DNA of 64,000 bases, from assembly GCF_019145375.1 (NCBI RefSeq), contig NZ_JAHSTX010000001.1, positions 719,001-783,000 on the forward strand, written 5' to 3'. Each line of letters begins with the position of its first letter. The first letter of the stretch is position 1. Origin of the DNA: Pseudomonas triticicola. GTDB taxonomy: Bacteria; Pseudomonadota; Gammaproteobacteria; Pseudomonadales; Pseudomonadaceae. The notes below the pieces were generated by a model, which saw only the letters and a list, made by a program, of their open reading frames with translations, did no database searches and was not told the DNA's origin. Both the position numbers and the translations under genes were made by a program. Below are positions 1 through 64,000 of this stretch, piece after piece.

Positions 1-11
1 AAGATTGATCG

Positions 12-680
12 ATGCGTTTGCTTCTGGTGGAAGACCACGTACCGCTGGCCGACGAATTGCTTGCCGGCCTGCAACGCCAAGGCTACGCGGTGGATTGGCT
101 GGCCGATGGTCGTGACGCGGTGTATCAGGGCAGCAGCGAGCCCTATGACCTGATCATCCTCGACCTCGGCCTGCCCGGCGTGCCGGGGCTGGACGTGTTG
201 GCGCAGTGGCGTGCGGCCGGACTGGCGATTCCGGTGCTGATTCTTACCGCGCGCGACTCATGGGGCGAGCGCATCGAAGGGCTGAAGGCCGGCGCTGACG
301 ATTACCTGACCAAACCTTTCCATCCGGAAGAGCTGTACCTGCGCATTCAGTCACTGTTGCGCCGCTCCAAGGGCCAGGCCAACCAGCCGACCCTGCAAGC
401 CGCCGGCCTGCATCTGGACGAAGGTCGCCAGTGCGTGGTTCGCGACGGCGCCGACATCCAGCTGACCGCCGCTGAATTCCGTCTGCTGCGCTATTTCATG
501 CTGCACCCCGAACAGATCCTCTCGAAAAGCCACCTCGCCGAACACCTCTACGACGGTGAGACCGAGCGCGACTCCAATGTCCTTGAAGTCCACGTCAATC
601 ACCTGCGGCGCAAGCTCGGCAAAAGCGTGATCGAAACCCGTCGCGGCCAGGGTTACCTGTTCGGCGGGCAAGCTTCATGA
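12..680 (+). CDS. bqsR: OmpR/PhoP-family response regulator (BqsR/CarR-like)
   Basis: A 222-residue DNA-binding response regulator. The receiver domain (about 1-115) has the acidic pair E7/D8, phospho-acceptor D51 in the ILDLGLPG context, T79 and K101 in TKPF. The C-terminal winged helix (about 125-220) is of OmpR type. The receiver resembles PhoP ([17 protein letters not shown]). Its stop overlaps the start of the kinase gene at 677, so the two are translationally coupled. The following order (tlpQ-like, transporter, ctpM-like) matches what I recall of P. aeruginosa PA2657-PA2652, which is why I prefer BqsR/CarR (Fe(II)/calcium response) to other OmpR-type regulators. The family is certain; the ortholog name is inference from gene order. 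Confidence 0.8.
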
Positions 681-1990
681 GATCAATCCAGCGCCGTTTG
701 AGCCTGGGTTTGATCAGTGTGATGGTGATCGTCGGTCTGGTACTGGCGCAAACCAGCCTGTGGTTGTTCGAAGTCGGTTTGCAGCGCTACCTCGAAGCCG
801 GCCTGCGCAACGACAGCGAAAGCCTGCTGGTAGCGCTGGTGCGTGGCCCGCAAGGTTTGCAATTGGATGAGCGGCATCTGTCGCCGGCCTATCAGCGGCC
901 GTTTTCCGGGCATTACTTTCGCATCGATTTCTCCGACAGCCACTGGCGTTCGCGCTCGCTGTGGGATCAGGAACTGCCGCTGCTGCAACACCCGGGGCTG
1001 CACAGCAACCTGCAACTGGGCCCGGGCGGGCAACGCTTGCTGATACTGCGCTCGGACTATCGGCGCCTGGGTCAGTCGATCTCTATCAGCGTCGCCCAGG
1101 ATTACACGCCGGTCAGCGACAGCTTCCAGCGCATGCGCCAGATCGGCCTCGGCCTGGGGCTGGCGGCGTTGCTGCTGATCCTGTTCCTGCAACGCCTGAC
1201 CGTGCGCCGCGCGCTGAAACCGCTGGAACGCGCGCGCGAACAGATCGCTCAGTTGCAGCAGGGCCAGCGCTCGCAACTCGACGATCAGGTGCCGGTGGAA
1301 CTGGAGCCGCTGGTGGCGCAGATCAACCATTTGCTCGCCCACACCGAAGACAGCCTCAAGCGCTCGCGCAATGCCTTGGGCAACCTTGGCCACGCGCTGA
1401 AAACCCCGTTGGCGGTGCTGCTTAGCCTGGCCTCCAGCGACAAGCTCGATGACCATCCCGAGCTGCGCAGGATTCTCAAGGAACAACTGGAACAGGTGCA
1501 GCAGCGCCTCAATCGCGAACTCAATCGCGCGCGGTTATCCGGGGATGCGCTGCCCGGCGCGTTGTTCGATTGCGATGCCGAGTTGCCGGGGCTGCTGGCG
1601 ACGCTGAACATGATTCACGGCGAGCATCTGGCCTTGAGCTACGTCGCACCGCCGGGCTTGCAACTGCCGTGGGACCGCGAGGACTTGCTGGAACTGCTCG
1701 GCAACCTGCTCGACAACGCCTGCAAATGGGCCGATGCCGAAGTGCGCTTGAGTGTGATCGAACGGTCTGACGGCTTTGCCCTGAGCGTGGAAGATGATGG
1801 GCCAGGGATTCCCGAGGAGCAGCGGTCTCAGGTGTTCAGCCGTGGCACGCGGCTGGATGAGCAGACCCACGGGCATGGGCTCGGCCTTGGGATCGTGCGG
1901 GATATTGTCGATACCTGGGGTGGCTTGCTGGTGCTGGGGGAAAGCGAGTGGGGCGGGTTGAAAGTGGTGATTGAACTGCCTCGGCGGTGA
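677..1990 (+). CDS. bqsS: Membrane sensor histidine kinase (BqsS/CarS-like)
   Basis: A 437-residue inner-membrane sensor kinase, partner of the upstream regulator, overlapping it by 4 bp. Transmembrane segments lie near residues 10-32 and 155-172 and enclose a periplasmic domain of about 120 residues. A HAMP-like linker follows (175-225). The H-box [14 protein letters not shown] places the phospho-accepting histidine at about 239, and a C-terminal HATPase_c domain has N ([12 protein letters not shown]), G1 (VEDDGPGI) and G2 (GHGLGLGIV) boxes. The H-box resembles PhoQ. The Fe(II)-binding motif I recall for P. aeruginosa BqsS is RExxE; the corresponding stretch here reads RNDSE (about 44-48), so the second position differs. 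Signal specificity is therefore uncertain. Confidence 0.78.
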
Positions 1991-1998
1991 GCCCTTGA

Positions 1999-2166
1999 AA
2001 AGCCCCTCACCCCAACCCTCTCCCAGAGGGAGAGGGGACTGATTGTGTTGTTCTTGAGAGATGCATCCACTTGAAATCCGAGTCGAACTCAGGACTTGAA
2101 TGGCATGAAGATCGGCTCCCTTTCCCCCTCGCCCCCCTTGGGGGGAGAGGGCTGGGGTGAGGGGGG
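1999..2166. repeat. Composite inverted-repeat element, CCCTCTCCC family, copy 1
   Basis: Two arms in inverted orientation, a left arm with CCCTCACCCCAACCCTCTCC and a right arm ending GAGAGGGCTGGGGTGAGG, flank about 90 bp. The element fills most of the space between the convergent kinase and chemoreceptor genes. Related copies recur at 7838, 10166, 20657, 46472 and 53507. Confidence 0.85.
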
Positions 2167-2190
2167 ATTGGAACTGACACCCCGCACTTG

Positions 2191-4338
2191 TCAAACGCGA
2201 AACTGATCCATCAACCGCTGCTGCTGATTCGCCAGGCTGTTGAGTGACTGACTGACCCGCGCCGACTCGTTCGCCTGGCCGGACAGCGACTCGGTCACAT
2301 CGCGAATCGTCGCCACGTTGTTATTGATCTCCTCAGCCACCGCGCTCTGCTCTTCGGCAGCACTGGCGATTTGCAGGTTCATGTCGCTGATCACGGTAAC
2401 CGCATCGCCAATCTGCCGCAGTGCCGTGACAGCCTGTCCCACCTGCTCGACACTGCCCTGGGCCTGACGATGGCTGTTGCCCATCGAGCCGACCACTTCC
2501 TGCGTGCCGTTCTGCAATTGCTCGATGACCTGACGGGTTTCCTCCACCGACTCCTGAGTGCGGCGCGCAAGGTTGCGCACTTCGTCGGCGACTACGGCAA
2601 AACCGCGTCCGGCTTCCCCGGCGCGGGCGGCTTCGATGGCGGCGTTGAGCGCCAGGAGGTTGGTCTGCTCGGCGATGGCGCGGATGGTTTCCAGCACCGT
2701 GCCGATCTTCTCGCTGTTCGCAGCCAGCCCTTCGACCTGAACCATCGCTGCGCTCATGTCGGCGGCGAGGGTGTCGATGCTTGCGGTGGTGCGGTCGATC
2801 ACGGTCAGGCCCTGACGGGTGGCGCGGTCGGCGTCCTTGGCAGCTTCGGCGGCCTGGGCGGCGCTGCGTGCCACATCCTGCGCTGTGGCGCTCATTTCGT
2901 GGGACGCGGTGGCGACCTGATCGACCTGACGATATTGCTGCTCCATGCCGGCGCTGGTCTGGGTGGCGATGGCCGAAGACTGGTCAGCGGTGTTGCGCGC
3001 GTCCTGCACCGAGCGTTTCACCTCGGCGATGATCGGCTGCAACTTGTCGAGGAACTTGTTGAACCAACCGGCCAACTGGCCGAGCTCGTCCTGCTTGTCA
3101 TAGGCCAGACGCCGGGTCAGGTCGCCTTCGCCGCTGGCGATGTCTTCAAGCATGTGCGCCACGCCGAGAATCGGTTTGGTCACGCTGCGCGCCATCAGCC
3201 ACACCAGCAGCAAACCGATCAGCGCGGCGAGCAGGCCGAGGCTCAGTTCGATCAGCGTGCCCGAAGTGTTGCTCGCATCCAGTTGCTGCTTGAGCGCTTC
3301 GGCGCGGCTGACCAGGACTTTCTCCGGCACATCAAGCAGCACGCCCCACGCCGGTCCACCGGGAATCGGCTGGAACGGCGACAGCACTTTCAATTGGCCG
3401 TTGCTGTGCAGGCTGCTCACGCCAGTGCTCGCGGCGAGCAGGCGCAGCAACTCGCTGCCGCTGGCCTGATCCACCGCATCCAGGCGCTGGCTGAGTTTGC
3501 CGGCATCCGGGCTGTAACCGGCGAGCAGGCCGGCGGGGCTGACAATACTGACGGCGGTCTGACCGTCATACAGCTTGCGGCTGGCGTTCTGGCTGATCGC
3601 TTGCAGGCTGTTGAGGTTGATGTCGACCGACAACGATGCGATGACTTTGCCGTTGACCTGCAGTGGGAAGACGATGCTGGTCATCAGTACTTTCTGCCCG
3701 TCGATGACATAGAAGTACGGCTCGATCACGCACGGTTTGAGCGTGGTGCGCGGGCAGGTGAACCAGGCGTTGGCGGCCTGACCGCTGGGGCCGGTGCTGG
3801 TGTCGCTCATGTCGCTTTCCGGCAGCGCCATCGAAGTGACTTTGCCCGGGGTCGGCTGCGACCAGTACAGGGCAAAACGGCCCTTGTCGTTGCTGCCCAG
3901 CTCAGCCTGATCGGCGAACAGTTCGTCCTTGCCGTCCAGTGCATTGGCTTCGAACACCAGCGACAGGCCGAGCAGGTCCGGGTTGGCTTGCAGCGCGGAT
4001 TTGACCTGACGGGTCATGTCCTCGCGCAGATCGAAGGCATCGAGAAAACGCTTCTCGGCCTGCTCACGCAAAAACAGTACCTGCCGCGAGAAACCGTGGC
4101 CGTACTGATAGGCGTCCATGAATTGCTGACGAATGCCGCCGGCCTGCACTTCACCTTGCGACTCGATCCGCGCCTGCGCCGACTCGGTGAGCATCTCCAT
4201 GCTCGAGGCCTTGACCAGCGCCGAGCTGTGTTCCATGCGATACAGCGAAAGACCGACCAACAGGGTCACGATACCGGCCAGGCAGAGGCCGGCGAGCAGG
4301 GTGATTTTCCATTGGATGGAAAGTTGTCTGAGCGACAT
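2191..4338 (-). CDS. tlpQ: Methyl-accepting chemotaxis protein, TlpQ-like dCACHE receptor
   Basis: A 715-residue chemoreceptor. From the N-terminus: a transmembrane helix (about 11-33), a large periplasmic ligand domain of dCACHE type (about 40-360), a second transmembrane helix, a HAMP domain with the [10 protein letters not shown] motif, and a cytoplasmic signalling domain carrying the hallmark [20 protein letters not shown] chose ATG 4338 ([10 protein letters not shown]) because AAGGATA lies just upstream; the longer reading frame to 4440 adds residues with no receptor character. P. aeruginosa TlpQ, at the same gene position, binds histamine and polyamines; that ligand range is inferred from synteny, not visible here. 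It probably signals through CheA/CheW. Confidence 0.85.
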
Positions 4339-4348
4339 GGAAATATCC

Positions 4349-4374
4349 TTATCCGATAAATATCTGAGACTTTG
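4349..4374 (-). promoter_or_regulatory. Possible FliA (sigma-28) type promoter of the tlpQ-like gene
   Basis: Reading on the minus strand, CAAAGTCT is followed after 10 bases by TCGGATAA, 10 bases before the start codon. This resembles the motility-sigma pattern TAAAG...GCCGATAA, with one mismatch in the first half and a spacer about one base short. Chemoreceptor genes are commonly FliA-dependent. It is suggestive only. Confidence 0.35.
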
Positions 4375-4628
4375 CACTGTAGCGGCAGAAAAGCAGGTTT
4401 CTTGAGCGGCAAGCCACAAGCCACAAGCCACAAGCTGCAAGCCACAGGCGCTATGGCTATCGCTTTTCGCCTTTTTCTTGCCGCTTGAAGCTTGAAGCTT
4501 GAAGCTGCTTCCTTCAAAGTGCGCTCCCTTCTAATAAGACCCTCTGTACACCTCCGCCGGCCAACCCCGGGCGGACTCATCCTGTCTGGCGGTGTGTTTT
4601 CACCCGCAGTGTTTTTTGAGGTAGTGAA

Positions 4629-5945
4629 ATGAATGCAGTCATAGCAGCCGTCGGCGTCATGCTGATCCTCAGCCTGTCGCGCGTGCATGTGGTGATCGCG
4701 CTGATCGTCGGGGCGCTGGTCGGTGGCCTGACCGGCGGTCTGGGCATCGACGCAACACTCAAGGCGTTCAACAGCGGTCTGGGCGGCGGCGCGACCGTGG
4801 CGTTGTCCTACGCCTTGCTCGGCGCTTTCGCCGTGGCGATTGCCAAATCCGGCCTGGCCCATGCGCTGGCCGACAAGGCCCTGGCCATGGTGGATCGGCA
4901 GCATGCAACCGGCGGCGGTAACGTCAAATGGCTGCTGATTGGCTTGCTGTGGGTGGTGGCGATTGCCTCGCAGAACATTCTGCCGATCCACATCGCATTC
5001 ATTCCGCTGCTGGTGCCGCCACTTCTATATGTACTGACCAAGCTGCAACTCGATCGCCGTTTGATCGCCTGTGTCATGACCTTCGGCCTGATCACCCCGT
5101 ACATGTTCCTGCCGGTGGGCTTCGGCAACATTTTCCTCAACGAAATCCTGCTGGCCAACGTCGCCCGCAGCGGCGTCGACATCAGCGGCATCAATGTCAC
5201 CCACGCCATGGGCATTCCGGCGCTGGGCATGGTCTTCGGCTTGGCGATCGCGTTCATCAGCTATCGCAAGAAGCGCGTGTATGACCTGGCGAAGATCGAA
5301 CAGGTCGAGCAGACGGCGGTGCACTACAACCCGCTGAGCCTGATGATCGCCGGTGTGGCCATTGCTTCGGCATTCGTGGTGCAGTTGCTGCTGGACTCGA
5401 TGATTATCGGCGCTCTGGTCGGGTTTCTGATTTTCTCGGTGTCGGGCATCGTCAAATGGCGCGAGACCGATGACCTGTTCACCGAAGGCATGAAAATGAT
5501 GGCGATGATCGGCTTCATCATGATCGCCGCCTCAGGTTTTGCCGAGGTGATGAAGGCCACCGGGCAGGTGCAGACGCTGGTCGAATCGTCGGCGGCCTGG
5601 ATCAATCACAGCAAAGGCGTCGGGGCTTTGTTGATGCTGCTGGTGGGCTTGCTGGTGACCATGGGCATCGGTTCGTCGTTCTCCACCGTGCCGATTCTCG
5701 CAGCGATCTTCGTGCCGTTGTGCGTGCAACTGGGCTTCAGCCCGATCGCCATTGTCTGCATCGTTGGCACTGCCGGCGCGCTGGGCGATGCCGGTTCGCC
5801 GGCCTCGGACTCGACCCTCGGCCCGACCTCGGGTCTGAACATCGACGGCCAGCATCACCACATCTGGGACACCGTCGTACCGACCTTCCTGCACTACAAC
5901 CTGCCGCTGCTGGTGTTTGGCTGGGTTGCGGCGATGGTTCTCTAA
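4629..5945 (+). CDS. Na+/H+ antiporter-family (NhaC-like) membrane transporter
   Basis: A 438-residue polytopic inner-membrane protein with 10-12 hydrophobic helices. The N-terminal [22 protein letters not shown] segment and the long core look like the Na_H_antiport_N plus Na_H_antiporter families (YuiF/HI0325-like). Near the C-terminus the [19 protein letters not shown] stretch is typical of this group. Substrate is unknown; some members are suspected amino-acid exchangers. It lies between two chemoreceptors, at the position of P. aeruginosa PA2653, so its substrate may be one of the attractants sensed by its neighbours (inference). Start ATG 4629 is preceded by TGAGGTAGTGAA. Confidence 0.75.
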
Positions 5946-5960
5946 ACGCCCCACCAACCC

Positions 5961-6052
5961 CTGTGGGAGCGAGCTTGCTCGCGAAAGCGGTGGATCAGTC
6001 GCAGTTGCAGCGACTGACACGACGCCTTCGCGAGCAAGCTCGCTCCCACAGG
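5961..6052. repeat. REPIN (inverted REP pair), GTGGGAGCGAGC family
   Basis: Two REP hairpins in inverted orientation, GTGGGAGCGAGCTTGCTCGC and its reverse complement, separated by about 40 bp. This copy carries AGCTTGCT where most copies in the window carry AGCCTGCT. It lies between the transporter stop and the ctpM-like gene. Confidence 0.92.
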
Positions 6053-6142
6053 GGCCCGGGTATTTCCCGGACTCAACTTTTGCTCCGGCGTGCCGTTAAA
6101 GCCTTTAACCACGCCAACAAAATCAAAAGAGTGAGTCCCCCG

Positions 6143-7825
6143 ATGCGCCTGAGTCTCAAGGCTAAAGTCCTGTCCCTTGCCGTTCTGCCGGTGCTGCTCT
6201 TCGCGCTGGTCATCAGCGTGACCACGCTGTTCATCCTTCAGGAACAGGCGCGCAAGGAAGTCGAACAGACCCGCGAGCGGCTGCTCAGCGACGCCAAGGC
6301 CACCCTGCAAAGTTACGTCGCCGTGGCCATGACCACGATCAAACCGCTTTACGACGCCGCCGCACCGGGCGACGACGCGGCGCGGGCGCAGGCGATCAAA
6401 TTGCTCTCGGGCATCCGCTACGGCAAGGACGGCTACTTCTTCGGCTACGACTCCGAGACCGTGCGTCTGTTCAAGGCCAACGACCCCGACGGCGTGGGCA
6501 AAAGCTTCAAGGACAACCGCGATCCGAACGGCGTCTACGTCAACCTCGGCCTGGTCAAAGTGGCCAAGGACGGCACCCACTATCTGCAATACAGCTCGCC
6601 GCTGCCGGGCAACGCCAAGGTGCTGGTGCCGAAACTCGGCTACACCGAATACCTGCCGAAGTGGGACATGGCGGTCGGTACTTCGGTCAACCTCGACGGC
6701 ATCGAAGCACAAGTGGCGCAGGTCGAGGCGCAAGTGCAGGAGCGCGTGCAAGGCGTGGTGCTGAGCATTGTCGGCGTCGCGGTGCTGGTGCTGTTGGTGA
6801 TCGCGGCAGCGGGCATGCTGCTGGCCAACACCATTCTGCGCCCGCTGACCCTGATGAAAGCCAACCTCGACGACATCGCGGCGGGCGAGGGCGACCTGAC
6901 CCGGCGCCTGAACATCACCAGTCAGGACGAACTCGGCGAACTGGCTGGCTCGTTCAACCGTTTCGTCGACAAGATCCACGGCCTGGTGCGGCAGATCACC
7001 GAGATGACCACGCAACTCACCGGGCTGGTTACTCAGGTCTCGGAACAGGCGCAGCGTTCCGATCAGGCCATGGAGCGTCAGCGCCACGAAACCGATCAGG
7101 TCGCCACGGCGATCAACGAAATGTCCGCCGCCGCCCAGGAAGTAGCCAAGAGCGCACAGAACGCCGCCGTCGCCGCTCAGCAGACCGACGAAGAAGGCCA
7201 GAGCGCCAAGCGCGTGGTCGCGGGCAGCATCAAACAGATTCATGCGCTGGTCGACGATATCCGCAACAGCGGCGTGTCGCTGGACAGCTTGCAGCAGGAC
7301 GTCAGTTCGATTGTCGGCGTGCTTGGGGTGATTCGTTCGATTGCCGAGCAGACCAACCTGCTGGCGCTCAACGCCGCGATCGAAGCGGCGCGCGCCGGTG
7401 AGGCCGGTCGTGGCTTTGCGGTGGTTGCGGACGAAGTACGCGCACTGGCCAGCCGCACGCAGATCAGCACCCAGGAAATCCAGGGCATGATCGACCGCTT
7501 GCAGGCCGGCACGCAGCAGGCGGTCGAGGCCATGCGCCGGTCCAGCGAGGCCGGCGACGGCACTTCCCAGCAAGCCAATCAGGCCGGTGCATCGCTGGAC
7601 GCCATGGCGCAGTTGATCGCGACGATCAACTCGATGAATGCGCAGATCGCCAGCGCAGCGGAAGAGCAGACGGCGGTGGCCGAAGAGATCAACCGCAGCG
7701 TGCATCAGATTGCGGTGGCAGTGGATAGCGTCGCCGATGAAACGCAACTGGGCGCGCAGACGTCACGCAGTCTGGCGGAGCTGGGACAGCGGTTGGGCAA
7801 GCTGGTCGGGCAGTTCCGCATCTGA
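6143..7825 (+). CDS. ctpM: Methyl-accepting chemotaxis protein, CtpM-like sCache receptor
   Basis: A 560-residue chemoreceptor. A transmembrane helix (about 10-32) is followed by a periplasmic single-Cache (sCache_2) domain with the [11 protein letters not shown] signature, a second transmembrane helix (about 205-230), a HAMP domain ([10 protein letters not shown]) and a signalling domain with [22 protein letters not shown] 6143 gives the expected N-terminus [10 protein letters not shown]; the open frame extends upstream to 5720 through the preceding gene and the REPIN, which is not credible coding sequence. The P. aeruginosa ortholog at this locus (PA2652) mediates malate taxis; that ligand is inferred from domain type and gene order. 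Confidence 0.83.
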
Positions 7826-7837
7826 TGGCCTGAAAAG

Positions 7838-8020
7838 CCTCTCACCCTAGCCCTCTCCCAGAGGGAGAGGGAACCGATTGGGGAATATTGCGGGATTACG
7901 CCGACCTGAAAGTCCTGCTTTGAATCCATAATCGACGCGGTTTTTCAGGTCGATGCAGTAGGTGGGACACCTCGGTCGGTTCCCTCTCCCTCAGGGAGAG
8001 GGCTAGGGTGAGGGGCTCTT
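7838..8020. repeat. Composite inverted-repeat element, CCCTCTCCC family, copy 2
   Basis: The arms CTCACCCTAGCCCTCTCCC and GGGAGAGGGCTAGGGTGAGG flank about 110 bp whose interior (ATTACGCCGACCTGAAAG, GAATCCATAATCGAC, ACACCTCGGTCGG) is clearly shared with the copy at 53507. The interior is therefore part of the element rather than random spacer. Confidence 0.85.
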
Positions 8021-8025
8021 GATCT

Positions 8026-8961
8026 TCAGGCTCTGTCCCAATAGGGAATCTCGCCAAAGCACTCGACAAAAAAATCAATCACCGTGCGCACCTTCACCGA
8101 CAACCGTCGGCTCCCCGGCCACAGCACGGCGATCTGCTGCGGTTCCAGGCTGTTCGACACCTGATATTCCCCCAGCACCGGCACCAGTGTGCCCTCGCGT
8201 ACCGCTTCGCCAATCAGCCACGACGGAAACATCACCAGCCCCAGCCCCTGCTGAGCGGCCTGGGTCAGTGTGTCGGCGTGGTTGCCGGTGATCGGGCCTT
8301 TGACGGTGTACGGCGTCCAGTCCTCGCCATCACGGCGGAAAAACCAGCGCTGCTGACCGGCCGCGCCTTTGTAGGCCAGGCACTGATGTTGCGCGAGTTG
8401 GTCGGGATGCTGCGGCGTGCCGTGGCGTTTGAGATAGGCCGGGCTGGCCGCGACCTGAAAACGGTGCGGCGCCAGAATGCGTGCCTGCATGCTCGAATCG
8501 TGCAGCGCGCCAATGCGAAACAGCAGGTCGGCGCCTTCCTGTAGCGGGTCGACGTAATGGTCGGTTTGCTGGATATCCAGTTGCAGCTTCGGATAGCGCG
8601 CGCAGAGCTCGCCCAGCCAGGGCGTCAGATGGCGCTGGCCGAACACCACCGGGGCGTTGATGCGCACCAGTCCGGTGGGTTCGCTTTGCTGTTCCTGCAA
8701 CGCCTGTTCGGCTTCTTCCAGTTGCACCAATAGCAGCCGCGCATGGTGGCCGAGCGTGCGCCCGGCTTCGGTAGGCGTGACGGCGCGAGTGTGGCGGTAG
8801 AGCAATTGCTGGTTGAGCGCCTGTTCCATCAATTGGATCTGCCGCGAAATGGAGGAGGGCGCGACACCTTCGCGGCGGGCGACTTCGGAAAAACTGCCGT
8901 GGTCGAGGACCGCTACAAACAGCCTTAACGCTTTGAATCCGAGTTCGTTGAGCCCGTGCAT
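8026..8961 (-). CDS. LysR-family transcriptional regulator
   Basis: A 311-residue LysR regulator. The N-terminal helix-turn-helix (about 8-66: FVAVLDHGSFSEVARREGVAP) is followed by a LysR substrate domain (about 95-300). I chose ATG 8961 (MHGLNELGFKALRLF) because it gives the usual distance to the HTH; an upstream extension to 9012 overlaps the promoter region. It is divergent from the two YdcZ transporter genes, with 113 bp between, so it is a candidate regulator of them. Effector unknown. Confidence 0.85.
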   Translation of the reverse strand: MHGLNELGFKALRLFVAVLDHGSFSEVARREGVAPSSISRQIQLMEQALNQQLLYRHTRAVTPTEAGRTLGHHARLLLVQLEEAEQALQEQQSEPTGLVRINAPVVFGQRHLTPWLGELCARYPKLQLDIQQTDHYVDPLQEGADLLFRIGALHDSSMQARILAPHRFQVAASPAYLKRHGTPQHPDQLAQHQCLAYKGAAGQQRWFFRRDGEDWTPYTVKGPITGNHADTLTQAAQQGLGLVMFPSWLIGEAVREGTLVPVLGEYQVSNSLEPQQIAVLWPGSRRLSVKVRTVIDFFVECFGEIPYWDRA

Positions 8962-9074
8962 GCCATGTCTCGCTGTGCGTATTGCGCAAAAGTGTTGTCC
9001 GGATGCTCCCATTTATCGCACAGCGGCGCCAGCCGATAATCCGCGCCATTGTTTTTGAGCGTGGAAGGTTATGT

Positions 9075-9560
9075 ATGCAGACGTTGGATGAAGGGGGGGT
9101 TGCTGCACCGGTGAAAAGATCGGTGTTGCGTCTGCTGTTGCTGCCGCTGGTGATTCTCGCTGGCATGGGCTTGTCGGTGGAGGCCGGTTTGCTCGGGCCG
9201 CTGGGTGAGCAGGTCGGGCATCTGTGGGCGACGTTGAGCATCTTCGGCGTGGGTTCGGCGATCCTGTTTTTGCTCTTGCTGTTCGCCGGTCCGCAAAAAG
9301 GGCCGGCGCTGACCGAGTTGCCGCGCTGGCAGTTGATCGGCGGGTTTCTCGGGCCGATCTACGTGGTGGTGCTGACGCTGGCGACGCCGCATATCGGCAT
9401 CGCCATGACGATGATTGCGATTTTGTCCGGTCAGGTCGGCAAGAGTGTGCTGATCGACCATTTCGGCTGGTTCGGCGCGACGCGCAAGAAGGTCAACGGT
9501 GAGCGCTGGCTGGCGTTGGGCTTGATTGTGGTGGCTTTGGTTCTGATTGCGCGGGGGTGA
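9075..9560 (+). CDS. YdcZ/DUF606-family small DMT transporter, subunit 1
   Basis: A 161-residue inner-membrane protein with five predicted hydrophobic helices, of the YdcZ branch of the drug/metabolite transporter superfamily. Visible marks are GQVGKSVLIDHFGWFGATRKK in the fourth-fifth helix region and a basic N-terminal tail (VKRSVLR). ATG 9075 follows GGAAGGTT; longer starts reach into the divergent regulator's promoter. The next gene begins 4 bp after its stop and encodes a relative, so the two probably form one transporter. The basic RKK loop contrasts with subunit 2, which suggests opposite membrane orientation. Substrate unknown. Confidence 0.75.
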   Translation: MQTLDEGGVAAPVKRSVLRLLLLPLVILAGMGLSVEAGLLGPLGEQVGHLWATLSIFGVGSAILFLLLLFAGPQKGPALTELPRWQLIGGFLGPIYVVVLTLATPHIGIAMTMIAILSGQVGKSVLIDHFGWFGATRKKVNGERWLALGLIVVALVLIARG

Positions 9561-9563
9561 GTG

Positions 9564-10016
9564 ATGGGTCTGGTGATTTTGTTGGCGGTGGTGGTGTTGG
9601 CCGGTGCGGTGTTGAGTGTGCAGGCTGCGATCAATGGTCGTCTGGGTGAGACGGTCGGTGTGCTGCGCTCCAGTCTGCTGACCTTTGCGGTGGGCGCGGT
9701 GGTGACCGGGTTGTTGATTCTGTTTTTCGAACCGGCGCAGGCGGTGAGTCTGCTTGAGGTGCCGAAGTGGCAGTTGACCGGGGCGCTGTTCGGCGTGGTG
9801 TACATGATGGTGATGGTGGGCGCGGTGCCGGTGGTCGGGACGGCTGTGGCGACGGTGGCGGTGATTGTCGGGCAGTTGGGGATGGGGATGTTGATCGACA
9901 ATTTCGGCTGGTTGGGGAATCCGGCGATCGGCTTGTCTCCGAGCCGGATGTTGGCGATGGTGTGTCTGGCGGTGGCTTTGGTGTTTATGTATCGGAGTTC
10001 GCGGCAGGCGCAGTGA
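9564..10016 (+). CDS. YdcZ/DUF606-family small DMT transporter, subunit 2
   Basis: A 150-residue membrane protein with about five helices, homologous to the preceding gene (shared GQLGMGMLIDNFGWLG, compare GQVGKSVLIDHFGWFG). It starts 4 bp after the first gene; a GTG at 9561 is an alternative start one codon earlier. The loop before the last helix carries little positive charge (NPAIGLSPSR), unlike the partner. The coupling and sequence relation suggest a hetero-oligomeric pair like paired small multidrug transporters (inference). Confidence 0.75.
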   Translation: MGLVILLAVVVLAGAVLSVQAAINGRLGETVGVLRSSLLTFAVGAVVTGLLILFFEPAQAVSLLEVPKWQLTGALFGVVYMMVMVGAVPVVGTAVATVAVIVGQLGMGMLIDNFGWLGNPAIGLSPSRMLAMVCLAVALVFMYRSSRQAQ

Positions 10017-10165
10017 TTTTATTTGTTTGACTGTGTACATATCCGTTGCAGCGGGTGTTGCTTCTGGCGGTTCCGCTGTGTACGACTGCGTCGTTCGGTC
10101 GCTGCGCTCGCGTTTTGAGTGGTTAGGAGCGGGTGGTGTCTGGCTTTGGTTTTGTGCTGGGATTC

Positions 10166-10317
10166 GCCCCTCACCCCAGCCCTCTCCCGGGGGAGAGGGG
10201 GCCGATTTTCGCGCTTTTCAAAATCTGCGTTCGACTCGGTATTCCACGTCGGCGGGTTTCTCGCAATCATCTCGGTCAGTTCCCTCTCCCTCCGGGAGAG
10301 GGCTAGGGTGAGGGGCT
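10166..10317. repeat. Composite inverted-repeat element, CCCTCTCCC family, copy 3
   Basis: The arms CCCTCACCCCAGCCCTCTCC and GGGAGAGGGCTAGGGTGAGG flank about 80 bp containing TTCGACTCGGTATTCCACGT and CATCTCGGTCAGTTCCC, which align with the interior of the copy at 20657. It occupies much of the 483-bp gap between the transporter pair and the metallothionein; no gene is visible in that gap. Confidence 0.83.
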
Positions 10318-10358
10318 TTTGATTTTTGCGCAGGTCTGTGCTGCGCGCAGTTGTTCTG

Positions 10359-10383
10359 TTGGAGCGAGCTTGCTCGCGAAAGC
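10359..10383. repeat. Single REP hairpin, GTGGGAGCGAGC family
   Basis: A lone, slightly degenerate copy (TTGGAGCGAGCTTGCTCGCG) without the inverted partner usually present, about 115 bp before the metallothionein gene. Confidence 0.7.
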
Positions 10384-10499
10384 CATCTTCCGGTCGCTCA
10401 ATCTCTCATCAATGACCCAGCCTGCAACACCACCTTCTACACTGTCCCTTATGGCTTGCTCGCAAGCCTCAGACAACCACCACGCAAGGAGTCTGTCCC

Positions 10500-10667
10500 A
10501 TGTCCGACAAAAAATGCGACTGCCCGGGCTGCAACTGCACGATCAAAGAAGGCGAACATTCCTACGCTGTGCACCGCAAACACTATTGCTGCGAGGCTTG
10601 CGCTCATCACCACAAGGGCGGTGAAGAGTGTGCGATGAAGGGTTGCGGTTGCGCTCATCCGAAATAA
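10500..10667 (+). CDS. Bacterial metallothionein (SmtA/PmtA type)
   Basis: A 55-residue cysteine-rich metal-binding protein, MSDKKCDCPGCNCTIKEG to GCGCAHPK. It has ten cysteines (6, 8, 11, 13, 30, 31, 34, 44, 49, 51) and a histidine-rich middle (H20, H25, H28, H36-38). The C-x-C-x2-C-x-C start and the C-x-C-A-H end match the SmtA-like prokaryotic metallothionein family, cytosolic Zn/Cd/Cu buffers. AAGGAG lies about 9 bases before the ATG. It is monocistronic, with a strong hairpin immediately downstream. No ArsR/SmtB-type regulator is adjacent. Confidence 0.9.
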   Translation: MSDKKCDCPGCNCTIKEGEHSYAVHRKHYCCEACAHHHKGGEECAMKGCGCAHPK

Positions 10668-10672
10668 GCGGG

Positions 10673-10706
10673 GCAAAAAAAAGTGGAGCCTAATCAGGCT
10701 CCACTT
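10673..10706. terminator. Rho-independent terminator serving convergent genes
   Basis: AAGTGGAGCC-TAATCA-GGCTCCACTT is a perfect 10-bp stem, flanked on the left by eight A residues (a T-tract for the minus-strand gene). The TAG stop of the minus-strand gene lies at the stem-loop boundary, so that gene's last codons form part of the hairpin. It also sits 3' of the metallothionein. Confidence 0.85.
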
Positions 10707-10962
10707 CCATTTTCAGACTGTCGTCTTCCTGTCGCTCAAAGTGCCTCACCGTGCCTTGCAGTGTTCGCCCTTCAACCTTGACCACGACAATCTTCGCTTG
10801 GTCGAGGTCTTCCGGTACCGGTGCCTGGACGCACAAGGTGAAGCGATAAGGGTCATCCGCGACCGTTTCCAGTGCGACTGCGCAATTCACCGTTTTGGTG
10901 ATCTGGCCGAAGAAGGTGGTCAGGCCGTAGTCCAGTCGGGCCGGGTGATAAGTGTCGGTCAT
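10690..10962 (-). CDS. Small conserved hypothetical protein (90 aa)
   Basis: A 90-residue soluble protein (MTDTYHPARLDYGLTTFF...MEVEPD) of unknown function, acidic, with alternating hydrophobic stretches suggesting beta strands. I chose ATG 10962; the open frame continues upstream to 11199 but that part is the antisense of the neighbouring small gene. It lies 49 bp downstream of the 75-aa gene on the same strand, so they are probably one transcript ending at the terminator at 10673-10706. Confidence 0.65.
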   Translation of the reverse strand: MTDTYHPARLDYGLTTFFGQITKTVNCAVALETVADDPYRFTLCVQAPVPEDLDQAKIVVVKVEGRTLQGTVRHFERQEDDSLKMEVEPD

Positions 10963-11011
10963 CGGTCGATTCCCCCTGTCGATTGCCAAGCCTGCGGTGA
11001 AGGCGGTGGGG

Positions 11012-11239
11012 TCAGTTGGTCTGGCGCCAGGTGACGTTTTCCAGGCCGAATTTTTCTGCCATCGGTTTGCTGGTCTTTTGTACTTTCTCGCGGCCGAAGC
11101 GCGGGATGCGACCCACGCCCGCGTCGCAGCTTGCCCAATGCCAGGCTTCGGCGTTGTCCATTTTGTCCGAGCGGATAATGAACGACTTGGGGGTGCCATG
11201 CAGTGTGTAGTCGATGACGTAAAGTTTTGCGTTGTTCAT
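11012..11239 (-). CDS. Small Pseudomonas-type hypothetical protein (75 aa)
   Basis: A 75-residue basic protein (MNNAKLYVIDYTLHGTPKSF...VTWRQTN) with no signal peptide or membrane segment. The pattern YVIDYxLHGxPKSFIIRSDKMDNAEAWHWA looks like a compact alpha/beta domain, and I recall similar short proteins from many pseudomonads, without assigned function. The start is preceded by GGAGGAATACGGGCTTT. It is first in a two-gene unit with the 90-aa gene. Confidence 0.7.
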   Translation of the reverse strand: MNNAKLYVIDYTLHGTPKSFIIRSDKMDNAEAWHWASCDAGVGRIPRFGREKVQKTSKPMAEKFGLENVTWRQTN

Positions 11240-11385
11240 AAAGCCCGTATTCCTCCCTGTGGTATTAAACGGATCGCGCTGTGCCGGGAAAATTCATTCG
11301 GATTGTCCGACGGTAGCTATCGTTGGCGAGGGCGGGGCGTGCTGGTTACCATGGTGGCTTCGCCAACCCCCTGTGAACGCTCGCC

Positions 11386-12153
11386 ATGGCCCTCGCCGCG
11401 CCCCCTGATCTGACCGACACCGATGTGCCCGTGCAACCGCTGGCGCGGACCTACCCTCGTGGCTTGTTCATCGAGCCGCACGAGCATGTCTGGGGGCAGT
11501 TGCTGTATGCGATGAGCGGGGTGATGTGGGTGGAAACCCCGCACGAAGCGCTGGTGGTGCCGCCGCAGCGGGCGGTGTGGTTGCCGCCGGGAGTGCCGCA
11601 CGGGATTCGTGTGGTGTCGGATTTGCAGATGCGCAATATCTACCTGCGCCCGGCGCTGGCGGCGACCCTGGATGCGACGGTGCAGGTGATCGAGGTCGGC
11701 GGGTTGCTGCGCGAGTTGATCGTCGGGCTGGTGGCGCAGGGCGATGCCGGCGAGGCTGAGTATTACGATGCACTGGTCGGGCTGGCGTTGCTGGAGCTGC
11801 GCCGGGCCAGGCGTTCGCAACTGAAGATTCCGCTGCCGGACGAGTCCGACCGGCGTCTGATGAATCTGTGTCAGGCCGTGATGGCCGCGCCGTCGCTGGA
11901 GATTCCGTTCGAGCAGCATGCGCAGAACGCCGGGGCCAGTGTGCGTACGCTGGCGCGGTTGTTCAAGGACAGCCTCGGCATGGGCTTCGCCGAATGGCGA
12001 CGGCAGGTGCAGTTGGCGACGGCGGTGGCAGCGTTGATTCAGGGCGTGGCGGTGAGCGTCATTGCTCGCGAACTGGGTTATTCACCGAGCAGCTTCAGCG
12101 ACATGTTTCGCCGAGAGCTGGGGGTGGCGCCTTCGCAATTCTCGGCAACTTGA
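11386..12153 (+). CDS. AraC-family transcriptional regulator with N-terminal cupin
   Basis: A 255-residue regulator. The N-terminal cupin-like sensor domain (about 20-90) has the H-x-H element (IEPHEHVWGQLLY) and PPQRAVWLPPGVPHGI. The C-terminal domain holds two AraC helix-turn-helix motifs (about 155-250), ending in the signature ELGYSPSSFSDMFRRELGVAPSQF. The arrangement resembles NimR-type regulators of efflux genes. Target unknown; the flanking genes are small hypotheticals and a XapX protein. Confidence 0.85.
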   Translation: MALAAPPDLTDTDVPVQPLARTYPRGLFIEPHEHVWGQLLYAMSGVMWVETPHEALVVPPQRAVWLPPGVPHGIRVVSDLQMRNIYLRPALAATLDATVQVIEVGGLLRELIVGLVAQGDAGEAEYYDALVGLALLELRRARRSQLKIPLPDESDRRLMNLCQAVMAAPSLEIPFEQHAQNAGASVRTLARLFKDSLGMGFAEWRRQVQLATAVAALIQGVAVSVIARELGYSPSSFSDMFRRELGVAPSQFSAT

Positions 12154-12162
12154 ACAGATCCC

Positions 12163-12252
12163 GGTGGGAGCGAGCCTGCTCGCGAAAGCTTTGCACCAGG
12201 CAATGAAGTGCTGACTGGAAGACCGCATTCGCGAGCAGGCTCGCTCCCACAC
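12163..12252. repeat. REPIN, GTGGGAGCGAGC family
   Basis: Inverted pair of REP hairpins (GTGGGAGCGAGCCTGCTCGC and its complement) separated by about 45 bp, directly after the AraC gene. Confidence 0.92.
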
Positions 12253-12363
12253 GGTTCTATGGCGGCTGCAGAAGGTTTGTCCGAAATTCAGAAGTCCTTG
12301 GCCGATACCGCTCCGCCCGTTTCCCTAGACTCTGCCCATCACTTATCGCGGCGGAGTTCCTCC

Positions 12364-12537
12364 ATGAACTACCTCATTTCTCTGGCCATCGGCCTGGGCG
12401 TCGGCCTGCTCTACGGCGCGCTCGACTTCCGTTCTCCCGCACCACCGGCGATCGCGCTGGTCGGTCTGCTCGGCATGTTGGCCGGTGAGCAGTTGTGGCC
12501 GCTGGGCCGGCAACTGGTCGCTGGCTGGTTGTCCTGA
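12364..12537 (+). CDS. XapX-domain small membrane protein
   Basis: A 57-residue inner-membrane protein (MNYLISLAIGLGVGLLYGALDF...) with two hydrophobic helices. The glycine-rich GLGVGLLYGAL followed by P-AP-AIALVGLLGMLAGE matches the XapX/DUF1427 family, of unknown function. I chose ATG 12364 (GGAGTTCCTCC upstream) rather than the frame extension to 12208, which crosses the REPIN. The downstream oxidoreductase starts 31 bp later and may be co-transcribed. Confidence 0.8.
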   Translation: MNYLISLAIGLGVGLLYGALDFRSPAPPAIALVGLLGMLAGEQLWPLGRQLVAGWLS

Positions 12538-12568
12538 ATTTCCCTTTTTCCTTTCGATGGATGTGCCC

Positions 12569-13525
12569 ATGAAAGCGTTGCAATTCGATCAGACCGGCGA
12601 CCTGTCTTCCCTGCGTTTCGTCGACGTCCCGACCCCGGTGCCCGGCGCCGATGAAGTGTTGGTGCAGATTAAGGCTGCCGGGCTCAACCCCAGCGATGTG
12701 AAAAACGTCCTTGGGCGTTTTCCTTACACCACACTGCCACGGGTTCCGGGGCGGGATTTTGCCGGGGTGCTGGTCGAGGGGCCGCAAGCACTGATCGGTC
12801 AGGAAGTCTGGGGTACCGGGCGCGAGCTGGGCTTCTTCGCCGACGGCGCCCATGCGCAATTCGTCAAATTGCCGGCCAGCGGCGTGGCGCACAAACCGGC
12901 GCATTTGAGTTTTGCTCAGGCGGCCAGCCTTGGCGTGCCGTACACCACGGCGTGGGATGCGCTGGAACGCAGCCTGGTCAGCGCCGATACGCACTTGCTG
13001 GTGATCGGCGGCGGGGCAGTGGCCACCGCGGCTTTGGCCCTGGCAAAAGTACGCGGCGCGCAATTGCTGGCGGCGGCGCGCCGGCCCGAGCAGGTCGCGG
13101 ATCTGCAGCAGCAGGGCTATCAGACGATTCAACTGGATAAGCCTGAAGACCTCGGTGCCCAGGTCAACGCGGTGTATCGCGGCGGCGCCGACGTGATCTT
13201 CGACACCACCGGTTTCTGGCTGCCGGCCTCGGTGGCGGCACTGGCCACCTTCGGCCGCATCGCCATCATCGCCGCGCCGGTCGACGGCCACGTGCAATTG
13301 CCGGCGCTGGCGCTGTATCGCAAGGGCGGTTCGGTGGTCGGGATCAACTCCTTGTTGTACGGCGTTGAGGCGTGCGCGGCGATGCTCGAGCAGTTCGGGC
13401 GGTTCTTCGATGAGGATCGCTTGCCGCTGCCGCAGGGCCTGGTTGAGGTGCCGCTGTCTGAAGGGCCGGCGCGCTATGCAGAGGTCAACCAGGGCGGTGG
13501 CGACAAGATCATTTTGCTGCCCTGA
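12569..13525 (+). CDS. Zinc-independent quinone oxidoreductase-like MDR protein
   Basis: A 318-residue medium-chain dehydrogenase/reductase. The N-terminal GroES-like domain has AAGLNPSDVKNVLGRFPY and PRVPGRDFAGVL, followed by a Rossmann domain with LLVIGGGAVATAALALAK. No structural or catalytic zinc cysteines are visible, as in the quinone oxidoreductase branch. It is expected to be an NADPH-dependent reductase of quinones or enones (family knowledge); substrate unknown. ATG 12569 (MKALQFDQTG) fits the family N-terminus; ATG 12557 is an alternative. Confidence 0.8.
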   Translation: MKALQFDQTGDLSSLRFVDVPTPVPGADEVLVQIKAAGLNPSDVKNVLGRFPYTTLPRVPGRDFAGVLVEGPQALIGQEVWGTGRELGFFADGAHAQFVKLPASGVAHKPAHLSFAQAASLGVPYTTAWDALERSLVSADTHLLVIGGGAVATAALALAKVRGAQLLAAARRPEQVADLQQQGYQTIQLDKPEDLGAQVNAVYRGGADVIFDTTGFWLPASVAALATFGRIAIIAAPVDGHVQLPALALYRKGGSVVGINSLLYGVEACAAMLEQFGRFFDEDRLPLPQGLVEVPLSEGPARYAEVNQGGGDKIILLP

Positions 13526-13537
13526 CTCACGCAAACC

Positions 13538-13672
13538 CCTGTGGGAGCGAGCCTGCTCGCGATGGCGGTGTATCATTTAAACAGTCGGCGACTGACACTC
13601 CGCTTTCGCGAGCGGGCTAGCTCCCACAGGAAATCACGCTACAAATGTGGGAGCGAGCCCGCTCGCGAAAGG
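13538..13672. repeat. REP cluster: REPIN plus extra single REP
   Basis: An inverted pair (13538-13630), with the right arm mutated to GAGCGGGCTAGCTCCCAC, followed 14 bp later by a third unit (13645-13672) with GAGCCCGCTCGC. This is a three-unit cluster just upstream of selD. Confidence 0.88.
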
Positions 13673-13748
13673 GCCGCTCGGTCAGCACAAAAATCTGCGC
13701 GCTCGCGCTCTGCTAGAATCCGCCCCATTCATTGCCAGAGACTCTCCC

Positions 13749-14783
13749 ATGAGCGAGCCGATTCGTCTGACCCAATACAGCCATGGCGCCGGTTGTGGCT
13801 GCAAGATTTCCCCGCAGGTGCTGGAAGTGATCCTCGCCGGCAGCGGCGCACAGAACCTCGATCCGAAACTCTGGGTCGGCAACGCCTCGCGTGATGACGC
13901 GGCGGTGTATGCGATCGATGCCGAGCGTGGTGTGGTGTCGACCACCGATTTTTTCATGCCGATTGTCGATGACCCGTTCGACTTCGGCCGAATCGCCGCA
14001 ACCAACGCAATCAGCGACATCTACGCGATGGGTGGCGATCCGTTGATGGCGATCGCGATCCTCGGCTGGCCGGTGAATGTGCTGGCGCCGGAAGTGGCGC
14101 GGGAAGTGATTCGTGGCGGTCGCTCGGTGTGCGACGCGGCGGGCATTCCACTGGCGGGCGGGCATTCGATCGATGCGCCGGAGCCGATCTTCGGCCTCGC
14201 CGTCACCGGTCTGGTGGAAAAACGCCACATGAAACGCAACGACACTGCTACCGCCGGTTGCCTGTTGTACCTGACCAAACCGTTGGGCATCGGCATCCTC
14301 ACCACCGCGGAAAAGAAGGGCAAGTTGCGCGCCGCCGACGTCGGTGTGGCCCGCGACTGGATGTGCACCCTGAACAAGCCCGGCAGCCGCTTCGGCAAAC
14401 TCGCCGGCGTCACCGCGATGACCGATGTCACCGGTTTCGGCCTGCTCGGGCACTTGGTGGAAATGGCCGACGGCAGCCAGTTGACCGCGCGCATCGCCTA
14501 TGACCGCGTGCCGCGTCTGGACAGCGTCGAGTACTACCTCGATCAGGGCTGCGTGCCGGGCGGTACGCTGCGCAACTTCGACAGCTATTCGAGCAAGGTC
14601 GGCCGCGTGCAGGAGTTGCACAAACGCGTGCTGTGCGATCCGCAAACCAGCGGCGGTCTGCTGATTGCGGTCACGCCTGAAGGCAATGACGAGTTCCTCG
14701 GCGTCGCCGCCGAACTGGGCCTGAACCTTGCGCCGATCGGCGAACTGGTTGAGCGACAGACGAACGCGGTCGAGGTGATTTGA
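13749..14783 (+). CDS. selD: Selenide, water dikinase (selenophosphate synthetase)
   Basis: A 344-residue enzyme that makes selenophosphate from selenide and ATP. The N-terminal catalytic loop GAGCGCK supplies C16 and K19; here the catalytic position is cysteine rather than selenocysteine. The ATP-binding aspartates lie in [23 protein letters not shown] and GGHSID. I chose ATG 13749 ([18 protein letters not shown]) because the longer frame runs through REP sequence. Its TGA overlaps the ATG of mnmH (TGATG), so the pair is coupled. No selA/selB/selC is visible in the window; the immediate use of selenophosphate is tRNA 2-selenouridine. Confidence 0.95.
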
Positions 14784-15886
14784 TGCTCCGCGACTGCACC
14801 GACTACCGCGACATTTTCCTCAACGACCGACCAATGATGGATGCCCGCGCGCCGGTCGAGTTTCACAAAGGCGCGTTTCCCGGCGTGGTCAATCTGCCGC
14901 TGATGAACGATCTGGAACGGCAGAAGATCGGCACCTGCTACAAGCAGCATGGCCAGCAGGCGGCGATCGAGCTGGGCCACCAACTGGTGTCCGGCTCGGT
15001 CAAGGCCGAGCGCATCCAGGCCTGGGCCGACTTCGCCCGGGCTCATCCCGATGGTTATTTGTATTGTTTTCGCGGTGGCTTGCGCTCGCAGATCACCCAG
15101 CAGTGGCTGCGCGACGAGGCGGGCATCGACTATCCGCGCGTCGGCGGCGGCTACAAGGCGATGCGCAGTTTTTTGATCGACACCCTTGAGCAAGCCATCG
15201 CGCAGTGTGATTTTGTTTTGCTCGGCGGCATGACCGGTACCGGCAAGACCGAAGTGCTGGTGCAGTTGCGCAACGGTGTCGATCTGGAAGGCCACGCCAA
15301 CCATCGCGGCTCCAGTTTCGGCAAACGTGCCACCGGGCAGCCGTCGAACATCGATTTCGAGAATCGCCTGGCCATCGACTTTCTGAAGAAACGCGATGCC
15401 GGGATCGAGCAGTTTGTGCTCGAAGACGAGAGCCGCGTGGTCGGCAGTTGCGCCTTGCCACTGCCGCTGTATCAGGGCATGCAGCAGTACCCGATGGTCT
15501 GGCTGGAAGATCGTTTCGAGGATCGCGTCGAACGGATCCTGCGTGATTACGTCATCGATCTGTCGGCGGAGTTCGCCTCGGTACACGGTGAAAACGGTTT
15601 TGCCTTGTTCTCCGAACGTCTGCTGGAGAGTCTCAACAACGTACAGAAACGCCTCGGCGGCGAGCGCCATTCGCGGATGCTGGTGTTGATGGAGCAGGCG
15701 CTGGCCGAGCAGGGCCGCAGCGGCGCGGTGGACCTGCATCGCGGCTGGATCCAGGGCTTGCTGCGTGAGTATTACGACCCGATGTATGTGTTCCAGCGCG
15801 AGAAGAAGGGCGGGCGGATCGAGTTTGCCGGGGAGCGGGGGGCGGTAATCGAGTATTTGCGTGCGAGGGTGAGTCAGAAGGCTTGA
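14783..15886 (+). CDS. mnmH: tRNA 2-selenouridine synthase
   Basis: A 367-residue two-domain enzyme (SelU/YbbB) that replaces sulfur by selenium at the wobble uridine of certain tRNAs, through a geranylated intermediate (family knowledge). The N-terminal rhodanese domain has its catalytic cysteine at about 95 ([11 protein letters not shown]). The C-terminal domain has a P-loop [12 protein letters not shown] (about 148-159). It starts one base inside the selD stop region and uses selenophosphate from SelD. A TTG at 14780 is a less likely start. Confidence 0.95.
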
Positions 15887-15904
15887 GGCGCAAGCGACTG
15901 GCCT

Positions 15905-15971
15905 CTTCGCGAGCAGGCTCGCTCCCACAGTTGAAATGCGTTCCCCTGTGGGAGCGAGCCTGCTCGCGAAG
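15905..15971. repeat. REP pair in tail-to-tail orientation
   Basis: Two GTGGGAGCGAGC-family hairpins with the order reversed relative to the common REPIN: TTCGCGAGCAGGCTCGCTCC first, then the forward unit, with 20 bp between. It lies between mnmH and the convergent phosphatase gene. Confidence 0.88.
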
Positions 15972-15995
15972 ACGCAAGGTCAGGCGCTACAAAAA

Positions 15996-16670
15996 TCAGG
16001 TCGGGCAAGTGTCCTTGCCGTTATCCAGCCCCTGCTTGTAGCTGTGGCTCTGCAGACTGGCCTTGCCGTTGTGCCACTTCAGGGTCAGCACATACAGCGA
16101 GTCGAAGTCATCGCCGGCCCAGTCATCGGTGATCTTCTGCCGCTCGCCCACTGCGTTGCCGGCGACCTTGTTGATCAGCTCCGGCAGGTAGCCGTGAGAC
16201 CAGGCGGTGTAGATCGTCGAGTTGTGGTACTTCTCGTCCAGCAGCTCGCGGGCCAGATCGCTGGTGTCGTTGGCGGAGAACTCGATGTTCACCGGCAGGC
16301 CGAGCTTGATCGCGGCCGGGCTGATGGTCATCAGCGGACGAATGTAGCTGTAGGAATTGTCCAGCTCGCCTTCCTCGACGTTGCGCGTCGGGTTGGCGGC
16401 GAACACGTAGTCAGCCTTGCCGAATTTTTCCGGCAGCAGCGTCGACAGGTCGATGGCGCGGTTCAGGCCCTGGCAGTTGAGCTGGCCGAGGCCGCCTTCG
16501 GGCTTTTCCGCGTGGCGCAGGAACACCAGCGTCTGCGTGCCGTCCGCCGGTTGTGCGCGGCTTTCGCTGGATTCGAGGGACAGAAACAGCGCGCTGACTG
16601 CCAGCAGGGAGGGCAGGGCCACGTACGCGCGATGTTTGAAGCGTTTGGCGAAACTCATCAGGTTCGTCAT
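15996..16670 (-). CDS. Exported histidine phosphatase superfamily protein
   Basis: A 224-residue protein with a hydrophobic N-terminal segment (about 14-34, ending SRAQPADG) suggesting export. The phosphohistidine motif LRHAEKP follows the signal (RH at about 53-54), and a second histidine lies in AWSHGYLPELI. The RHG loop reads RHA rather than RHG, as in several secreted branch members. Substrate unknown. ATG 16670 is preceded by AAGAACC; ATG 16658 and TTG 16673 are alternatives. About 280 bp upstream, up to the GST start at 16953, holds no other gene I can support. Confidence 0.72.
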   Translation of the reverse strand: MTNLMSFAKRFKHRAYVALPSLLAVSALFLSLESSESRAQPADGTQTLVFLRHAEKPEGGLGQLNCQGLNRAIDLSTLLPEKFGKADYVFAANPTRNVEEGELDNSYSYIRPLMTISPAAIKLGLPVNIEFSANDTSDLARELLDEKYHNSTIYTAWSHGYLPELINKVAGNAVGERQKITDDWAGDDFDSLYVLTLKWHNGKASLQSHSYKQGLDNGKDTCPT

Positions 16671-16952
16671 CAATTTGAAGGTTCTTCAGCAAATCGGTTA
16701 AGGCTGACAAACCTTGGCACCGCGGGCTCCCAGCACCGGGTGTTTCCCTGTCGTGAACAGCTTCCTCTGCGAGAAAGGCATAGCTCAGAGTCCTGTAATG
16801 CCCGTTTGGTTCGATCCGGGCCATTGCGCAGCACTCTAACGGCAACCTTTGCGGGCATGCAGGCAGGTTAGCGACAGGATGTTACGGTTCGTGTAGGCGC
16901 AGCGGCGGGCCTACTTTATGATCGGTTTTCAATTTGTGACTGGATGCTTCCA

Positions 16953-17651
16953 ATGACCGATCTGTCTGCATTCCCGATTACTCAGAAATGGCCGGCGCAG
17001 TACCCGGACTGGATTCAGCTCTACTCCCTGCCGACCCCCAACGGCGTCAAAGTGTCGATCATGCTCGAAGAGATTGGCCTGCCGTATGAGCCGCACCGCG
17101 TCGGTTTCGACACCAACGACCAGACCTCGGCGGAATTTCTCTCGCTGAACCCGAACAACAAGATTCCGGCGATCCTCGACCCGCATGGCCCGGAAGACCA
17201 GCCGCTGCCGTTGTTCGAATCCGGCGCCATCCTGATTTATCTGGCCGACAAAAGCGGCCAGTTGCTCGCTCAGGAAGGCGCGCTGCGCTACGAGACCGTC
17301 CAGTGGCTGATGTGGCAGATGGGCGGCGTTGGCCCGATGTTCGGCCAGCTCGGTTTCTTCAATAAATTCGCCGGCAAGGATTACGAGGACAAGCGTCCGC
17401 GTGATCGTTATGTCGAAGAGAGCAAACGCCTGCTGAACGTGCTCAACACTCGCCTCGAAGGCCGCGACTGGATCATGGGTGAGCGCTACACCATCGCCGA
17501 CATCGCTACGTTCCCGTGGGTGCGCAATCTGCTTGGTTTCTATGAGGCCGGGGATCTGGTCGGGATTCAGAGTTTCCCCAATGTCACGCGGGTGCTGGAG
17601 CGGTTTCTCGCGCGCCCGGCGGTCATTCGTGGCCTGACCATCCCGTCCTGA
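16953..17651 (+). CDS. yfcG: Nu-class glutathione transferase (YfcG-like)
   Basis: A 232-residue GST. The N-terminal thioredoxin-fold domain has TPNGVKVSIMLEE, the Thr-Pro-Asn signature of Nu-class enzymes that bind two glutathiones or GSSG and act as disulfide-bond reductases. NPNNKIPAI and LFESGAILIYLADKSG follow. The C-terminal helical domain has WLMWQMGGVGPMFGQ and ERYTIADIATFPWV. It resembles E. coli YfcG closely along its length. I chose ATG 16953 (MTDLSAFPITQ); an in-frame ATG lies three codons upstream. Confidence 0.87.
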   Translation: MTDLSAFPITQKWPAQYPDWIQLYSLPTPNGVKVSIMLEEIGLPYEPHRVGFDTNDQTSAEFLSLNPNNKIPAILDPHGPEDQPLPLFESGAILIYLADKSGQLLAQEGALRYETVQWLMWQMGGVGPMFGQLGFFNKFAGKDYEDKRPRDRYVEESKRLLNVLNTRLEGRDWIMGERYTIADIATFPWVRNLLGFYEAGDLVGIQSFPNVTRVLERFLARPAVIRGLTIPS

Positions 17652-17667
17652 CACAACACAGTCGCCT

Positions 17668-17759
17668 CTGTGGGAGCGAGCCTGCTCGCGAAAGCTTCGT
17701 ATCAGACACCATTTTCGTGTCTGATCCAGCGCATTCGCGAGCAGGCTCGCTCCCACAGG
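17668..17759. repeat. REPIN, GTGGGAGCGAGC family
   Basis: Inverted REP pair with about 45 bp between the hairpins, in the 251-bp space before hemB. Nothing else is recognised in that gap. Confidence 0.92.
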
Positions 17760-17902
17760 GGGAAATGCGCGATCAGCAGCAGGATTATTACAAGCCCGGT
17801 AACGCTCTCTTGATTGATCCAGGTTTGTCCCGCACCCGCCGCAAGGCATAAGCTTCGCCCCCTACGACTTTCGTCTCATCCGCTGTTTTCAGGAAAGGCC
17901 CC

Positions 17903-18877
17903 ATGTCCAGTCAGTTCCCCGAAGCACGTCCCCGCCGTCTGCGCCGCAATGCGAGCCTGCGCAGTCTGTTCCAGGAAACCGAGTTCAGCCTGAATGATCT
18001 GGTCCTGCCGATCTTCGTCGAGGAAGACATCGACGACTTCGTGCCGATCACCAGCATGCCCGGCGTGCAGCGCATTCCCGAGCGCAAACTGGCCAGCGAA
18101 ATCGAGCGCTATGCCCGTGCCGGCATCAAGTCGGTGATGACCTTTGGCGTGTCCCATCATCTCGATGCCAACGGCAGCGACACCTGGCGCGAAGACGGTC
18201 TGGTGTCGCGCATGTCGCGCATTGCCAAGGACGCCGTGCCGGAAATGATCGTGATGTCCGACACCTGCTTCTGCGAGTACACCGATCACGGCCATTGCGG
18301 CGTGATGCACAACCACGAGGTCGACAACGACCAGACCCTGATCAATCTCGGCAAGCAAGCCGTAGCGGCCGCCCGCGCCGGGGCTGACGTGATCGCACCG
18401 TCGGCAGCAATGGATGGACAGGTGCGCGCGATTCGTCAGGCGCTCGACGCCGCCGGCTTCACCCAGATTCCGATCATGGCCTACTCGACCAAATTCGCCT
18501 CAGCGCTGTACGGTCCGTTCCGCGAGGCCGGCGGCAGCGCGCTCAAGGGCGATCGCAAAAGCTATCAGATGAACCCGATGAACCGCCGCGAAGCCCTGCG
18601 TGAATCGCTGCTCGACGAGCAGGAAGGTGCCGATGCGCTGATGGTCAAACCGGCCGGCGCCTACCTCGACATCATCCGCGACATCCGCCAGGCCTCGAAC
18701 CTGCCACTAGCGGCGTATCAGGTCAGCGGCGAGTACGCGATGATCAAGTTCGGCGCCCAGGCCGGAGCGATCGATGAGGATCGCGTGGTCCGCGAAAGCC
18801 TAGGCGCGATCAAGCGTGCGGGGGCGGATCTGATCTTTACTTACTTTGCGATGGATCTGGCGCTCGCCGGGATCTAA
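17903..18877 (+). CDS. hemB: Delta-aminolevulinic acid dehydratase, zinc-cysteine type
   Basis: A 324-residue porphobilinogen synthase that condenses two 5-aminolevulinates in tetrapyrrole synthesis. The Schiff-base lysines are at about K197 (AYSTKFAS) and K249 (MVKPAGAY). The active-site metal loop [14 protein letters not shown] supplies C122, C124 and C132, the zinc-binding triad of the E. coli/eukaryotic type. The housekeeping HemB of P. aeruginosa, as I recall it, is a magnesium enzyme lacking these cysteines and is rather different in sequence, so this is probably a second HemB paralog. Monocistronic between two REPINs. Confidence 0.93.
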
Positions 18878-18893
18878 GCAACACCTTGTCCTC

Positions 18894-18984
18894 CTGTGGG
18901 AGCGAGCCTGCTCGCGAAAGCGATATGTCAGCCGACATCCATGTTGGCCGAGATACCGCCTTCGCGAGCAGGCTCGCTCCCACA
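18894..18984. repeat. REPIN, GTGGGAGCGAGC family
   Basis: Inverted REP pair with a 45-bp spacer, filling the gap between hemB and the convergent FAD monooxygenase gene. Confidence 0.92.
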
Positions 18985-19001
18985 TTTTAATTTTTGGTGT
19001 G

Positions 19002-20531
19002 TCAGTTGAAGAACGGCCGAATGCCGTGATCGCGGAAGTAGCGTTCGATCACCTTCGGATCGGCGCTGTTATCGGCAATCGCCACATAGGTATCCGGCCG
19101 CAGCAGGTAAAACCCGTTGCGCCCCAAACCCGCCGTTTCGAACGCCGGGCGCCAGCCGAAGACGTGCAGCGGCAAGTGGTGTTCGGCGCACCAGGCGATC
19201 ATTTCGTCGCTGGTGTCGCCATAGACATGCACTTGCCAGCACGGCTGCCGTAGCGGTTCGAAATTATCCCCTTCGCCATCATGCGCCCACGGCAAGCGGT
19301 CACCGCCGTGCACATGGCCTGCTTCACCCTGGCTGAGCGGCATGCCGCGATAGTTGAGGGTGACTTGCGAGACCGTGCGAAACAGGAACTCGCGACTGGC
19401 CTCGAATCCAGCCATTTTCGGAATCAGAAACGGCGCCACGCGCATCCGTAACAGGTCTGCCATACGCCCTTCGGCAGTGACGAAACTGAACACCTTGTCA
19501 GTGGTGGACACCAGCCGGCGAGCGAAGGCGATGCGCTCGGTTTCGTAGGTGTCGAGCAGTCTCGGTTCGGCGCCACCGCTGAGCACTGCTGCAAGTTTCC
19601 ACGCCAGATTGATCGCATCGCCGATGCCGGTGTTCATGCCCTGCCCACCGGCTGGGCTGTGCACATGGGCGGCATCGCCGAGCAGAAACGCCCGGCCGCT
19701 GCGAAAGTGCTCGGCCACCCGGTGATGCACGCGATAAGTGGAGAACCAGTGCACGTCTTCGATATGCACTTTCAGGTGCTCGATAGCGCGGCTGCTGACG
19801 TCGGAAAACTGCAAGGTGTCGGCACGCTCGGCGCGTTCATCACGCACCGTGCCGATCAGCCGCGCACGGCCTTCGCCGGCCAGTGGGAATACCGCAAGAA
19901 AATCCGCTTCGTCCAGATCCAGATGCAGCTCGCCATTCAGTGCCGGGCCGCTGGCCGTGACATCAGCGACGTAGAAAATCTGCTGATAGGTGCCACCGGT
20001 GAAGTCGGTGTCGAGGGTTTTGCGCACCACCGAACGAGCACCGTCGCAACCGGCCAGATAACAGGCTTGGCAGGCTTCCTGCTGGCCATCGGGCAGGCGC
20101 AGACGAGCGGTAATGGTGTCGGCGGTTTCTTCGAAACTGTCCAGCGCGGTATTGCGTTCGACGCTGACGCCGTAGTCTTCGAGGCGCTCGAGCAACAGCC
20201 GTTCGTGCTCGTCCTGCGGGAAGATCTCGACGACGGCGTAGGGTGTCAGGCCTTCGCCGATGCGCTTGAGCGGCAAGTGCGCGACCGGTTTGCCGTTGAC
20301 CCAGAAATTCGCCGCCGCGACCTGATGGCCGCGACGCACGATGGTGTCGGCGAGGTCGAGTTGGCGATACAGCTCGAGGGTGCGTGCCTGCACGGCCAGA
20401 GCGCGGGAAGTGGAGCCTGGCGCCGAGGTCTTGTCGATGATGCGCACGCGCACGCCGAGTTTGCTCAGCCACAGCGCCAGGACCAGACCGGTCGGGCCGG
20501 CGCCGATGATCAGCACGTCGCTGCGGTTCAT
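19002..20531 (-). CDS. FAD-dependent aromatic-ring monooxygenase
   Basis: A 509-residue flavoprotein of the PheA/TfdB/UbiH-like group. The N-terminal dinucleotide fold has IIGAGPTGLVLALWLSKLG (about 7-25), followed by the DG motif (AGCDGARSVVR) and the second FAD motif LLGDAAHVHSPAGGQGMNTGIGDAINLAWKLA. The C-terminal 130 residues form the thioredoxin-like tail found in phenol-hydroxylase relatives. It would hydroxylate an aromatic substrate with NAD(P)H and oxygen; substrate unknown. Alone on its strand. Confidence 0.85.
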   Translation of the reverse strand: MNRSDVLIIGAGPTGLVLALWLSKLGVRVRIIDKTSAPGSTSRALAVQARTLELYRQLDLADTIVRRGHQVAAANFWVNGKPVAHLPLKRIGEGLTPYAVVEIFPQDEHERLLLERLEDYGVSVERNTALDSFEETADTITARLRLPDGQQEACQACYLAGCDGARSVVRKTLDTDFTGGTYQQIFYVADVTASGPALNGELHLDLDEADFLAVFPLAGEGRARLIGTVRDERAERADTLQFSDVSSRAIEHLKVHIEDVHWFSTYRVHHRVAEHFRSGRAFLLGDAAHVHSPAGGQGMNTGIGDAINLAWKLAAVLSGGAEPRLLDTYETERIAFARRLVSTTDKVFSFVTAEGRMADLLRMRVAPFLIPKMAGFEASREFLFRTVSQVTLNYRGMPLSQGEAGHVHGGDRLPWAHDGEGDNFEPLRQPCWQVHVYGDTSDEMIAWCAEHHLPLHVFGWRPAFETAGLGRNGFYLLRPDTYVAIADNSADPKVIERYFRDHGIRPFFN

Positions 20532-20656
20532 GGGGCTGTCCTTTTGTGGCGGTGCAGCAAGTATGGATCAGCGGGAGAGGGTGGCCAGTGTGGTCGGCCA
20601 GACGGGACAGGGCGGCTGTTTTGCGCATACCTGGAAATGGGCTGCACGGCTGAAAA

Positions 20657-20810
20657 CCCCTCACCCCAGCCCTCTCCCGAGGGAGAGGGAGCCGATCGGG
20701 GGCTTTTCAAGTCCTGAGTTCGACTGGATATTTCAGGTCGGCGTAATTCGAAAGAACATCTCGGTCAGTCCCCTCTCCCTCTGGGAGAGGGTTAGGGTGA
20801 GGGGCTTTTG
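20657..20810. repeat. Composite inverted-repeat element, CCCTCTCCC family, copy 4
   Basis: The arms CCCTCACCCCAGCCCTCTCC and GGGAGAGGGTTAGGGTGAGG flank about 85 bp. The interior (TTTTCAAGTCCTGAGTTCGA, CATCTCGGTCAGTCCCC) matches the copy at 10166. It lies between the monooxygenase promoter and the receptor gene's 3' end. Confidence 0.84.
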
Positions 20811-20823
20811 ATCTTTTCAGCAG

Positions 20824-23028
20824 TCAGAAATCAATCGTCCCGGACAACTTCGCCACTCGCGGTTCACCTTGGGTCAGATAGCCGCCCTGAGCCGATTCCC
20901 AGTACTTCTTGTTCGCCACGTTCTCAACACCGAACCGCACGGTCACGTCCTTCTCCGACACCTTGAACGCATAGCGCGCGCCCGCGTCGAAGCGGTTCCA
21001 GGTCGGCAGGCTGAGGTTGTTCGCCGCATCGGCGTATTGCCCGCCGGTGCGCAGCATCCGCGCATTCAGCGCGACGCCTTGCAGACCCGGCACGTCCCAA
21101 TCCACGCCAGCGTTGAACTGGAAGGTCGGCACGCCGATGGCGTGGTTACCGTCGTTGGCGCCGTTGAGGGTATTTTTCAGTTCGGTGTCCATCAGGGTCA
21201 GGCCGCTGATCAGGCGCAGGCCGTCGATCGGCTCGCCGAAGACGTTCATCTCCACGCCTTTGTTGATCTGCTCGCCTTCGCGCACGTAGGTGCAAGTGGT
21301 AGCGCTGTTGATTTCGCAGTAGCCGTCGCTTGGCTGTTCGATGCGATAAACGCCCAGGCTCGCGCCGTAGGTGCCCATGTCGACCTTAACGCCGAGCTCG
21401 GTCTGCTTGGAGCGCTTCGGTGCGTAAACCTCGTTGCCGTTGGTCACGCGGAAACCGCCAGAGCTGGTCGGCGAAGTCGGCCCTTGGGCCAGGCCTTCGA
21501 TATGGTTGGCGTAGAACGACACATGCTCCCACGGCTTGAACACGATGCCGTACACCGGCGTGGTGATCGATTCGTCGTAGCTCGACGAACGCGGGCCGCT
21601 GCCGTAGCTGGCGTAGCTGTAACCCTGCACCACCAGTTGCTGACGACGCAGACCGGCCGTGACCAGCAGGCGATCATCGAAGAAACCGAGGGTGTCGGAA
21701 ATTGCCACGCTGCGGTTGAAGGTCTTGCCGACGATGCCTGGATCGTTGAGATCGCCGCCAGAGAAATTGCCGACCGGTGCCGGAGGAGTGATCGGGTGAT
21801 AGATGTTGTTCGAGTAGCGGGTCAGGTCGAAGTCATAGGCACTGCGCTGCTCGGCCCAGATCCCGGTCAGGCCGAAATTCAGCTTGTGGCTGACCGGGCC
21901 AGTGTTGAATTTGCCGTTGAGACCGGCCATGACGCTGGTGTTGTCCTCGTCATGCGGGACGAACGAGCCGGTGGTGAACGAGGCGCCGCTGTTGCCAACC
22001 AGCGTGGTCGAGTTGTAGCGGCCGACTTCACGGGTGTGCTTGGCGCCACCGGCGGCGTAGGCGGTCCAGTTGTCGTTGAGGTCGTACTCGGCGCGGAGCA
22101 TGCCGAAGGTGTCTTCGATGTCGGTGTAACCCCATTTCGGCGCGTAGTTGGTGTCCGCCGATGGCGCATCCGGGATGTGCGTGGCGGTGCCGAGGTTGAC
22201 CGAGCTGCGGCCACCGTTGACGCGTTCCTTCTGATAGGCAAAGTCGCCGGAAACCCGCAGCGCATCGCCGCGATAATCCAGACCGATGGCGAACAGTTTC
22301 GAGCGCTGGTTCTCGTGATCGATACCGGTGTCGCCTTCGCGCTGCGACAGGTTGACCCGCGCGCCGAAGCGGTTGTCTTCACCGAAACGCTGGCCGATGT
22401 CGAAGTGATGACCGATGCGGCCTTCGCTGTTGATGTCGGTGGTGTAACGGCGCAGCGGCACGTCGCCGGCGCGCTTGGGTTGCAGGTTGACGCCGCCGCC
22501 GATGCCGGAACCGGTCGGGGTCACGCCGTTGATGAAAGCGTTGGGGCCTTTGAACACTTCCACGCGCTCCAGCGCATCGGTGGAAATGATCTGCCGGGGC
22601 AATACGCCGTATAGGCCGTTATAGGAAATATCATCGCCATTGAGCGGCAGGCCGCGAATCATGAAGACCTGCGCCTGGTTGGAGAAGCCCGAGGCCTGGC
22701 GCACGGAAGAATCGTTGAGCAGCACGTCGGCGACGTTTTCCGCCTGCTGATCCTGGATCAATTGCTCGGTGTAGGACGCTGCGCTGAACGGCACGTCCAT
22801 CATGTCCTGATTGCCGAGCACGCCCAACTGGCCGCCGCGCGCAACCTGACCGCCAGCGTAGACCGGGGGCAGGGCGTTGGGTGTCGGGGCCTGGGCATTG
22901 ACGTTGACGTCGTCGAGCACCAGCGCTTTGCTGTTTTGTTCAGCAGCGTGAGCGGTGACGGTCAGGGAGCACAGCAGGGCAAGCAAAGTCGGGCGAAATG
23001 GAGCGCCGAGTCGAGCTGAAGCGGGCAT
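20824..23028 (-). CDS. TonB-dependent siderophore receptor
   Basis: A 734-residue outer-membrane receptor for ferric siderophore or similar ligand. A signal peptide (about 1-31, ending TAHAAEQ) leads to a plug domain (MDVPFSAASYTEQLIQDQ...NVADVLLNDSSVRQ, then RGLPLNGDDISYNGLYG and VEVFKGPNAF) and a beta-barrel ending in an aromatic residue (GTIDF), as usual for outer-membrane proteins. It resembles the FhuE/FpvA superfamily; the mature N-terminus (ALVLDDVNVNAQAP) shows no obvious signalling domain, and no FecIR pair is adjacent. Start ATG 23028. The upstream region has an AATGATAG element that is at best a weak Fur-box match. Confidence 0.88.
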   Translation of the reverse strand: MPASARLGAPFRPTLLALLCSLTVTAHAAEQNSKALVLDDVNVNAQAPTPNALPPVYAGGQVARGGQLGVLGNQDMMDVPFSAASYTEQLIQDQQAENVADVLLNDSSVRQASGFSNQAQVFMIRGLPLNGDDISYNGLYGVLPRQIISTDALERVEVFKGPNAFINGVTPTGSGIGGGVNLQPKRAGDVPLRRYTTDINSEGRIGHHFDIGQRFGEDNRFGARVNLSQREGDTGIDHENQRSKLFAIGLDYRGDALRVSGDFAYQKERVNGGRSSVNLGTATHIPDAPSADTNYAPKWGYTDIEDTFGMLRAEYDLNDNWTAYAAGGAKHTREVGRYNSTTLVGNSGASFTTGSFVPHDEDNTSVMAGLNGKFNTGPVSHKLNFGLTGIWAEQRSAYDFDLTRYSNNIYHPITPPAPVGNFSGGDLNDPGIVGKTFNRSVAISDTLGFFDDRLLVTAGLRRQQLVVQGYSYASYGSGPRSSSYDESITTPVYGIVFKPWEHVSFYANHIEGLAQGPTSPTSSGGFRVTNGNEVYAPKRSKQTELGVKVDMGTYGASLGVYRIEQPSDGYCEINSATTCTYVREGEQINKGVEMNVFGEPIDGLRLISGLTLMDTELKNTLNGANDGNHAIGVPTFQFNAGVDWDVPGLQGVALNARMLRTGGQYADAANNLSLPTWNRFDAGARYAFKVSEKDVTVRFGVENVANKKYWESAQGGYLTQGEPRVAKLSGTIDF

Positions 23029-23160
23029 GTCGGATACCTGGAGGCGAACGGCCAATGAAAAAAAAGGGCGGCGCGGAACTCCTTGCGCTAATGCGACTCC
23101 AGGCGCGAATGATAGGGTTTCGCAGTAACGTTTTGCAATCAGTTTGTCATCAGCCTTGGA

Positions 23161-23253
23161 GGCGCTGCCGAAGGCATGGGTCGCGATCGGACGATCTTTT
23201 GATTTTGTCTTTTAAAACAAGATCAAAAGATCGCAGCCTGCGGCAGCTCCTAC
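23161..23253. repeat. Inverted repeat, GATCGCAGCCTGCGGCAGCTC family, copy 1
   Basis: The right arm AAAAGATCGCAGCCTGCGGC ends with AGCTCCTAC; the left arm (GCTGCCGAAGGCATGGGTCG) is degenerate. The centre is AT-rich, with an inverted GATCTTTTGAT / ATCAAAAGATC core. Other copies are at 34028 and 37955. Confidence 0.8.
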
Positions 23254-23298
23254 GGGGATTGTGTATCGTGGCTTCGGGTTCACGGATTGGAAAAGTGC

Positions 23299-24390
23299 AT
23301 GTACACCTCAAGATTGATCATCGCCCTCGGCGCCGTGCTGCTGCTCGCCGGTTGCGCCAGCCAGCGCAGCAACGAACCGGCGCCGCGTCCGCCGGCTGAA
23401 GTGAAGGCGGAAATCGTTCGGCTGTTGCCGGCGAAAACTGCCGACCGTCAGGGCTGGGCCACGGACATCTACGCCGCGTTTGCCGCACAAGGCATCAGCA
23501 CCACCACGCAGAATCTGTGTTCGGTACTGGCCGTGGCCGAGCAGGAGTCCACTTTCCAGGCTGACCCGACGGTGCCCGGCCTGGGCAAGATCGCCCGCGA
23601 CGAAATCGATCGCCGCGCCGCCAAGGTGCACATCCCCAGCCTGCTGGTCAGCGGCGCTCTGCAAGTGCGCTCGCCCAACGGCAAGAGCTACAGCGAACGT
23701 CTGAATGCGGCGCGCAGTGAAAAAGAGCTGAGCGCGATTTTCGACGACTTCATCGGCATGGTGCCGATGGGCCGCACGCTGTTCGGCGGCTTTAACCCGG
23801 TGCACACCGGCGGGCCGATGCAGGTCAGCATCGAATTCGCCGAGGAGCACGCCAAGGATTACCCGTACCCGGTGGACGGCACGATTCGTCGTGAAGTGTT
23901 CAGCCGGCGCGGCGGCATGTATTTCGGCATCGCCCATTTGCTCGGTTACCCGGTGAATTACCGCGAGCCGTTGTATCGTTTCGCCGATTTCAACGCCGGC
24001 TGGTACGCCAGTCGCAATGCCGCGTTTCAGAATGCGGTGAGCCGCGCTTCCGGCATCCCGCTGACCCTGGACGGCGACCTGATTCGCTACGACTCGATCA
24101 TGCCCGGCAGTACTGAACTGGCGGTGCGCACCCTCGGCAAGTCGCTGGGCATGCGCAACCCGACGATTCGCGATCAACTGGAGAAGGGCAAAACCCTGGA
24201 ATTCGAAGAGAGCAAACTCTATCAGCGCGTGTTCGAACTGGCGGAGCGGGCCGAAGGCAAGGCGTTACCGCGCGCGGTATTGCCGGGGATTGTGCTGCAG
24301 AGTCCGAAGATCACCCGCAAACTCACCACAGCCTGGTTCGCCAAGCGCGTGGACGAGCGCTACAAACGCTGCATGGCCAAGGCCGGATAA
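23299..24390 (+). CDS. DUF1615-family lipoprotein
   Basis: A 363-residue predicted lipoprotein. The signal MYTSRLIIALGAVLLLAGC gives a lipobox cysteine at residue 19. The body contains VLAVAEQESTFQADPTVPGLGKIA, which looks like the catalytic-glutamate region of a lysozyme-like/transglycosylase fold, and long helical stretches characteristic of DUF1615. It could act on peptidoglycan in the periplasm (inference). ATG 23299 is in a poor ribosome-binding context; a TTG four codons upstream is the alternative. A terminator follows directly. Confidence 0.78.
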   Translation: MYTSRLIIALGAVLLLAGCASQRSNEPAPRPPAEVKAEIVRLLPAKTADRQGWATDIYAAFAAQGISTTTQNLCSVLAVAEQESTFQADPTVPGLGKIARDEIDRRAAKVHIPSLLVSGALQVRSPNGKSYSERLNAARSEKELSAIFDDFIGMVPMGRTLFGGFNPVHTGGPMQVSIEFAEEHAKDYPYPVDGTIRREVFSRRGGMYFGIAHLLGYPVNYREPLYRFADFNAGWYASRNAAFQNAVSRASGIPLTLDGDLIRYDSIMPGSTELAVRTLGKSLGMRNPTIRDQLEKGKTLEFEESKLYQRVFELAERAEGKALPRAVLPGIVLQSPKITRKLTTAWFAKRVDERYKRCMAKAG

Positions 24391-24403
24391 AACACGCAGA
24401 CAT

Positions 24404-24432
24404 AAAAAACCCGGCTGCGGGAGCCGGGTTTC
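24404..24432. terminator. Bidirectional rho-independent terminator
   Basis: AAAACCCGGCT-GCGGG-AGCCGGGTTT, an 11-bp GC-rich stem with A residues on the left and TTTCTCT on the right, placed between the convergent DUF1615 gene and the repeat-protein gene. Confidence 0.85.
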
Positions 24433-24460
24433 TCTGCGGTGTTGCGCTTGCAGTCATGCA

Positions 24461-24979
24461 TCAGGCAACACGGCGTTCGATCAGACGATCCGAACCGCCT
24501 TCTGCAACGCGACGTTCGATCAGACGATCCGAACCGCCTTCTGCAACGCGACGTTCGATCAGACGATCCGAACCGCCTTCTGCAACGCGACGTTCGATCA
24601 GACGATCCGAACCGCCTTCTGCAACGCGACGTTCGATCAGACGATCCGAACCGCCTTCTGCAACGCGACGTTCGATCAGACGATCCGAACCGCCTTCTGC
24701 AACGCGACGTTCGATCAGACGATCCGAACCGCCTTCTGCAACGCGACGTTCGATCAGACGATCCGAACCGCCTTCGGCTACACGGCGCTCGATCAGACGA
24801 TCCGAGCCACCTTCGGCAACGCGGCGTTCGATCAGACGATCCGAGCCACCTTCGGCCAGACGGCTTTCGATCAGCTTGTCCGAACCGCCTTCGGCGATCA
24901 TGGTGTGCGCCGGGGTGGCGGCGAAAGCGTTAACTGCGAAAACCGAGAAAGCGATGCTGAGAAGAGTCTGGCGTTTCAT
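24461..24979 (-). CDS. Secreted tandem-repeat protein (11 x 13 residues)
   Basis: A 172-residue protein of unknown function. A clear signal peptide (MKRQTLLSIAFSVFAVNAFA, cleavage after about residue 20) is followed by ATPAHTMI and then eleven consecutive 13-residue units. The first is AEGGSDKLIESRL and the other ten are AEGGSDRLIERRV, ending with one A. Each unit carries three acidic and three basic residues, so the mature protein is nearly neutral but highly charged. There is no cysteine and no membrane segment. ATG 24979 starts the signal peptide; the upstream frame to 25096 lacks any such feature. It lies 132 bp downstream of the anti-sigma gene on the same strand and may belong to that regulon. 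Size may vary between strains through repeat slippage. Confidence 0.82.
   Translation of the reverse strand: MKRQTLLSIAFSVFAVNAFAATPAHTMIAEGGSDKLIESRLAEGGSDRLIERRVAEGGSDRLIERRVAEGGSDRLIERRVAEGGSDRLIERRVAEGGSDRLIERRVAEGGSDRLIERRVAEGGSDRLIERRVAEGGSDRLIERRVAEGGSDRLIERRVAEGGSDRLIERRVA
24467..24895 (-). repeat. 39-bp coding minisatellite, 11 units
   Basis: Eleven in-frame 39-bp units make up the body of the secreted protein gene. Seven consecutive units (24474-24746) are identical base for base, while units nearest the signal peptide carry synonymous and a few non-synonymous changes. The pattern points to recent expansion at the 3' end of the gene. There are no spacers, so this is not a CRISPR array. 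Confidence 0.95.
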
Positions 24980-25111
24980 GATGGTGTGCTCCGGGGTGTT
25001 GTTGGTTGGTATGGAGCTGATGTTACGCCCGGGATTTTTTATGAGAACTTCATTGCCGTGATGGTGAACATCGACGTCGCTGATGGTTGCGGACAACCGC
25101 GTAGCAGAGCC

Positions 25112-25804
25112 TCAGAGCACCTTTACCGCACGCCCGATCGCCTGAATCGGCCCGGTCGGTTTGCCGATCGGTGAGCCGTTGGCGCCTTCCAGCGTCAGCT
25201 CAAACAGCTGGTTCGGCTGCAACGGCGGCAGTTTGTCCAGCGGCACCGACAACGCCTGCCCCGGCTTGACCAAGCCCAATGAAACCGGCCCCGACCAGCC
25301 GTCAGCCTTGGTCCAGAACTCCAGCGCCTTGTCCGCCGGCACCTCGACCACTCCTAACGGGATCAACTGGATCTCCCGCGCATTGCTCGCCTGAATCACC
25401 CAGCCCGGCGCTTTGTCCTGCGGCGCCACCAGCACCACCAGATAACTCGGTTTCGGCGCAGTCTGGGTCAGAAGCATCGTGCCGAGGATCAATGTCGCCG
25501 CCAGCCCGGCCGCGCTCAAGCCGCGCCACAGTGGCAGCAGGTTCCACCACGAAGTCAGTGGTTTCTTCACCGTCAGCCGTTCGAGACTGCGCTCGATGCG
25601 CGGCCATAACTGCGCCGAGGGTTGCTGAGGTTCGGCCAGATCGGTCAGCTCCAGCAGACGCCGCTCCCAGGCATCCACCGCTGCACGCAATTCGGGATCG
25701 TTCGGCAGGCGCCGTTGCACCTCGATGCGCTGCTCGAACGATAAGGTCCCGAGTACGTATTCGCCGGCCAGTTCATCCCGTTCCTGCGCTGATTCGCCGG
25801 TCAT
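25112..25804 (-). CDS. RskA-like anti-sigma factor
   Basis: A 230-residue single-pass membrane protein. The N-terminal cytoplasmic anti-sigma domain (about 1-85, DELAGEYVLGTLSFEQRIEVQRRLPNDPEL) is followed by a transmembrane helix (about 110-130, LSAAGLAATLILGTMLL) and a periplasmic RskA C-terminal domain (GWVIQASNAREIQLIPLG to IQAIGRAVKVL). Start ATG 25804 overlaps the sigma factor's TGA (ATGA), the usual coupling of SigK/RskA-type pairs. It should sequester the ECF sigma factor at the membrane until regulated proteolysis. Confidence 0.87.
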   Translation of the reverse strand: MTGESAQERDELAGEYVLGTLSFEQRIEVQRRLPNDPELRAAVDAWERRLLELTDLAEPQQPSAQLWPRIERSLERLTVKKPLTSWWNLLPLWRGLSAAGLAATLILGTMLLTQTAPKPSYLVVLVAPQDKAPGWVIQASNAREIQLIPLGVVEVPADKALEFWTKADGWSGPVSLGLVKPGQALSVPLDKLPPLQPNQLFELTLEGANGSPIGKPTGPIQAIGRAVKVL

Positions 25805-26328
25805 CCCATGCACTCCCGCAAAGCATTGAGGCTGCGCTTGATCCACGCTTTGACCGTGCCCAGCGGCGTGTCGAGGCGTGCGGAAATCTGCGCGTGGCTG
25901 TAACCGTCGACGTAGGCGTGGAGGATGCAGCTGCGCCGCTGCGGTTCCAGCTGCTCGAGGCAGCGATGAATGCGCGCCGAGTGAACATCGACCGCCTCAT
26001 CAGGCGCCGCTGACTCATGTTCTTCGCTGAACGGCGTTTCCCGACTTTGCTTGCGCAACTGATTCAACGCCAGGTGCCGGGTCACGCTGAACATCCAGCC
26101 CCGCGCCGAACCCCGCGCCGGGTCGAAGCCGGCCGCGCCGTGCCAGATCTTGATGAATGCCTCATGCACAATGTCCTCCGCCAGCGCCGTATCGCGCACC
26201 AGCCGCTTGGCCACGCCGAGCAGGCGCGGGCCTTCCTGCACATACAAATCGCGCAAAGCCGCGCGCTCGCCCCGGGCACAGGCGGCGAGGCGGGCTTCAT
26301 AATCGAAAACGGATTCGGGTAAAGGCAT
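25801..26328 (-). CDS. ECF RNA polymerase sigma factor (SigK-like)
   Basis: A 175-residue ECF sigma factor. Region 2 (about 20-90) has LYVQEGPRLLGVAKRLVRDTALAEDIVHEAFIKIWHGAAGFD and ARGWMFSVTRHLALNQLRK. Region 4 (about 115-170) has LEQLEPQRRSCILHAYVDGYSHAQISARLDTPLGTVKAWIKRSL. I chose ATG 26328 over a TTG three codons upstream. It is first in the sigma/anti-sigma operon. Targets may include its own operon and the downstream repeat protein (inference). Confidence 0.9.
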   Translation of the reverse strand: MPLPESVFDYEARLAACARGERAALRDLYVQEGPRLLGVAKRLVRDTALAEDIVHEAFIKIWHGAAGFDPARGSARGWMFSVTRHLALNQLRKQSRETPFSEEHESAAPDEAVDVHSARIHRCLEQLEPQRRSCILHAYVDGYSHAQISARLDTPLGTVKAWIKRSLNALRECMG

Positions 26329-26378
26329 GGGGTGCAATCTAGCTCACATTTCCCAAACATCCAGATGCATTGTTCCCA

Positions 26379-26467
26379 GTGGGAGCGAGCCTGCTCGCGA
26401 ATGCGGTGGGTCAGAAAGTAATAAGGCGACTGACACTCCGTCTTCGCGAGCAGGCTCGCTCCCACAG
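26379..26467. repeat. REPIN, GTGGGAGCGAGC family
   Basis: Inverted REP pair between the DUF3455 gene and the sigma factor gene. It separates the two transcription units on the minus strand. Confidence 0.92.
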
Positions 26468-26489
26468 GATTGTGCACTGCTTCCGAATA

Positions 26490-27011
26490 TCAGTTCGCCG
26501 CCCAGAAAATATAATCCGCCTGGTACTTCACCACTTCCTGCTTGCCCTTGTTTGCCATGGTGCACTCGCTGCCCGGCGCGACGCCGCCCTTGAGCGCGAC
26601 ACGCTGGATATAGCTGACCCCGGTCATCGCGCCTTTGCCCTCGGCCGGATTGGCCTTGACCAGTTGATAGGGCAGGTTGCCCGGGCTCGACGGTGCCACG
26701 GCCAATTGCGTGCCGGTGACTTTCGAACCGTCCTTGGCTTGCCAGGTCGCTGGCGGGCCGAAATAGGTGCCGACCTGTTTGCCGCTGCGATCATTGAGCA
26801 CCGCTTTCGGACCGACAAAGGTCCATTCGGTCTGCCCGGCCATATTGGGCTTGTCGCGGCATTCGTAGGTGATCTCGCCAACCCCGGTGGTTTCCAGGGC
26901 AATCTTGTGCCCGTCCGGCACCTTGATCGCGTCGGGATAACTGCTCTGGGCGAAGGTGGTCGCGGTGAAGGCGAGCAAACCGGTGAAGCCAATCAGCTGG
27001 GTGATGTTCAT
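26490..27011 (-). CDS. DUF3455-family exported protein
   Basis: A 173-residue protein with a signal peptide (MNITQLIGFTGLLAFTATTFAQ, cleavage near 22). The body has VPDGHKIALETTGVGEITYECRDK and FGPPATWQAKDGSKVTGTQLA, characteristic of the DUF3455 family of secreted proteins, function unknown. Two cysteines (in YECRDK and GSECTM) could form a disulfide. It precedes the ECF sigma operon on the same strand; whether it shares its regulation cannot be seen. Confidence 0.8.
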   Translation of the reverse strand: MNITQLIGFTGLLAFTATTFAQSSYPDAIKVPDGHKIALETTGVGEITYECRDKPNMAGQTEWTFVGPKAVLNDRSGKQVGTYFGPPATWQAKDGSKVTGTQLAVAPSSPGNLPYQLVKANPAEGKGAMTGVSYIQRVALKGGVAPGSECTMANKGKQEVVKYQADYIFWAAN

Positions 27012-27137
27012 CCGATGATTCTCCGAAAAGGGTAGGGCGCTGACAGCACCAGAGTGGGCTGTTACAGGGACTACCCGTGGCGGAGGCGATTGGATGCAGT
27101 GCCGGAAAAATAAATTTCAAACACCACCGATCAAACC

Positions 27138-27240
27138 TGTGGGAGCGAGCCTGCTCCGGGCGGCGTTCCGACGAAAGCGTCGGGCCAGCCAGCACTTATG
27201 TGACGGATGCACCGCATTCGCGAGCAGGCTCGCTCCCACA
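27138..27240. repeat. REPIN with a damaged left arm
   Basis: The right hairpin is intact, but the left unit reads GTGGGAGCGAGCCTGCTCCG and then diverges (GGCGGCGTTCCGACGAAAGC), as if about 12 bp had been inserted into the hairpin. It lies in the 327-bp gap between DUF3455 and the GST gene; nothing else is seen there. Confidence 0.8.
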
Positions 27241-27338
27241 AGATTTTGCATCTGGCGTGAACGATTCATTGACAGAATTTTCTACGTCAGGCCAGCCAGC
27301 CATCTACCCTGTGCAAAGGCCTTATCGGGGGAACGGAC

Positions 27339-27962
27339 ATGTACCAGCTCTACGGGCACAAGAATTCCGGCGCGGCTGCCATCGAGGCGGCACTGGAGTT
27401 GTGCCAGATCGCCTATCGCTTCATTGATACCGAAGCCAGCGCCGAGGCCGACGAGGCGCTGGGCAAACTCAATCCGTTGAAACAGATACCGACCCTGCAA
27501 CTGCCGGACGGCAGCGCCATGACCGAAAGTGCGGCGATCCTGATTCACCTGGGCCTGACGTTTCCCAAGTCCGGCCTGCTGCCGAGCAAGGCTGCCGATC
27601 GTGATCAGGCGATTCGCGGCCTCGCCTATATCGTCAGCAATTGCTACGCGGCGGTCGGCATCATCGATTACCCCGAGCGCTGGCTGAGCACGCCCGACGA
27701 GAGCGCACGGCAAAATCTGATCGCCGGCACGCGCCAGCGCTTGCACTTCAGTTGGGAGGTGTTTGCCGATCAGTTTTCCGGGGAGCTGTATCTGGATGAT
27801 GAAACGCCCGGCGCACTGGATGTGCTGGCGGCCGTGGTGAGCCGCTGGGCCGGCAGCCGCGAACACCTGCGCCAGACCCGCCCGGGCTTTTATGCGTGGC
27901 TGCAAAGGATCGACCGGCACCCGGTGCTGGCACCGGTGTTTGAGCGGCATTGGCCGGCCTGA
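27339..27962 (+). CDS. Glutathione S-transferase family protein
   Basis: A 207-residue GST. The N-terminal thioredoxin fold has LYGHKNSGAAAIEAALELCQI, LNPLKQIPTLQLPDGSAMTESAAILIHL (the cis-proline and the Glu-Ser pair that binds the glutathione gamma-glutamyl group). The C-terminal all-helical domain ends LQRIDRHPVLAPVFERHWP. There is no clear catalytic Cys, and S10 is the candidate nucleophile-stabilising residue. Substrate unknown; different class from the GST at 16953. Confidence 0.83.
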   Translation: MYQLYGHKNSGAAAIEAALELCQIAYRFIDTEASAEADEALGKLNPLKQIPTLQLPDGSAMTESAAILIHLGLTFPKSGLLPSKAADRDQAIRGLAYIVSNCYAAVGIIDYPERWLSTPDESARQNLIAGTRQRLHFSWEVFADQFSGELYLDDETPGALDVLAAVVSRWAGSREHLRQTRPGFYAWLQRIDRHPVLAPVFERHWPA

Positions 27963-27969
27963 CGGGCGA

Positions 27970-28120
27970 GATCGTTCCCACGCTCTGGGTGGGAATGCCT
28001 CAACGGACGCTCCGCGTTCGGCTTTAGAGGGACGCGGAGCGTCCCGGGCTGCATTCCCACGCAGAGCGTGGGAACGATCATCACTGACCTGGCGCATTCG
28101 CGAGCAGGCTCGCTCTCACA
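27970..28120. repeat. GATCGTTCCCACGC inverted repeat plus a single REP
   Basis: From 27970 to 28079, GATCGTTCCCACGCTCTGGG and its near-complement (CGCAGAGCGTGGGAACGATC) enclose a second inverted pair, GGACGCTCCGCG / CGCGGAGCGTCC. A lone GAGCAGGCTCGCTC unit of the main REP family follows at 28095-28120. Confidence 0.82.
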
Positions 28121-28139
28121 AGGGGTCACGGCGGTGGGC

Positions 28140-28580
28140 TCATTCGCCGCGAATGTACTGCTCCAGCTGTTTGATCAGCTCGGCCTGTTCGGCAATCGCT
28201 TCCTTCACCAGGTCGCCGATCGACAACAGGCCGATCAACTGGCCGTCCTCGACCACCGGCAAGTGGCGCAGGCGTTTGTCCGACATGATGCCCAGGCAAG
28301 TATCGACGGTTTGCCGGGTGTCGACGGTGATCACGTCCTTGACCATGATGTCGCGCACTGGCGTACCGACCGAAGAGCGTCCGTGCAGCACCAGTTTGCG
28401 TGCATAGTCACGCTCGCTGATGATGCCGACCACTTTGTCGTCTTCGACCACCAGCAAGGCGCCGACGTTTTTCTCGGCCATCTTCATCAGCGCTTCGAGC
28501 ACCATGTGATCGGGTTTGATCTGGTGCACTTCCTGATTTTTCTGATCTTTGAGCTTGAGCAGTTGGGCGACGGTCTTCAT
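28140..28580 (-). CDS. CBS-domain protein (tandem CBS pair)
   Basis: A 146-residue soluble protein consisting almost entirely of two CBS motifs (about 17-70 and 78-130), with VVGIISERDYARKLVL and RHLPVVEDGQLIGLLSIGDLVKEAI. Bateman-module pairs bind adenine nucleotides and act as energy or redox sensors. No attached catalytic domain is present, so it is a stand-alone regulator with an unknown partner. A short coiled tail (AIAEQAELIKQLEQYI) may mediate dimerisation. Confidence 0.87.
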   Translation of the reverse strand: MKTVAQLLKLKDQKNQEVHQIKPDHMVLEALMKMAEKNVGALLVVEDDKVVGIISERDYARKLVLHGRSSVGTPVRDIMVKDVITVDTRQTVDTCLGIMSDKRLRHLPVVEDGQLIGLLSIGDLVKEAIAEQAELIKQLEQYIRGE

Positions 28581-28746
28581 GGCGGTTACTCAGGTGTTGT
28601 CGTTGTTCATCAAGCATCGTAGACGCAGCCGCGCAGAGCAAGGTGGCAAAGCGGCAGTTAGCGTGCAAAAAACGCCATTTGCCGGAAAAAACATCTTTGT
28701 ATCGGTAAATGAAGCATCTGTGGCCAAGGGATTTTATCTGTAACAA

Positions 28747-28890
28747 GGGTATTTATCTCTGGCAGAGGATTTATCTGTGGTGATGGGATTTATCTGTGGC
28801 GAGGGGATTTATCCCCGCTGGCCGCGAAGCGGCCCCGCTTTTAATGAAAGGGCCTGCTGCGCAGGCCAAAGGGGATAAATCCCTAGCCAC
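28747..28890. repeat. GGGATTTATC repeats: short tandem array plus inverted element
   Basis: From about 28747 to 28812, three to four imperfect 18-20 bp tandem copies of GGGATTTATCTGTGGCGA run into an inverted-repeat element (GGCGAGGGGATTTATCCCCG ... GGGGATAAATCC) reaching 28890. A second member of the inverted element is at 32675. The whole 28581-28935 gap (355 bp) contains no other recognisable feature apart from the polB leader. Confidence 0.75.
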
Positions 28891-28935
28891 AAATGCTGCG
28901 TAGAATGGCGCTCTGATTGAAACGTTGAGGTCGCA

Positions 28936-31299
28936 GTGGTGGATTTACAGCAGGGCTTCGTCCTGACCCGGCATTGGCGCGATACGCCGGCCGGCACCGA
29001 AGTCGAGTTCTGGCTGGCGACGGACGCCGGGCCGCGCCGCGTGCGTCTGGCGCATCAGCCGTCGGTCGCATTTATTCCCGCCGCACAGCGAGAAGCAGCC
29101 GAGCGTCTGCTGCACGATGAAAAGAATGTGGAGCTGCGATCGTTGGCCTTGCTCGATTTCCAGCATCGTCCGGTGCTCGGTCTGTATTGCCAGCAGCACG
29201 GCCAGTTGATGCGCCTCGAAACCGCGCTCAACCGCGCCGGCGTCGACGTCTTTGAAGCCGACGTGCGTCCACCGGAACGCTATCTGATGGAGCGCTTCAT
29301 CACCGCGCCGGTGCTGTTTGGCGGCACGCCTGATGCTGACGGCGTACTGATCAACGCCCAACTGAAACCCGACCCCACTTACCGGCCGAAACTGCGCTTG
29401 GTCTCACTCGACATCGAAACTACCGAAAACGGCGAGCTGTATTCCATCGCGCTGGAAGGCTGTGGCGAGCGGCAGGTGTACATGCTCGGCACGCCGAACG
29501 GCGACGCCAGCATTGTCGATTTCGACCTCGAATACTGCGATTCGCGCACGCTCATTCTGAAGAAGCTCAACGACTGGTTCGCCCGCCACGACCCTGACGC
29601 GATCATTGGCTGGAACGTCGTGCAGTTCGATTTGCGCATCCTCCATGAACATGCGCGGCGTCTTGGCGTGCCGCTGAAGATCGGTCGTGGCGGCGAAGAA
29701 ATGCAGTGGCGCGAGCACGGCAGCCGCAATCACTACTTCGCCTCGGCAGCGGGGCGGCTGATCATCGATGGTATCGAGTCGTTGCGTTCGGCGACCTGGA
29801 GTTTTCCCTCGTTCAGCCTGGAAAACGTCGCGCAGACCCTGCTCGACGAAGGCAAGGCGATCAACAACCCGTACCAGCGCATGGACGAGATCAACCGCAT
29901 GTTCGCCGAAGACAAACCGGCGCTGGCCAAATACAACCTCAAGGACTGCGAGCTGGTTACGCGGATTTTCGCCAAGACCGAACTGCTGACGTTTTTGCTC
30001 GAACGCGCCAGCGTTACCGGACTGCCGGCCGACCGCAGCGGCGGTTCGGTTGCCGCGTTCACCCATTTGTACATGCCGTTGATGCACCGTCAGGGCTTCG
30101 TTGCGCCCAATCTGGGCACCAATCCACCGCAGGCCAGCCCCGGCGGGTTTGTCATGGATTCACGCCCGGGGCTTTACGAATCGGTGTTGGTCCTCGATTA
30201 CAAAAGCCTCTACCCGTCGATCATTCGCACCTTTCTGATCGACCCGGTGGGCTTGATCGAGGGCCTGCAACACCCGGACGACGCCGACTCGGTAGCGGGT
30301 TTTCGTGGCGCACGCTTCTCGCGCACCCGGCATTGTCTGCCGTCCATCGTGGCGCGAGTGGCCGAAGGGCGCGAGACCGCCAAGCGTGAGCACAACGCGC
30401 CGTTGTCCCAGGCGTTGAAAATCATCATGAACGCCTTCTACGGTGTGCTCGGCTCCAGTGGTTGCCGGTTTTTCGATACCCGGCTGGCCTCGTCGATCAC
30501 CTTGCGGGGCCACGAAATCATGCTGCGCACCCGCCAGTTAATCGAAGAGCAGGGCCATGCGGTGATTTACGGCGACACCGATTCAACCTTCGTCTGGCTG
30601 CGCAGTCTGCACGGTCAGGATGAAGCAGCGCAGATCGGCCATGCGCTGGTCAAGCACGTCAACGATTGGTGGCGCACGCATGTGCGCGAGGAATATGGGC
30701 TGGAAAGCGCGCTGGAATTGCAGTTCGAGATTCACTACAAGCGCTTCCTGATGCCGACGATTCGCGGCGCCGAGGAGGGCAGCAAGAAGCGCTACGCCGG
30801 TCTGGTCACCCGCGCCGATGGCAGCGAGGAAATGGTCTACAAAGGCCTGGAAACCGTGCGCACCGACTGGTCGCTGCTGGCCCGGCAATTTCAGCAAGAA
30901 CTGTATGAGCGGATCTTTCAGCGCAAGCCGTACCAGGATTATGTGCGCGATTACGTGCGCAAGACCCTCGCCGGCGAGTTCGACGATCGGCTGATCTACC
31001 GCAAGCGTCTGCGCCGCACCCTCGACGACTACGAACGCAACGTACCGCCGCACGTCCGCGCCGCGCGGCTCGCCGATGACTACAACGCCGAGCAGGGTCG
31101 GCCCCGGCAGTATCAGAACGGCGGCTGGATCAGCTACGTCATCACCCTGGCCGGCCCGGAGCCGCTGGAGGTACGCCGCGCCGCCATCGACTACGACCAC
31201 TACATCACGCGACAGCTGCAACCGGTGGCGGATGCGATTCTGCCGTTTGTCGACGACGACTTCTCAACCCTGATCGGTGGGCAACTGGGCCTGTTTTGA
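28936..31299 (+). CDS. polB: DNA polymerase II (family B)
   Basis: A 787-residue family B polymerase. The 3'-5' exonuclease motifs are [13 protein letters not shown] (Exo I, D/E at about 157-159), [14 protein letters not shown] (Exo II) and [10 protein letters not shown] (Exo III). Polymerase motifs are [15 protein letters not shown] (A), [20 protein letters not shown] (B) and [11 protein letters not shown] (C), all intact. It is a damage-tolerant repair polymerase, usually LexA-regulated; I found no convincing LexA box just upstream. The start is GTG, with two consecutive in-frame GTGs (28936 and 28939). Its 3' end overlaps the convergent DUF1810 gene by 36 bp. Confidence 0.95.
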
Positions 31300-31734
31300 G
31301 TCGAGCAGTTGCAGCGTCCATTCATCGAGAATGCCGTGGAAGTACCGCTCCAGCGCCTGATGGAACAGACTGTCCTCGGCGCTGAACTGGGCGAACAGGG
31401 TCATCGAAGAATGAAATTTCAGGTCATCGGGATGGCCAAACATTTCTGCAATCGAGCGCTGCGGCACATTCAGCACCAGTTGCGTGCAGGTGCGCAGCCG
31501 CGCCCCGAGCAGGTCGTGGACCAGATAGGCCCGGGCTTCCTCGGCTGAACCGATGGCGAAGCGGCGGGCCATTTCGCTGCCGCCCAATCCGGCGAACTGC
31601 GGGAAGACGAACCACATCCAGTGGCTGCGCTTGCGGCCTGTCTCGAGTTCACGCTGGACCCGTTCGAACACCGGATCCTGTGCCTGGACAAAACGTTGCA
31701 GGTTGTACGGGTCTTGCAGATCTGTGCTTCTCAT
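31264..31734 (-). CDS. DUF1810-family protein
   Basis: A 156-residue soluble protein. [44 protein letters not shown] is the hallmark of the DUF1810 family (calpastatin-like in some databases), followed by [22 protein letters not shown]. Function unknown. Its C-terminal 12 codons overlap the 3' end of polB on the opposite strand, so the two genes constrain each other's termination. The aldo/keto reductase gene starts upstream on the same strand, 24 bp away. Confidence 0.83.
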
Positions 31735-31758
31735 CGCGAAGCCCTCGCAGTCGGCAGC

Positions 31759-32580
31759 TCAGACCATGGCCAGGCGCTGCTTGCGTTGTGGCGCCGGGAA
31801 CACTTTGTCCAGCGCCGCCAGATCCCCGGCGTCCAGTTGCAACTGGGCCGCCTCGGCATTGAGTTGCACATGCTCGGGGCGCACAGCTTTGGGAATCGCA
31901 ATCACGCCGTCCTGACGCAGGAGCCACGCCAGTGAAATCTGCGCCGGGGTGGCGTTGTAACGACTGGCAATGTCTTGCAGTACCGGCTCGGCGAGCATCG
32001 CGCCGCCCTGGCCGATCGGACAGTACGCCATCAACGGCAGGCGCTGATGCTGGCACCACGGCAGCAGATCGAATTCGATGCCGCGCTCCTCGAGGTTGTA
32101 CAACACCTGATTGGTGGCGCAGGCCGAGCTGGACAGTTCTTCGAGATCGTCGACATCGAAATTCGACACGCCCCAACGGCCGATCTTTCCGTCCTCGCGC
32201 AGACGCTCGAAGGCTTCGACGGTTTCCTCCAGCGGATACTGACCGCGCCAGTGCAGCAGATACAGATCGATGTAGTCGGTGCCGAGCCGACGCAAACTGC
32301 GCTCGCAGGCTTGCGGGATGCCCTGGCGGCTGGCGTTGTGCGGGTAGACCTTGCTGACCAGAAAGACTTGATCGCGCAGACCGGCAATGGCTTCGCCGAC
32401 CACCGTTTCGGCACCGCCCTCGCCGTACATCTCGGCAGTGTCGATCAGGCTCATGCCCAGCTCGATGCCGCTGCGCAGCGCAGCCACTTCACGGCTGTGC
32501 GCCGAACGATCCTCGCCCATGCGCCAGGTGCCCTGGCCAATCACGGGAACCTGCACGCCGGCCAACTCAAGGGTACGCAT
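31759..32580 (-). CDS. Aldo/keto reductase
   Basis: A 273-residue NADPH-dependent oxidoreductase with a TIM-barrel fold. Signature stretches are MSLIDTAEMYGEGGAETVVGEAI (Asp and the catalytic Tyr), VSKVYPHNASRQGIPQACERSLRRLGTDYIDLYLLHWRG (catalytic Lys and His) and VIAIPKAVRPEHVQLNAEAAQLQL (NADP-phosphate binding). Substrate unknown. It is in a likely two-gene unit with the downstream DUF1810 gene. Confidence 0.88.
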   Translation of the reverse strand: MRTLELAGVQVPVIGQGTWRMGEDRSAHSREVAALRSGIELGMSLIDTAEMYGEGGAETVVGEAIAGLRDQVFLVSKVYPHNASRQGIPQACERSLRRLGTDYIDLYLLHWRGQYPLEETVEAFERLREDGKIGRWGVSNFDVDDLEELSSSACATNQVLYNLEERGIEFDLLPWCQHQRLPLMAYCPIGQGGAMLAEPVLQDIASRYNATPAQISLAWLLRQDGVIAIPKAVRPEHVQLNAEAAQLQLDAGDLAALDKVFPAPQRKQRLAMV

Positions 32581-32674
32581 TCAAACCTCCTGGCTTAAAG
32601 AGTCGATATCTTTAGTGGGCAGCAGGATAGGGCAAGGGTTCCCGGAAGGAAGCCAAGGATGAACCCAGATCAAT

Positions 32675-32823
32675 TGTGGCGAGGGGATTTAGTGGCGAGG
32701 GGATTTATCCCCGCTGGGCTGCGAAGCAGCCCCAAAAGCCTGCAACAGAACGCTGTCTGATACAGCGCGTGTTGCAGGATCGGGGCTGCTTCGCAGCCCA
32801 GCGGGGATGAATCCCCTCGCCAC
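32675..32823. repeat. Inverted GGCGAGGGGATTTATCCCCG element
   Basis: The left arm has GGCGAGGGGATTTATCCCCG, then CTGGGCTGCGAAGCAGCCCC; the right arm is the near-complement, ending GAATCCCCTCGCCACA. The left end carries an extra partial copy (GTGGCGAGGGGATTTA), a small tandem duplication. Confidence 0.82.
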
Positions 32824-32840
32824 AGGGGGAGCATGGCAGG

Positions 32841-33989
32841 TTACTTGGCGGAGAACTTGAGGATCACGCTTTGGGTATACGTCTGCCCCGGATCAAGCCG
32901 CGTGCTCGGGAAGTCCGGCTGGTTCGGCGAATCCGGGTAGTGCTGGGTCTCGAGGGTGAATGCGCCCCAGTGTGGATAGACCTTGCCGCCCTTGCCCTTG
33001 ACCGTGCCGTCGAGGAAGTTGCTGGTGTAGAACTGCACGCCCGGCTCGCTGGTGAACAGTTGCAGGACGCGTCCGGATTGCGGGTCGCTGACTTCGGTAG
33101 CGAGCTTGCTGACATCGCCCTTGGTGTCCAGCGCCCAGTTGAAATCGAAGCCGCCCTGTTTCGGCTCGGCGAATTTCAGCTGCGGATGATCAGCCTTGAT
33201 GTGCGTGCCGATCGCCGTCGGTTTGCTGAAGTCCATCGGCGTACCGGCGACAGGCGCCAGCTCCCCGGTCGGGATCAGTTTCGCGGTGACCGGGGTGTAA
33301 TGGCTGGAGTTGATCATGGCGACTTGCTTGAGAATGTCGCCATTGCCGGCACCGGCCAGGTTGAAGTAGCTGTGGTTGGTCAGGTTGAGCACGGTCGGCT
33401 TGTCGGTGCTGGCCTTGTAGTCGATGCGCAGCTCGTTGTTGTCGGTCAGGCGATAGGTGACTTCGGTGGTCAGATTGCCCGGGAAACCCATCTCGCCGTC
33501 GGCCGAGAGGTAGGTAAGGGTTACGCCCACCGAATCCTTGTCCTTGGTTTCCCTGGCCTTCCAGACTTTCTTGTCGAAACCTTCGGGGCCGCCGTGCAGG
33601 GCGTTGGATTTGTCGTTCTGCGGCACTTGATAGCGCTTGCCATCGAGTTCGAAAGCACCTTCGGCCAAACGGTTGCCGAAGCGGCCGATGGTCGCGCCGA
33701 AGTACGCGGTGCCTTTCTGATAGCCCTGCACATCGTCAAAACCCAAGACGACGTCGTCGAACTTGCCGTGTTTGTCAGCGACTTTCAGCGCTTGCAGGGT
33801 CGCGCCGTAGGTAATCACGGTGGCTTGCATGCCGTGGCTGTTGCGCAGGATGTACTGTTCGACAGGCGTGCCGTCATTGGTTTTGCCGAAGGCTTTGTGT
33901 TCGGCGGTCAGGCCCGCCGCGTTGGCGGAAAGGGTAGCGATCATCAGGGACAGTCCGAGGCCGGAGAGCAGGTGACGGGATTGAAGCAT
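32841..33989 (-). CDS. Exported aldose 1-epimerase (galactose mutarotase)
   Basis: A 382-residue enzyme interconverting alpha and beta anomers of aldoses. A signal peptide (MLQSRHLLSGLGLSLMIATLSANA) shows export. The GalM family motifs are present: RFGNRLAEGAFELDGK, NALHGGPEGFDKKVW (catalytic-region His), NLTNHSYFNLAGAGNGDI (catalytic His) and the C-terminal VQFYTSNFLDG (with catalytic Glu nearby). ATG 33989 gives the signal peptide. The periplasmic location is unlike cytosolic GalM and suggests action on sugars before uptake. Confidence 0.87.
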   Translation of the reverse strand: MLQSRHLLSGLGLSLMIATLSANAAGLTAEHKAFGKTNDGTPVEQYILRNSHGMQATVITYGATLQALKVADKHGKFDDVVLGFDDVQGYQKGTAYFGATIGRFGNRLAEGAFELDGKRYQVPQNDKSNALHGGPEGFDKKVWKARETKDKDSVGVTLTYLSADGEMGFPGNLTTEVTYRLTDNNELRIDYKASTDKPTVLNLTNHSYFNLAGAGNGDILKQVAMINSSHYTPVTAKLIPTGELAPVAGTPMDFSKPTAIGTHIKADHPQLKFAEPKQGGFDFNWALDTKGDVSKLATEVSDPQSGRVLQLFTSEPGVQFYTSNFLDGTVKGKGGKVYPHWGAFTLETQHYPDSPNQPDFPSTRLDPGQTYTQSVILKFSAK

Positions 33990-34027
33990 GGTTGACCTTC
34001 CTTTTTGTTGTTGTTTTCGCATTGACC

Positions 34028-34116
34028 GTAGGAGCTGCCGAAGGCTGCGATCTTTTGATCTTGATCTTGATTTTTAGAAGCTAGATCAAAAGATCGCAGC
34101 CTTCGGCAGCTCCTAC
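34028..34116. repeat. Inverted repeat, GATCGCAGCCTTCGGCAGCTC family, copy 2
   Basis: GTAGGAGCTGCCGAAGGCTG and the complementary AGCCTTCGGCAGCTCCTAC flank an AT-rich centre in which TTGATC/GATCAA cores face each other. The arms are nearly perfect, making a long potential hairpin. Confidence 0.88.
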
Positions 34117-34327
34117 ATGTCACTAGTCATGCTATTAGAGTCGAGAGAGAAGATTTATAGCGGATTTACCGCTGTTGGCAAATATAAAGTCCGACTAATT
34201 GATATGGCGAAAAGCACCGAAGGTCGGCTCACCGCCCGGGCACTGCACTTTTTCGCAATCGGCGGCTCTATGCATGGCCAGGATGCGGTGACTCCCGCCG
34301 CACAGGAATGTGCCTCTCCGAGACTTC
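34117..34327. other. Non-coding, AT-rich spacer before lipoprotein gene
   Basis: The stretch 34117-34230 is clearly more AT-rich than its surroundings (GAGAGAAGATTTATAGCGG, GGCAAATATAAAGTCC). An open frame runs across it into the lipoprotein gene in another phase, but has no protein-like composition. It probably holds the promoter of the downstream gene; no specific motif is claimed. Confidence 0.4.
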
Positions 34328-35077
34328 ATGCCGAGTGTTTTTGCCCTGATCACCGTCGCTCACCGCCGCCCGTGCCTGCTGCTGGCCTGCCTGTTGTCGC
34401 TGTTGCTCAGCGGCTGCAGCCACCAGAACGGCAACGGATTTTTCAATCAGATGCGTGAAGGGCAGCCGCAGGAATTTCTGCAGACCAGCGTCGACCGCAT
34501 GGCCACCCTGGCGATGCGCGACAACCTCGACAGCCTCTATCGATTGATGGGCAAGCTTTACCTGCGCAACCCGGAAGAACTGCGCAAATCCGGTTTCCTC
34601 ACCGTCAACGCCGCCGTGAAACAGGTGCGCCTCGCTGTCGAGCAACAGCAGCCGTTGCCCGTGCTGGGCGGGCGCAAGGACCTGGCGGCGCTGAGCTATG
34701 CGATGAGTCCGGAATTCCTCGGCGACCGCGTCGGCGCGTTCATCTATGCGATCGGCAGCATGCTGGTTACCGCCCACGGCAATCGCACCGAGTTCTACAT
34801 GACCGACGCGATCAACCCGACGTTCGTGCACAACGCCGCGCGCAACATCGAAAAAGCCATGTGGATTTTGTCGCAACGGCAGAACAAGGAAGGCCAGCCG
34901 TTGCTGTTCTCCAACGAAATCTCGGAGGAGGGCAGCAACCTCAGCTTCGCCACCGAATTCAGCAAAATCGTCGCGCGCCTGGATCTGCTCACGCAGATGC
35001 TCGATGAGCGCTATCGCAGGATCGGCCTGAATTACGCGCAGAGCCTGCTGTTCTTGAATTTCCTGCCGGTGCAGTGA
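34328..35077 (+). CDS. Predicted lipoprotein of unknown function
   Basis: A 249-residue protein with an N-terminal signal and lipobox (LLACLLSLLLSGC, cysteine at about residue 30), so probably membrane-anchored. The remainder is helical (DSLYRLMGKLYLRNPEELRKSG, YIAIGSMLVTAHGN-like hydrophobic segments, FVHNAARNIEKAMWILSQR) with no motif I recognise. ATG 34328 gives a normal signal peptide; GTG 34310, preceded by CACAGGAAT, is an equally possible start. Confidence 0.7.
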   Translation: MPSVFALITVAHRRPCLLLACLLSLLLSGCSHQNGNGFFNQMREGQPQEFLQTSVDRMATLAMRDNLDSLYRLMGKLYLRNPEELRKSGFLTVNAAVKQVRLAVEQQQPLPVLGGRKDLAALSYAMSPEFLGDRVGAFIYAIGSMLVTAHGNRTEFYMTDAINPTFVHNAARNIEKAMWILSQRQNKEGQPLLFSNEISEEGSNLSFATEFSKIVARLDLLTQMLDERYRRIGLNYAQSLLFLNFLPVQ

Positions 35078-35227
35078 GCCCCGCAGGTTTGCTGTAGCGC
35101 AAAGATCCACTGTGGGATCTGCGGTGAATTCGATATGGCATAACGATAGACCGCATCGATATATGTGGTTATAAGAAAAATCGCTATGCTGCGGGCCAGA
35201 TTTTCCTGTCGTTTTCTGGACGTTTGA

Positions 35228-36013
35228 ATGGAATTGGCAAATTTCGGCCTGGTGATTGCCGGGCTGGTGGTGGGGTTTATCGTAGGCATGACCGGTGTCG
35301 GCGGCGGTTCGTTGATGACGCCGATCCTGCTGTGGTTCGGCATCAACCCGGCGACGGCGGTGGGTACCGACCTGCTGTACGCCGCAATCACCAAATCCAG
35401 CGCCGTCCTCGTTCACAGGAAGAACAAGAACATCGACTGGGCCATCACCGGCTGGCTGACCCTCGGCAGTGTGCCGGCGGTGGCCATGACCCTGTGGTTC
35501 CTCAGCACCCTGCACACCGCGCCGGACGCGATGAACGCCATCATCAAACAGGCGCTCGGCTTCGTCCTCTTCGCCACCGCCCTGGCAATCTTCTTCAAGA
35601 AACGCTTGCTCGAATTCGCCCACAAACGCGCGGGTGGCAACTACAACCCGAGCGGTTCGCGGCTTAACGTGATGACGGTGATCACCGGTCTGATCCTCGG
35701 CACCATGGTCGCCCTGACCTCGATCGGCGCCGGCGCACTGGGCACCGTCGCCTTGTTTATCCTTTACCCACTGCTGCCAACCCGCCGCCTGGTCGGCACC
35801 GAAATCGCCCACGCCGTACCCCTGACCCTCGTCGCCGGCCTCGGCCACGCAAGCATGGGCAACATGGACTGGGGCGTGCTGGGCTTCCTGCTGATGGGCT
35901 CGCTGCCCGGCATCTGGCTCGGCAGCCACCTGACCGGACGCATCTCCGACGAAGTCCTGCGCCCGTGCCTGGCGACGATGCTGGTGTTGATTGGTTACAA
36001 GTTGGCGTTCTGA
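35228..36013 (+). CDS. TSUP (TauE/SafE) family membrane permease
   Basis: A 261-residue polytopic membrane protein with about eight helices arranged as two repeats. The glycine-rich first repeat VIAGLVVGFIVGMTGVGGGSLMTPILLWFGINPATAVGTDLLYAAITK and its second-half counterpart (MVALTSIGAGALGTVALFILYPLLPTRRLVGTEIAHAVPLT) are diagnostic of TauE/SafE exporters of sulfite or organosulfonates. Actual substrate unknown. The upstream sequence has an AT-rich stretch (ATATATGTGGTTATAAGAAA) suited to a promoter. Confidence 0.87.
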   Translation: MELANFGLVIAGLVVGFIVGMTGVGGGSLMTPILLWFGINPATAVGTDLLYAAITKSSAVLVHRKNKNIDWAITGWLTLGSVPAVAMTLWFLSTLHTAPDAMNAIIKQALGFVLFATALAIFFKKRLLEFAHKRAGGNYNPSGSRLNVMTVITGLILGTMVALTSIGAGALGTVALFILYPLLPTRRLVGTEIAHAVPLTLVAGLGHASMGNMDWGVLGFLLMGSLPGIWLGSHLTGRISDEVLRPCLATMLVLIGYKLAF

Positions 36014-36199
36014 TTCGACCTGGAGAAAACACTTCCAATGCAGCGGCCTTAGGGATGTGCCGATGATCGCTTGCGTCATGTTGCGCAAAGTTCTCCCTGA
36101 CCTAAGCTTCTGACAGGGCAATGCCTTTTTGCCAGACGCCGCCGGAACAATCGCCACGATGCGCAATCAGTAGTGCGTGGATATCAAAAGGAGATGCGC

Positions 36200-36763
36200 A
36201 TGCTCATCAGGTCCCTGACCCTGACCCTCTTGCTGGCAATCGCCGGCCCCCTGTTCGCCGCCGACAGCGATTCACCCCTGGCCGGGGACGTGGGCCGCGC
36301 CCGCCCGCTGATCGTGATTGCGCAAAGCACCGTCGACCCGGTGTGGCTGAGCCTGAAAAAGTCGCTGGAAGACCCCGCCAACAAAAAGGGCGTCACCGAC
36401 CGCAACATCAAGGTCTACACCATCCTCAGCATGTCCGGCCAGCTCGACGGCAAGGACATGGGCCAGCAGGACACCATGGCCCTGCTGCGTTCGCTGAAGC
36501 TCGGTGCCGGCGCTTATCCAAAAGTGTTCCTGGTGGGCAAGGACGGCGAAACCAAGCTCTCCGCCTCGGGTGATGAAGCCAAGGCATTGAGCCTGGCGAA
36601 AATCTTCGAAACCATCGACGCCATGCCCATGGCCGAAAAAGAAGCCGCCGCTGCGGCCGCCGCCGCACAAACGCCTGCCGCCACCGAGCCGGAACCGGCC
36701 AAAGGCGCGAAGGGCAGCAAACCGGCGAAACCAAGCAAACCACCGCAGATGCCGGATGATTGA
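36200..36763 (+). CDS. DUF4174-family exported protein with low-complexity tail
   Basis: A 187-residue protein: signal peptide (MLIRSLTLTLLLAIAGPLFAA), a DUF4174-type domain (RPLIVIAQSTVDPVWLSLKKSLED ... VFLVGKDGETKLSA ... IFETIDAMPMAEKE), resembling a thioredoxin-like fold without a CxxC, and a C-terminal tail of Ala-rich then Pro/Lys-rich low complexity (AAAAAAAAQTPAATEPEP, KPAKPSKPPQ). I chose ATG 36200 because AAAAGGAG lies 6 bases upstream; ATG 36194 is too close to it. Function unknown. A strong terminator follows. Confidence 0.75.
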   Translation: MLIRSLTLTLLLAIAGPLFAADSDSPLAGDVGRARPLIVIAQSTVDPVWLSLKKSLEDPANKKGVTDRNIKVYTILSMSGQLDGKDMGQQDTMALLRSLKLGAGAYPKVFLVGKDGETKLSASGDEAKALSLAKIFETIDAMPMAEKEAAAAAAAAQTPAATEPEPAKGAKGSKPAKPSKPPQMPDD

Positions 36764-36794
36764 TTGCGCGTTGCGTGAGTGAAGCAAAATCCCT

Positions 36795-36829
36795 GTGGGA
36801 GCTGGCAAACCAGCTCCCACATTTTTTTG
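36795..36829 (+). terminator. Rho-independent terminator of the DUF4174 gene
   Basis: GTGGGAGCTGG-CAAA-CCAGCTCCCAC followed by ATTTTTTT: an 11-bp perfect stem with a T-run, 31 bp after the stop codon. Its stem begins like the common REP (GTGGGAGC), so it may derive from one. Confidence 0.88.
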
Positions 36830-36847
36830 TGAAGTGCACAGTTCAAA

Positions 36848-36935
36848 TGTGGGAGCGAGCCTGCTCGCGATAGCGGTTTTTCAGGCGCTGAAAGGTGACT
36901 GATCGAGCGCATTCGCGAGCAGGCTCGCTCCCACA
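36848..36935. repeat. REPIN, GTGGGAGCGAGC family
   Basis: Inverted REP pair just downstream of the terminator, in the 567-bp gene-free stretch 36764-37330. Confidence 0.92.
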
Positions 36936-37104
36936 AGTCATCTGCTGATCGAAAGTCATTGCAGCATGTGCCTGCCGAAACGTCTGACGCCAACACCCTT
37001 CAAATCGAGTGGATTTTTCCTGCAAGACGCGGCGGTCGTGGTGAACTGGTGCGTTGTGACGCAGAGGGATAACCTCTTTTGGCCGCTGAAAAACACAGTG
37101 GTCG

Positions 37105-37330
37105 GATGTGGAAGTCCGGTTGTTCGGTTACATCCATCAATGTCTCAAAAGCGCATGTCGACGGGTTTTATGTCAACATCGCCGCGTTTTGGCGGCTGTG
37201 CGCAGGAGCACTCTCGAGTGCGCCGGGTATTGGTGGATTGGCCTGGTCTTCCACACCTGCGTACAGCTGCCACCCTCATGTGGAAGTGAGACAGGTAGTG
37301 TTTCCTACAATCCACAACGGTAATCAACAC
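37105..37330 (+). promoter_or_regulatory. Candidate structured leader upstream of the small-protein pair
   Basis: About 225 bp of gene-free DNA directly before the 109-aa gene. It contains GATGT...ACATC (37105-37134), a perfect hairpin GCACTC-TC-GAGTGC near 37208, and the decamer ATGTGGAAGT twice (37106 and 37278). I recall very similar sequence upstream of such genes in other pseudomonads, where it is often mis-annotated as short proteins. It could be a cis-acting RNA leader or an operator region; neither is established. Confidence 0.4.
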
Positions 37331-37660
37331 ATGAAAAAACACACTCCAAATCCCCCCGAATCCCCCCTGGATTCAAGCTCCTTCGACTCCAATAATCCGC
37401 GTCTGCGCCACCCCGGCCAACCCGATCCCATCAGCCACGTTTTCACCATTCTCCCCGACATCGACACGGCGACACTGCTGAGCCATGCCTGCGAAACCCT
37501 TGCCTCACTGAACGTACTGACCACCGATCTGGCCTGCGAGTTGAGCGGTGCGCAGCGCAGCCTGACGTTGTCGATCCAGCAATTGGCGGTAGTCGGAGAA
37601 CTGCTGGTCAACCGCGCGCTGGACAATCTCGATTCACCCGCAACGGCGACTCAACATTGA
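37331..37660 (+). CDS. DUF6124-like small Pseudomonas protein
   Basis: A 109-residue soluble protein. The N-terminal third is proline/serine-rich and probably disordered (MKKHTPNPPESPLDSSSFDS). The rest is two amphipathic helices: TATLLSHACETLASLNVLTTDLACEL and RSLTLSIQQLAVVGELLVNRALDNL. The TPNPPE start and this helical tail match what I remember as the DUF6124 family of pseudomonads, function unknown. It is followed 16 bp later by a second small gene with similar helical pattern. Confidence 0.75.
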   Translation: MKKHTPNPPESPLDSSSFDSNNPRLRHPGQPDPISHVFTILPDIDTATLLSHACETLASLNVLTTDLACELSGAQRSLTLSIQQLAVVGELLVNRALDNLDSPATATQH

Positions 37661-37676
37661 ACAGGGAGGTTCTACC

Positions 37677-37943
37677 ATGGCGCGCTACATACCGATCACC
37701 GGGATCGACTGCAAGATCCCCTGTCTGCTGATCGACAGTGAAGCTCCACTGGATGTCCTGCACGGCACTGCGGCCTATCGCTTGCGCTGTGTAACGCAAT
37801 TGATGGAAACCCTGGCGCTGGTTGACGGCAAGGGGCACGACGCCTTGTTGCTGCAGGATCTGGCTCGGGTCTCGGCAACCGTGCTGCGTGACAGTTGCGA
37901 CCTGATGGATGTCATCGGCTGGAAGTTGCAGGCGCAGCTTTAA
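37677..37943 (+). CDS. Small helical protein, partner of the preceding gene
   Basis: An 88-residue protein of unknown function with a strong ribosome-binding site (AGGGAGGT). After a short beta-like N-terminus (YIPITGIDCKIPCLLIDSEA), it has two helices, PLDVLHGTAAYRLRCVTQLMETLALVDG and ALLLQDLARVSATVLRDSCDLMDVIGWKL. Their spacing and hydrophobic pattern follow the two-helix part of the 109-aa neighbour. It looks like a relative of the short Pseudomonas proteins known as DUF3077, but I am not certain. The two products may form a heterodimeric helical bundle (inference). Confidence 0.7.
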   Translation: MARYIPITGIDCKIPCLLIDSEAPLDVLHGTAAYRLRCVTQLMETLALVDGKGHDALLLQDLARVSATVLRDSCDLMDVIGWKLQAQL

Positions 37944-37954
37944 GCGCTGAAACG

Positions 37955-38034
37955 AAAAGATCGCAGCCTGCGGCAGCTCCATCAACCGAGTGAAAACCCG
38001 ATCCTGTAGGAGCCGCCGCAGGCTGCGATCTTTT
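37955..38034. repeat. Inverted repeat, GATCGCAGCCTGCGGCAGCTC family, copy 3
   Basis: AAAAGATCGCAGCCTGCGGC ... and GCCGCAGGCTGCGATCTTTT face each other across about 30 bp, between the small-protein gene and the convergent ampC. The hairpin may also terminate transcription. Confidence 0.87.
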
Positions 38035-38038
38035 GCTC

Positions 38039-40237
<2,199 letters not shown>

Positions 40238-40250
40238 CACAAAACCCCCT

Positions 40251-40338
40251 TGTGGGAGCGAGCCTGCTCGCGAAAGCGGTGTATCAGCGACAGCACTATC
40301 GACTGACCTGACGCCTTCGCGAGCAGGTCGCTCCCACA
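40251..40338. repeat. REPIN, GTGGGAGCGAGC family
   Basis: Inverted pair between ampR and gudD. The right hairpin has lost bases (GAGCAGGTCGCTCCCACA instead of GAGCAGGCTCGCTCCCAC). Confidence 0.9.
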
Positions 40339-40363
40339 ATTGAAATCAGCGGCGCCTGCTGGA

Positions 40364-43079
<2,716 letters not shown>

Positions 43080-43161
43080 TGATGTTTCTCCCACTGATTA
43101 TTTTTATGCGGGGTAGGACTGGGTGCTGCGTTGTTGCTAGACATCATACAACTGTAATTTT

Positions 43162-43172
43162 TTGTCCTACAA
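43162..43172. promoter_or_regulatory. Candidate FadR-family operator, site 1
   Basis: TTGT-CCT-ACAA, a perfect TTGT-N3-ACAA dyad 83 bp upstream of the permease start. Operators of FCD-domain GntR regulators usually follow TNGT-N3-ACNA. A degenerate third site (ACATCATACAA) is at 43141-43151. Confidence 0.6.
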
Positions 43173-43337
43173 GTGGTGAGGGCGATCAAATTCTTCTGAT
43201 TGTTTGGTTTTTTATGCAAAAACAGGATCTAGGCTCGTATTTATTGATTGTTGCGCCAGTCGAGCGGAGCGCCTGTTTGAGATATGAATGGTAATGCGTG
43301 GTGGCTGGCTATCGAAAATATTCGACGTAATTGAGTG

Positions 43338-43348
43338 TTGTCATACAA
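43338..43348. promoter_or_regulatory. Candidate FadR-family operator, site 2
   Basis: TTGT-CAT-ACAA, a second perfect dyad, 87 bp upstream of the regulator gene. With site 1 it brackets the 355-bp divergent region between gudP and the regulator, which otherwise holds only AT-rich promoter-like sequence. Autoregulation and control of gudPD are the natural reading. Confidence 0.6.
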
Positions 43349-43434
43349 GCTGATGGCCCGTCCACCGCTAAAATCCATCTCAACCGTCATCCCGCAGTGC
43401 TACGATCGGCAAGCCCCGATCACCGGAACCGATC

Positions 43435-44148
43435 ATGCAAGAAGACCTCGACGCGCCCGCGCGCAAACGCACGCACAACCTCGCTCATGACCTGGTGGAA
43501 AAGCTCACCCAGAGCATCCTGCTCGGACAACTGTCGCCCGGTGACAAATTGCCGTCGGAGAATTCCATCGTTCAGGAACACGGCGTCAGCCGCACGGTGG
43601 TGCGCGAGGCGATTTCCAAGTTGCAGGCCTCGGGGCTGGTGGAGACGCGCCATGGCATCGGCACTTTCGTGATCGAGCGTGCAGCGGAGCAGGGCCTGCG
43701 CCTGAACGTCGATACGGCGCTCGGCGTGCGCAGCATTCTCGAATTGCGCATGGGCCTGGAGACGCAAGCGGCGGCGCTGGCGGCGCAGCGGCGCAGTGAG
43801 CAGCAGGTGCAGCAGATGCGTCAGGCGCTGGATGACTATCAGCGGCTGCTGGCGAACAACGACAGTTGCGTGGAGGCCGATCGGCGTTTTCACCTGCTGA
43901 TCGCCGAGGCCACCGGCAACGCTTGTTTCAGCGAGATCATGCAGCACCTGGGCAGTGCGATGATCCCGCGCAATCGCCTGAATGCCGCCGAGCGCGGCGC
44001 GGCGGATCTGAGCAAGCTCGGGCACTTGGCCAATCTGGAACACGAGGCGATTCTGAATGCGATCAAGCGTCAGGACGCCGATGCCGCCCGCGCCGCGATG
44101 TGGCTGCACCTGACCAACAGTCGTGATCGCTTTATCGCCCAAGGCTGA
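43435..44148 (+). CDS. FadR/GntR-family transcriptional regulator
   Basis: A 237-residue regulator. The N-terminal winged helix (about 15-80) reads LAHDLVEKLTQSILLGQLSPGDKLPSENSIVQEHGVSRTVVREAISKLQASGLVETRHGIGTFV. The all-helical C-terminal FCD domain (about 95-230) has the metal-ligand pattern ...EADRRFHLLIAEATGN...HLANLEHEAILNAI (Asp and His residues). Divergent from the glucarate genes, so probably their repressor, released by a sugar acid (inference). Confidence 0.87.
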   Translation: MQEDLDAPARKRTHNLAHDLVEKLTQSILLGQLSPGDKLPSENSIVQEHGVSRTVVREAISKLQASGLVETRHGIGTFVIERAAEQGLRLNVDTALGVRSILELRMGLETQAAALAAQRRSEQQVQQMRQALDDYQRLLANNDSCVEADRRFHLLIAEATGNACFSEIMQHLGSAMIPRNRLNAAERGAADLSKLGHLANLEHEAILNAIKRQDADAARAAMWLHLTNSRDRFIAQG

Positions 44149-44239
44149 TGCCGCTGGTCTGATCTACCGCACGCCCTCAGCACCCGCGCTTCCAAGTAAT
44201 ACGCCCCGGATAATCCGGGCCAGTATTGTGAGGTGCAGC

Positions 44240-44470
44240 ATGGCTGATGACTCGCTTGTTCCCGGTGGCATGGCGCCCACCGACCAGACCCGCCCCGTAT
44301 CCGGCACCGACGAGCCGACCCTGAGCGATCACGATGCACCGCCGGGCATGGATCCGGGGCGCGATCCGCTGAGCGATGCCGACCGCCCGGATGACTGGAA
44401 GGATCCGCCGGATGACGAGGATGTACCCCCGGCGGATGAGCCGACACCGTTGTCGGATGATATGCGCTGA
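44240..44470 (+). CDS. Small acidic disordered protein (76 aa)
   Basis: A 76-residue protein of unknown function, MADDSLVPGGMAPTDQTRP... The composition is dominated by Asp, Pro and Glu (DPGRDPLSDADRPDDWKDPPDDEDVPPADEP). There is no hydrophobic core, so it is expected to be disordered. A GAGGTGCAGC ribosome-binding region precedes the ATG. It resembles in composition the twin 68-aa proteins at 59788 and 60007. Confidence 0.65.
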   Translation: MADDSLVPGGMAPTDQTRPVSGTDEPTLSDHDAPPGMDPGRDPLSDADRPDDWKDPPDDEDVPPADEPTPLSDDMR

Positions 44471-44501
44471 GGTCTCGATTATTCATTGAGTGGGCCGGCC
44501 T

Positions 44502-44571
44502 CTTCGCGAGCAGGCTCGCTCCCACAGGGAGTTTGTGTCATCCACTGTGGGAGCGAGCCTGCTTGCGAAGA
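44502..44571. repeat. REP pair in tail-to-tail orientation
   Basis: TTCGCGAGCAGGCTCGCTCC, 21 bp later the forward unit with GAGCCTGCTTGCGAAG. The inverted order matches the pairs at 15905 and 51407. Confidence 0.87.
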
Positions 44572-44593
44572 CGGCATCGGCTTCACAGCAGAC

Positions 44594-45496
44594 TCAAGCC
44601 TTGCTCTCAACTGCCCGAACGACGCCAACCCCACGCTCCAGATTCAATGCCAACACACTGATCAACACCACCATCGCCCCCATCAGTACCATCAACGTCG
44701 GCCGTTCACCCAGTCCCCAAGACGCAATTCCCATGGCCGTCGGCGGTATCAGATACAAGGTCATCGTCGCCCGACTCAAGTCCACATGCTTGAGCACGAA
44801 ACCCCAGGCCAGATACGCCAGTGCGCTGGGAAACACCCCCAACATCAGCACCGCCCACTGCGCACGCGGCGGCGCCTGCATCACGGCGTCAGTCAGCCCC
44901 GGCAGATAAATCAGCAACAGCAACGTCCCCGACCACACCGCGTAGCAGCCCAGACTGAAACCGTCGTAGCGCCGCGCATGATGCTTTTGCAGGGCGAAAT
45001 AGAGGCTCCAGGAAAGCGCCGCCAACAAGATCAACAAGCCATGGGCATTGATAGCGCCCAGGCCCTTGTCGCCACTGACCACGATCACCACGCCGACAAA
45101 TCCAAGCAGCACACAGCCCCAACGCCAGGCGCTGACGCGGTCCTTGAACACAAGGCGCGCCAGCAGCGTGCTGAATAGCGGGCTCGATTGCGCCAGCACG
45201 CTGGAAGCCCCGGCACTGATGCCTTGCTGGCCGATGTTCAAGGCGACGTGATGCAGGCTGACGGCGAAGAAGCCCAAGGCAAACAGTAACGGCACATCGC
45301 GCCACTGCGGCAGGCGAATGCCTTTGAAAATTGCGATCAGCGCCATCAACAGCGACGCCAGCAAAAAACGCAGCAAGGCCAGATGTCCGGGCTCATACCC
45401 TTGCAAGCCGATGTGAATGCCGGTGGGCGAATAGGACCAGCAGCCGATGACAAACGCCATGGCCAGGATAATTTTGCAGGTAGAAGTGGAAGTCAT
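44594..45496 (-). CDS. EamA-family (DMT) exporter
   Basis: A 300-residue membrane protein with ten helices in two EamA repeats, the first near GYEPGHLALLRFLLASLLMALIA and the second near DGFSLGCYAVWSGTLLLLIYL ... ATMTLYLIPPTAMGIASWGLGERPT. It is a metabolite or amino-acid efflux candidate. I chose ATG 45496, the start of the hydrophobic domain (MTSTSTCKIILAMAF); the longer frame overlaps the regulator's promoter. Divergent from a LysR gene 101 bp away. Confidence 0.85.
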   Translation of the reverse strand: MTSTSTCKIILAMAFVIGCWSYSPTGIHIGLQGYEPGHLALLRFLLASLLMALIAIFKGIRLPQWRDVPLLFALGFFAVSLHHVALNIGQQGISAGASSVLAQSSPLFSTLLARLVFKDRVSAWRWGCVLLGFVGVVIVVSGDKGLGAINAHGLLILLAALSWSLYFALQKHHARRYDGFSLGCYAVWSGTLLLLIYLPGLTDAVMQAPPRAQWAVLMLGVFPSALAYLAWGFVLKHVDLSRATMTLYLIPPTAMGIASWGLGERPTLMVLMGAMVVLISVLALNLERGVGVVRAVESKA

Positions 45497-45597
45497 GATC
45501 GAGGCACCAGGGCAGTGGATGCGCCGAGTATCCGGGCGCCCGAACATTCGCCACAACTGACTTATACTGCGCTGACTGTTCACTCAGAGTGATGATT

Positions 45598-46464
45598 ATG
45601 GAGCTGGCGCAAATCCGCATGTTCAAGACCGTGGTCGAGGCCGGCAGCATTGCCCGGGCCGCCGAAAAGCTATTCTGCGTGCCGTCGAATATCACTGCGC
45701 GGATCAAAGCGCTGGAGGCCGAGTTGGGCGTGGCGCTGTTCTTGCGCGAGGGGCGCGGACTGCGCATCAGCCCGGCGGGGCAGACCTTTCTGGTTTATGC
45801 GGAAAAGATTCTGGCGCTGACCGTCGAAGCCAAACGCGCGCTCGACCCGGCCGCCGAGCCGTCCGGACCGCTGCGCATCGGCGCCATCGAGTCCTCGGCG
45901 ACCGGGCGCTTGCCACGGCTGCTGGCGAAATTCCACAAGCGCTACCCGCAAGTGGCACTGGAACTGACCACCGGCACCTGGAGCCAGCTGCTCGACGACA
46001 CCGTCAACCATCGCCTCGATGGCGCAATTGTGGCGGTGGATGTCGAACGTGCTCAGCTCAAACGCACGCCGATGTATCGAGAGGAATTGTTACTGATCGC
46101 CTCGACTTCATTCGGCCCGGTGCGCGACATCGGCGATCTGCAAGACAAAACCCTGTTCATGTGGCCACCGGGTTGCCCATACCGCGCGGCACTTGAGCAT
46201 TGGTTGCTGCGCCGAGGGCAGGCGCTGCCGATTGTCAGTCTGGCCAGTTACGGAGCGATCGTCGGCTGCGTCAGTGCCGGCGCCGGAGTGGCGTTGGTGC
46301 CCAAGGGTGTGTTCGAGCAGTACGCCAAAGGCGCGGGCTGCGTGGGTCATGAATTTGCCGAACTGACGGCGATCGAGAATTTGTTCTACTGGCATGAAAA
46401 CGCCGGGGTGCACCCCGCGCGGGAGGCATTTGTGGCGATGTTGCGCGAGGAGTTCGCCCAATAG
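45598..46464 (+). CDS. LysR-family transcriptional regulator
   Basis: A 288-residue regulator with an N-terminal helix-turn-helix (MELAQIRMFKTVVEAGSIARAAEKLFCVPSNITARIKALEAELG) and a LysR effector domain starting near PLRIGAIESSATGRLPRLLAKF. I chose ATG 45598; two ATG codons lie just upstream in frame. The divergent EamA exporter gene is its likely target. Confidence 0.88.
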   Translation: MELAQIRMFKTVVEAGSIARAAEKLFCVPSNITARIKALEAELGVALFLREGRGLRISPAGQTFLVYAEKILALTVEAKRALDPAAEPSGPLRIGAIESSATGRLPRLLAKFHKRYPQVALELTTGTWSQLLDDTVNHRLDGAIVAVDVERAQLKRTPMYREELLLIASTSFGPVRDIGDLQDKTLFMWPPGCPYRAALEHWLLRRGQALPIVSLASYGAIVGCVSAGAGVALVPKGVFEQYAKGAGCVGHEFAELTAIENLFYWHENAGVHPAREAFVAMLREEFAQ

Positions 46465-46471
46465 AAAAGCG

Positions 46472-46681
46472 GCCCTCACCCCAGCCCTCTCCCGGAGGGA
46501 GAGGGGGCCAACCGAGGTGTCTTGCGCCAGACATCGACCTGAAAGTCCGAGCCGATTATGGATTCACGAGCACAACCAGCGCTGTGTAGTTTGCGGATTC
46601 AGCGGTCCCCGTTCCGGTCAGCGTACCTCTGAAATAACCCCCGATCAGTCCCCTCTCCCTCTGGGAGAGGGCTAGGGGGGG
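46472..46681. repeat. Composite inverted-repeat element, CCCTCTCCC family, copy 5
   Basis: The arms CCCTCACCCCAGCCCTCTCC and CTCTGGGAGAGGGCTAGG flank an interior longer than in the other copies (about 130 bp), which contains a GATTATGGATTCACGAGC stretch found inverted in the copies at 7838 and 53507. The right arm lacks the final GTGAGGGG. It lies between convergent genes. Confidence 0.78.
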
Positions 46682-46683
46682 AC

Positions 46684-48012
46684 TCAGGTCCTCGGCAAAT
46701 CCCGCATCAACAACCCAAAGCGCAAATCCACCGCATCCGGAATCGGCACGTACACCGTATGCCCGTCTCCCGGCGCCACTTCGATCGCTTTGCCGCTGAC
46801 ACTCTGCAATTCATGCAGATCAAAATGGAAATTGCCCTTGGGCGTCATCAGTTCCAGATGATCGCCCACGGCAAAGCGATTCTTCACTTTCACCTCGGCC
46901 AGGCGATCCCGGCGCTCGCCGGTCAGCTCGCCAACGAACTGCTGCCGCTCCGACACCGAACTGCCGTGCTGATAGTTCTGATATTCGTCGTGCACATGGC
47001 GGCGCAGAAAACCTTCGGTGTAGCCGCGCTGGGCCAGCGACTCGAGATCCAGCATCAGGCTGCGATCGAACTCGCGTCCGGTCACGGCATCATCGATCGC
47101 CCGGCGATATACCTGGGTGGTGCGCGCGCAGTAGAAATGCGATTTGGTCCGGCCTTCGATCTTCAATGAATGCACGCCCATGCGCGTCAGCCGCTCGACA
47201 TGCTGCACGGCGCGCAGGTCCTTGGCGTTCATGATGTAGGTGCCGTGTTCGTCTTCGAAAGCCGGCATCAATTCATCGGGACGATTGGCTTCCTGCAACA
47301 GAAAGACCTGATCGGTCGGTGCGCCGAGACCTAGGGTCGGCTCGGGTTGAAAGGTCTGGACGATCTCGCCGAGCTGGTTTTCCGTGGCTTGTAGCGCCGT
47401 GTACTTCCAGCGGCAGGCGTTGGTGCAGGTGCCCTGATTGGCATCGCGTTTGTTCATGTAACCGGAAAGCAGGCAGCGCCCGGAATAGGCCATGCACAGC
47501 GCGCCGTGCACGAACACCTCCAGCTCCATGTCCGGTACCTGCTCGCGGATTTCACCGATTTCTTCGAGGGACAGTTCGCGCGACAGAATGATCCGGCCCA
47601 GCCCCTGTTGCTGCCAGAACTCGACGCTCGCCCAATTCACCGTGTTGGCCTGCACCGAAAGATGAATCGGCATCAGCGGAAAATGCCGGCGCACCAGCAT
47701 GATCAGGCCCGGGTCGGACATGATCAGCGCATCCGGTGCCATCTCGATCACCGGCGCCAGATCCTTGAGAAACGTCTTCAGCTTGGCGTTGTGCGGGGCG
47801 ATGTTGACCACCACATAGAAGCGCTTGCCCTGCGCCTGCGCCTCACGGATGCCCAGCGCCAGGTTGGCATGATCGAACTCGTTGTTGCGCACCCGCAGGC
47901 TGTAGCGCGGCTGGCCGGCGTAGACCGCATCAGCGCCGTAAGCGAAGGCGTAACGCATGTTTTTCAGGGTGCCGGCGGGGGCGAGAAGCTCGGGGGCGAT
48001 GAGAGTCTGCAT
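46684..48012 (-). CDS. trhP: Peptidase U32-family tRNA hydroxylation protein TrhP (YegQ)
   Basis: A 442-residue member of the U32 family, which in E. coli hydroxylates uridine 34 of tRNAs together with TrhO. Visible motifs are ELLAPAGTLKNMRYAFAYGADAVYAGQPRYSLR (N-terminal barrel), ELEVFVHGALCMAYSGRCLLSGYM and DANQGTCTNACRWKY (the conserved cysteines thought to carry an iron-sulfur cluster). The length agrees with YegQ. Assignment to hydroxylation rather than proteolysis is family knowledge. Confidence 0.92.
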   Translation of the reverse strand: MQTLIAPELLAPAGTLKNMRYAFAYGADAVYAGQPRYSLRVRNNEFDHANLALGIREAQAQGKRFYVVVNIAPHNAKLKTFLKDLAPVIEMAPDALIMSDPGLIMLVRRHFPLMPIHLSVQANTVNWASVEFWQQQGLGRIILSRELSLEEIGEIREQVPDMELEVFVHGALCMAYSGRCLLSGYMNKRDANQGTCTNACRWKYTALQATENQLGEIVQTFQPEPTLGLGAPTDQVFLLQEANRPDELMPAFEDEHGTYIMNAKDLRAVQHVERLTRMGVHSLKIEGRTKSHFYCARTTQVYRRAIDDAVTGREFDRSLMLDLESLAQRGYTEGFLRRHVHDEYQNYQHGSSVSERQQFVGELTGERRDRLAEVKVKNRFAVGDHLELMTPKGNFHFDLHELQSVSGKAIEVAPGDGHTVYVPIPDAVDLRFGLLMRDLPRT

Positions 48013-48168
48013 TTGGGTGTCGGTCGCAAAAGCCGCGCAGGGTAGGGCAGCTGCCGCGAGGGTTTATTGATCTGGATCTATGCTCCATGAATAAACATGG
48101 CACTCGCGCGCTCGGCGGCTGACTAAGTGGGGCGGGCGTGCGTGACGTCTGACTGACATGGACCGGAT

Positions 48169-49230
48169 ATGAACGAAAAGAGTCTGCAATTCAAATCCCT
48201 GACGGTGCTGCTGGTGCTGGTCACGGTGGCCTTTATCTGGATTCTGCTGCCGTTTTACGGCGCGGTGTTCTGGGCTGTCATCCTCGGCATTCTGTTTGCG
48301 CCGGTACAGCGCAGGTTGCAGCAGAAGTTCGGCTGGCAACGCAACGTGACGTCGCTGTGCACCTTGAGCCTGTGCCTGGTGATCGCGATTCTGCCGGTGA
48401 TCATCGTCAGCATCCTGCTCGTGCAGGAAGGGGCCACGGTCTACAAGAATATTGAAAGCGGCGAGCTGGACATCGCTGCCTATTTGGCGCAGTTCAAGCA
48501 CAGCCTGCCGCCGTACTTTCAGCACTTGCTCGACCGCTTCGGCATGGGCGAACTCGACAGCTTGCGCGAGAAGATCGTCAAAGCGGCGATGCAGGGCAGC
48601 CAGGCGCTGGCGACTCAGGCGTTCAGTTTCGGCCAGGGCACATTCGAATTCGTGGTGAGCTTTTTCATCATGCTGTATCTGCTGTTTTTCTTCCTGCGTG
48701 ACGGCCCCGAGCTGGCGCGCAAGATGCGCACTGCCGTGCCGCTGGAAGAAAACCACAAGCGCCGCCTGCAACTGAAGTTCAACCGCGTGGTGCGCGCGAC
48801 AGTCAAAGGCAACGTGGTGGTGGCCGTGACCCAAGGTGCGCTGGGCGGGCTGATTTTCTGGTTTCTCGATATTCCCAGCGCGCTGCTTTGGGCGGTGCTG
48901 ATGGCGTTTCTGTCGCTGTTGCCAGCAGTAGGCGCGGGGATTGTCTGGGCGCCGGTGGCGGCGTACTTCCTGCTTAGCGGCATGATCTGGCAGGGCGTGG
49001 TGCTGGGCTTGTTCGGCGTATTCGTGATCGGCCTGGTCGACAACGTGCTGCGCCCGATCCTGGTCGGCAAAGATACCAAGATGCCTGATTACCTGATTCT
49101 GGTTTCCACCCTCGGCGGCCTCGCGGTCTTCGGCCTCAACGGCTTTGTGATCGGGCCGTTGATTGCCGCGTTGTTCCTGTCGAGCTGGGCGCTGTTCGTC
49201 GAGACCAAGCCCAAGGTGCAACTGCCTTAA
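48169..49230 (+). CDS. AI-2E family (PerM-like) membrane protein
   Basis: A 353-residue polytopic protein with about eight transmembrane helices, including a long N-terminal pair, an amphipathic central region (YFQHLLDRFGMGELDSLREKIVKAAMQG) and the conserved C-terminal block FGVFVIGLVDNVLRPILVGKDTKMPDYLILVSTLGGLAVFGLNGFVIGPL. The family is called AI-2 exporter but members differ in substrate. Its stop overlaps the stop of the convergent 60-aa gene (TTAA). Confidence 0.85.
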   Translation: MNEKSLQFKSLTVLLVLVTVAFIWILLPFYGAVFWAVILGILFAPVQRRLQQKFGWQRNVTSLCTLSLCLVIAILPVIIVSILLVQEGATVYKNIESGELDIAAYLAQFKHSLPPYFQHLLDRFGMGELDSLREKIVKAAMQGSQALATQAFSFGQGTFEFVVSFFIMLYLLFFFLRDGPELARKMRTAVPLEENHKRRLQLKFNRVVRATVKGNVVVAVTQGALGGLIFWFLDIPSALLWAVLMAFLSLLPAVGAGIVWAPVAAYFLLSGMIWQGVVLGLFGVFVIGLVDNVLRPILVGKDTKMPDYLILVSTLGGLAVFGLNGFVIGPLIAALFLSSWALFVETKPKVQLP

Positions 49231-49409
49231 GCGTGAAACGTGCTGCTGGCGACCTGTTGCGACAAGGCCTGTGCTGCTGGCAAGGAGGTGAGCGGGCCGC
49301 TGATCGGCTCGCCATCGCGCACCAGATACCAGCAAGCGAGCAAACCGGATGCACGCAGCGAAGCGGGAACTGCGCTGCCGATCACCGACATGATTTGAAC
49401 CTGTGCCAT
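49227..49409 (-). CDS. Small hypothetical protein (60 aa)
   Basis: A 60-residue protein, MAQVQIMSVIGSAVPASLRASGLLACWYLVRDGEPISGPLTSL..., without a recognised domain. GGAGGTTTTCCC immediately before the ATG is an excellent ribosome-binding site, and the residue pattern is protein-like, so I take it as real. It shares four bases with the AI-2E gene's end on the opposite strand. Confidence 0.62.
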   Translation of the reverse strand: MAQVQIMSVIGSAVPASLRASGLLACWYLVRDGEPISGPLTSLPAAQALSQQVASSTFHA

Positions 49410-49512
49410 GGGAAAACCTCCATCAAACTGATGGGGCTACCTTAGAGATTTGCCGGCACGACGGACAATCAACGCTTTCGATAGTGGTCATTGATGCCAG
49501 TGAGGTCTGCCG

Positions 49513-49707
49513 TCATTCCACCACTTGATCGAGCATGTGCATGACTTCGCGCTCATTGAGCAGGCCCTTGTGCACGAGGTTTTCGGCAAGCAGGGACAGC
49601 AGCTTGGCGCAGCGATGGCCTTCCAGATGCTTGAGCTCGGTGAGTGCGCTGTACACCTTGTTCGAGGTGCACAGACCGACGATGCGGTGCGGGTTTTGTG
49701 TGGGCAT
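49513..49707 (-). CDS. Small hypothetical helical protein (64 aa)
   Basis: A 64-residue protein, MPTQNPHRIVGLCTSNKVYSALTELKHLEGHRCAKLLSLLAENLVHKGLLNEREVMHMLDQVVE, mostly helical and probably soluble. ATG 49707 is preceded by AAGGACGACTGT; the frame continues upstream to 49851 without a plausible start signal. Function unknown. Confidence 0.62.
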   Translation of the reverse strand: MPTQNPHRIVGLCTSNKVYSALTELKHLEGHRCAKLLSLLAENLVHKGLLNEREVMHMLDQVVE

Positions 49708-49897
49708 ACAGTCGTCCTTGTTGTTATCGATCTGTTGTTTACGGACGGATTCAGATTGCGGTTCCGTCATGACAAAGCGGTGACCGTTCGATGAAAAAAG
49801 CCCGACGGTCGATTCCATCATGCCGACTTTAGCTGCTCGGACTGTCCTCACAGCGACCTTGGCGAGATTTTTTCAGACGTTGGCCGACCAGCGGTCA

Positions 49898-49925
49898 TAA
49901 AAAAGCCCTGCTCGAAAGCAGGGCT
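49898..49925 (-). terminator. Rho-independent terminator of the PXPV-repeat gene
   Basis: AGCCCTGCT-CGAA-AGCAGGGCT, a perfect 9-bp stem with AAAAAA on the left, which is the T-run for the minus strand gene ending at 49937. Confidence 0.88.
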
Positions 49926-49936
49926 CTGCGTTGCGC

Positions 49937-50317
49937 TTACCAGCGTGGACCGCCGTAGTAGCCATGCGGGCCGCCGTAGTAGCCGTGGGGCCGACCGTAA
50001 TAACCACGAGGCGGGCCGTAATAGACGGGGGCTGGCTGCACGTAGACCGGTTGTTGTACATACACCGGCGCGGGTTGGTAGTAGACCGGTGGCGGCGGTT
50101 GCTGCACGTAGACCGGTTGCGGCTGCACATAAACCGGTTGCTGCTGCACATACACCGGCCGATCCTGGTTGATCAATGCCGAGCCGATGATGGCCGAGCC
50201 GACGATCGCGCCAAACACTGCAGGGCCCTGCCAGCCATGGCCACCACCCGCTTCAGCCTGGCCGGTGACGGCAAGTGTGCCAATCAACAAAGCCATGATG
50301 GGAAGTTTACGAATCAT
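49937..50317 (-). CDS. Exported Pro/Tyr/Gly repeat protein (PXPV-type)
   Basis: A 126-residue protein. A signal peptide (MIRKLPIMALLIGTLAVTGQAEA) is followed by a short glycine-zipper-like hydrophobic stretch (AVFGAIVGSAIIGSALI), then repeats of PVYVQ (about seven copies, as in PVYVQQQPVYVQPQ) and finally GYYG-type repeats (PHGYYGGPHGYYGG). The pattern resembles PXPV-repeat proteins of unknown function. It probably associates with the envelope through the zipper segment. A terminator follows. Confidence 0.8.
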   Translation of the reverse strand: MIRKLPIMALLIGTLAVTGQAEAGGGHGWQGPAVFGAIVGSAIIGSALINQDRPVYVQQQPVYVQPQPVYVQQPPPPVYYQPAPVYVQQPVYVQPAPVYYGPPRGYYGRPHGYYGGPHGYYGGPRW

Positions 50318-50560
50318 GATAAGTCCTCGGTTCTTCGACCCGGCGCCGCGGCCTGAATCAGGCCCACAGTTGTCGCGGGGATACAGCTAAGACAGCAAAT
50401 TTGCGAAATTCAGCACAGCCGCTGGGTAAATTTTGTGTAAGGTCTGTAGCGGCTTCTTTACCCGGCTGCGCGGCGCCACAAACAAGTCTCAATGATGATT
50501 CAGAACCCGGTGGGCCGGCCAATCCCGTCCATCCGAAAGTGCGTTTGAAGGAGAAGTTTC

Positions 50561-51379
50561 ATGCAGATGAACCCGAACAAAGACACCCAACTGTGCATGT
50601 CCCTGTCGGGGCGGCCGGGGAATTTCGGTCTGCGTTTTCACAACCATTTGTATGAACAGCTGGGCCTGAATTTCTATTACAAAGCGTTCAGCAGCCAGGA
50701 CCTGACCGGCGCGGTCGGCGGAATTCGCGCACTGGGCATTCGCGGCTGCGGCGTGTCGATGCCGTTCAAGGAAGCCTGCATTGCGCTGGTCGATGAGCTG
50801 GATGCGTCGGCGGCGGCGATCCAGTCGATCAACACCATCGTCAACACTGGCGGCCACCTCAAGGCCTACAACACCGATTACATCGCCGTCGCGCAATTGC
50901 TGGAGAGCCACGCGGTGCCGAAGGATTCGACCTTCGCCCTGCGTGGCAGCGGCGGCATGGCCAAAGCGGTGGCCAGCGCCCTACGCGATGGTGGGTACCC
51001 GAACGGTTTGATTGTCGCCCGTAACGAACGCGCCGGCCGCGCCCTGGCGGATTCGCTGGGTTATCGCTGGCAGGCCGAGCTGGGTGACGAGCGCCCGCAG
51101 ATGCTGATCAATGTCACCCCGGTAGGCATGGACGGCGGGCCGGAGGCGGGGCAACTGGCGTTTGAGCCTGAGGTGATCAAAGCGGCTGAGACGGTATTCG
51201 ACGTGGTGGCGATCCCTTCGGAGACGCCGCTTATCGTGCGAGCGCGAGCCGAGGGCAAGCGGGTAATCACCGGGCTTGAGGTGATTGCGATTCAGGCGCT
51301 GGAGCAGTTTGTCCTGTACACCGGAGTGCGGCCGAATGAGGCGCAATTTGCGGCGGCGGTGGATTTTGCGCGCAGCTGA
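50561..51379 (+). CDS. Shikimate dehydrogenase-like protein (SDH-L type)
   Basis: A 272-residue NAD(P)-binding enzyme related to AroE. The substrate motif reads GCGVSMPFKEACIALVDE rather than the NVTVPFK of AroE, and the dinucleotide loop reads LRGSGGMAKAVASAL rather than GAGGA. INTIVNTGGHLKAYNTDYIA and the Lys/Asp catalytic pair are kept. These differences place it with the SDH-like (HI0607-type) group, where activity on shikimate is weak and the physiological substrate unknown. A strong GAAGGAG precedes the ATG. The housekeeping aroE is presumably elsewhere. Confidence 0.8.
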   Translation: MQMNPNKDTQLCMSLSGRPGNFGLRFHNHLYEQLGLNFYYKAFSSQDLTGAVGGIRALGIRGCGVSMPFKEACIALVDELDASAAAIQSINTIVNTGGHLKAYNTDYIAVAQLLESHAVPKDSTFALRGSGGMAKAVASALRDGGYPNGLIVARNERAGRALADSLGYRWQAELGDERPQMLINVTPVGMDGGPEAGQLAFEPEVIKAAETVFDVVAIPSETPLIVRARAEGKRVITGLEVIAIQALEQFVLYTGVRPNEAQFAAAVDFARS

Positions 51380-51406
51380 TTGATCTTTTAGTGGCTGGGC
51401 TGGCCT

Positions 51407-51479
51407 CTTCGCGAGCAGGCTCGCTCCCACAGGTTGAGCTGGAATGCGATTGAATGTGGGAGCGAGCCTGCTCGCGAAG
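51407..51479. repeat. REP pair in tail-to-tail orientation
   Basis: TTCGCGAGCAGGCTCGCTCC, then after 24 bp the forward unit with GAGCCTGCTCGCGAAGG, between the SDH-like gene and the cupin gene. Confidence 0.9.
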
Positions 51480-51566
51480 GCCGCGCTGCGGTTCTGGATC
51501 ACTATCTATAATCCTCGCCAGCACGCACAGACGTGCCCATCACAAAAACCATAACCGAGGCCGCCC

Positions 51567-52085
51567 ATGCATCCGCCCATCCTCAACCTGAACGAGGTCG
51601 AACTCGAAGCCCTTCCCGAAGCCCTGGCCCCTGAAGGCGAAACCGCCGGGCGTTATCAGCAGCGTATCGCGCGGATCGGTCAGCAACTTGGTGCGCAGAA
51701 ACTCGGCTATCGCCTGTATGCGCTGCCAGCGGGCATGCGCGGCAGTCCATTCCACAGCCATCGGGTCAACGAGGAAATGTTCTACGTGGTGGCCGGGGAG
51801 GGCGAGGTGCGGTTGGGAGGCGAGCGTTTTCCGATCCGCGCCGGTGATGTGATCGCCTGCCCACCGGGCGGACCGGAGAAGGCACATCAGATCATCAATA
51901 CCAGCGCGGGCGAACTGCGTTATCTGGCGGTGAGCACTCAGCAGCAGCCGGAGATCTGCGAGTATCCGGACTCGAACAAGTATGCGGTGATGGATAATTT
52001 CACGGTGGATGCCGACGGCAATGCCTCGGGCTTTGTCGCTGTCGCGCGGCAGGTGGATGGGGTGGATTATTGGGATGGTGAATAA
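51567..52085 (+). CDS. Cupin-domain protein
   Basis: A 172-residue single-cupin protein. Motif 1, GSPFHSHRVNEEMFYVVAGEGEVRLGG, contains the metal-binding H-x-H and Glu; motif 2, IRAGDVIACPPGGPEKAHQIINTS, supplies the second His. The C-terminal part includes SNKYAVMDNFTVDADGN. Function unknown; sugar isomerase and dioxygenase members share this fold. Confidence 0.82.
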   Translation: MHPPILNLNEVELEALPEALAPEGETAGRYQQRIARIGQQLGAQKLGYRLYALPAGMRGSPFHSHRVNEEMFYVVAGEGEVRLGGERFPIRAGDVIACPPGGPEKAHQIINTSAGELRYLAVSTQQQPEICEYPDSNKYAVMDNFTVDADGNASGFVAVARQVDGVDYWDGE

Positions 52086-52109
52086 CAAATCTGAAAATCG
52101 CTGATGTCC

Positions 52110-52200
52110 CTGTGGGAGCGAGCCTGCTCGCGAAGGCGACGGGTCATTCAAGATCAGTGGTGACTGACACTACGCTTTCGCGAGCAGGCTCGCTCCCACA
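52110..52200. repeat. REPIN, GTGGGAGCGAGC family
   Basis: Inverted REP pair with a 47-bp spacer between the cupin gene and the convergent yceH. Confidence 0.92.
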
Positions 52201-52215
52201 ATGGCTTTGCGGTGG

Positions 52216-52860
52216 TTATTCGAGGCGGGCCAGGCGTTCTTCCAGCGCCGCGATGCGGGCCTCGAGTTCTTCGATACGCTCCAGTGAAACGCCACCGCCC
52301 GATCGCTCCCCGGGATTCTGCCGCGCCGCCAATATCGCCTCGATATCCGCCGGATCGCCCAAGGCATGGGTATAACGATCCTCGCGCTGCCCGGCCTGAC
52401 GCGGAATCAATACCGCCAGACCGCGTGCAATCAGGCGTTCAAGCTGATGCACGACCTGCTCGGCGTCCTCGAACTCGTGCATGCGCCCGCTGCGGGTCAG
52501 CAGTTCGTTGACGGTCTGCGGACCGCGCAGAAACATCAAACCCGTCAGAATCACCTGCGCCGGCACCAGTTCCAGCGCCTTGTCGACCTTGTGCTCCCAG
52601 CGGTCGGCACGGCTGCCCATTACCAGCCGGGCAAAACCACGCCCTTCCAGAGCGCGCAGGCTCTGGCCGACCTGGCCCTGATTGAGGTTCATCACCGGTT
52701 CGCGGCTGGTTTTCTGATTGCAGGCCAGCACCAGCGCGTTGAGGGTCAGCGGATAGGTTTCCGGGCTGGTGGCCTGTTTTTCGATCAGCGCACCGAGAAT
52801 GCGGATTTCCGTGGCATTGAGCCGTGGCTGGTCGGAGGTGGATTCTTGTTCGTTGCTCAT
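52216..52860 (-). CDS. yceH: YceH/DUF480-family protein
   Basis: A 214-residue protein made of two tandem winged-helix domains: [67 protein letters not shown] and [74 protein letters not shown]. The tail has a short coiled coil ([23 protein letters not shown]). It resembles the DNA-binding UPF0502 family; function unknown. Confidence 0.88.
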
Positions 52861-52985
52861 CGCGCGTTCCCTCTGCAGTCGAAGCCGCCTAGCCTAATCC
52901 TTGCCAAACAAAAGGCAAGCCGTGTGCTCATCAAGCATGGCTATAATCGCCACCGCGTATTACCCAGCCATCACATGAGACTGCC

Positions 52986-53495
52986 ATGACCATTTCACTG
53001 TACGCCGCATCCGTCCCGGTTTTTCAACAAATGCTCAACGCCCTGAGCGATGTGCTGAAAAAGGCCGAAGCCCACGCCAGCGCGAAAAACATCGATCAGA
53101 GCGTCTTCCTGCAAGCGCGTCTGTACCCGGACATGTTCCCGCTGGTGCGTCAGGTGCAGATCGCCGTGGATTTCGCCAAAGGCGTGTCGGCGCGTCTGGC
53201 TGAAGTCGAACTGCCGAAGTACGACGACACCGAAACCACCTTCGCCGAACTGCAAGCGCTGATCGCCAAGGTCCTGGCCTTCATTGGCGAGATCAAGCCA
53301 GAGCAGATCGATGGCAAGGAAGGCATCGAAATCGTCACCCGTCCGGGTACGCCGAAAGAGAAGCGCTTCAGTGGTCAGGCGTATCTGCTGACTTACGGCT
53401 TGCCGCAGTTCTTTTTCCACGTCACCACCACTTATGCGCTGCTGCGTCATAACGGTGTTGAAGTGGGCAAGCGCGATTACATGGGCGCGTTCTAA
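52986..53495 (+). CDS. DUF1993-family protein
   Basis: A 169-residue protein of the DUF1993 family, helical and soluble. Typical stretches are SVPVFQQMLNALSDVLKKAEAHASAKN, LYPDMFPLVRQVQIAVDFAKG and LPQFFFHVTTTYALLRHNGVEVGKRDYMGAF. The arrangement of helices and the conserved Tyr/His near the end resemble the DinB/DUF1993 fold, possibly metal-binding. Divergent from yceH with 125 bp between. Confidence 0.83.
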   Translation: MTISLYAASVPVFQQMLNALSDVLKKAEAHASAKNIDQSVFLQARLYPDMFPLVRQVQIAVDFAKGVSARLAEVELPKYDDTETTFAELQALIAKVLAFIGEIKPEQIDGKEGIEIVTRPGTPKEKRFSGQAYLLTYGLPQFFFHVTTTYALLRHNGVEVGKRDYMGAF

Positions 53496-53506
53496 GCCCG
53501 CAAAAG

Positions 53507-53685
53507 CCCCTCACCCTAACCCTCTCCCGGAGGGAGAGGGGACTGACGGGGGAATATTGAAAAGTTACGCCGACTTGAGCGATTTGCAGTGAATCCATAA
53601 TCGACTCGATCGTTCAGGTCGACATATAAAGCCGAACACCTCGGTCGGCTCCCTCTCCCACCGGGAGAGGGCTGGGGTGAGGGGA
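53507..53685. repeat. Composite inverted-repeat element, CCCTCTCCC family, copy 6
   Basis: The arms CCCTCACCCTAACCCTCTCC and GGGAGAGGGCTGGGGTGAGG flank an interior with AATATTGAAAAGTTACGCCG, GAATCCATAATCGACTC and ACACCTCGGTCGG, clearly homologous to the copy at 7838. Confidence 0.86.
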
Positions 53686-53700
53686 TATTTCCAGCCACAA

Positions 53701-53736
53701 AAAAGCCCGCCAAGGTTCACACCAAGGCGGGCTTTT
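53701..53736. terminator. Rho-independent terminator of sstT
   Basis: AAAAGCCCGCC ... GGCGGGCTTTT, an 11-bp stem with a 14-base loop, flanked by A-rich sequence on the left that supplies the T-run for the minus strand. It probably works in both directions. Confidence 0.87.
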
Positions 53737-53750
53737 GGTTGCGCGAGAAA

Positions 53751-54983
53751 TTACGCCGTACGCTGAGCCTTCTCTTCTTCGCCCAGGCAAGCCGCCGCGG
53801 TAAACAGCACATCAGTCGACGAGTTCAGCGCGGTCTCCGCCGAATCCTGCAGCACGCCAATAATGAAGCCCACCGCCACGACCTGCATGGCGATCTCGCT
53901 CGGGATGCCGAACAGGCTGCACGCCAGCGGAATCAGCAGCAGCGAACCACCGGCCACACCCGAAGCGCCACAGGCGCAAATCGCGGCGACGACGCTGAGC
54001 AGGATTGCGGTCGGAATGTCCACGGCGATGCCCAAAGTGTGCACCGCCGCCAAGGCCAGCACGGTAATGGTGATCGCCGCACCGGCCATGTTGATGGTCG
54101 CGCCGAGCGGGATCGACACCGAGTAGGTGTCTTCGTGCAGGCCCAGGCGCTTGCTCAATTCCAGGTTGACCGGAATGTTCGCCGCCGAGCTGCGGGTGAA
54201 GAACGCGGTGATGCCACTTTCGCGCAGGCACATCAGGGTCAGCGGGTACGGATTGCGGCGCAGCTTCCAGAACACGATCAGCGGGTTCATCACCAGCGCG
54301 ACGAACAGCATGCAGCCCAGCAGCACCGCCAGCAGGTGCGCGTAGCCAAGCAGTGCGCCGAAACCGGAGGTGGCCAGTGTCGACGCGACCAGGCCGAAGA
54401 TGCCCAGCGGCGCGAAGCGAATGACCACGCGGACGATCACGGTGACGCCGTTGGACAAGTCACCGAGCACTTCGCGAGTGGTATCGCCAGCGTGGCGGAT
54501 GGCAATGCCCATGCCGATCGCCCAGGCCAGAATGCCGATGAAGTTGGCATTCATCAGCGCGCTGACCGGGTTATCGACGACGCTGAGCAACAGGCTTTGC
54601 AGGACTTCGCCGATGCCGCCAGGCGCAGTCACGGCAACGTTTTCGGTGGATAACACCAGATTCGACGGGAACGCCATGCTGGCGACCACGGCCACCACCG
54701 CAGCGCTGAATGTACCCAGCAGGTAGAGGAACAGGATCGGCCGGATGTGGGTTTCCTGACCGTGCTTGTGGTTGGCGATCGAGGCCATCACCAGAACGAA
54801 CACCAGAATCGGCGCCACGGCTTTCAACGCCGAGACAAACACCTTGCCGATGAACGCGGTGGACTTCGCCAGCTCCGGTGCAATCAGGGCCAGGGCAATA
54901 CCGGCGATCAGACCAATGACGATCTGGCTGACCAGACTCAGGCGTTTCAGGCGTTGCAGTAACGAAGGGGATGAAGCGGTCAT
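53751..54983 (-). CDS. sstT: Serine/threonine:Na+ symporter SstT
   Basis: A 410-residue member of the dicarboxylate/amino acid:cation symporter family. The eight helices and two hairpin loops are visible: [55 protein letters not shown] (serine-rich hairpin 1), [27 protein letters not shown] (helix 7 NMxG motif) and [22 protein letters not shown] (hairpin 2). The sequence is nearly that of E. coli SstT. I chose ATG 54983 ([18 protein letters not shown]); the longer frame adds 16 residues of no character. Confidence 0.92.
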
Positions 54984-55290
54984 AGCGGCATCTCTGTTTT
55001 TTATAGGGTGCGAAGCGTCGTGGGCAGTCACGAAACGCCTGTCGAAGTGACATCAACGCCGCCAAACGGCACGTTGAACAGCTGTACGATTTTCAGGGCG
55101 CGGACTTTATCACAGCGTAGGCGTGAACCTTCAGGCCTGTGACGATCTGCCACCGGATCGGCCCGGCAGATCGGCAGTTTTGGGCAACTCAGTGCGGACG
55201 CAGTCTGTTAAGCTTCGCCATCCTCATTTTCAAGTTCTGCCAGCGGGCCTTCGGGTCATCGCTGGTGTCGTCGTTTTGCTGGAGTTGCGC
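54984..55290. other. Divergent intergenic region with an 8-bp dyad
   Basis: These 307 bp between sstT and the MFS efflux gene hold no recognisable gene. At 55144-55172, GATCTGCC and its exact complement GGCAGATC are separated by 13 bp, a candidate operator for the efflux gene. An open frame from 55123 runs into the efflux gene but starts well before its hydrophobic N-terminus. Confidence 0.45.
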
Positions 55291-56448
55291 ATGCTGTTGC
55301 CTATTCTTCTGTTGTCCGCCGCCGGATTCACGGTGCTGACCACGGAATTCGTCATTGTCGGCCTGTTGCCGGCGATCGCCCGAGACCTCGAAGTCAGCAT
55401 CCCGCAAGCCGGGCTGCTGGTGACCTTGTTCGCCTTTACCGTGGCGCTGTTCGGCCCGTTCCTGACCGCGTATTTCGCCCGTTTCGAACGGCGCAAACTG
55501 TTCATCAGCATTCTGATCATGTTCGGTCTGGCCAATACCGTTGCAGCGTTGGCGCCGAATATCTGGGTGATGGCCATCGCACGGTTGATTCCGGCGTTGG
55601 GTTTGCCAGTGTTCTGGGCATTGGCCAGTGAAACCGCCGTCGACATCGTCGGCCCGGATTTCGCCGGCCGCGCCATCGCCAAGATCGGCTTCGGTATCGT
55701 CTGCGCCACGGTGTTCGGCATTCCGGTCGGCACGCTGATTTCCGACGCGTTCGGCTGGCGCAGCGCATTCGGCATTCTGGCATTGATCGCGTTTGCCAAG
55801 GCCTTGCTGCTGTTTGTCTACCTGCCGAAAACCAGTCTGCACCAGCATCAGGTCAGCTTCCGTTCGCAGTTCAAGATCCTGCGCAGCCCGCTGATGCTCG
55901 GCCATATCTTGTTGTCGATTCTGGTGTTCAGCGGCATGTTCACCGCTTACACCTACCTTGCTGACATCCTCGAACGACTTGCCGGTTTCAACGGCACCGT
56001 GGTCGGCTGGTGCCTGATGGCGTTTGGCGCAGTCGGGCTGATCGGCAACTCGCTCGGTGGGCGAGCGGTGGATCGGCATCCGCTGGGGGCGTCGGTGTTG
56101 TTCTGTGCGTTCATGATCGCCGGCATGGTTTCGCTGGTGCCGAACATTCATTCGCCAGTGGGTCTGGCGGTGGCGATGGGCATCTGGGGCGTGACTCAGG
56201 CGGCGCTGTTCCTGGTCAGCCATGTGCGCCTGATGAAAGCCGCACCGGAAGCGCCGGCCTTCGCCGCGTCGCTGAACATCGCCGGGGCCAATCTCGGCAT
56301 TGGTCTGGGCGCGATGGTTGGCGGCCGGGTGATCGACACTGCCGGGCTGGGCTTTCTCGGCTTTGCCGCTGCCGGCTTCATTTTGCTGTCGGTGTTCCTC
56401 GCCATGGTGCTGATGACGCTGAAGCCGCGTGAAGTCTGCGCTTCATAA
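55291..56448 (+). CDS. MFS efflux transporter (AraJ/NepI-like)
   Basis: A 385-residue, 12-helix major facilitator. The N-terminal MLLPILLLSAAGFTVLTTEFVIVGLLPAIARDLEVSIPQAGLLVTLFAFTVALFGPFLTAYFARFERRKLF is typical of the sugar/nucleoside or drug efflux subfamily, with the loop 2-3 motif near FERRKL. GGAGTTGCGC precedes ATG 55291. Its end overlaps the convergent nhaR by 6 bp. Substrate unknown. Confidence 0.85.
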   Translation: MLLPILLLSAAGFTVLTTEFVIVGLLPAIARDLEVSIPQAGLLVTLFAFTVALFGPFLTAYFARFERRKLFISILIMFGLANTVAALAPNIWVMAIARLIPALGLPVFWALASETAVDIVGPDFAGRAIAKIGFGIVCATVFGIPVGTLISDAFGWRSAFGILALIAFAKALLLFVYLPKTSLHQHQVSFRSQFKILRSPLMLGHILLSILVFSGMFTAYTYLADILERLAGFNGTVVGWCLMAFGAVGLIGNSLGGRAVDRHPLGASVLFCAFMIAGMVSLVPNIHSPVGLAVAMGIWGVTQAALFLVSHVRLMKAAPEAPAFAASLNIAGANLGIGLGAMVGGRVIDTAGLGFLGFAAAGFILLSVFLAMVLMTLKPREVCAS

Positions 56449-57342
56449 CCCGGTAAACAACTCGCGTCGGGCACCCTCGGTAATCGCTACGATGCCAGGG
56501 TGCTTGACCTTGCGTTCCACCGAAATGGCATAGAACGACTCGCTCACCGCGTCGGTCTGGCCGATCAACTCGACGCCGTACTGGCGCTTCACTTCCTCGG
56601 CAATCACGCTCGGGCCAATAAAGATCCCGCTGCCGGATTGGCCGAAGGCCTGCATCAAAGCACTGTCATCGAATTCGCCGACAATCTGCGGCTGGATCTG
56701 CTGTTCGGCGAACCAGCGCTGCAAACGGCTGCGCACCACGGTTTCCGCGCCGGGAATCAACAGCGGCGCGCCGTGCAGGCTGCGCGGGAAATCCTGGCCA
56801 TACTGCGCGGCGAGTTCGGCGGTGGCGAAGAAACTGATTCCGCACTCACCGAGCTTCTGGCTGTAGCCTTTGATGTCCAGATGCGAGGGCATCGGGCTGT
56901 CGGAAATCACCAGATCCAGACGCTGAATGGCCAGATCGGCGAGCAGGCGTTCGAGTTTGTCCTCGCGGCAGGTGATGCGCAGCGGCTCGCTCAATTCCAT
57001 GGTCGGCGCGATCAGGCGATAAACAATGGATTTGGGCACCACGTCGGCCACGCCGACGCGAAAGAGGATCTGCTGCTCGTTGGGCTGCGCTCGCAGCATC
57101 AGCTCCAGCTCGCCGCCCAACTGAAACATCTGCTCAGCGTAGGGCAGGGCCTGGCGCCCGGCTTCGGTGAGCTCCAACTGGCGGCCAACCCGGCGAAACA
57201 GTTCCACGCCATAAGTTTGCTCAAGCAGTGAAATCTGTCCGCTGATGGTCTGTGGCGTCAGGTTCAGTTGCTCGCAGGCGCGGACGATGCTGCCGGTTTT
57301 GGCTACAACCCAGAAGTAATGCAGTTGTCGGTAATTGAGCAT
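56443..57342 (-). CDS. nhaR: LysR-family transcriptional activator NhaR
   Basis: A 299-residue LysR regulator. MLNYRQLHYFWVVAKTGSIVRACEQLNLTPQTISGQISLLEQTYGVELFRRVGRQLELTEAG is the highly conserved NhaR N-terminus, and the effector domain keeps FRVGVADVVPKSIVYRLIAP and SGSGIFIGPSVIAEEVKRQYGVELIG. NhaR activates Na+/H+ antiporter and envelope genes in response to sodium and alkaline pH in enterobacteria. No nhaA is adjacent here, so its targets lie elsewhere. ATG 57342 is chosen. Confidence 0.9.
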   Translation of the reverse strand: MLNYRQLHYFWVVAKTGSIVRACEQLNLTPQTISGQISLLEQTYGVELFRRVGRQLELTEAGRQALPYAEQMFQLGGELELMLRAQPNEQQILFRVGVADVVPKSIVYRLIAPTMELSEPLRITCREDKLERLLADLAIQRLDLVISDSPMPSHLDIKGYSQKLGECGISFFATAELAAQYGQDFPRSLHGAPLLIPGAETVVRSRLQRWFAEQQIQPQIVGEFDDSALMQAFGQSGSGIFIGPSVIAEEVKRQYGVELIGQTDAVSESFYAISVERKVKHPGIVAITEGARRELFTGL

Positions 57343-57475
57343 AGTGATCGCCACTTCGTGAAAACCGAAGTATAGCCGCTAAAAATACGAATTTTCCTGA
57401 AGTGTTCATCTCCCTAGAATGCCCAGCCATCGACGGCCGGTGTGTGCGCCTGTCTGTTCATTCGAAGGAAACCCT

Positions 57476-57718
57476 ATGAAATACACATTTCCCGCAGTGA
57501 TGTTTGCGTCTTTACTGGTTCTGGCCGGTTGTGATCAGGCGGAAAAAAGCGCCCAGCAACTGATGGGCGCGGCGGCTGAAACTGCCAAGCAAGCGATTGA
57601 TGACACCCATAAAGCCGCTGAGCAAGCACTCAGCGATGCCACCGGTGGCTTGATCGAGAAAAAAGAAACACCGGAAAAATCAGCGGAAGAATCCGAATCT
57701 TCCTCCAAGACCATCTAA
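57476..57718 (+). CDS. Small lipoprotein (80 aa)
   Basis: An 80-residue lipoprotein. The signal MKYTFPAVMFASLLVLAGC places the lipid-modified cysteine at residue 19. The mature part is a single amphipathic, Ala/Glu-rich helix (QLMGAAAETAKQAIDDTHKAAEQALSDATG) with a charged C-terminal tail (EKKETPEKSAEESESSS). GAAGGAAACC lies upstream. It is separated from terC by 29 bp and may be co-transcribed. Function unknown. Confidence 0.78.
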   Translation: MKYTFPAVMFASLLVLAGCDQAEKSAQQLMGAAAETAKQAIDDTHKAAEQALSDATGGLIEKKETPEKSAEESESSSKTI

Positions 57719-57747
57719 ACCGTCTTACACAGAGTCAGGACTGACCC

Positions 57748-58497
57748 ATGGAATATCTGTTAGAACTCGCCGCCAGCCCCACTGCTTGGGTTGCTTTGGC
57801 CACACTGGTGGTAATGGAAATCGTGCTTGGCATCGATAACCTGATCTTTATTTCGATCCTGACCAACAAGCTGCCCGAACAGCATCGGCAGAAGGCGCGC
57901 CGTATCGGTATCGGCATGGCCCTGATTCTGCGTCTGGCGTTGTTGAGCACCATCGCGTTCATCGTGCAGTTGACCGAGCCTGTGATCGAAATCCTTGGCC
58001 AGGCGTTCTCCTGGAAGGACATGATCCTGATCGCCGGTGGCCTGTTCCTGGTGTGGAAAGCCACGACCGAGATCCATCACAGCATGGACCCGTCGCCGGA
58101 AGACCCCAAGACCGCGACTTCCACCGTAACCCTGGGTTTTGCCGCGGCTATCGGTCAGATCCTGATGCTCGACATGGTGTTCTCGATCGACAGCATCATT
58201 ACCGCTGTCGGCATGACCGAACACTTGCCGATCATGATCATCGCGGTGGTGGTGTCGGTGCTGGTGATGCTGCTCGCGGCTGATCCGCTGGCCAAGTTCA
58301 TCAACGATAACCCGACGGTGGTCATGCTGGCGCTGGGCTTCCTGATCATGATCGGCATGACGCTGATCGCCGAAGGCTTCGGCGCCCACGTACCTAAAGG
58401 TTATGTGTACGCGGCCATGGCGTTCTCGGCGGGCATTGAGGTGCTGAACATGATGTCGCGCCGGGCGAAGCAGAAGAAGGTTGCTCAGCAGGCGTAA
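57748..58497 (+). CDS. TerC-family membrane protein
   Basis: A 249-residue inner-membrane protein with about seven helices. The hallmark [35 protein letters not shown] and [21 protein letters not shown] contain the paired acidic (Glu/Asp) residues of the TerC fold, linked to metal (manganese) export or tellurite resistance in other species. No CBS or CorC domain is fused. It follows a small lipoprotein; a terminator is immediately downstream. Confidence 0.87.
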
Positions 58498-58510
58498 TTG
58501 CTGAGAACAC

Positions 58511-58551
58511 AAAAAACCGCCTGGGCTAGTTGAGCTCAGGCGGTTTTTTAT
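58511..58551 (+). terminator. Rho-independent terminator of terC
   Basis: AAAAAACCGCCTG ... CAGGCGGTTTTTT, a stem of about 13 bp including the A:T pairs, ending in a T-run, 14 bp after the stop codon. Confidence 0.9.
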
Positions 58552-58622
58552 TCACCTTTTGCTGAGTTGTCGAGAGCTTGGTGCTGCTGAGCGCTCTCAT
58601 AAGGGGAAGACCTTGTTGGTCT

Positions 58623-58790
58623 TCAATGCGCAGCAATGTGCCGCACTGGGTGCTTCTCTGTCTTCTCAACCGGCATCGTCTGCACCGGATGATGATGGCG
58701 CCGCGAAATCCGCAGCACGCCCCACAACATGGCAGTCGCCACGGCCAGCCAGCCGGCTATCAACATCACGATGGTCATGGTCAGGCTCAT
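58623..58790 (-). CDS. Small single-pass membrane protein (55 aa)
   Basis: A 55-residue protein, MSLTMTIVMLIAGWLAVATAMLWGVLRISRRHHHPV..., with one hydrophobic helix (about 4-25) followed by a basic, histidine-containing cytoplasmic tail (SRRHHHPVQTMPVEKTEKHPVRHIAAH). GAGGAGG lies 6-12 bases before ATG 58790, a strong ribosome-binding site. Unknown function. The gene is well separated from its neighbours. Confidence 0.68.
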   Translation of the reverse strand: MSLTMTIVMLIAGWLAVATAMLWGVLRISRRHHHPVQTMPVEKTEKHPVRHIAAH

Positions 58791-59025
58791 TGGTGCCTCC
58801 TCTTCGCCCTGCATCGGGCGCCCGCTTTTCGCAATTCGCTCTATTTCAGTGACAGTCTAGTCAATGGGGTGTTTCAAGCTATTGACCAAAGGTCGTTAGT
58901 GACCAATCAGTTTGCTCTATGCAATCGCAGCGTCTGCGGTTTAAGGCTATACCCCGGGCGGGTGCGGCTCTATGATCGCTGGCGTTGCCGGAACACGATG
59001 ACCGGCGTCTGGAAGAGAGTGATTG

Positions 59026-59697
59026 ATGGTGCAGGTATTTTCTCGAGTGCATGGGGCGCTGCTGGTCGCCGCCTGCGTGGCGGTGCTGGGCGGATGTGCG
59101 GGCAACGTAGCGCCAGAAGTCAAACGCTTGCCGGAGCGGGTTGAACTCAGCGGCACTTTCTATCGTGGCGAAGCCAACCAGAGTGGGCCACAGGTGCTGG
59201 CCAGTCTGCTGTCGCAACAAGGCATCGTGATCACCCCGGGCCTTCTGGAAAAACCGCTGCACTTGCCGGGCGCTGAGGACAAGCTGCAGCAGAACATGCA
59301 GAACCTAGCGCGGGAATACGGTCTGGTGGTTTATCCGCTCGACAGCAAGCTGCCAGCCTTGCTGACCCAGGTCGCGGCGGGCTACCCGGTCATGGTGCGT
59401 TTCAGTGAAGGTTCGGCGTTCTGGGCCGAGCCGCGTTACGCGATCCTGTCCGGCTACGACCGCAATAAACAGAAAGTCCTGCTGCGTGCCGGCATGAACC
59501 GTCGGCAGTTGATGGATTTCGGCAGCTTTGAAGCAGCGCTCGAAAAGGCCGGTGGCTGGGCAATCCTCATTCAGAAACCGGCGCAGATCCCGGCAGCCGT
59601 CGACCGCTCCCGTTGGCTGAAAGCCGCCGATGAACTGGCGCAGGCCGGTGAAGAAAACGCTGCGGCGCAGGCGCGAAAGGCTCTGGCGGCGCAATAA
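59026..59697 (+). CDS. C39-peptidase-like lipoprotein lacking catalytic residues
   Basis: A 223-residue predicted lipoprotein (lipobox VLGGC, Cys24). The body follows the C39-like papain fold: EANQSGPQVLASLLSQQGIVITPGLLEKPLHLPG ... LAREYGLVVYPLDSKLPALLTQVAAGYPVMVRF ... PRYAILSGYDRNKQKVLLRAG. In active relatives the first motif is QCGPAAL and the second WHYAVVVGYD; here the nucleophile position is Ser53 (Q-S-G-P) and the histidine position Arg137 (PRYAIL). It is thus probably a pseudo-peptidase. ATG 59026 follows GGAAGAGAG. It is followed by the twin acidic genes. Confidence 0.72.
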   Translation: MVQVFSRVHGALLVAACVAVLGGCAGNVAPEVKRLPERVELSGTFYRGEANQSGPQVLASLLSQQGIVITPGLLEKPLHLPGAEDKLQQNMQNLAREYGLVVYPLDSKLPALLTQVAAGYPVMVRFSEGSAFWAEPRYAILSGYDRNKQKVLLRAGMNRRQLMDFGSFEAALEKAGGWAILIQKPAQIPAAVDRSRWLKAADELAQAGEENAAAQARKALAAQ

Positions 59698-59787
59698 ACC
59701 TCCGTTCGTCATCTGCCGGGCACGACTGCGCCCGGCCAGCCTCTGAAGATTAATGCCCGTGCTTCGCGGGTGAATCAAGGAGGCAAC

Positions 59788-59994
59788 ATGGCAGATTCCC
59801 CAAACCCGAAAGGCCCGCACTCGTCCGAACATTCCTCGGGTGATGATCTGGGATTCGATCCGGATTCGCCGGACCTTGACGATCCGCAAGTCGATCCCGT
59901 CGGGCCGGCGAAGGCGCCGCTGGATGTCGAGCCCGGTGAAGATCCGAAGAAACCGGCCAAGCCTTATGATCCGTTAGCCGATCTGAAACCTTGA
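59788..59994 (+). CDS. Small acidic disordered protein A (68 aa)
   Basis: A 68-residue protein, MADSPNPKGPHSSEHSSGDDLGFDPDSPDLDDPQVDPVGPAK..., rich in Asp, Pro and Ser with no hydrophobic core, so presumably disordered. AAGGAGGCAAC precedes the ATG. It is followed 12 bp later by a second gene of the same length and composition. Function unknown; see also the 76-aa gene at 44240. Confidence 0.7.
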   Translation: MADSPNPKGPHSSEHSSGDDLGFDPDSPDLDDPQVDPVGPAKAPLDVEPGEDPKKPAKPYDPLADLKP

Positions 59995-60006
59995 TGTGAG
60001 GTGCGT

Positions 60007-60213
60007 ATGAGTACCGATTCAAGCTTCGATGACCACAAACCTGACAGCGTGCCGACCACGCCGGAGCCTGAGGTTGATCCGGTGCTGGACCCGGACAGCC
60101 CGATGCGTGACCCGCTGGCCCGGCCCAATGTGCTGACGCCGGAGGTTTCGCCAGAGCCCAGCTCGGGCGATGGCATCCCCGATGACGACAAGATGCCGCT
60201 GCCCAACGACTGA
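60007..60213 (+). CDS. Small acidic disordered protein B (68 aa)
   Basis: A 68-residue protein, MSTDSSFDDHKPDSVPTTPEPEVDPVLDPDSPMRDPLARPNV..., again Asp/Pro-rich and disordered, with the DPDSP motif shared with its upstream neighbour. GTGAGGTGCGT gives the ribosome-binding site; the start at 60001 (GTG) is less likely. A terminator follows, so A and B are probably one transcript, perhaps extending from the C39-like gene. Confidence 0.7.
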   Translation: MSTDSSFDDHKPDSVPTTPEPEVDPVLDPDSPMRDPLARPNVLTPEVSPEPSSGDGIPDDDKMPLPND

Positions 60214-60223
60214 TGCGCAGACG

Positions 60224-60253
60224 AAAAAAAGCCCCGAAGATTCGGGGCTTTTT
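60224..60253. terminator. Bidirectional terminator between acidic gene B and pbpG
   Basis: AAAAAAAGCCCCGAAGATTCGGGGCTTTTT: a stem of AAAGCCCCGAA / TTCGGGGCTTT with T- and A-runs on both sides, between convergent genes. Confidence 0.92.
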
Positions 60254-60267
60254 CATCATCGCCGGAT

Positions 60268-61206
60268 TTACTTCGCCGCCTCGACCACGCCGCTCTGACG
60301 GCTCTTGAGGTTCTTGTCGGCTTTGTACTGCTGTGCCACCGCTGGAACACTGGCGCTGCGCCCGGTTTCCACCCAGCTGCGGATACGGCTGGCATCGGCA
60401 AAATGCGTGTATTTGCCAAACGCATCGAGAATCACCAGGGCGACCGGACGGTTGCCCATCTTCGTCACCAGCACCAGGCAATGGCCGGCCGGATTGGTGA
60501 AGCCGGTCTTGGTGATCTTGATGTCCCAATCGGCCTTGTTGACCAAGTGGTCGGTATTGCGGAAGCCCAGCGTGTAGTTGGGCTTGCGGAACGCCACGGT
60601 CTTTTCCTTGGTGGTGGTCAGTTGCACCAGAAGCGGTTGCTTGTGCGCAGCCACCAGCAGTTTGCTCAGGTCTCGGGCGGTGGAAACGTTGCGCTCCGAC
60701 AGGCCGGTCGGCTCGACAAAGTGCGTGCTGGTCATGCCCAGCGCCTTGGCCTGGGCGTTCATTGCCGCGATAAAAGCAGCGTAGCCGCCCGGATAATGAT
60801 GGGCGAGGCTGGCGGCAGCGCGGTTTTCCGAGGACATCAAAGCGATCAACAGCATCTCGCGGCGCGGCAGCTCACTCTTGAGTTTGACCCGGGAGAACAC
60901 GCCCTTCATTTCCGGAGTGTTCCTGATGTCGACATCGATCCATTCGTCCATGTTCTGTCGAGCTTCTACCACGACCAGGCCAGTCATCAGCTTGCTGACG
61001 GAAGCGATCGGCACGATCACGTCAGGGTTGCTGGAATAGATGACTTTGTTGGTCTGCATATCCATGAGCAGGGCGCTGCCGGACGCGATCTTCAATGTCG
61101 AAGCGTCACGTGGGACAGCGGTGGTTTCCGCAGCGTTGATCGTTGGCGTGATGAATGTGCCTGTAACAGCAAACAACAGGCTCAGAATCGAGAGACGAAT
61201 TTTCAC
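60268..61206 (-). CDS. pbpG: D-alanyl-D-alanine endopeptidase (PBP7)
   Basis: A 312-residue periplasmic penicillin-binding protein of the S11 family that cuts peptidoglycan cross-links. The signal peptide ends near INAAE (about 25). The three active-site motifs are SVSK (69-72), SEN in [16 protein letters not shown] and KTG in [13 protein letters not shown]. The length agrees with PbpG. It is convergent with the acidic genes and has its own promoter region upstream (61207-61390, no specific motif claimed). Confidence 0.92.
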
Positions 61207-61390
61207 GCGGGCGAACTCTAAAAGGTTGGATATACCGTTAGTTTGTAACGGGTTATTTCTTAAAACCGGCGCATTTTAGGAGTATGGCTGAAGAACTGTC
61301 GATGGTTGTTTGTAAGACCTGAAAATCTCGTGAAAAGGCCTGTAAAAAGAGCGGTTTCCGGCGAACGGTTGAAGTTTTTTCTCAGGCACG

Positions 61391-61414
61391 AAAAACCCCG
61401 CACGAGGCGGGGTT
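61391..61414 (-). terminator. Terminator of folD
   Basis: AAAAACCCCGC-ACGAG-GCGGGGTT: a compact GC-rich stem with five A residues on the left, serving the minus-strand folD that ends 23 bp away. Confidence 0.85.
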
Positions 61415-61436
61415 CTGGTGCAGCGGAAAAATTCGA

Positions 61437-62291
61437 TCAGACGTGCAGGGTTTCTGCGGCGTAGAGGGTATTTTCCAGCAGGCAGGCGCGGGTCATCGGG
61501 CCAACGCCGCCCGGTACCGGGGTGATCCAGCCGGCGCGGGGCAGGGCGGTTTCGTAGACGACGTCACCGACCAGTTTGCCGTCGTCCTGACGGTTGATGC
61601 CGACGTCGATCACGATCGCGCCTTCCTTGATCCACTCGCCTTTGACCAGGCCCGGTTTGCCGGCGGCAACGACTACCAGATCGGCACGACCGACGTGACC
61701 GGCCAGATCCTTGGTGAAGCGGTGAGTGACAGTGACGGTGCAGCCGGCCAGCAACAATTCCATGGCCATCGGGCGACCGACGATATTCGAGGCGCCCACA
61801 ACTACCGCATCCATCCCGTAAAGATCAGCGCCAGTGCTTTCCAGCAAGGTCATGATGCCTTTCGGGGTGCAGGGGCGCAGCAGCGGGATGCGCTGGGCCA
61901 GGCGGCCGACGTTGTACGGGTGGAAGCCGTCGACGTCTTTATCCGGACGAATGCGTTCCAGCAGCTTGGACGCGTCGAGATGTTCAGGCAGAGGCAACTG
62001 CAGGAGAACGCCGTCGATGGCCGGATCGTCGTTGAGGCGATCGATCAGATCGGTCAGGGCGTCCTGAGTGGTGTCAGAGGGCAGGTCGTAGGCTTGAGAG
62101 AGGAAGCCAACCTCTTCACAGTCTTTACGCTTGTGCGAGACATAAACCTGAGAGGCAGGATCGCTGCCGACCAGGATCACCGCGAGGCCGGGGGTGCGCA
62201 GGCCTTGCTGGCGACGCTCGGCAACTCGTTGGGCGATCTGCTGGCGCAGGCTGGCGGCGATCGATTTGCCGTCGATTAGTTGTGCAGTCAT
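61437..62291 (-). CDS. folD: Bifunctional methylenetetrahydrofolate dehydrogenase/cyclohydrolase
   Basis: A 284-residue enzyme of one-carbon metabolism, interconverting 5,10-methylene-, methenyl- and 10-formyl-tetrahydrofolate. Visible hallmarks: [26 protein letters not shown] (catalytic Tyr and Lys), [56 protein letters not shown] (NADP loop) and [21 protein letters not shown]. The neighbouring tRNA cluster and tig match the usual Pseudomonas order. Confidence 0.95.
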
Positions 62292-62422
62292 TGCGCGTGA
62301 TTAACCATCGAGAGGGGAAAAAATGAGAACGCATTCTCGCATGTCGAGCGGTGAGGGCAAAGGCGCTTGGTCAGCAAATTCCTCTAACTCCTTTAATTAA
62401 ATGAATTTTTTTCAAAAAGGAT

Positions 62423-62449
62423 TTGACGACCTTTGGAGCCCTCTATACT
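62423..62449 (+). promoter_or_regulatory. Promoter of the tRNA cluster
   Basis: TTGACG (62423-62428) and TATACT (62444-62449) with a 15-base spacer, preceded by an AT-rich stretch (TTTAATTAAATGAATTTTTT) resembling an UP element. It lies about 115 bp before the tRNA-Arg gene and is the obvious candidate for a strong stable-RNA promoter. Confidence 0.7.
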
Positions 62450-62566
62450 ATTCGTCGCACTTGTCGGGCACAGCCTAGCACTGGTTAAGAAGGTGGAGCG
62501 GAATCAAGGTTCTGCGACGCTGGAAAGCACTTAGTTTGTAGTCCTTTAAGAGTACAGATTAACAAG

Positions 62567-62643
62567 GCGCCCGTAGCTCAGCTGGATAGAGCATCCGCCT
62601 TCTAAGCGGATGGTCGCAGGTTCGAGTCCTGCCGGGTGCGCCA
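62567..62643 (+). tRNA. tRNA-Arg (anticodon TCT)
   Basis: A 77-base cloverleaf: acceptor GCGCCCG pairs with CGGGTGC, the D-arm is AGCTCAGCTGGATAGAGC, the anticodon arm CCGCCTTCTAAGCGG carries TCT, the T-arm has GGTTCGAGTCC, and CCA is encoded. First of four tRNA genes. Confidence 0.97.
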
Positions 62644-62675
62644 TTAGGCAGCTTTGGCACAAGTAACGCGATATG

Positions 62676-62751
62676 GTGGGCGTAGCTCAGTTGGTAGAGC
62701 ACGGGATTGTGACTCCCGTTGTCGTGGGTTCGATCCCCATCGTCCACCCCA
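62676..62751 (+). tRNA. tRNA-His (anticodon GTG), copy 1
   Basis: A 76-base cloverleaf, with the extra G-1 encoded at 62675. The anticodon arm CGGGATTGTGACTCCCG carries GTG, the T-loop is GGGTTCGATCCCC, and CCA is encoded. Identical to the copy at 62971. Confidence 0.97.
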
Positions 62752-62759
62752 TATTTCGA

Positions 62760-62795
62760 AAGGCGCCAGATTTAACGGTCTGGCGCCTTTGCTTT
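62760..62795 (+). terminator. Hairpin after tRNA-His copy 1
   Basis: AGGCGCCAGA-TTTAACGG-TCTGGCGCCT followed by TTGCTTT. The stem is the same as that after the second tRNA-His; its T-run is interrupted, so some read-through into tRNA-Leu is expected. Confidence 0.7.
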
Positions 62796-62808
62796 AAAAG
62801 CTTCATCC

Positions 62809-62893
62809 GCGGATGTGGTGGAATTGGTAGACACACTGGATTTAGGTTCCAGCGCCGCGAGGCGTAAGAGTTCGAGTCTCTTCATCCGCACCA
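62809..62893 (+). tRNA. tRNA-Leu (anticodon TAG)
   Basis: An 85-base class II tRNA with a long variable arm (CGCCGCGAGGCG). The acceptor GCGGATG pairs with CATCCGC, the anticodon arm CTGGATTTAGGTTCCAG carries TAG, and CCA is encoded. Confidence 0.97.
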
Positions 62894-62970
62894 AATAAAG
62901 CTTCATCTGTGCCTCCGGCCTGATGAAGTTTCAACAAAGAAGTTGTTTGGCTTTTTTGTTACGCAATATG

Positions 62971-63046
62971 GTGGGCGTAGCTCAGTTGGTAGAGCACGGG
63001 ATTGTGACTCCCGTTGTCGTGGGTTCGATCCCCATCGTCCACCCCA
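62971..63046 (+). tRNA. tRNA-His (anticodon GTG), copy 2
   Basis: Base-for-base the same as copy 1, including the encoded G-1 (62970) and CCA. The flanking sequence is also duplicated: ATATGGTGGGCG before and CATATTTCGAAAGGCGCCAG after. Confidence 0.97.
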
Positions 63047-63055
63047 TATTTCGAA

Positions 63056-63091
63056 AGGCGCCAGATTTAACAGTCTGGCGCCTTTTTTGTT
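63056..63091 (+). terminator. Terminator of the tRNA cluster
   Basis: AGGCGCCAGA-TTTAACAG-TCTGGCGCCT followed by TTTTTGTTTT, a strong intrinsic terminator nearly identical to the hairpin at 62760 but with a better T-run. Confidence 0.9.
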
Positions 63092-63230
63092 TTAGCGGTT
63101 TCGAAATCCGGCCATGGCCGATTTCGAAACGCAGGGCAGGGCACTTCATCGCTTTTAAAGGATCGGATGACGCTGAACTGCTCGTCGTTCCGGTTTTGCC
63201 GGAGCGTCTGTCGGGGCGGATTTGATAGTT

Positions 63231-63248
63231 GCTTCTATATATAGAAGC
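63231..63248. promoter_or_regulatory. 18-bp perfect palindrome between tRNAs and tig
   Basis: GCTTCTATATATAGAAGC is a perfect palindrome about 200 bp upstream of tig. It is too AT-rich in the middle to be a terminator and looks like a binding site, perhaps for a tig-proximal regulator. The rest of the 63092-63447 stretch shows no gene. Confidence 0.45.
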
Positions 63249-63447
63249 GTTGCTGCAGAGCCCTGACGTGATCGCTTGTATTCGCCAGTGGAGTGCACGG
63301 CATTTGTGCGGCGCTCCCTATAAATTGCCTGCTGTTTTTTTACCCGTTTCCAGTAGGGTGACTTCTTGAGTTTGACCCACTAGAATGCATGCCCTTGATT
63401 CTGGGGTCGGAAACGGCCGGCTAACGTCTGTGCAACGAGGAATATCC

Positions 63448-64000
63448 ATGCAAGTTTCTGTTGAAAATACTACTGCTCTCGAGCGCCGCATGAGCGTCAC
63501 CGTGCCGGCAGAGCGCATCGAGACTCAGGTCAACAAGCGTCTGCAGCAGACTGCCCAAAAGGCCAAAATTGCTGGCTTCCGTCCAGGCAAAGTGCCAATG
63601 AGCGAAATCAAGCGCCGTTTCGGTGCTGATGCGCGTCAGGAAGCGGTAGGCGACGTCATCCAGTCTTCCTTCTACGAAGCTGTGGTCGAGCAGAAGCTCA
63701 ACCCTGCCGGTTCGCCTTCGATCGAGCCAAAGTCGCTCGAAGCGGGCAAGGATCTGGAATACGTTGCTGTATTCGAAGTCTTCCCTGAGTTCACCGTTGC
63801 TGGCTTCGAAGGCATCACCGTTGAGCGTCTGAGCGCTGAAGTGGCTGACGCTGACCTGGACAAGATGCTCGACATCCTGCGCAAGCAGAACACCCGTTTC
63901 GAAGTGGCAGACCGTGCTGCCCAGAACGAAGATCAGTTGAACATCGATTTCGTTGGCAAGGTTGACGGCGAAGTGTTCGCTGGCGGCTCCGCCAAGGGCA
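63448..64000 (+). CDS. tig: Trigger factor, 5' part (gene continues beyond the window)
   Basis: Ribosome-associated folding chaperone and peptidyl-prolyl isomerase; the first 184 residues are visible. The N-terminal ribosome-binding domain has [59 protein letters not shown] with the G-F-R-P-G-K ribosome-docking signature, followed by the start of the FKBP-like domain ([23 protein letters not shown]). GAGGAATATCC precedes the ATG. No stop codon occurs before the window ends, so only the 3' part is missing. Confidence 0.95.

Follow-up and report, generated by a model that had tools for sequence, protein, structure and literature searches.

A putative exported tandem-repeat protein of Pseudomonas triticicola lies behind a MexT-type promoter

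We analysed a 64,000-nucleotide stretch of the Pseudomonas triticicola genome (the window) that contains a gene for a repeat-only protein preceded by a MexT-type box. On balance it appears probable that this gene specifies a MexT-switched, Sec-exported tandem-repeat protein of the PA4881/PA4623 type that may act multivalently in the cell envelope. The box-bearing promoter is the best handle on function. The gene would represent an unexplained MexT output that most of the genus carries, frequently in more than one copy, and that is under selection with a rapidly changing array length; what a repeat-only exported protein contributes to defence against electrophile or redox stress is now a testable question.

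Results

Architecture of the repeat gene and its product

The translated frame comprises, in order, a leader, a linker, eleven contiguous 13-residue units and a closing alanine (Table 1). Units 2-11 all read AEGGSDRLIERRV, and unit 1 is a divergent copy (AEGGSDKLIESRL). TRF reported the array at positions 24465-24892 with a period of 39, 11.0 copies, 94% matches and a score of 695, a score that excludes chance. The leader pattern, MKR or MKx followed by a hydrophobic stretch, is seen again in the relatives of the window protein, and export of the protein is very probable. A previous sequence-only reading had described an exported, charged, repeat-only protein of eleven 13-residue units, and translation and TRF bear this description out, with the leader judged by eye and the first unit divergent. 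The three acidic and three basic residues that it counted per unit hold for the consensus unit, and its seven identical 39-bp units are found in a shifted phase, the number being six (units 5-10) in the AEGG phase. The hairpin 3′ of the stop codon is strong and is accompanied by a T run; a scan for consensus terminators did not list it.

Table 1. Features at and around the repeat gene (window coordinates)
Feature	Position	Strand	Basis
DUF1615 lipoprotein-like gene, convergent neighbour	23287..24390	+	domain search
Probable rho-independent terminator, common to the repeat gene and the convergent DUF1615 gene	24404..24430	-	-20.9 kcal/mol, z -4.55
CDS, 172-aa putative exported tandem-repeat protein, stop included	24461..24979	-	frame, translation, unit comparison
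Eleven 39-bp / 13-residue units	24467..24895	-	TRF and translation
Units 5-10, same DNA	24506..24739	-	unit-by-unit DNA comparison
Linker ATPAHTMI, 8 residues	24896..24919	-	translation
Signal-peptide-like leader MKRQTLLSIAFSVFAVNAFA, 20 aa	24920..24979	-	judged by eye
Probable -10 element TAACAT (conserved GTAACATC)	25020..25025	-	by eye in alignment
Wider conserved promoter element (GTTCACCATCACGGCAATGAAGTTCTC), overlaps box	25043..25069	-	upstream alignment of relatives
MexT-type box ATCAGCGACGTCGATGTTCACCAT, 0 mismatches, 81 nt ahead of ATG	25061..25084	-	pattern scan, own genome
RskA-type anti-sigma factor, upstream neighbour	25112..25846	-	domain search
ECF sigma factor (NF009189)	25801..26337	-	NCBIfam

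The DNA of units 2-11 varies at seven columns, every one of them a third codon position, indicating that the minus-strand frame is translated and selected. Among the 13-residue units of 64 repeat-protein sequences from the fetched loci, with duplicates kept, pN was 0.048 and pS 0.385 (pN/pS 0.125); by this measure the repeat unit is under purifying selection. A core of A-E-G-G-[SA]-D-R-L was nearly invariant among 435 such units and positions 9-12 were variable, with position 11 being R in 251 units and N in 126, which argues that RR is no conserved dibasic site. Consistent with this, a dibasic pair followed the core in 496 of 1219 units and in no counted unit of 70 of the 161 distinct proteins, and the notion of the terminal RR as a fixed dibasic site was abandoned.

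Relatives with flanks 95-98% identical to those of the window carry 10, 10, 8 and 8 units, compared with 11 in the window. By this comparison of copy number between genomes, which had been proposed beforehand, array length is changing fast, and the recent expansion or homogenisation suggested from the single array finds support in the differing unit numbers between near-identical flanks.

A MexT-type box at a conserved distance

The upstream regions of relatives align over a strongly conserved element that includes the pattern ATCA-N5-GTCGAT-N4-ACYAT. This pattern, which we take to be the long MexT box consensus, was fixed before scanning and is matched in full upstream of the repeat gene (Table 1); the sequence-only reading made no mention of it. 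The box of the window also matches ATYA(N7)YGAT, the MexT motif given in the available part of PMC11432991. Neither the box nor the wider element has a further copy in the window, and a sigma-70 scan detected no promoter at the repeat gene. Across the 5.8 Mb of the organism's own genome, 40 sites lay within two mismatches of the long box, compared with 2 for a reversed-pattern control. Perfect matches numbered exactly two and lay in the promoter regions of the window gene and its paralogue; of the two sites with one mismatch, one lies in the promoter of another, third family member. A ATETDPLFSDAVA-type member of the same genome has three mismatches, also at a distance of 81 nt.

For the box test, repeat genes needed an acceptable start and 150 nt or more of upstream sequence; after removal of duplicates, 163 distinct genes qualified. 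The best match had 0 mismatches in 46 genes, 1 in 46, 2 in 34, 3 in 22, 4 in 11 and 6-7 in the remaining 4, giving cumulative counts of 126/163 for up to two mismatches, 148/163 for up to three and 159/163 for up to four. Distances for the 126 boxes with two mismatches or fewer ran from 75 to 91 nt, and for 95 of these boxes they were 81-83 nt. When the reversed pattern was applied to the identical upstream regions, 0/163 came within three mismatches, while 14 of 2948 random stretches drawn from those loci, which may include boxes of other repeat genes, came within two. The 163 promoters are related by descent and hence are not independent samples.

The regulator and likely counterparts in P. 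aeruginosa

A 304-aa LysR gene of the organism's own genome stands divergent from a quinone-oxidoreductase gene, with a two-mismatch box between them, an arrangement that we take to be that of mexT and mexS. NCBIfam returned LysR and quinone-oxidoreductase matches for this pair, both below cut-off. In a P. aeruginosa-like genome (G551), 27 sites lay within two mismatches of the box, compared with 2 for the reversed control, and four of them were recognised: two repeat genes (two mismatches each), a PA4354-like gene and a PA2813-like gene, of which the latter two are, by eye, presumably members of the published MexT set. One repeat gene has an MFS gene (Pfam) and a CdrB-like gene as neighbours, and the second adjoins a bacterioferritin-like gene; from this synteny, judged by eye and not from locus tags, we take them to be PA4623 and PA4881, respectively. 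A search of the P. triticicola genome with a P. aeruginosa protein (P0151) returned the window gene at 41% and an E value of 2.0e-8, which the repeats may inflate.

According to the available part of PMC12607905, deletion of mexT in PAO1 changed PA4881 by -6.5 and PA4623 by -5.8 log2, and PA4881 ranks first in that part of the MexT-deletion table (Table 1), ahead of the MexEF-OprN pump genes. An enynone induces both genes along with other MexT targets (PMC10848761, excerpt), and loss of parS lowers the expression of both (PMC3848899, excerpt). The accessible portion of PMC3557286 describes PA4881 as uncharacterised and as encoding a tandem repeat protein controlled by MexT, and adds that PA2206 binds it as well and that neither pvdS nor PA4881 mutants were more susceptible to peroxide. 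The sequence-only reading could point to no characterised example of such a protein; this stands in that no function was found, but it overlooked that PA4881 was already in print as a MexT-controlled tandem-repeat protein.

The window gene resembles PA4881 and PA4623 in its Sec-type leader, in a MexT-type box at a similar distance and in repeats whose core is similar to A-[ED]-[GNS]-G-S-[DE]-[RQ]-[TL]. Unlike the window protein, PA4881 and PA4623 have three or four units of about 21-22 residues with His, Lys and Met (by eye), and their genes occupy different genomic sites; PA4881-type units as a class measure 21-23 residues. Since the synteny-based counterparts are MexT-dependent and tandem-repeat naming is already attached to PA4881, the window gene is best filed as the putative fluorescens-group form of a known, functionally unexplained PA4881/PA4623-type family, and it very probably belongs to the MexT regulon.

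Spread of the family and concordance between two genomic sites

Of 199 genomes of the genus that were sampled, 191 gave matches in a six-frame search; the genome of the window is one of these, and each matching genome has 1 to 13 matching stretches when pieces and other frames are counted in. At the level of the order, matches were found in 13 of 244 genomes and 6 of 112 genera. In genus g3 the window protein gave a match at an E value of 2.5e-10, which low-complexity repeats may inflate. Its paralogue in the own genome (C1:932715-933152) has nine units and 96% identity over the aligned part, and the same genome also has more distant family members with other units.

Among 161 distinct proteins the modal period was 13 residues in 138, 14 in 2, 15 in 9, 16 in 1 and 21-23 in 11, and on average 98% of the gaps within a protein equalled its modal period. 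The number of units ranged from 3 to 24, and Cys occurred in the mature part of 4 of the 161 proteins.

Searches with the flanks placed arrays at two sites, A and B: that of the window, beside DUF1615 and often an RskA-type gene (49 rows), and that of the paralogue, whose neighbours are chorismate-mutase-like and lipoprotein-like by eye (40 rows). These rows include some genomes fetched twice, and one is a split locus (L183). In the 14 genomes with both sites, the mean protein distance was 0.041 within genomes versus 0.119 between genomes at one site, and none of 5000 shuffles reached a within-genome distance that low. The means and shuffles point to homogenisation between the sites, although shared ancestry within clades is a possible source of the concordance, because the own site-B array was nearer to the own site-A array than to that of every other genome in just 2 of the 14 by protein (1 of 14 by DNA).

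Four repeat genes (L042, L062, L063 and L080), whose leaders or tails are of other types, had no MexT-type box. Of these, L042 lies in the own genome (C1:1153635-1154279) and encodes an exported-type protein of eleven-odd 13-residue units of another kind (AADGADRVGAGAV), the usual distance upstream being without a box. L062 and L063 encode 24 and 19 AEGGSDRLIERRV-type units, respectively, with another leader and C-terminal tail.

Proposed role and alternative readings

The structure prediction suggested by the sequence-only reading, run with AlphaFold2 on 28 aligned sequences, gave no secondary structure, a pLDDT of 40.3 and a pTM of 0.11. As evidence for disorder this is weak: the alignment contained many gaps, and not even the helix of the leader was recovered. 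The charge-hydropathy value of the window protein falls on the boundary (0.4161 vs 0.4156), and a disordered chain is weakly supported by these predictions.

In the mechanism that we propose, MexT, a LysR regulator, would sense redox or electrophile stress and switch on the repeat gene, whereupon the cell would export a chain in which the same charged, Cys-poor binding unit recurs many times and which would stay in the periplasm or envelope. The chain would be largely disordered and would work by multivalency, its many A-E-G-G-[SA]-D-R-L cores binding a single partner in the envelope or forming a shield for envelope proteins during the time that the regulon's efflux and detoxification arm is at work. 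Array length would tune avidity, and would be changed by slippage or unequal recombination. Multivalent weak binding or shielding would account for the fixed core with its variable spacers, for the variable number of units and for their uniformity. All steps beyond the MexT-type promoter, including that MexT drives the window gene, are ones that we infer; we give the disordered, multivalent mode a little less than an even chance, and a protective role of the protein is a tentative suggestion. Protectants of the LEA/hydrophilin type have short, charged, Gly-rich, Cys-poor repeats; the analogy is one of composition alone, and no sequence relation to the window protein is claimed. In a rather unlikely extension, MexT would trigger the export of a multivalent polymer, or of a store of peptides, whose units are homogenised across sites, lineage-specific and fitted to a partner that co-evolves with them in the envelope or outside the cell, and whose length is tuned by rapid expansion and contraction.

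Several other readings share part of this evidence. Were the exported chain a precursor cut into 13-residue signal or antimicrobial peptides, with MexT timing their release, one would understand the uniform unit length per protein (98% of gaps at the modal period), the uniformity of units within an array and their concordance between the two sites (0/5000 shuffles, 14 genomes), and the V/A boundary that ends each unit and the C-terminus. The period, however, ranges from 13 to 23 across proteins, no dedicated protease or exporter gene was found adjoining the repeat gene, and 70/161 proteins are without a dibasic pair. Of the cleavage into peptides envisaged by the sequence-only reading, simple dibasic processing is argued against by the non-conservation of RR, while cleavage elsewhere is unaffected, and we regard a peptide precursor as improbable. 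The repeat-only exported chain, its uniform period and relatives with arrays of up to 24 units would also suit a structural or matrix polymer, or a folded solenoid of the outer surface. Against this, AlphaFold2 yielded no fold, no solved structure was similar to the window protein at better than E 0.1, and arrays of 3 to 24 units with changing periods are unfit for a fixed solenoid, making such an architecture similarly improbable. That the array is a selfish or neutral repeat in a dispensable exported protein seems very unlikely: unit number does shift fast and unit sequence is variable, but the units appear to be under purifying selection, the family is near-universal in the genus (191/199 genomes) and the regulated promoter is conserved (a box with up to two mismatches in 126/163 genes).

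A PtrA-related periplasmic protein of metal stress, binding or buffering copper or zinc, was indicated by the NCBIfam model NF041599 (PtrA N-terminal domain), which scored 94.5 bits on the window protein with a cut-off of 31, and by AEGG[AGS]DR, a motif that PtrA-type proteins have in common with the family and carry directly after the leader. PtrA (PA2808) proteins are small, and the available parts of PMC8531726 and PMC7922089 describe PtrA as periplasmic and induced by copper and zinc. The 94.5 bits are, however, a sum over ten stretches, the best of which covers 12 of 46 positions, and when the own genome was scanned in six frames with NF041599, the window gene was not among the matches; as scored here, a single short motif carries the similarity to PtrA. 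Unlike the window protein, PtrA has a single motif and no array and is metal-responsive. In addition, the mature units are without Cys or His, and the conserved promoter element is of the MexT type and by eye unlike the CzcR motif GAAABCTWHGVGYAAY (PMC13209446), so that copper or zinc control via CzcR was rejected. A metal-stress function is therefore very unlikely, and the motif in common may reflect a common partner. The own genome also encodes a PtrA-like single-motif exported protein (L041, C1:1631094; 22.9 bits, below cut-off), whose gene adjoins one resembling a phosphoethanolamine transferase by eye.

Several family members are named 'phage infection protein' by NCBI. In Gram-positive bacteria, the protein classically known by this name is a membrane protein; a Pfam search of the window protein with E values up to 1 returned 0 families and no membrane-protein domain, and the distant family members gave nothing over cut-off, leaving the name unsupported. 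Linked to the family by name only, a P. fluorescens 'phage infection protein' gene was 32-fold up with Rhizoctonia solani (PMC5557065), and one with a Sec signal peptide was placed in the InvF regulon (PMC8490769); in expression studies the name is carried by the locus tags AL066_13550 (In5) and C0J56_00080 (2P24). RTX repeats were dismissed by eye, and a literature search gave no paper for the unit strings and none, among the papers listed, for 13-residue repeat phrases.

Neighbourhood of the repeat gene

Directly upstream of the repeat gene, positions 25112-27011 (minus strand) hold genes for an ECF sigma factor, an RskA-type anti-sigma factor and a DUF3455 protein. Control of the repeat gene by this adjoining sigma factor was rejected, because the promoter element is single-copy in the window and the paralogue site has other neighbours. 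An Rfam search found no RNA element at the repeat gene. Further along the window, Rfam identified a C4 antisense RNA at 37185-37277 on the plus strand (55.2 bits, gathering 45), which is presumably a phage-type immunity RNA, and short tandem repeats at 28716-28813 and 32676-32707 have GTGGCGAGGGGATTT in common.
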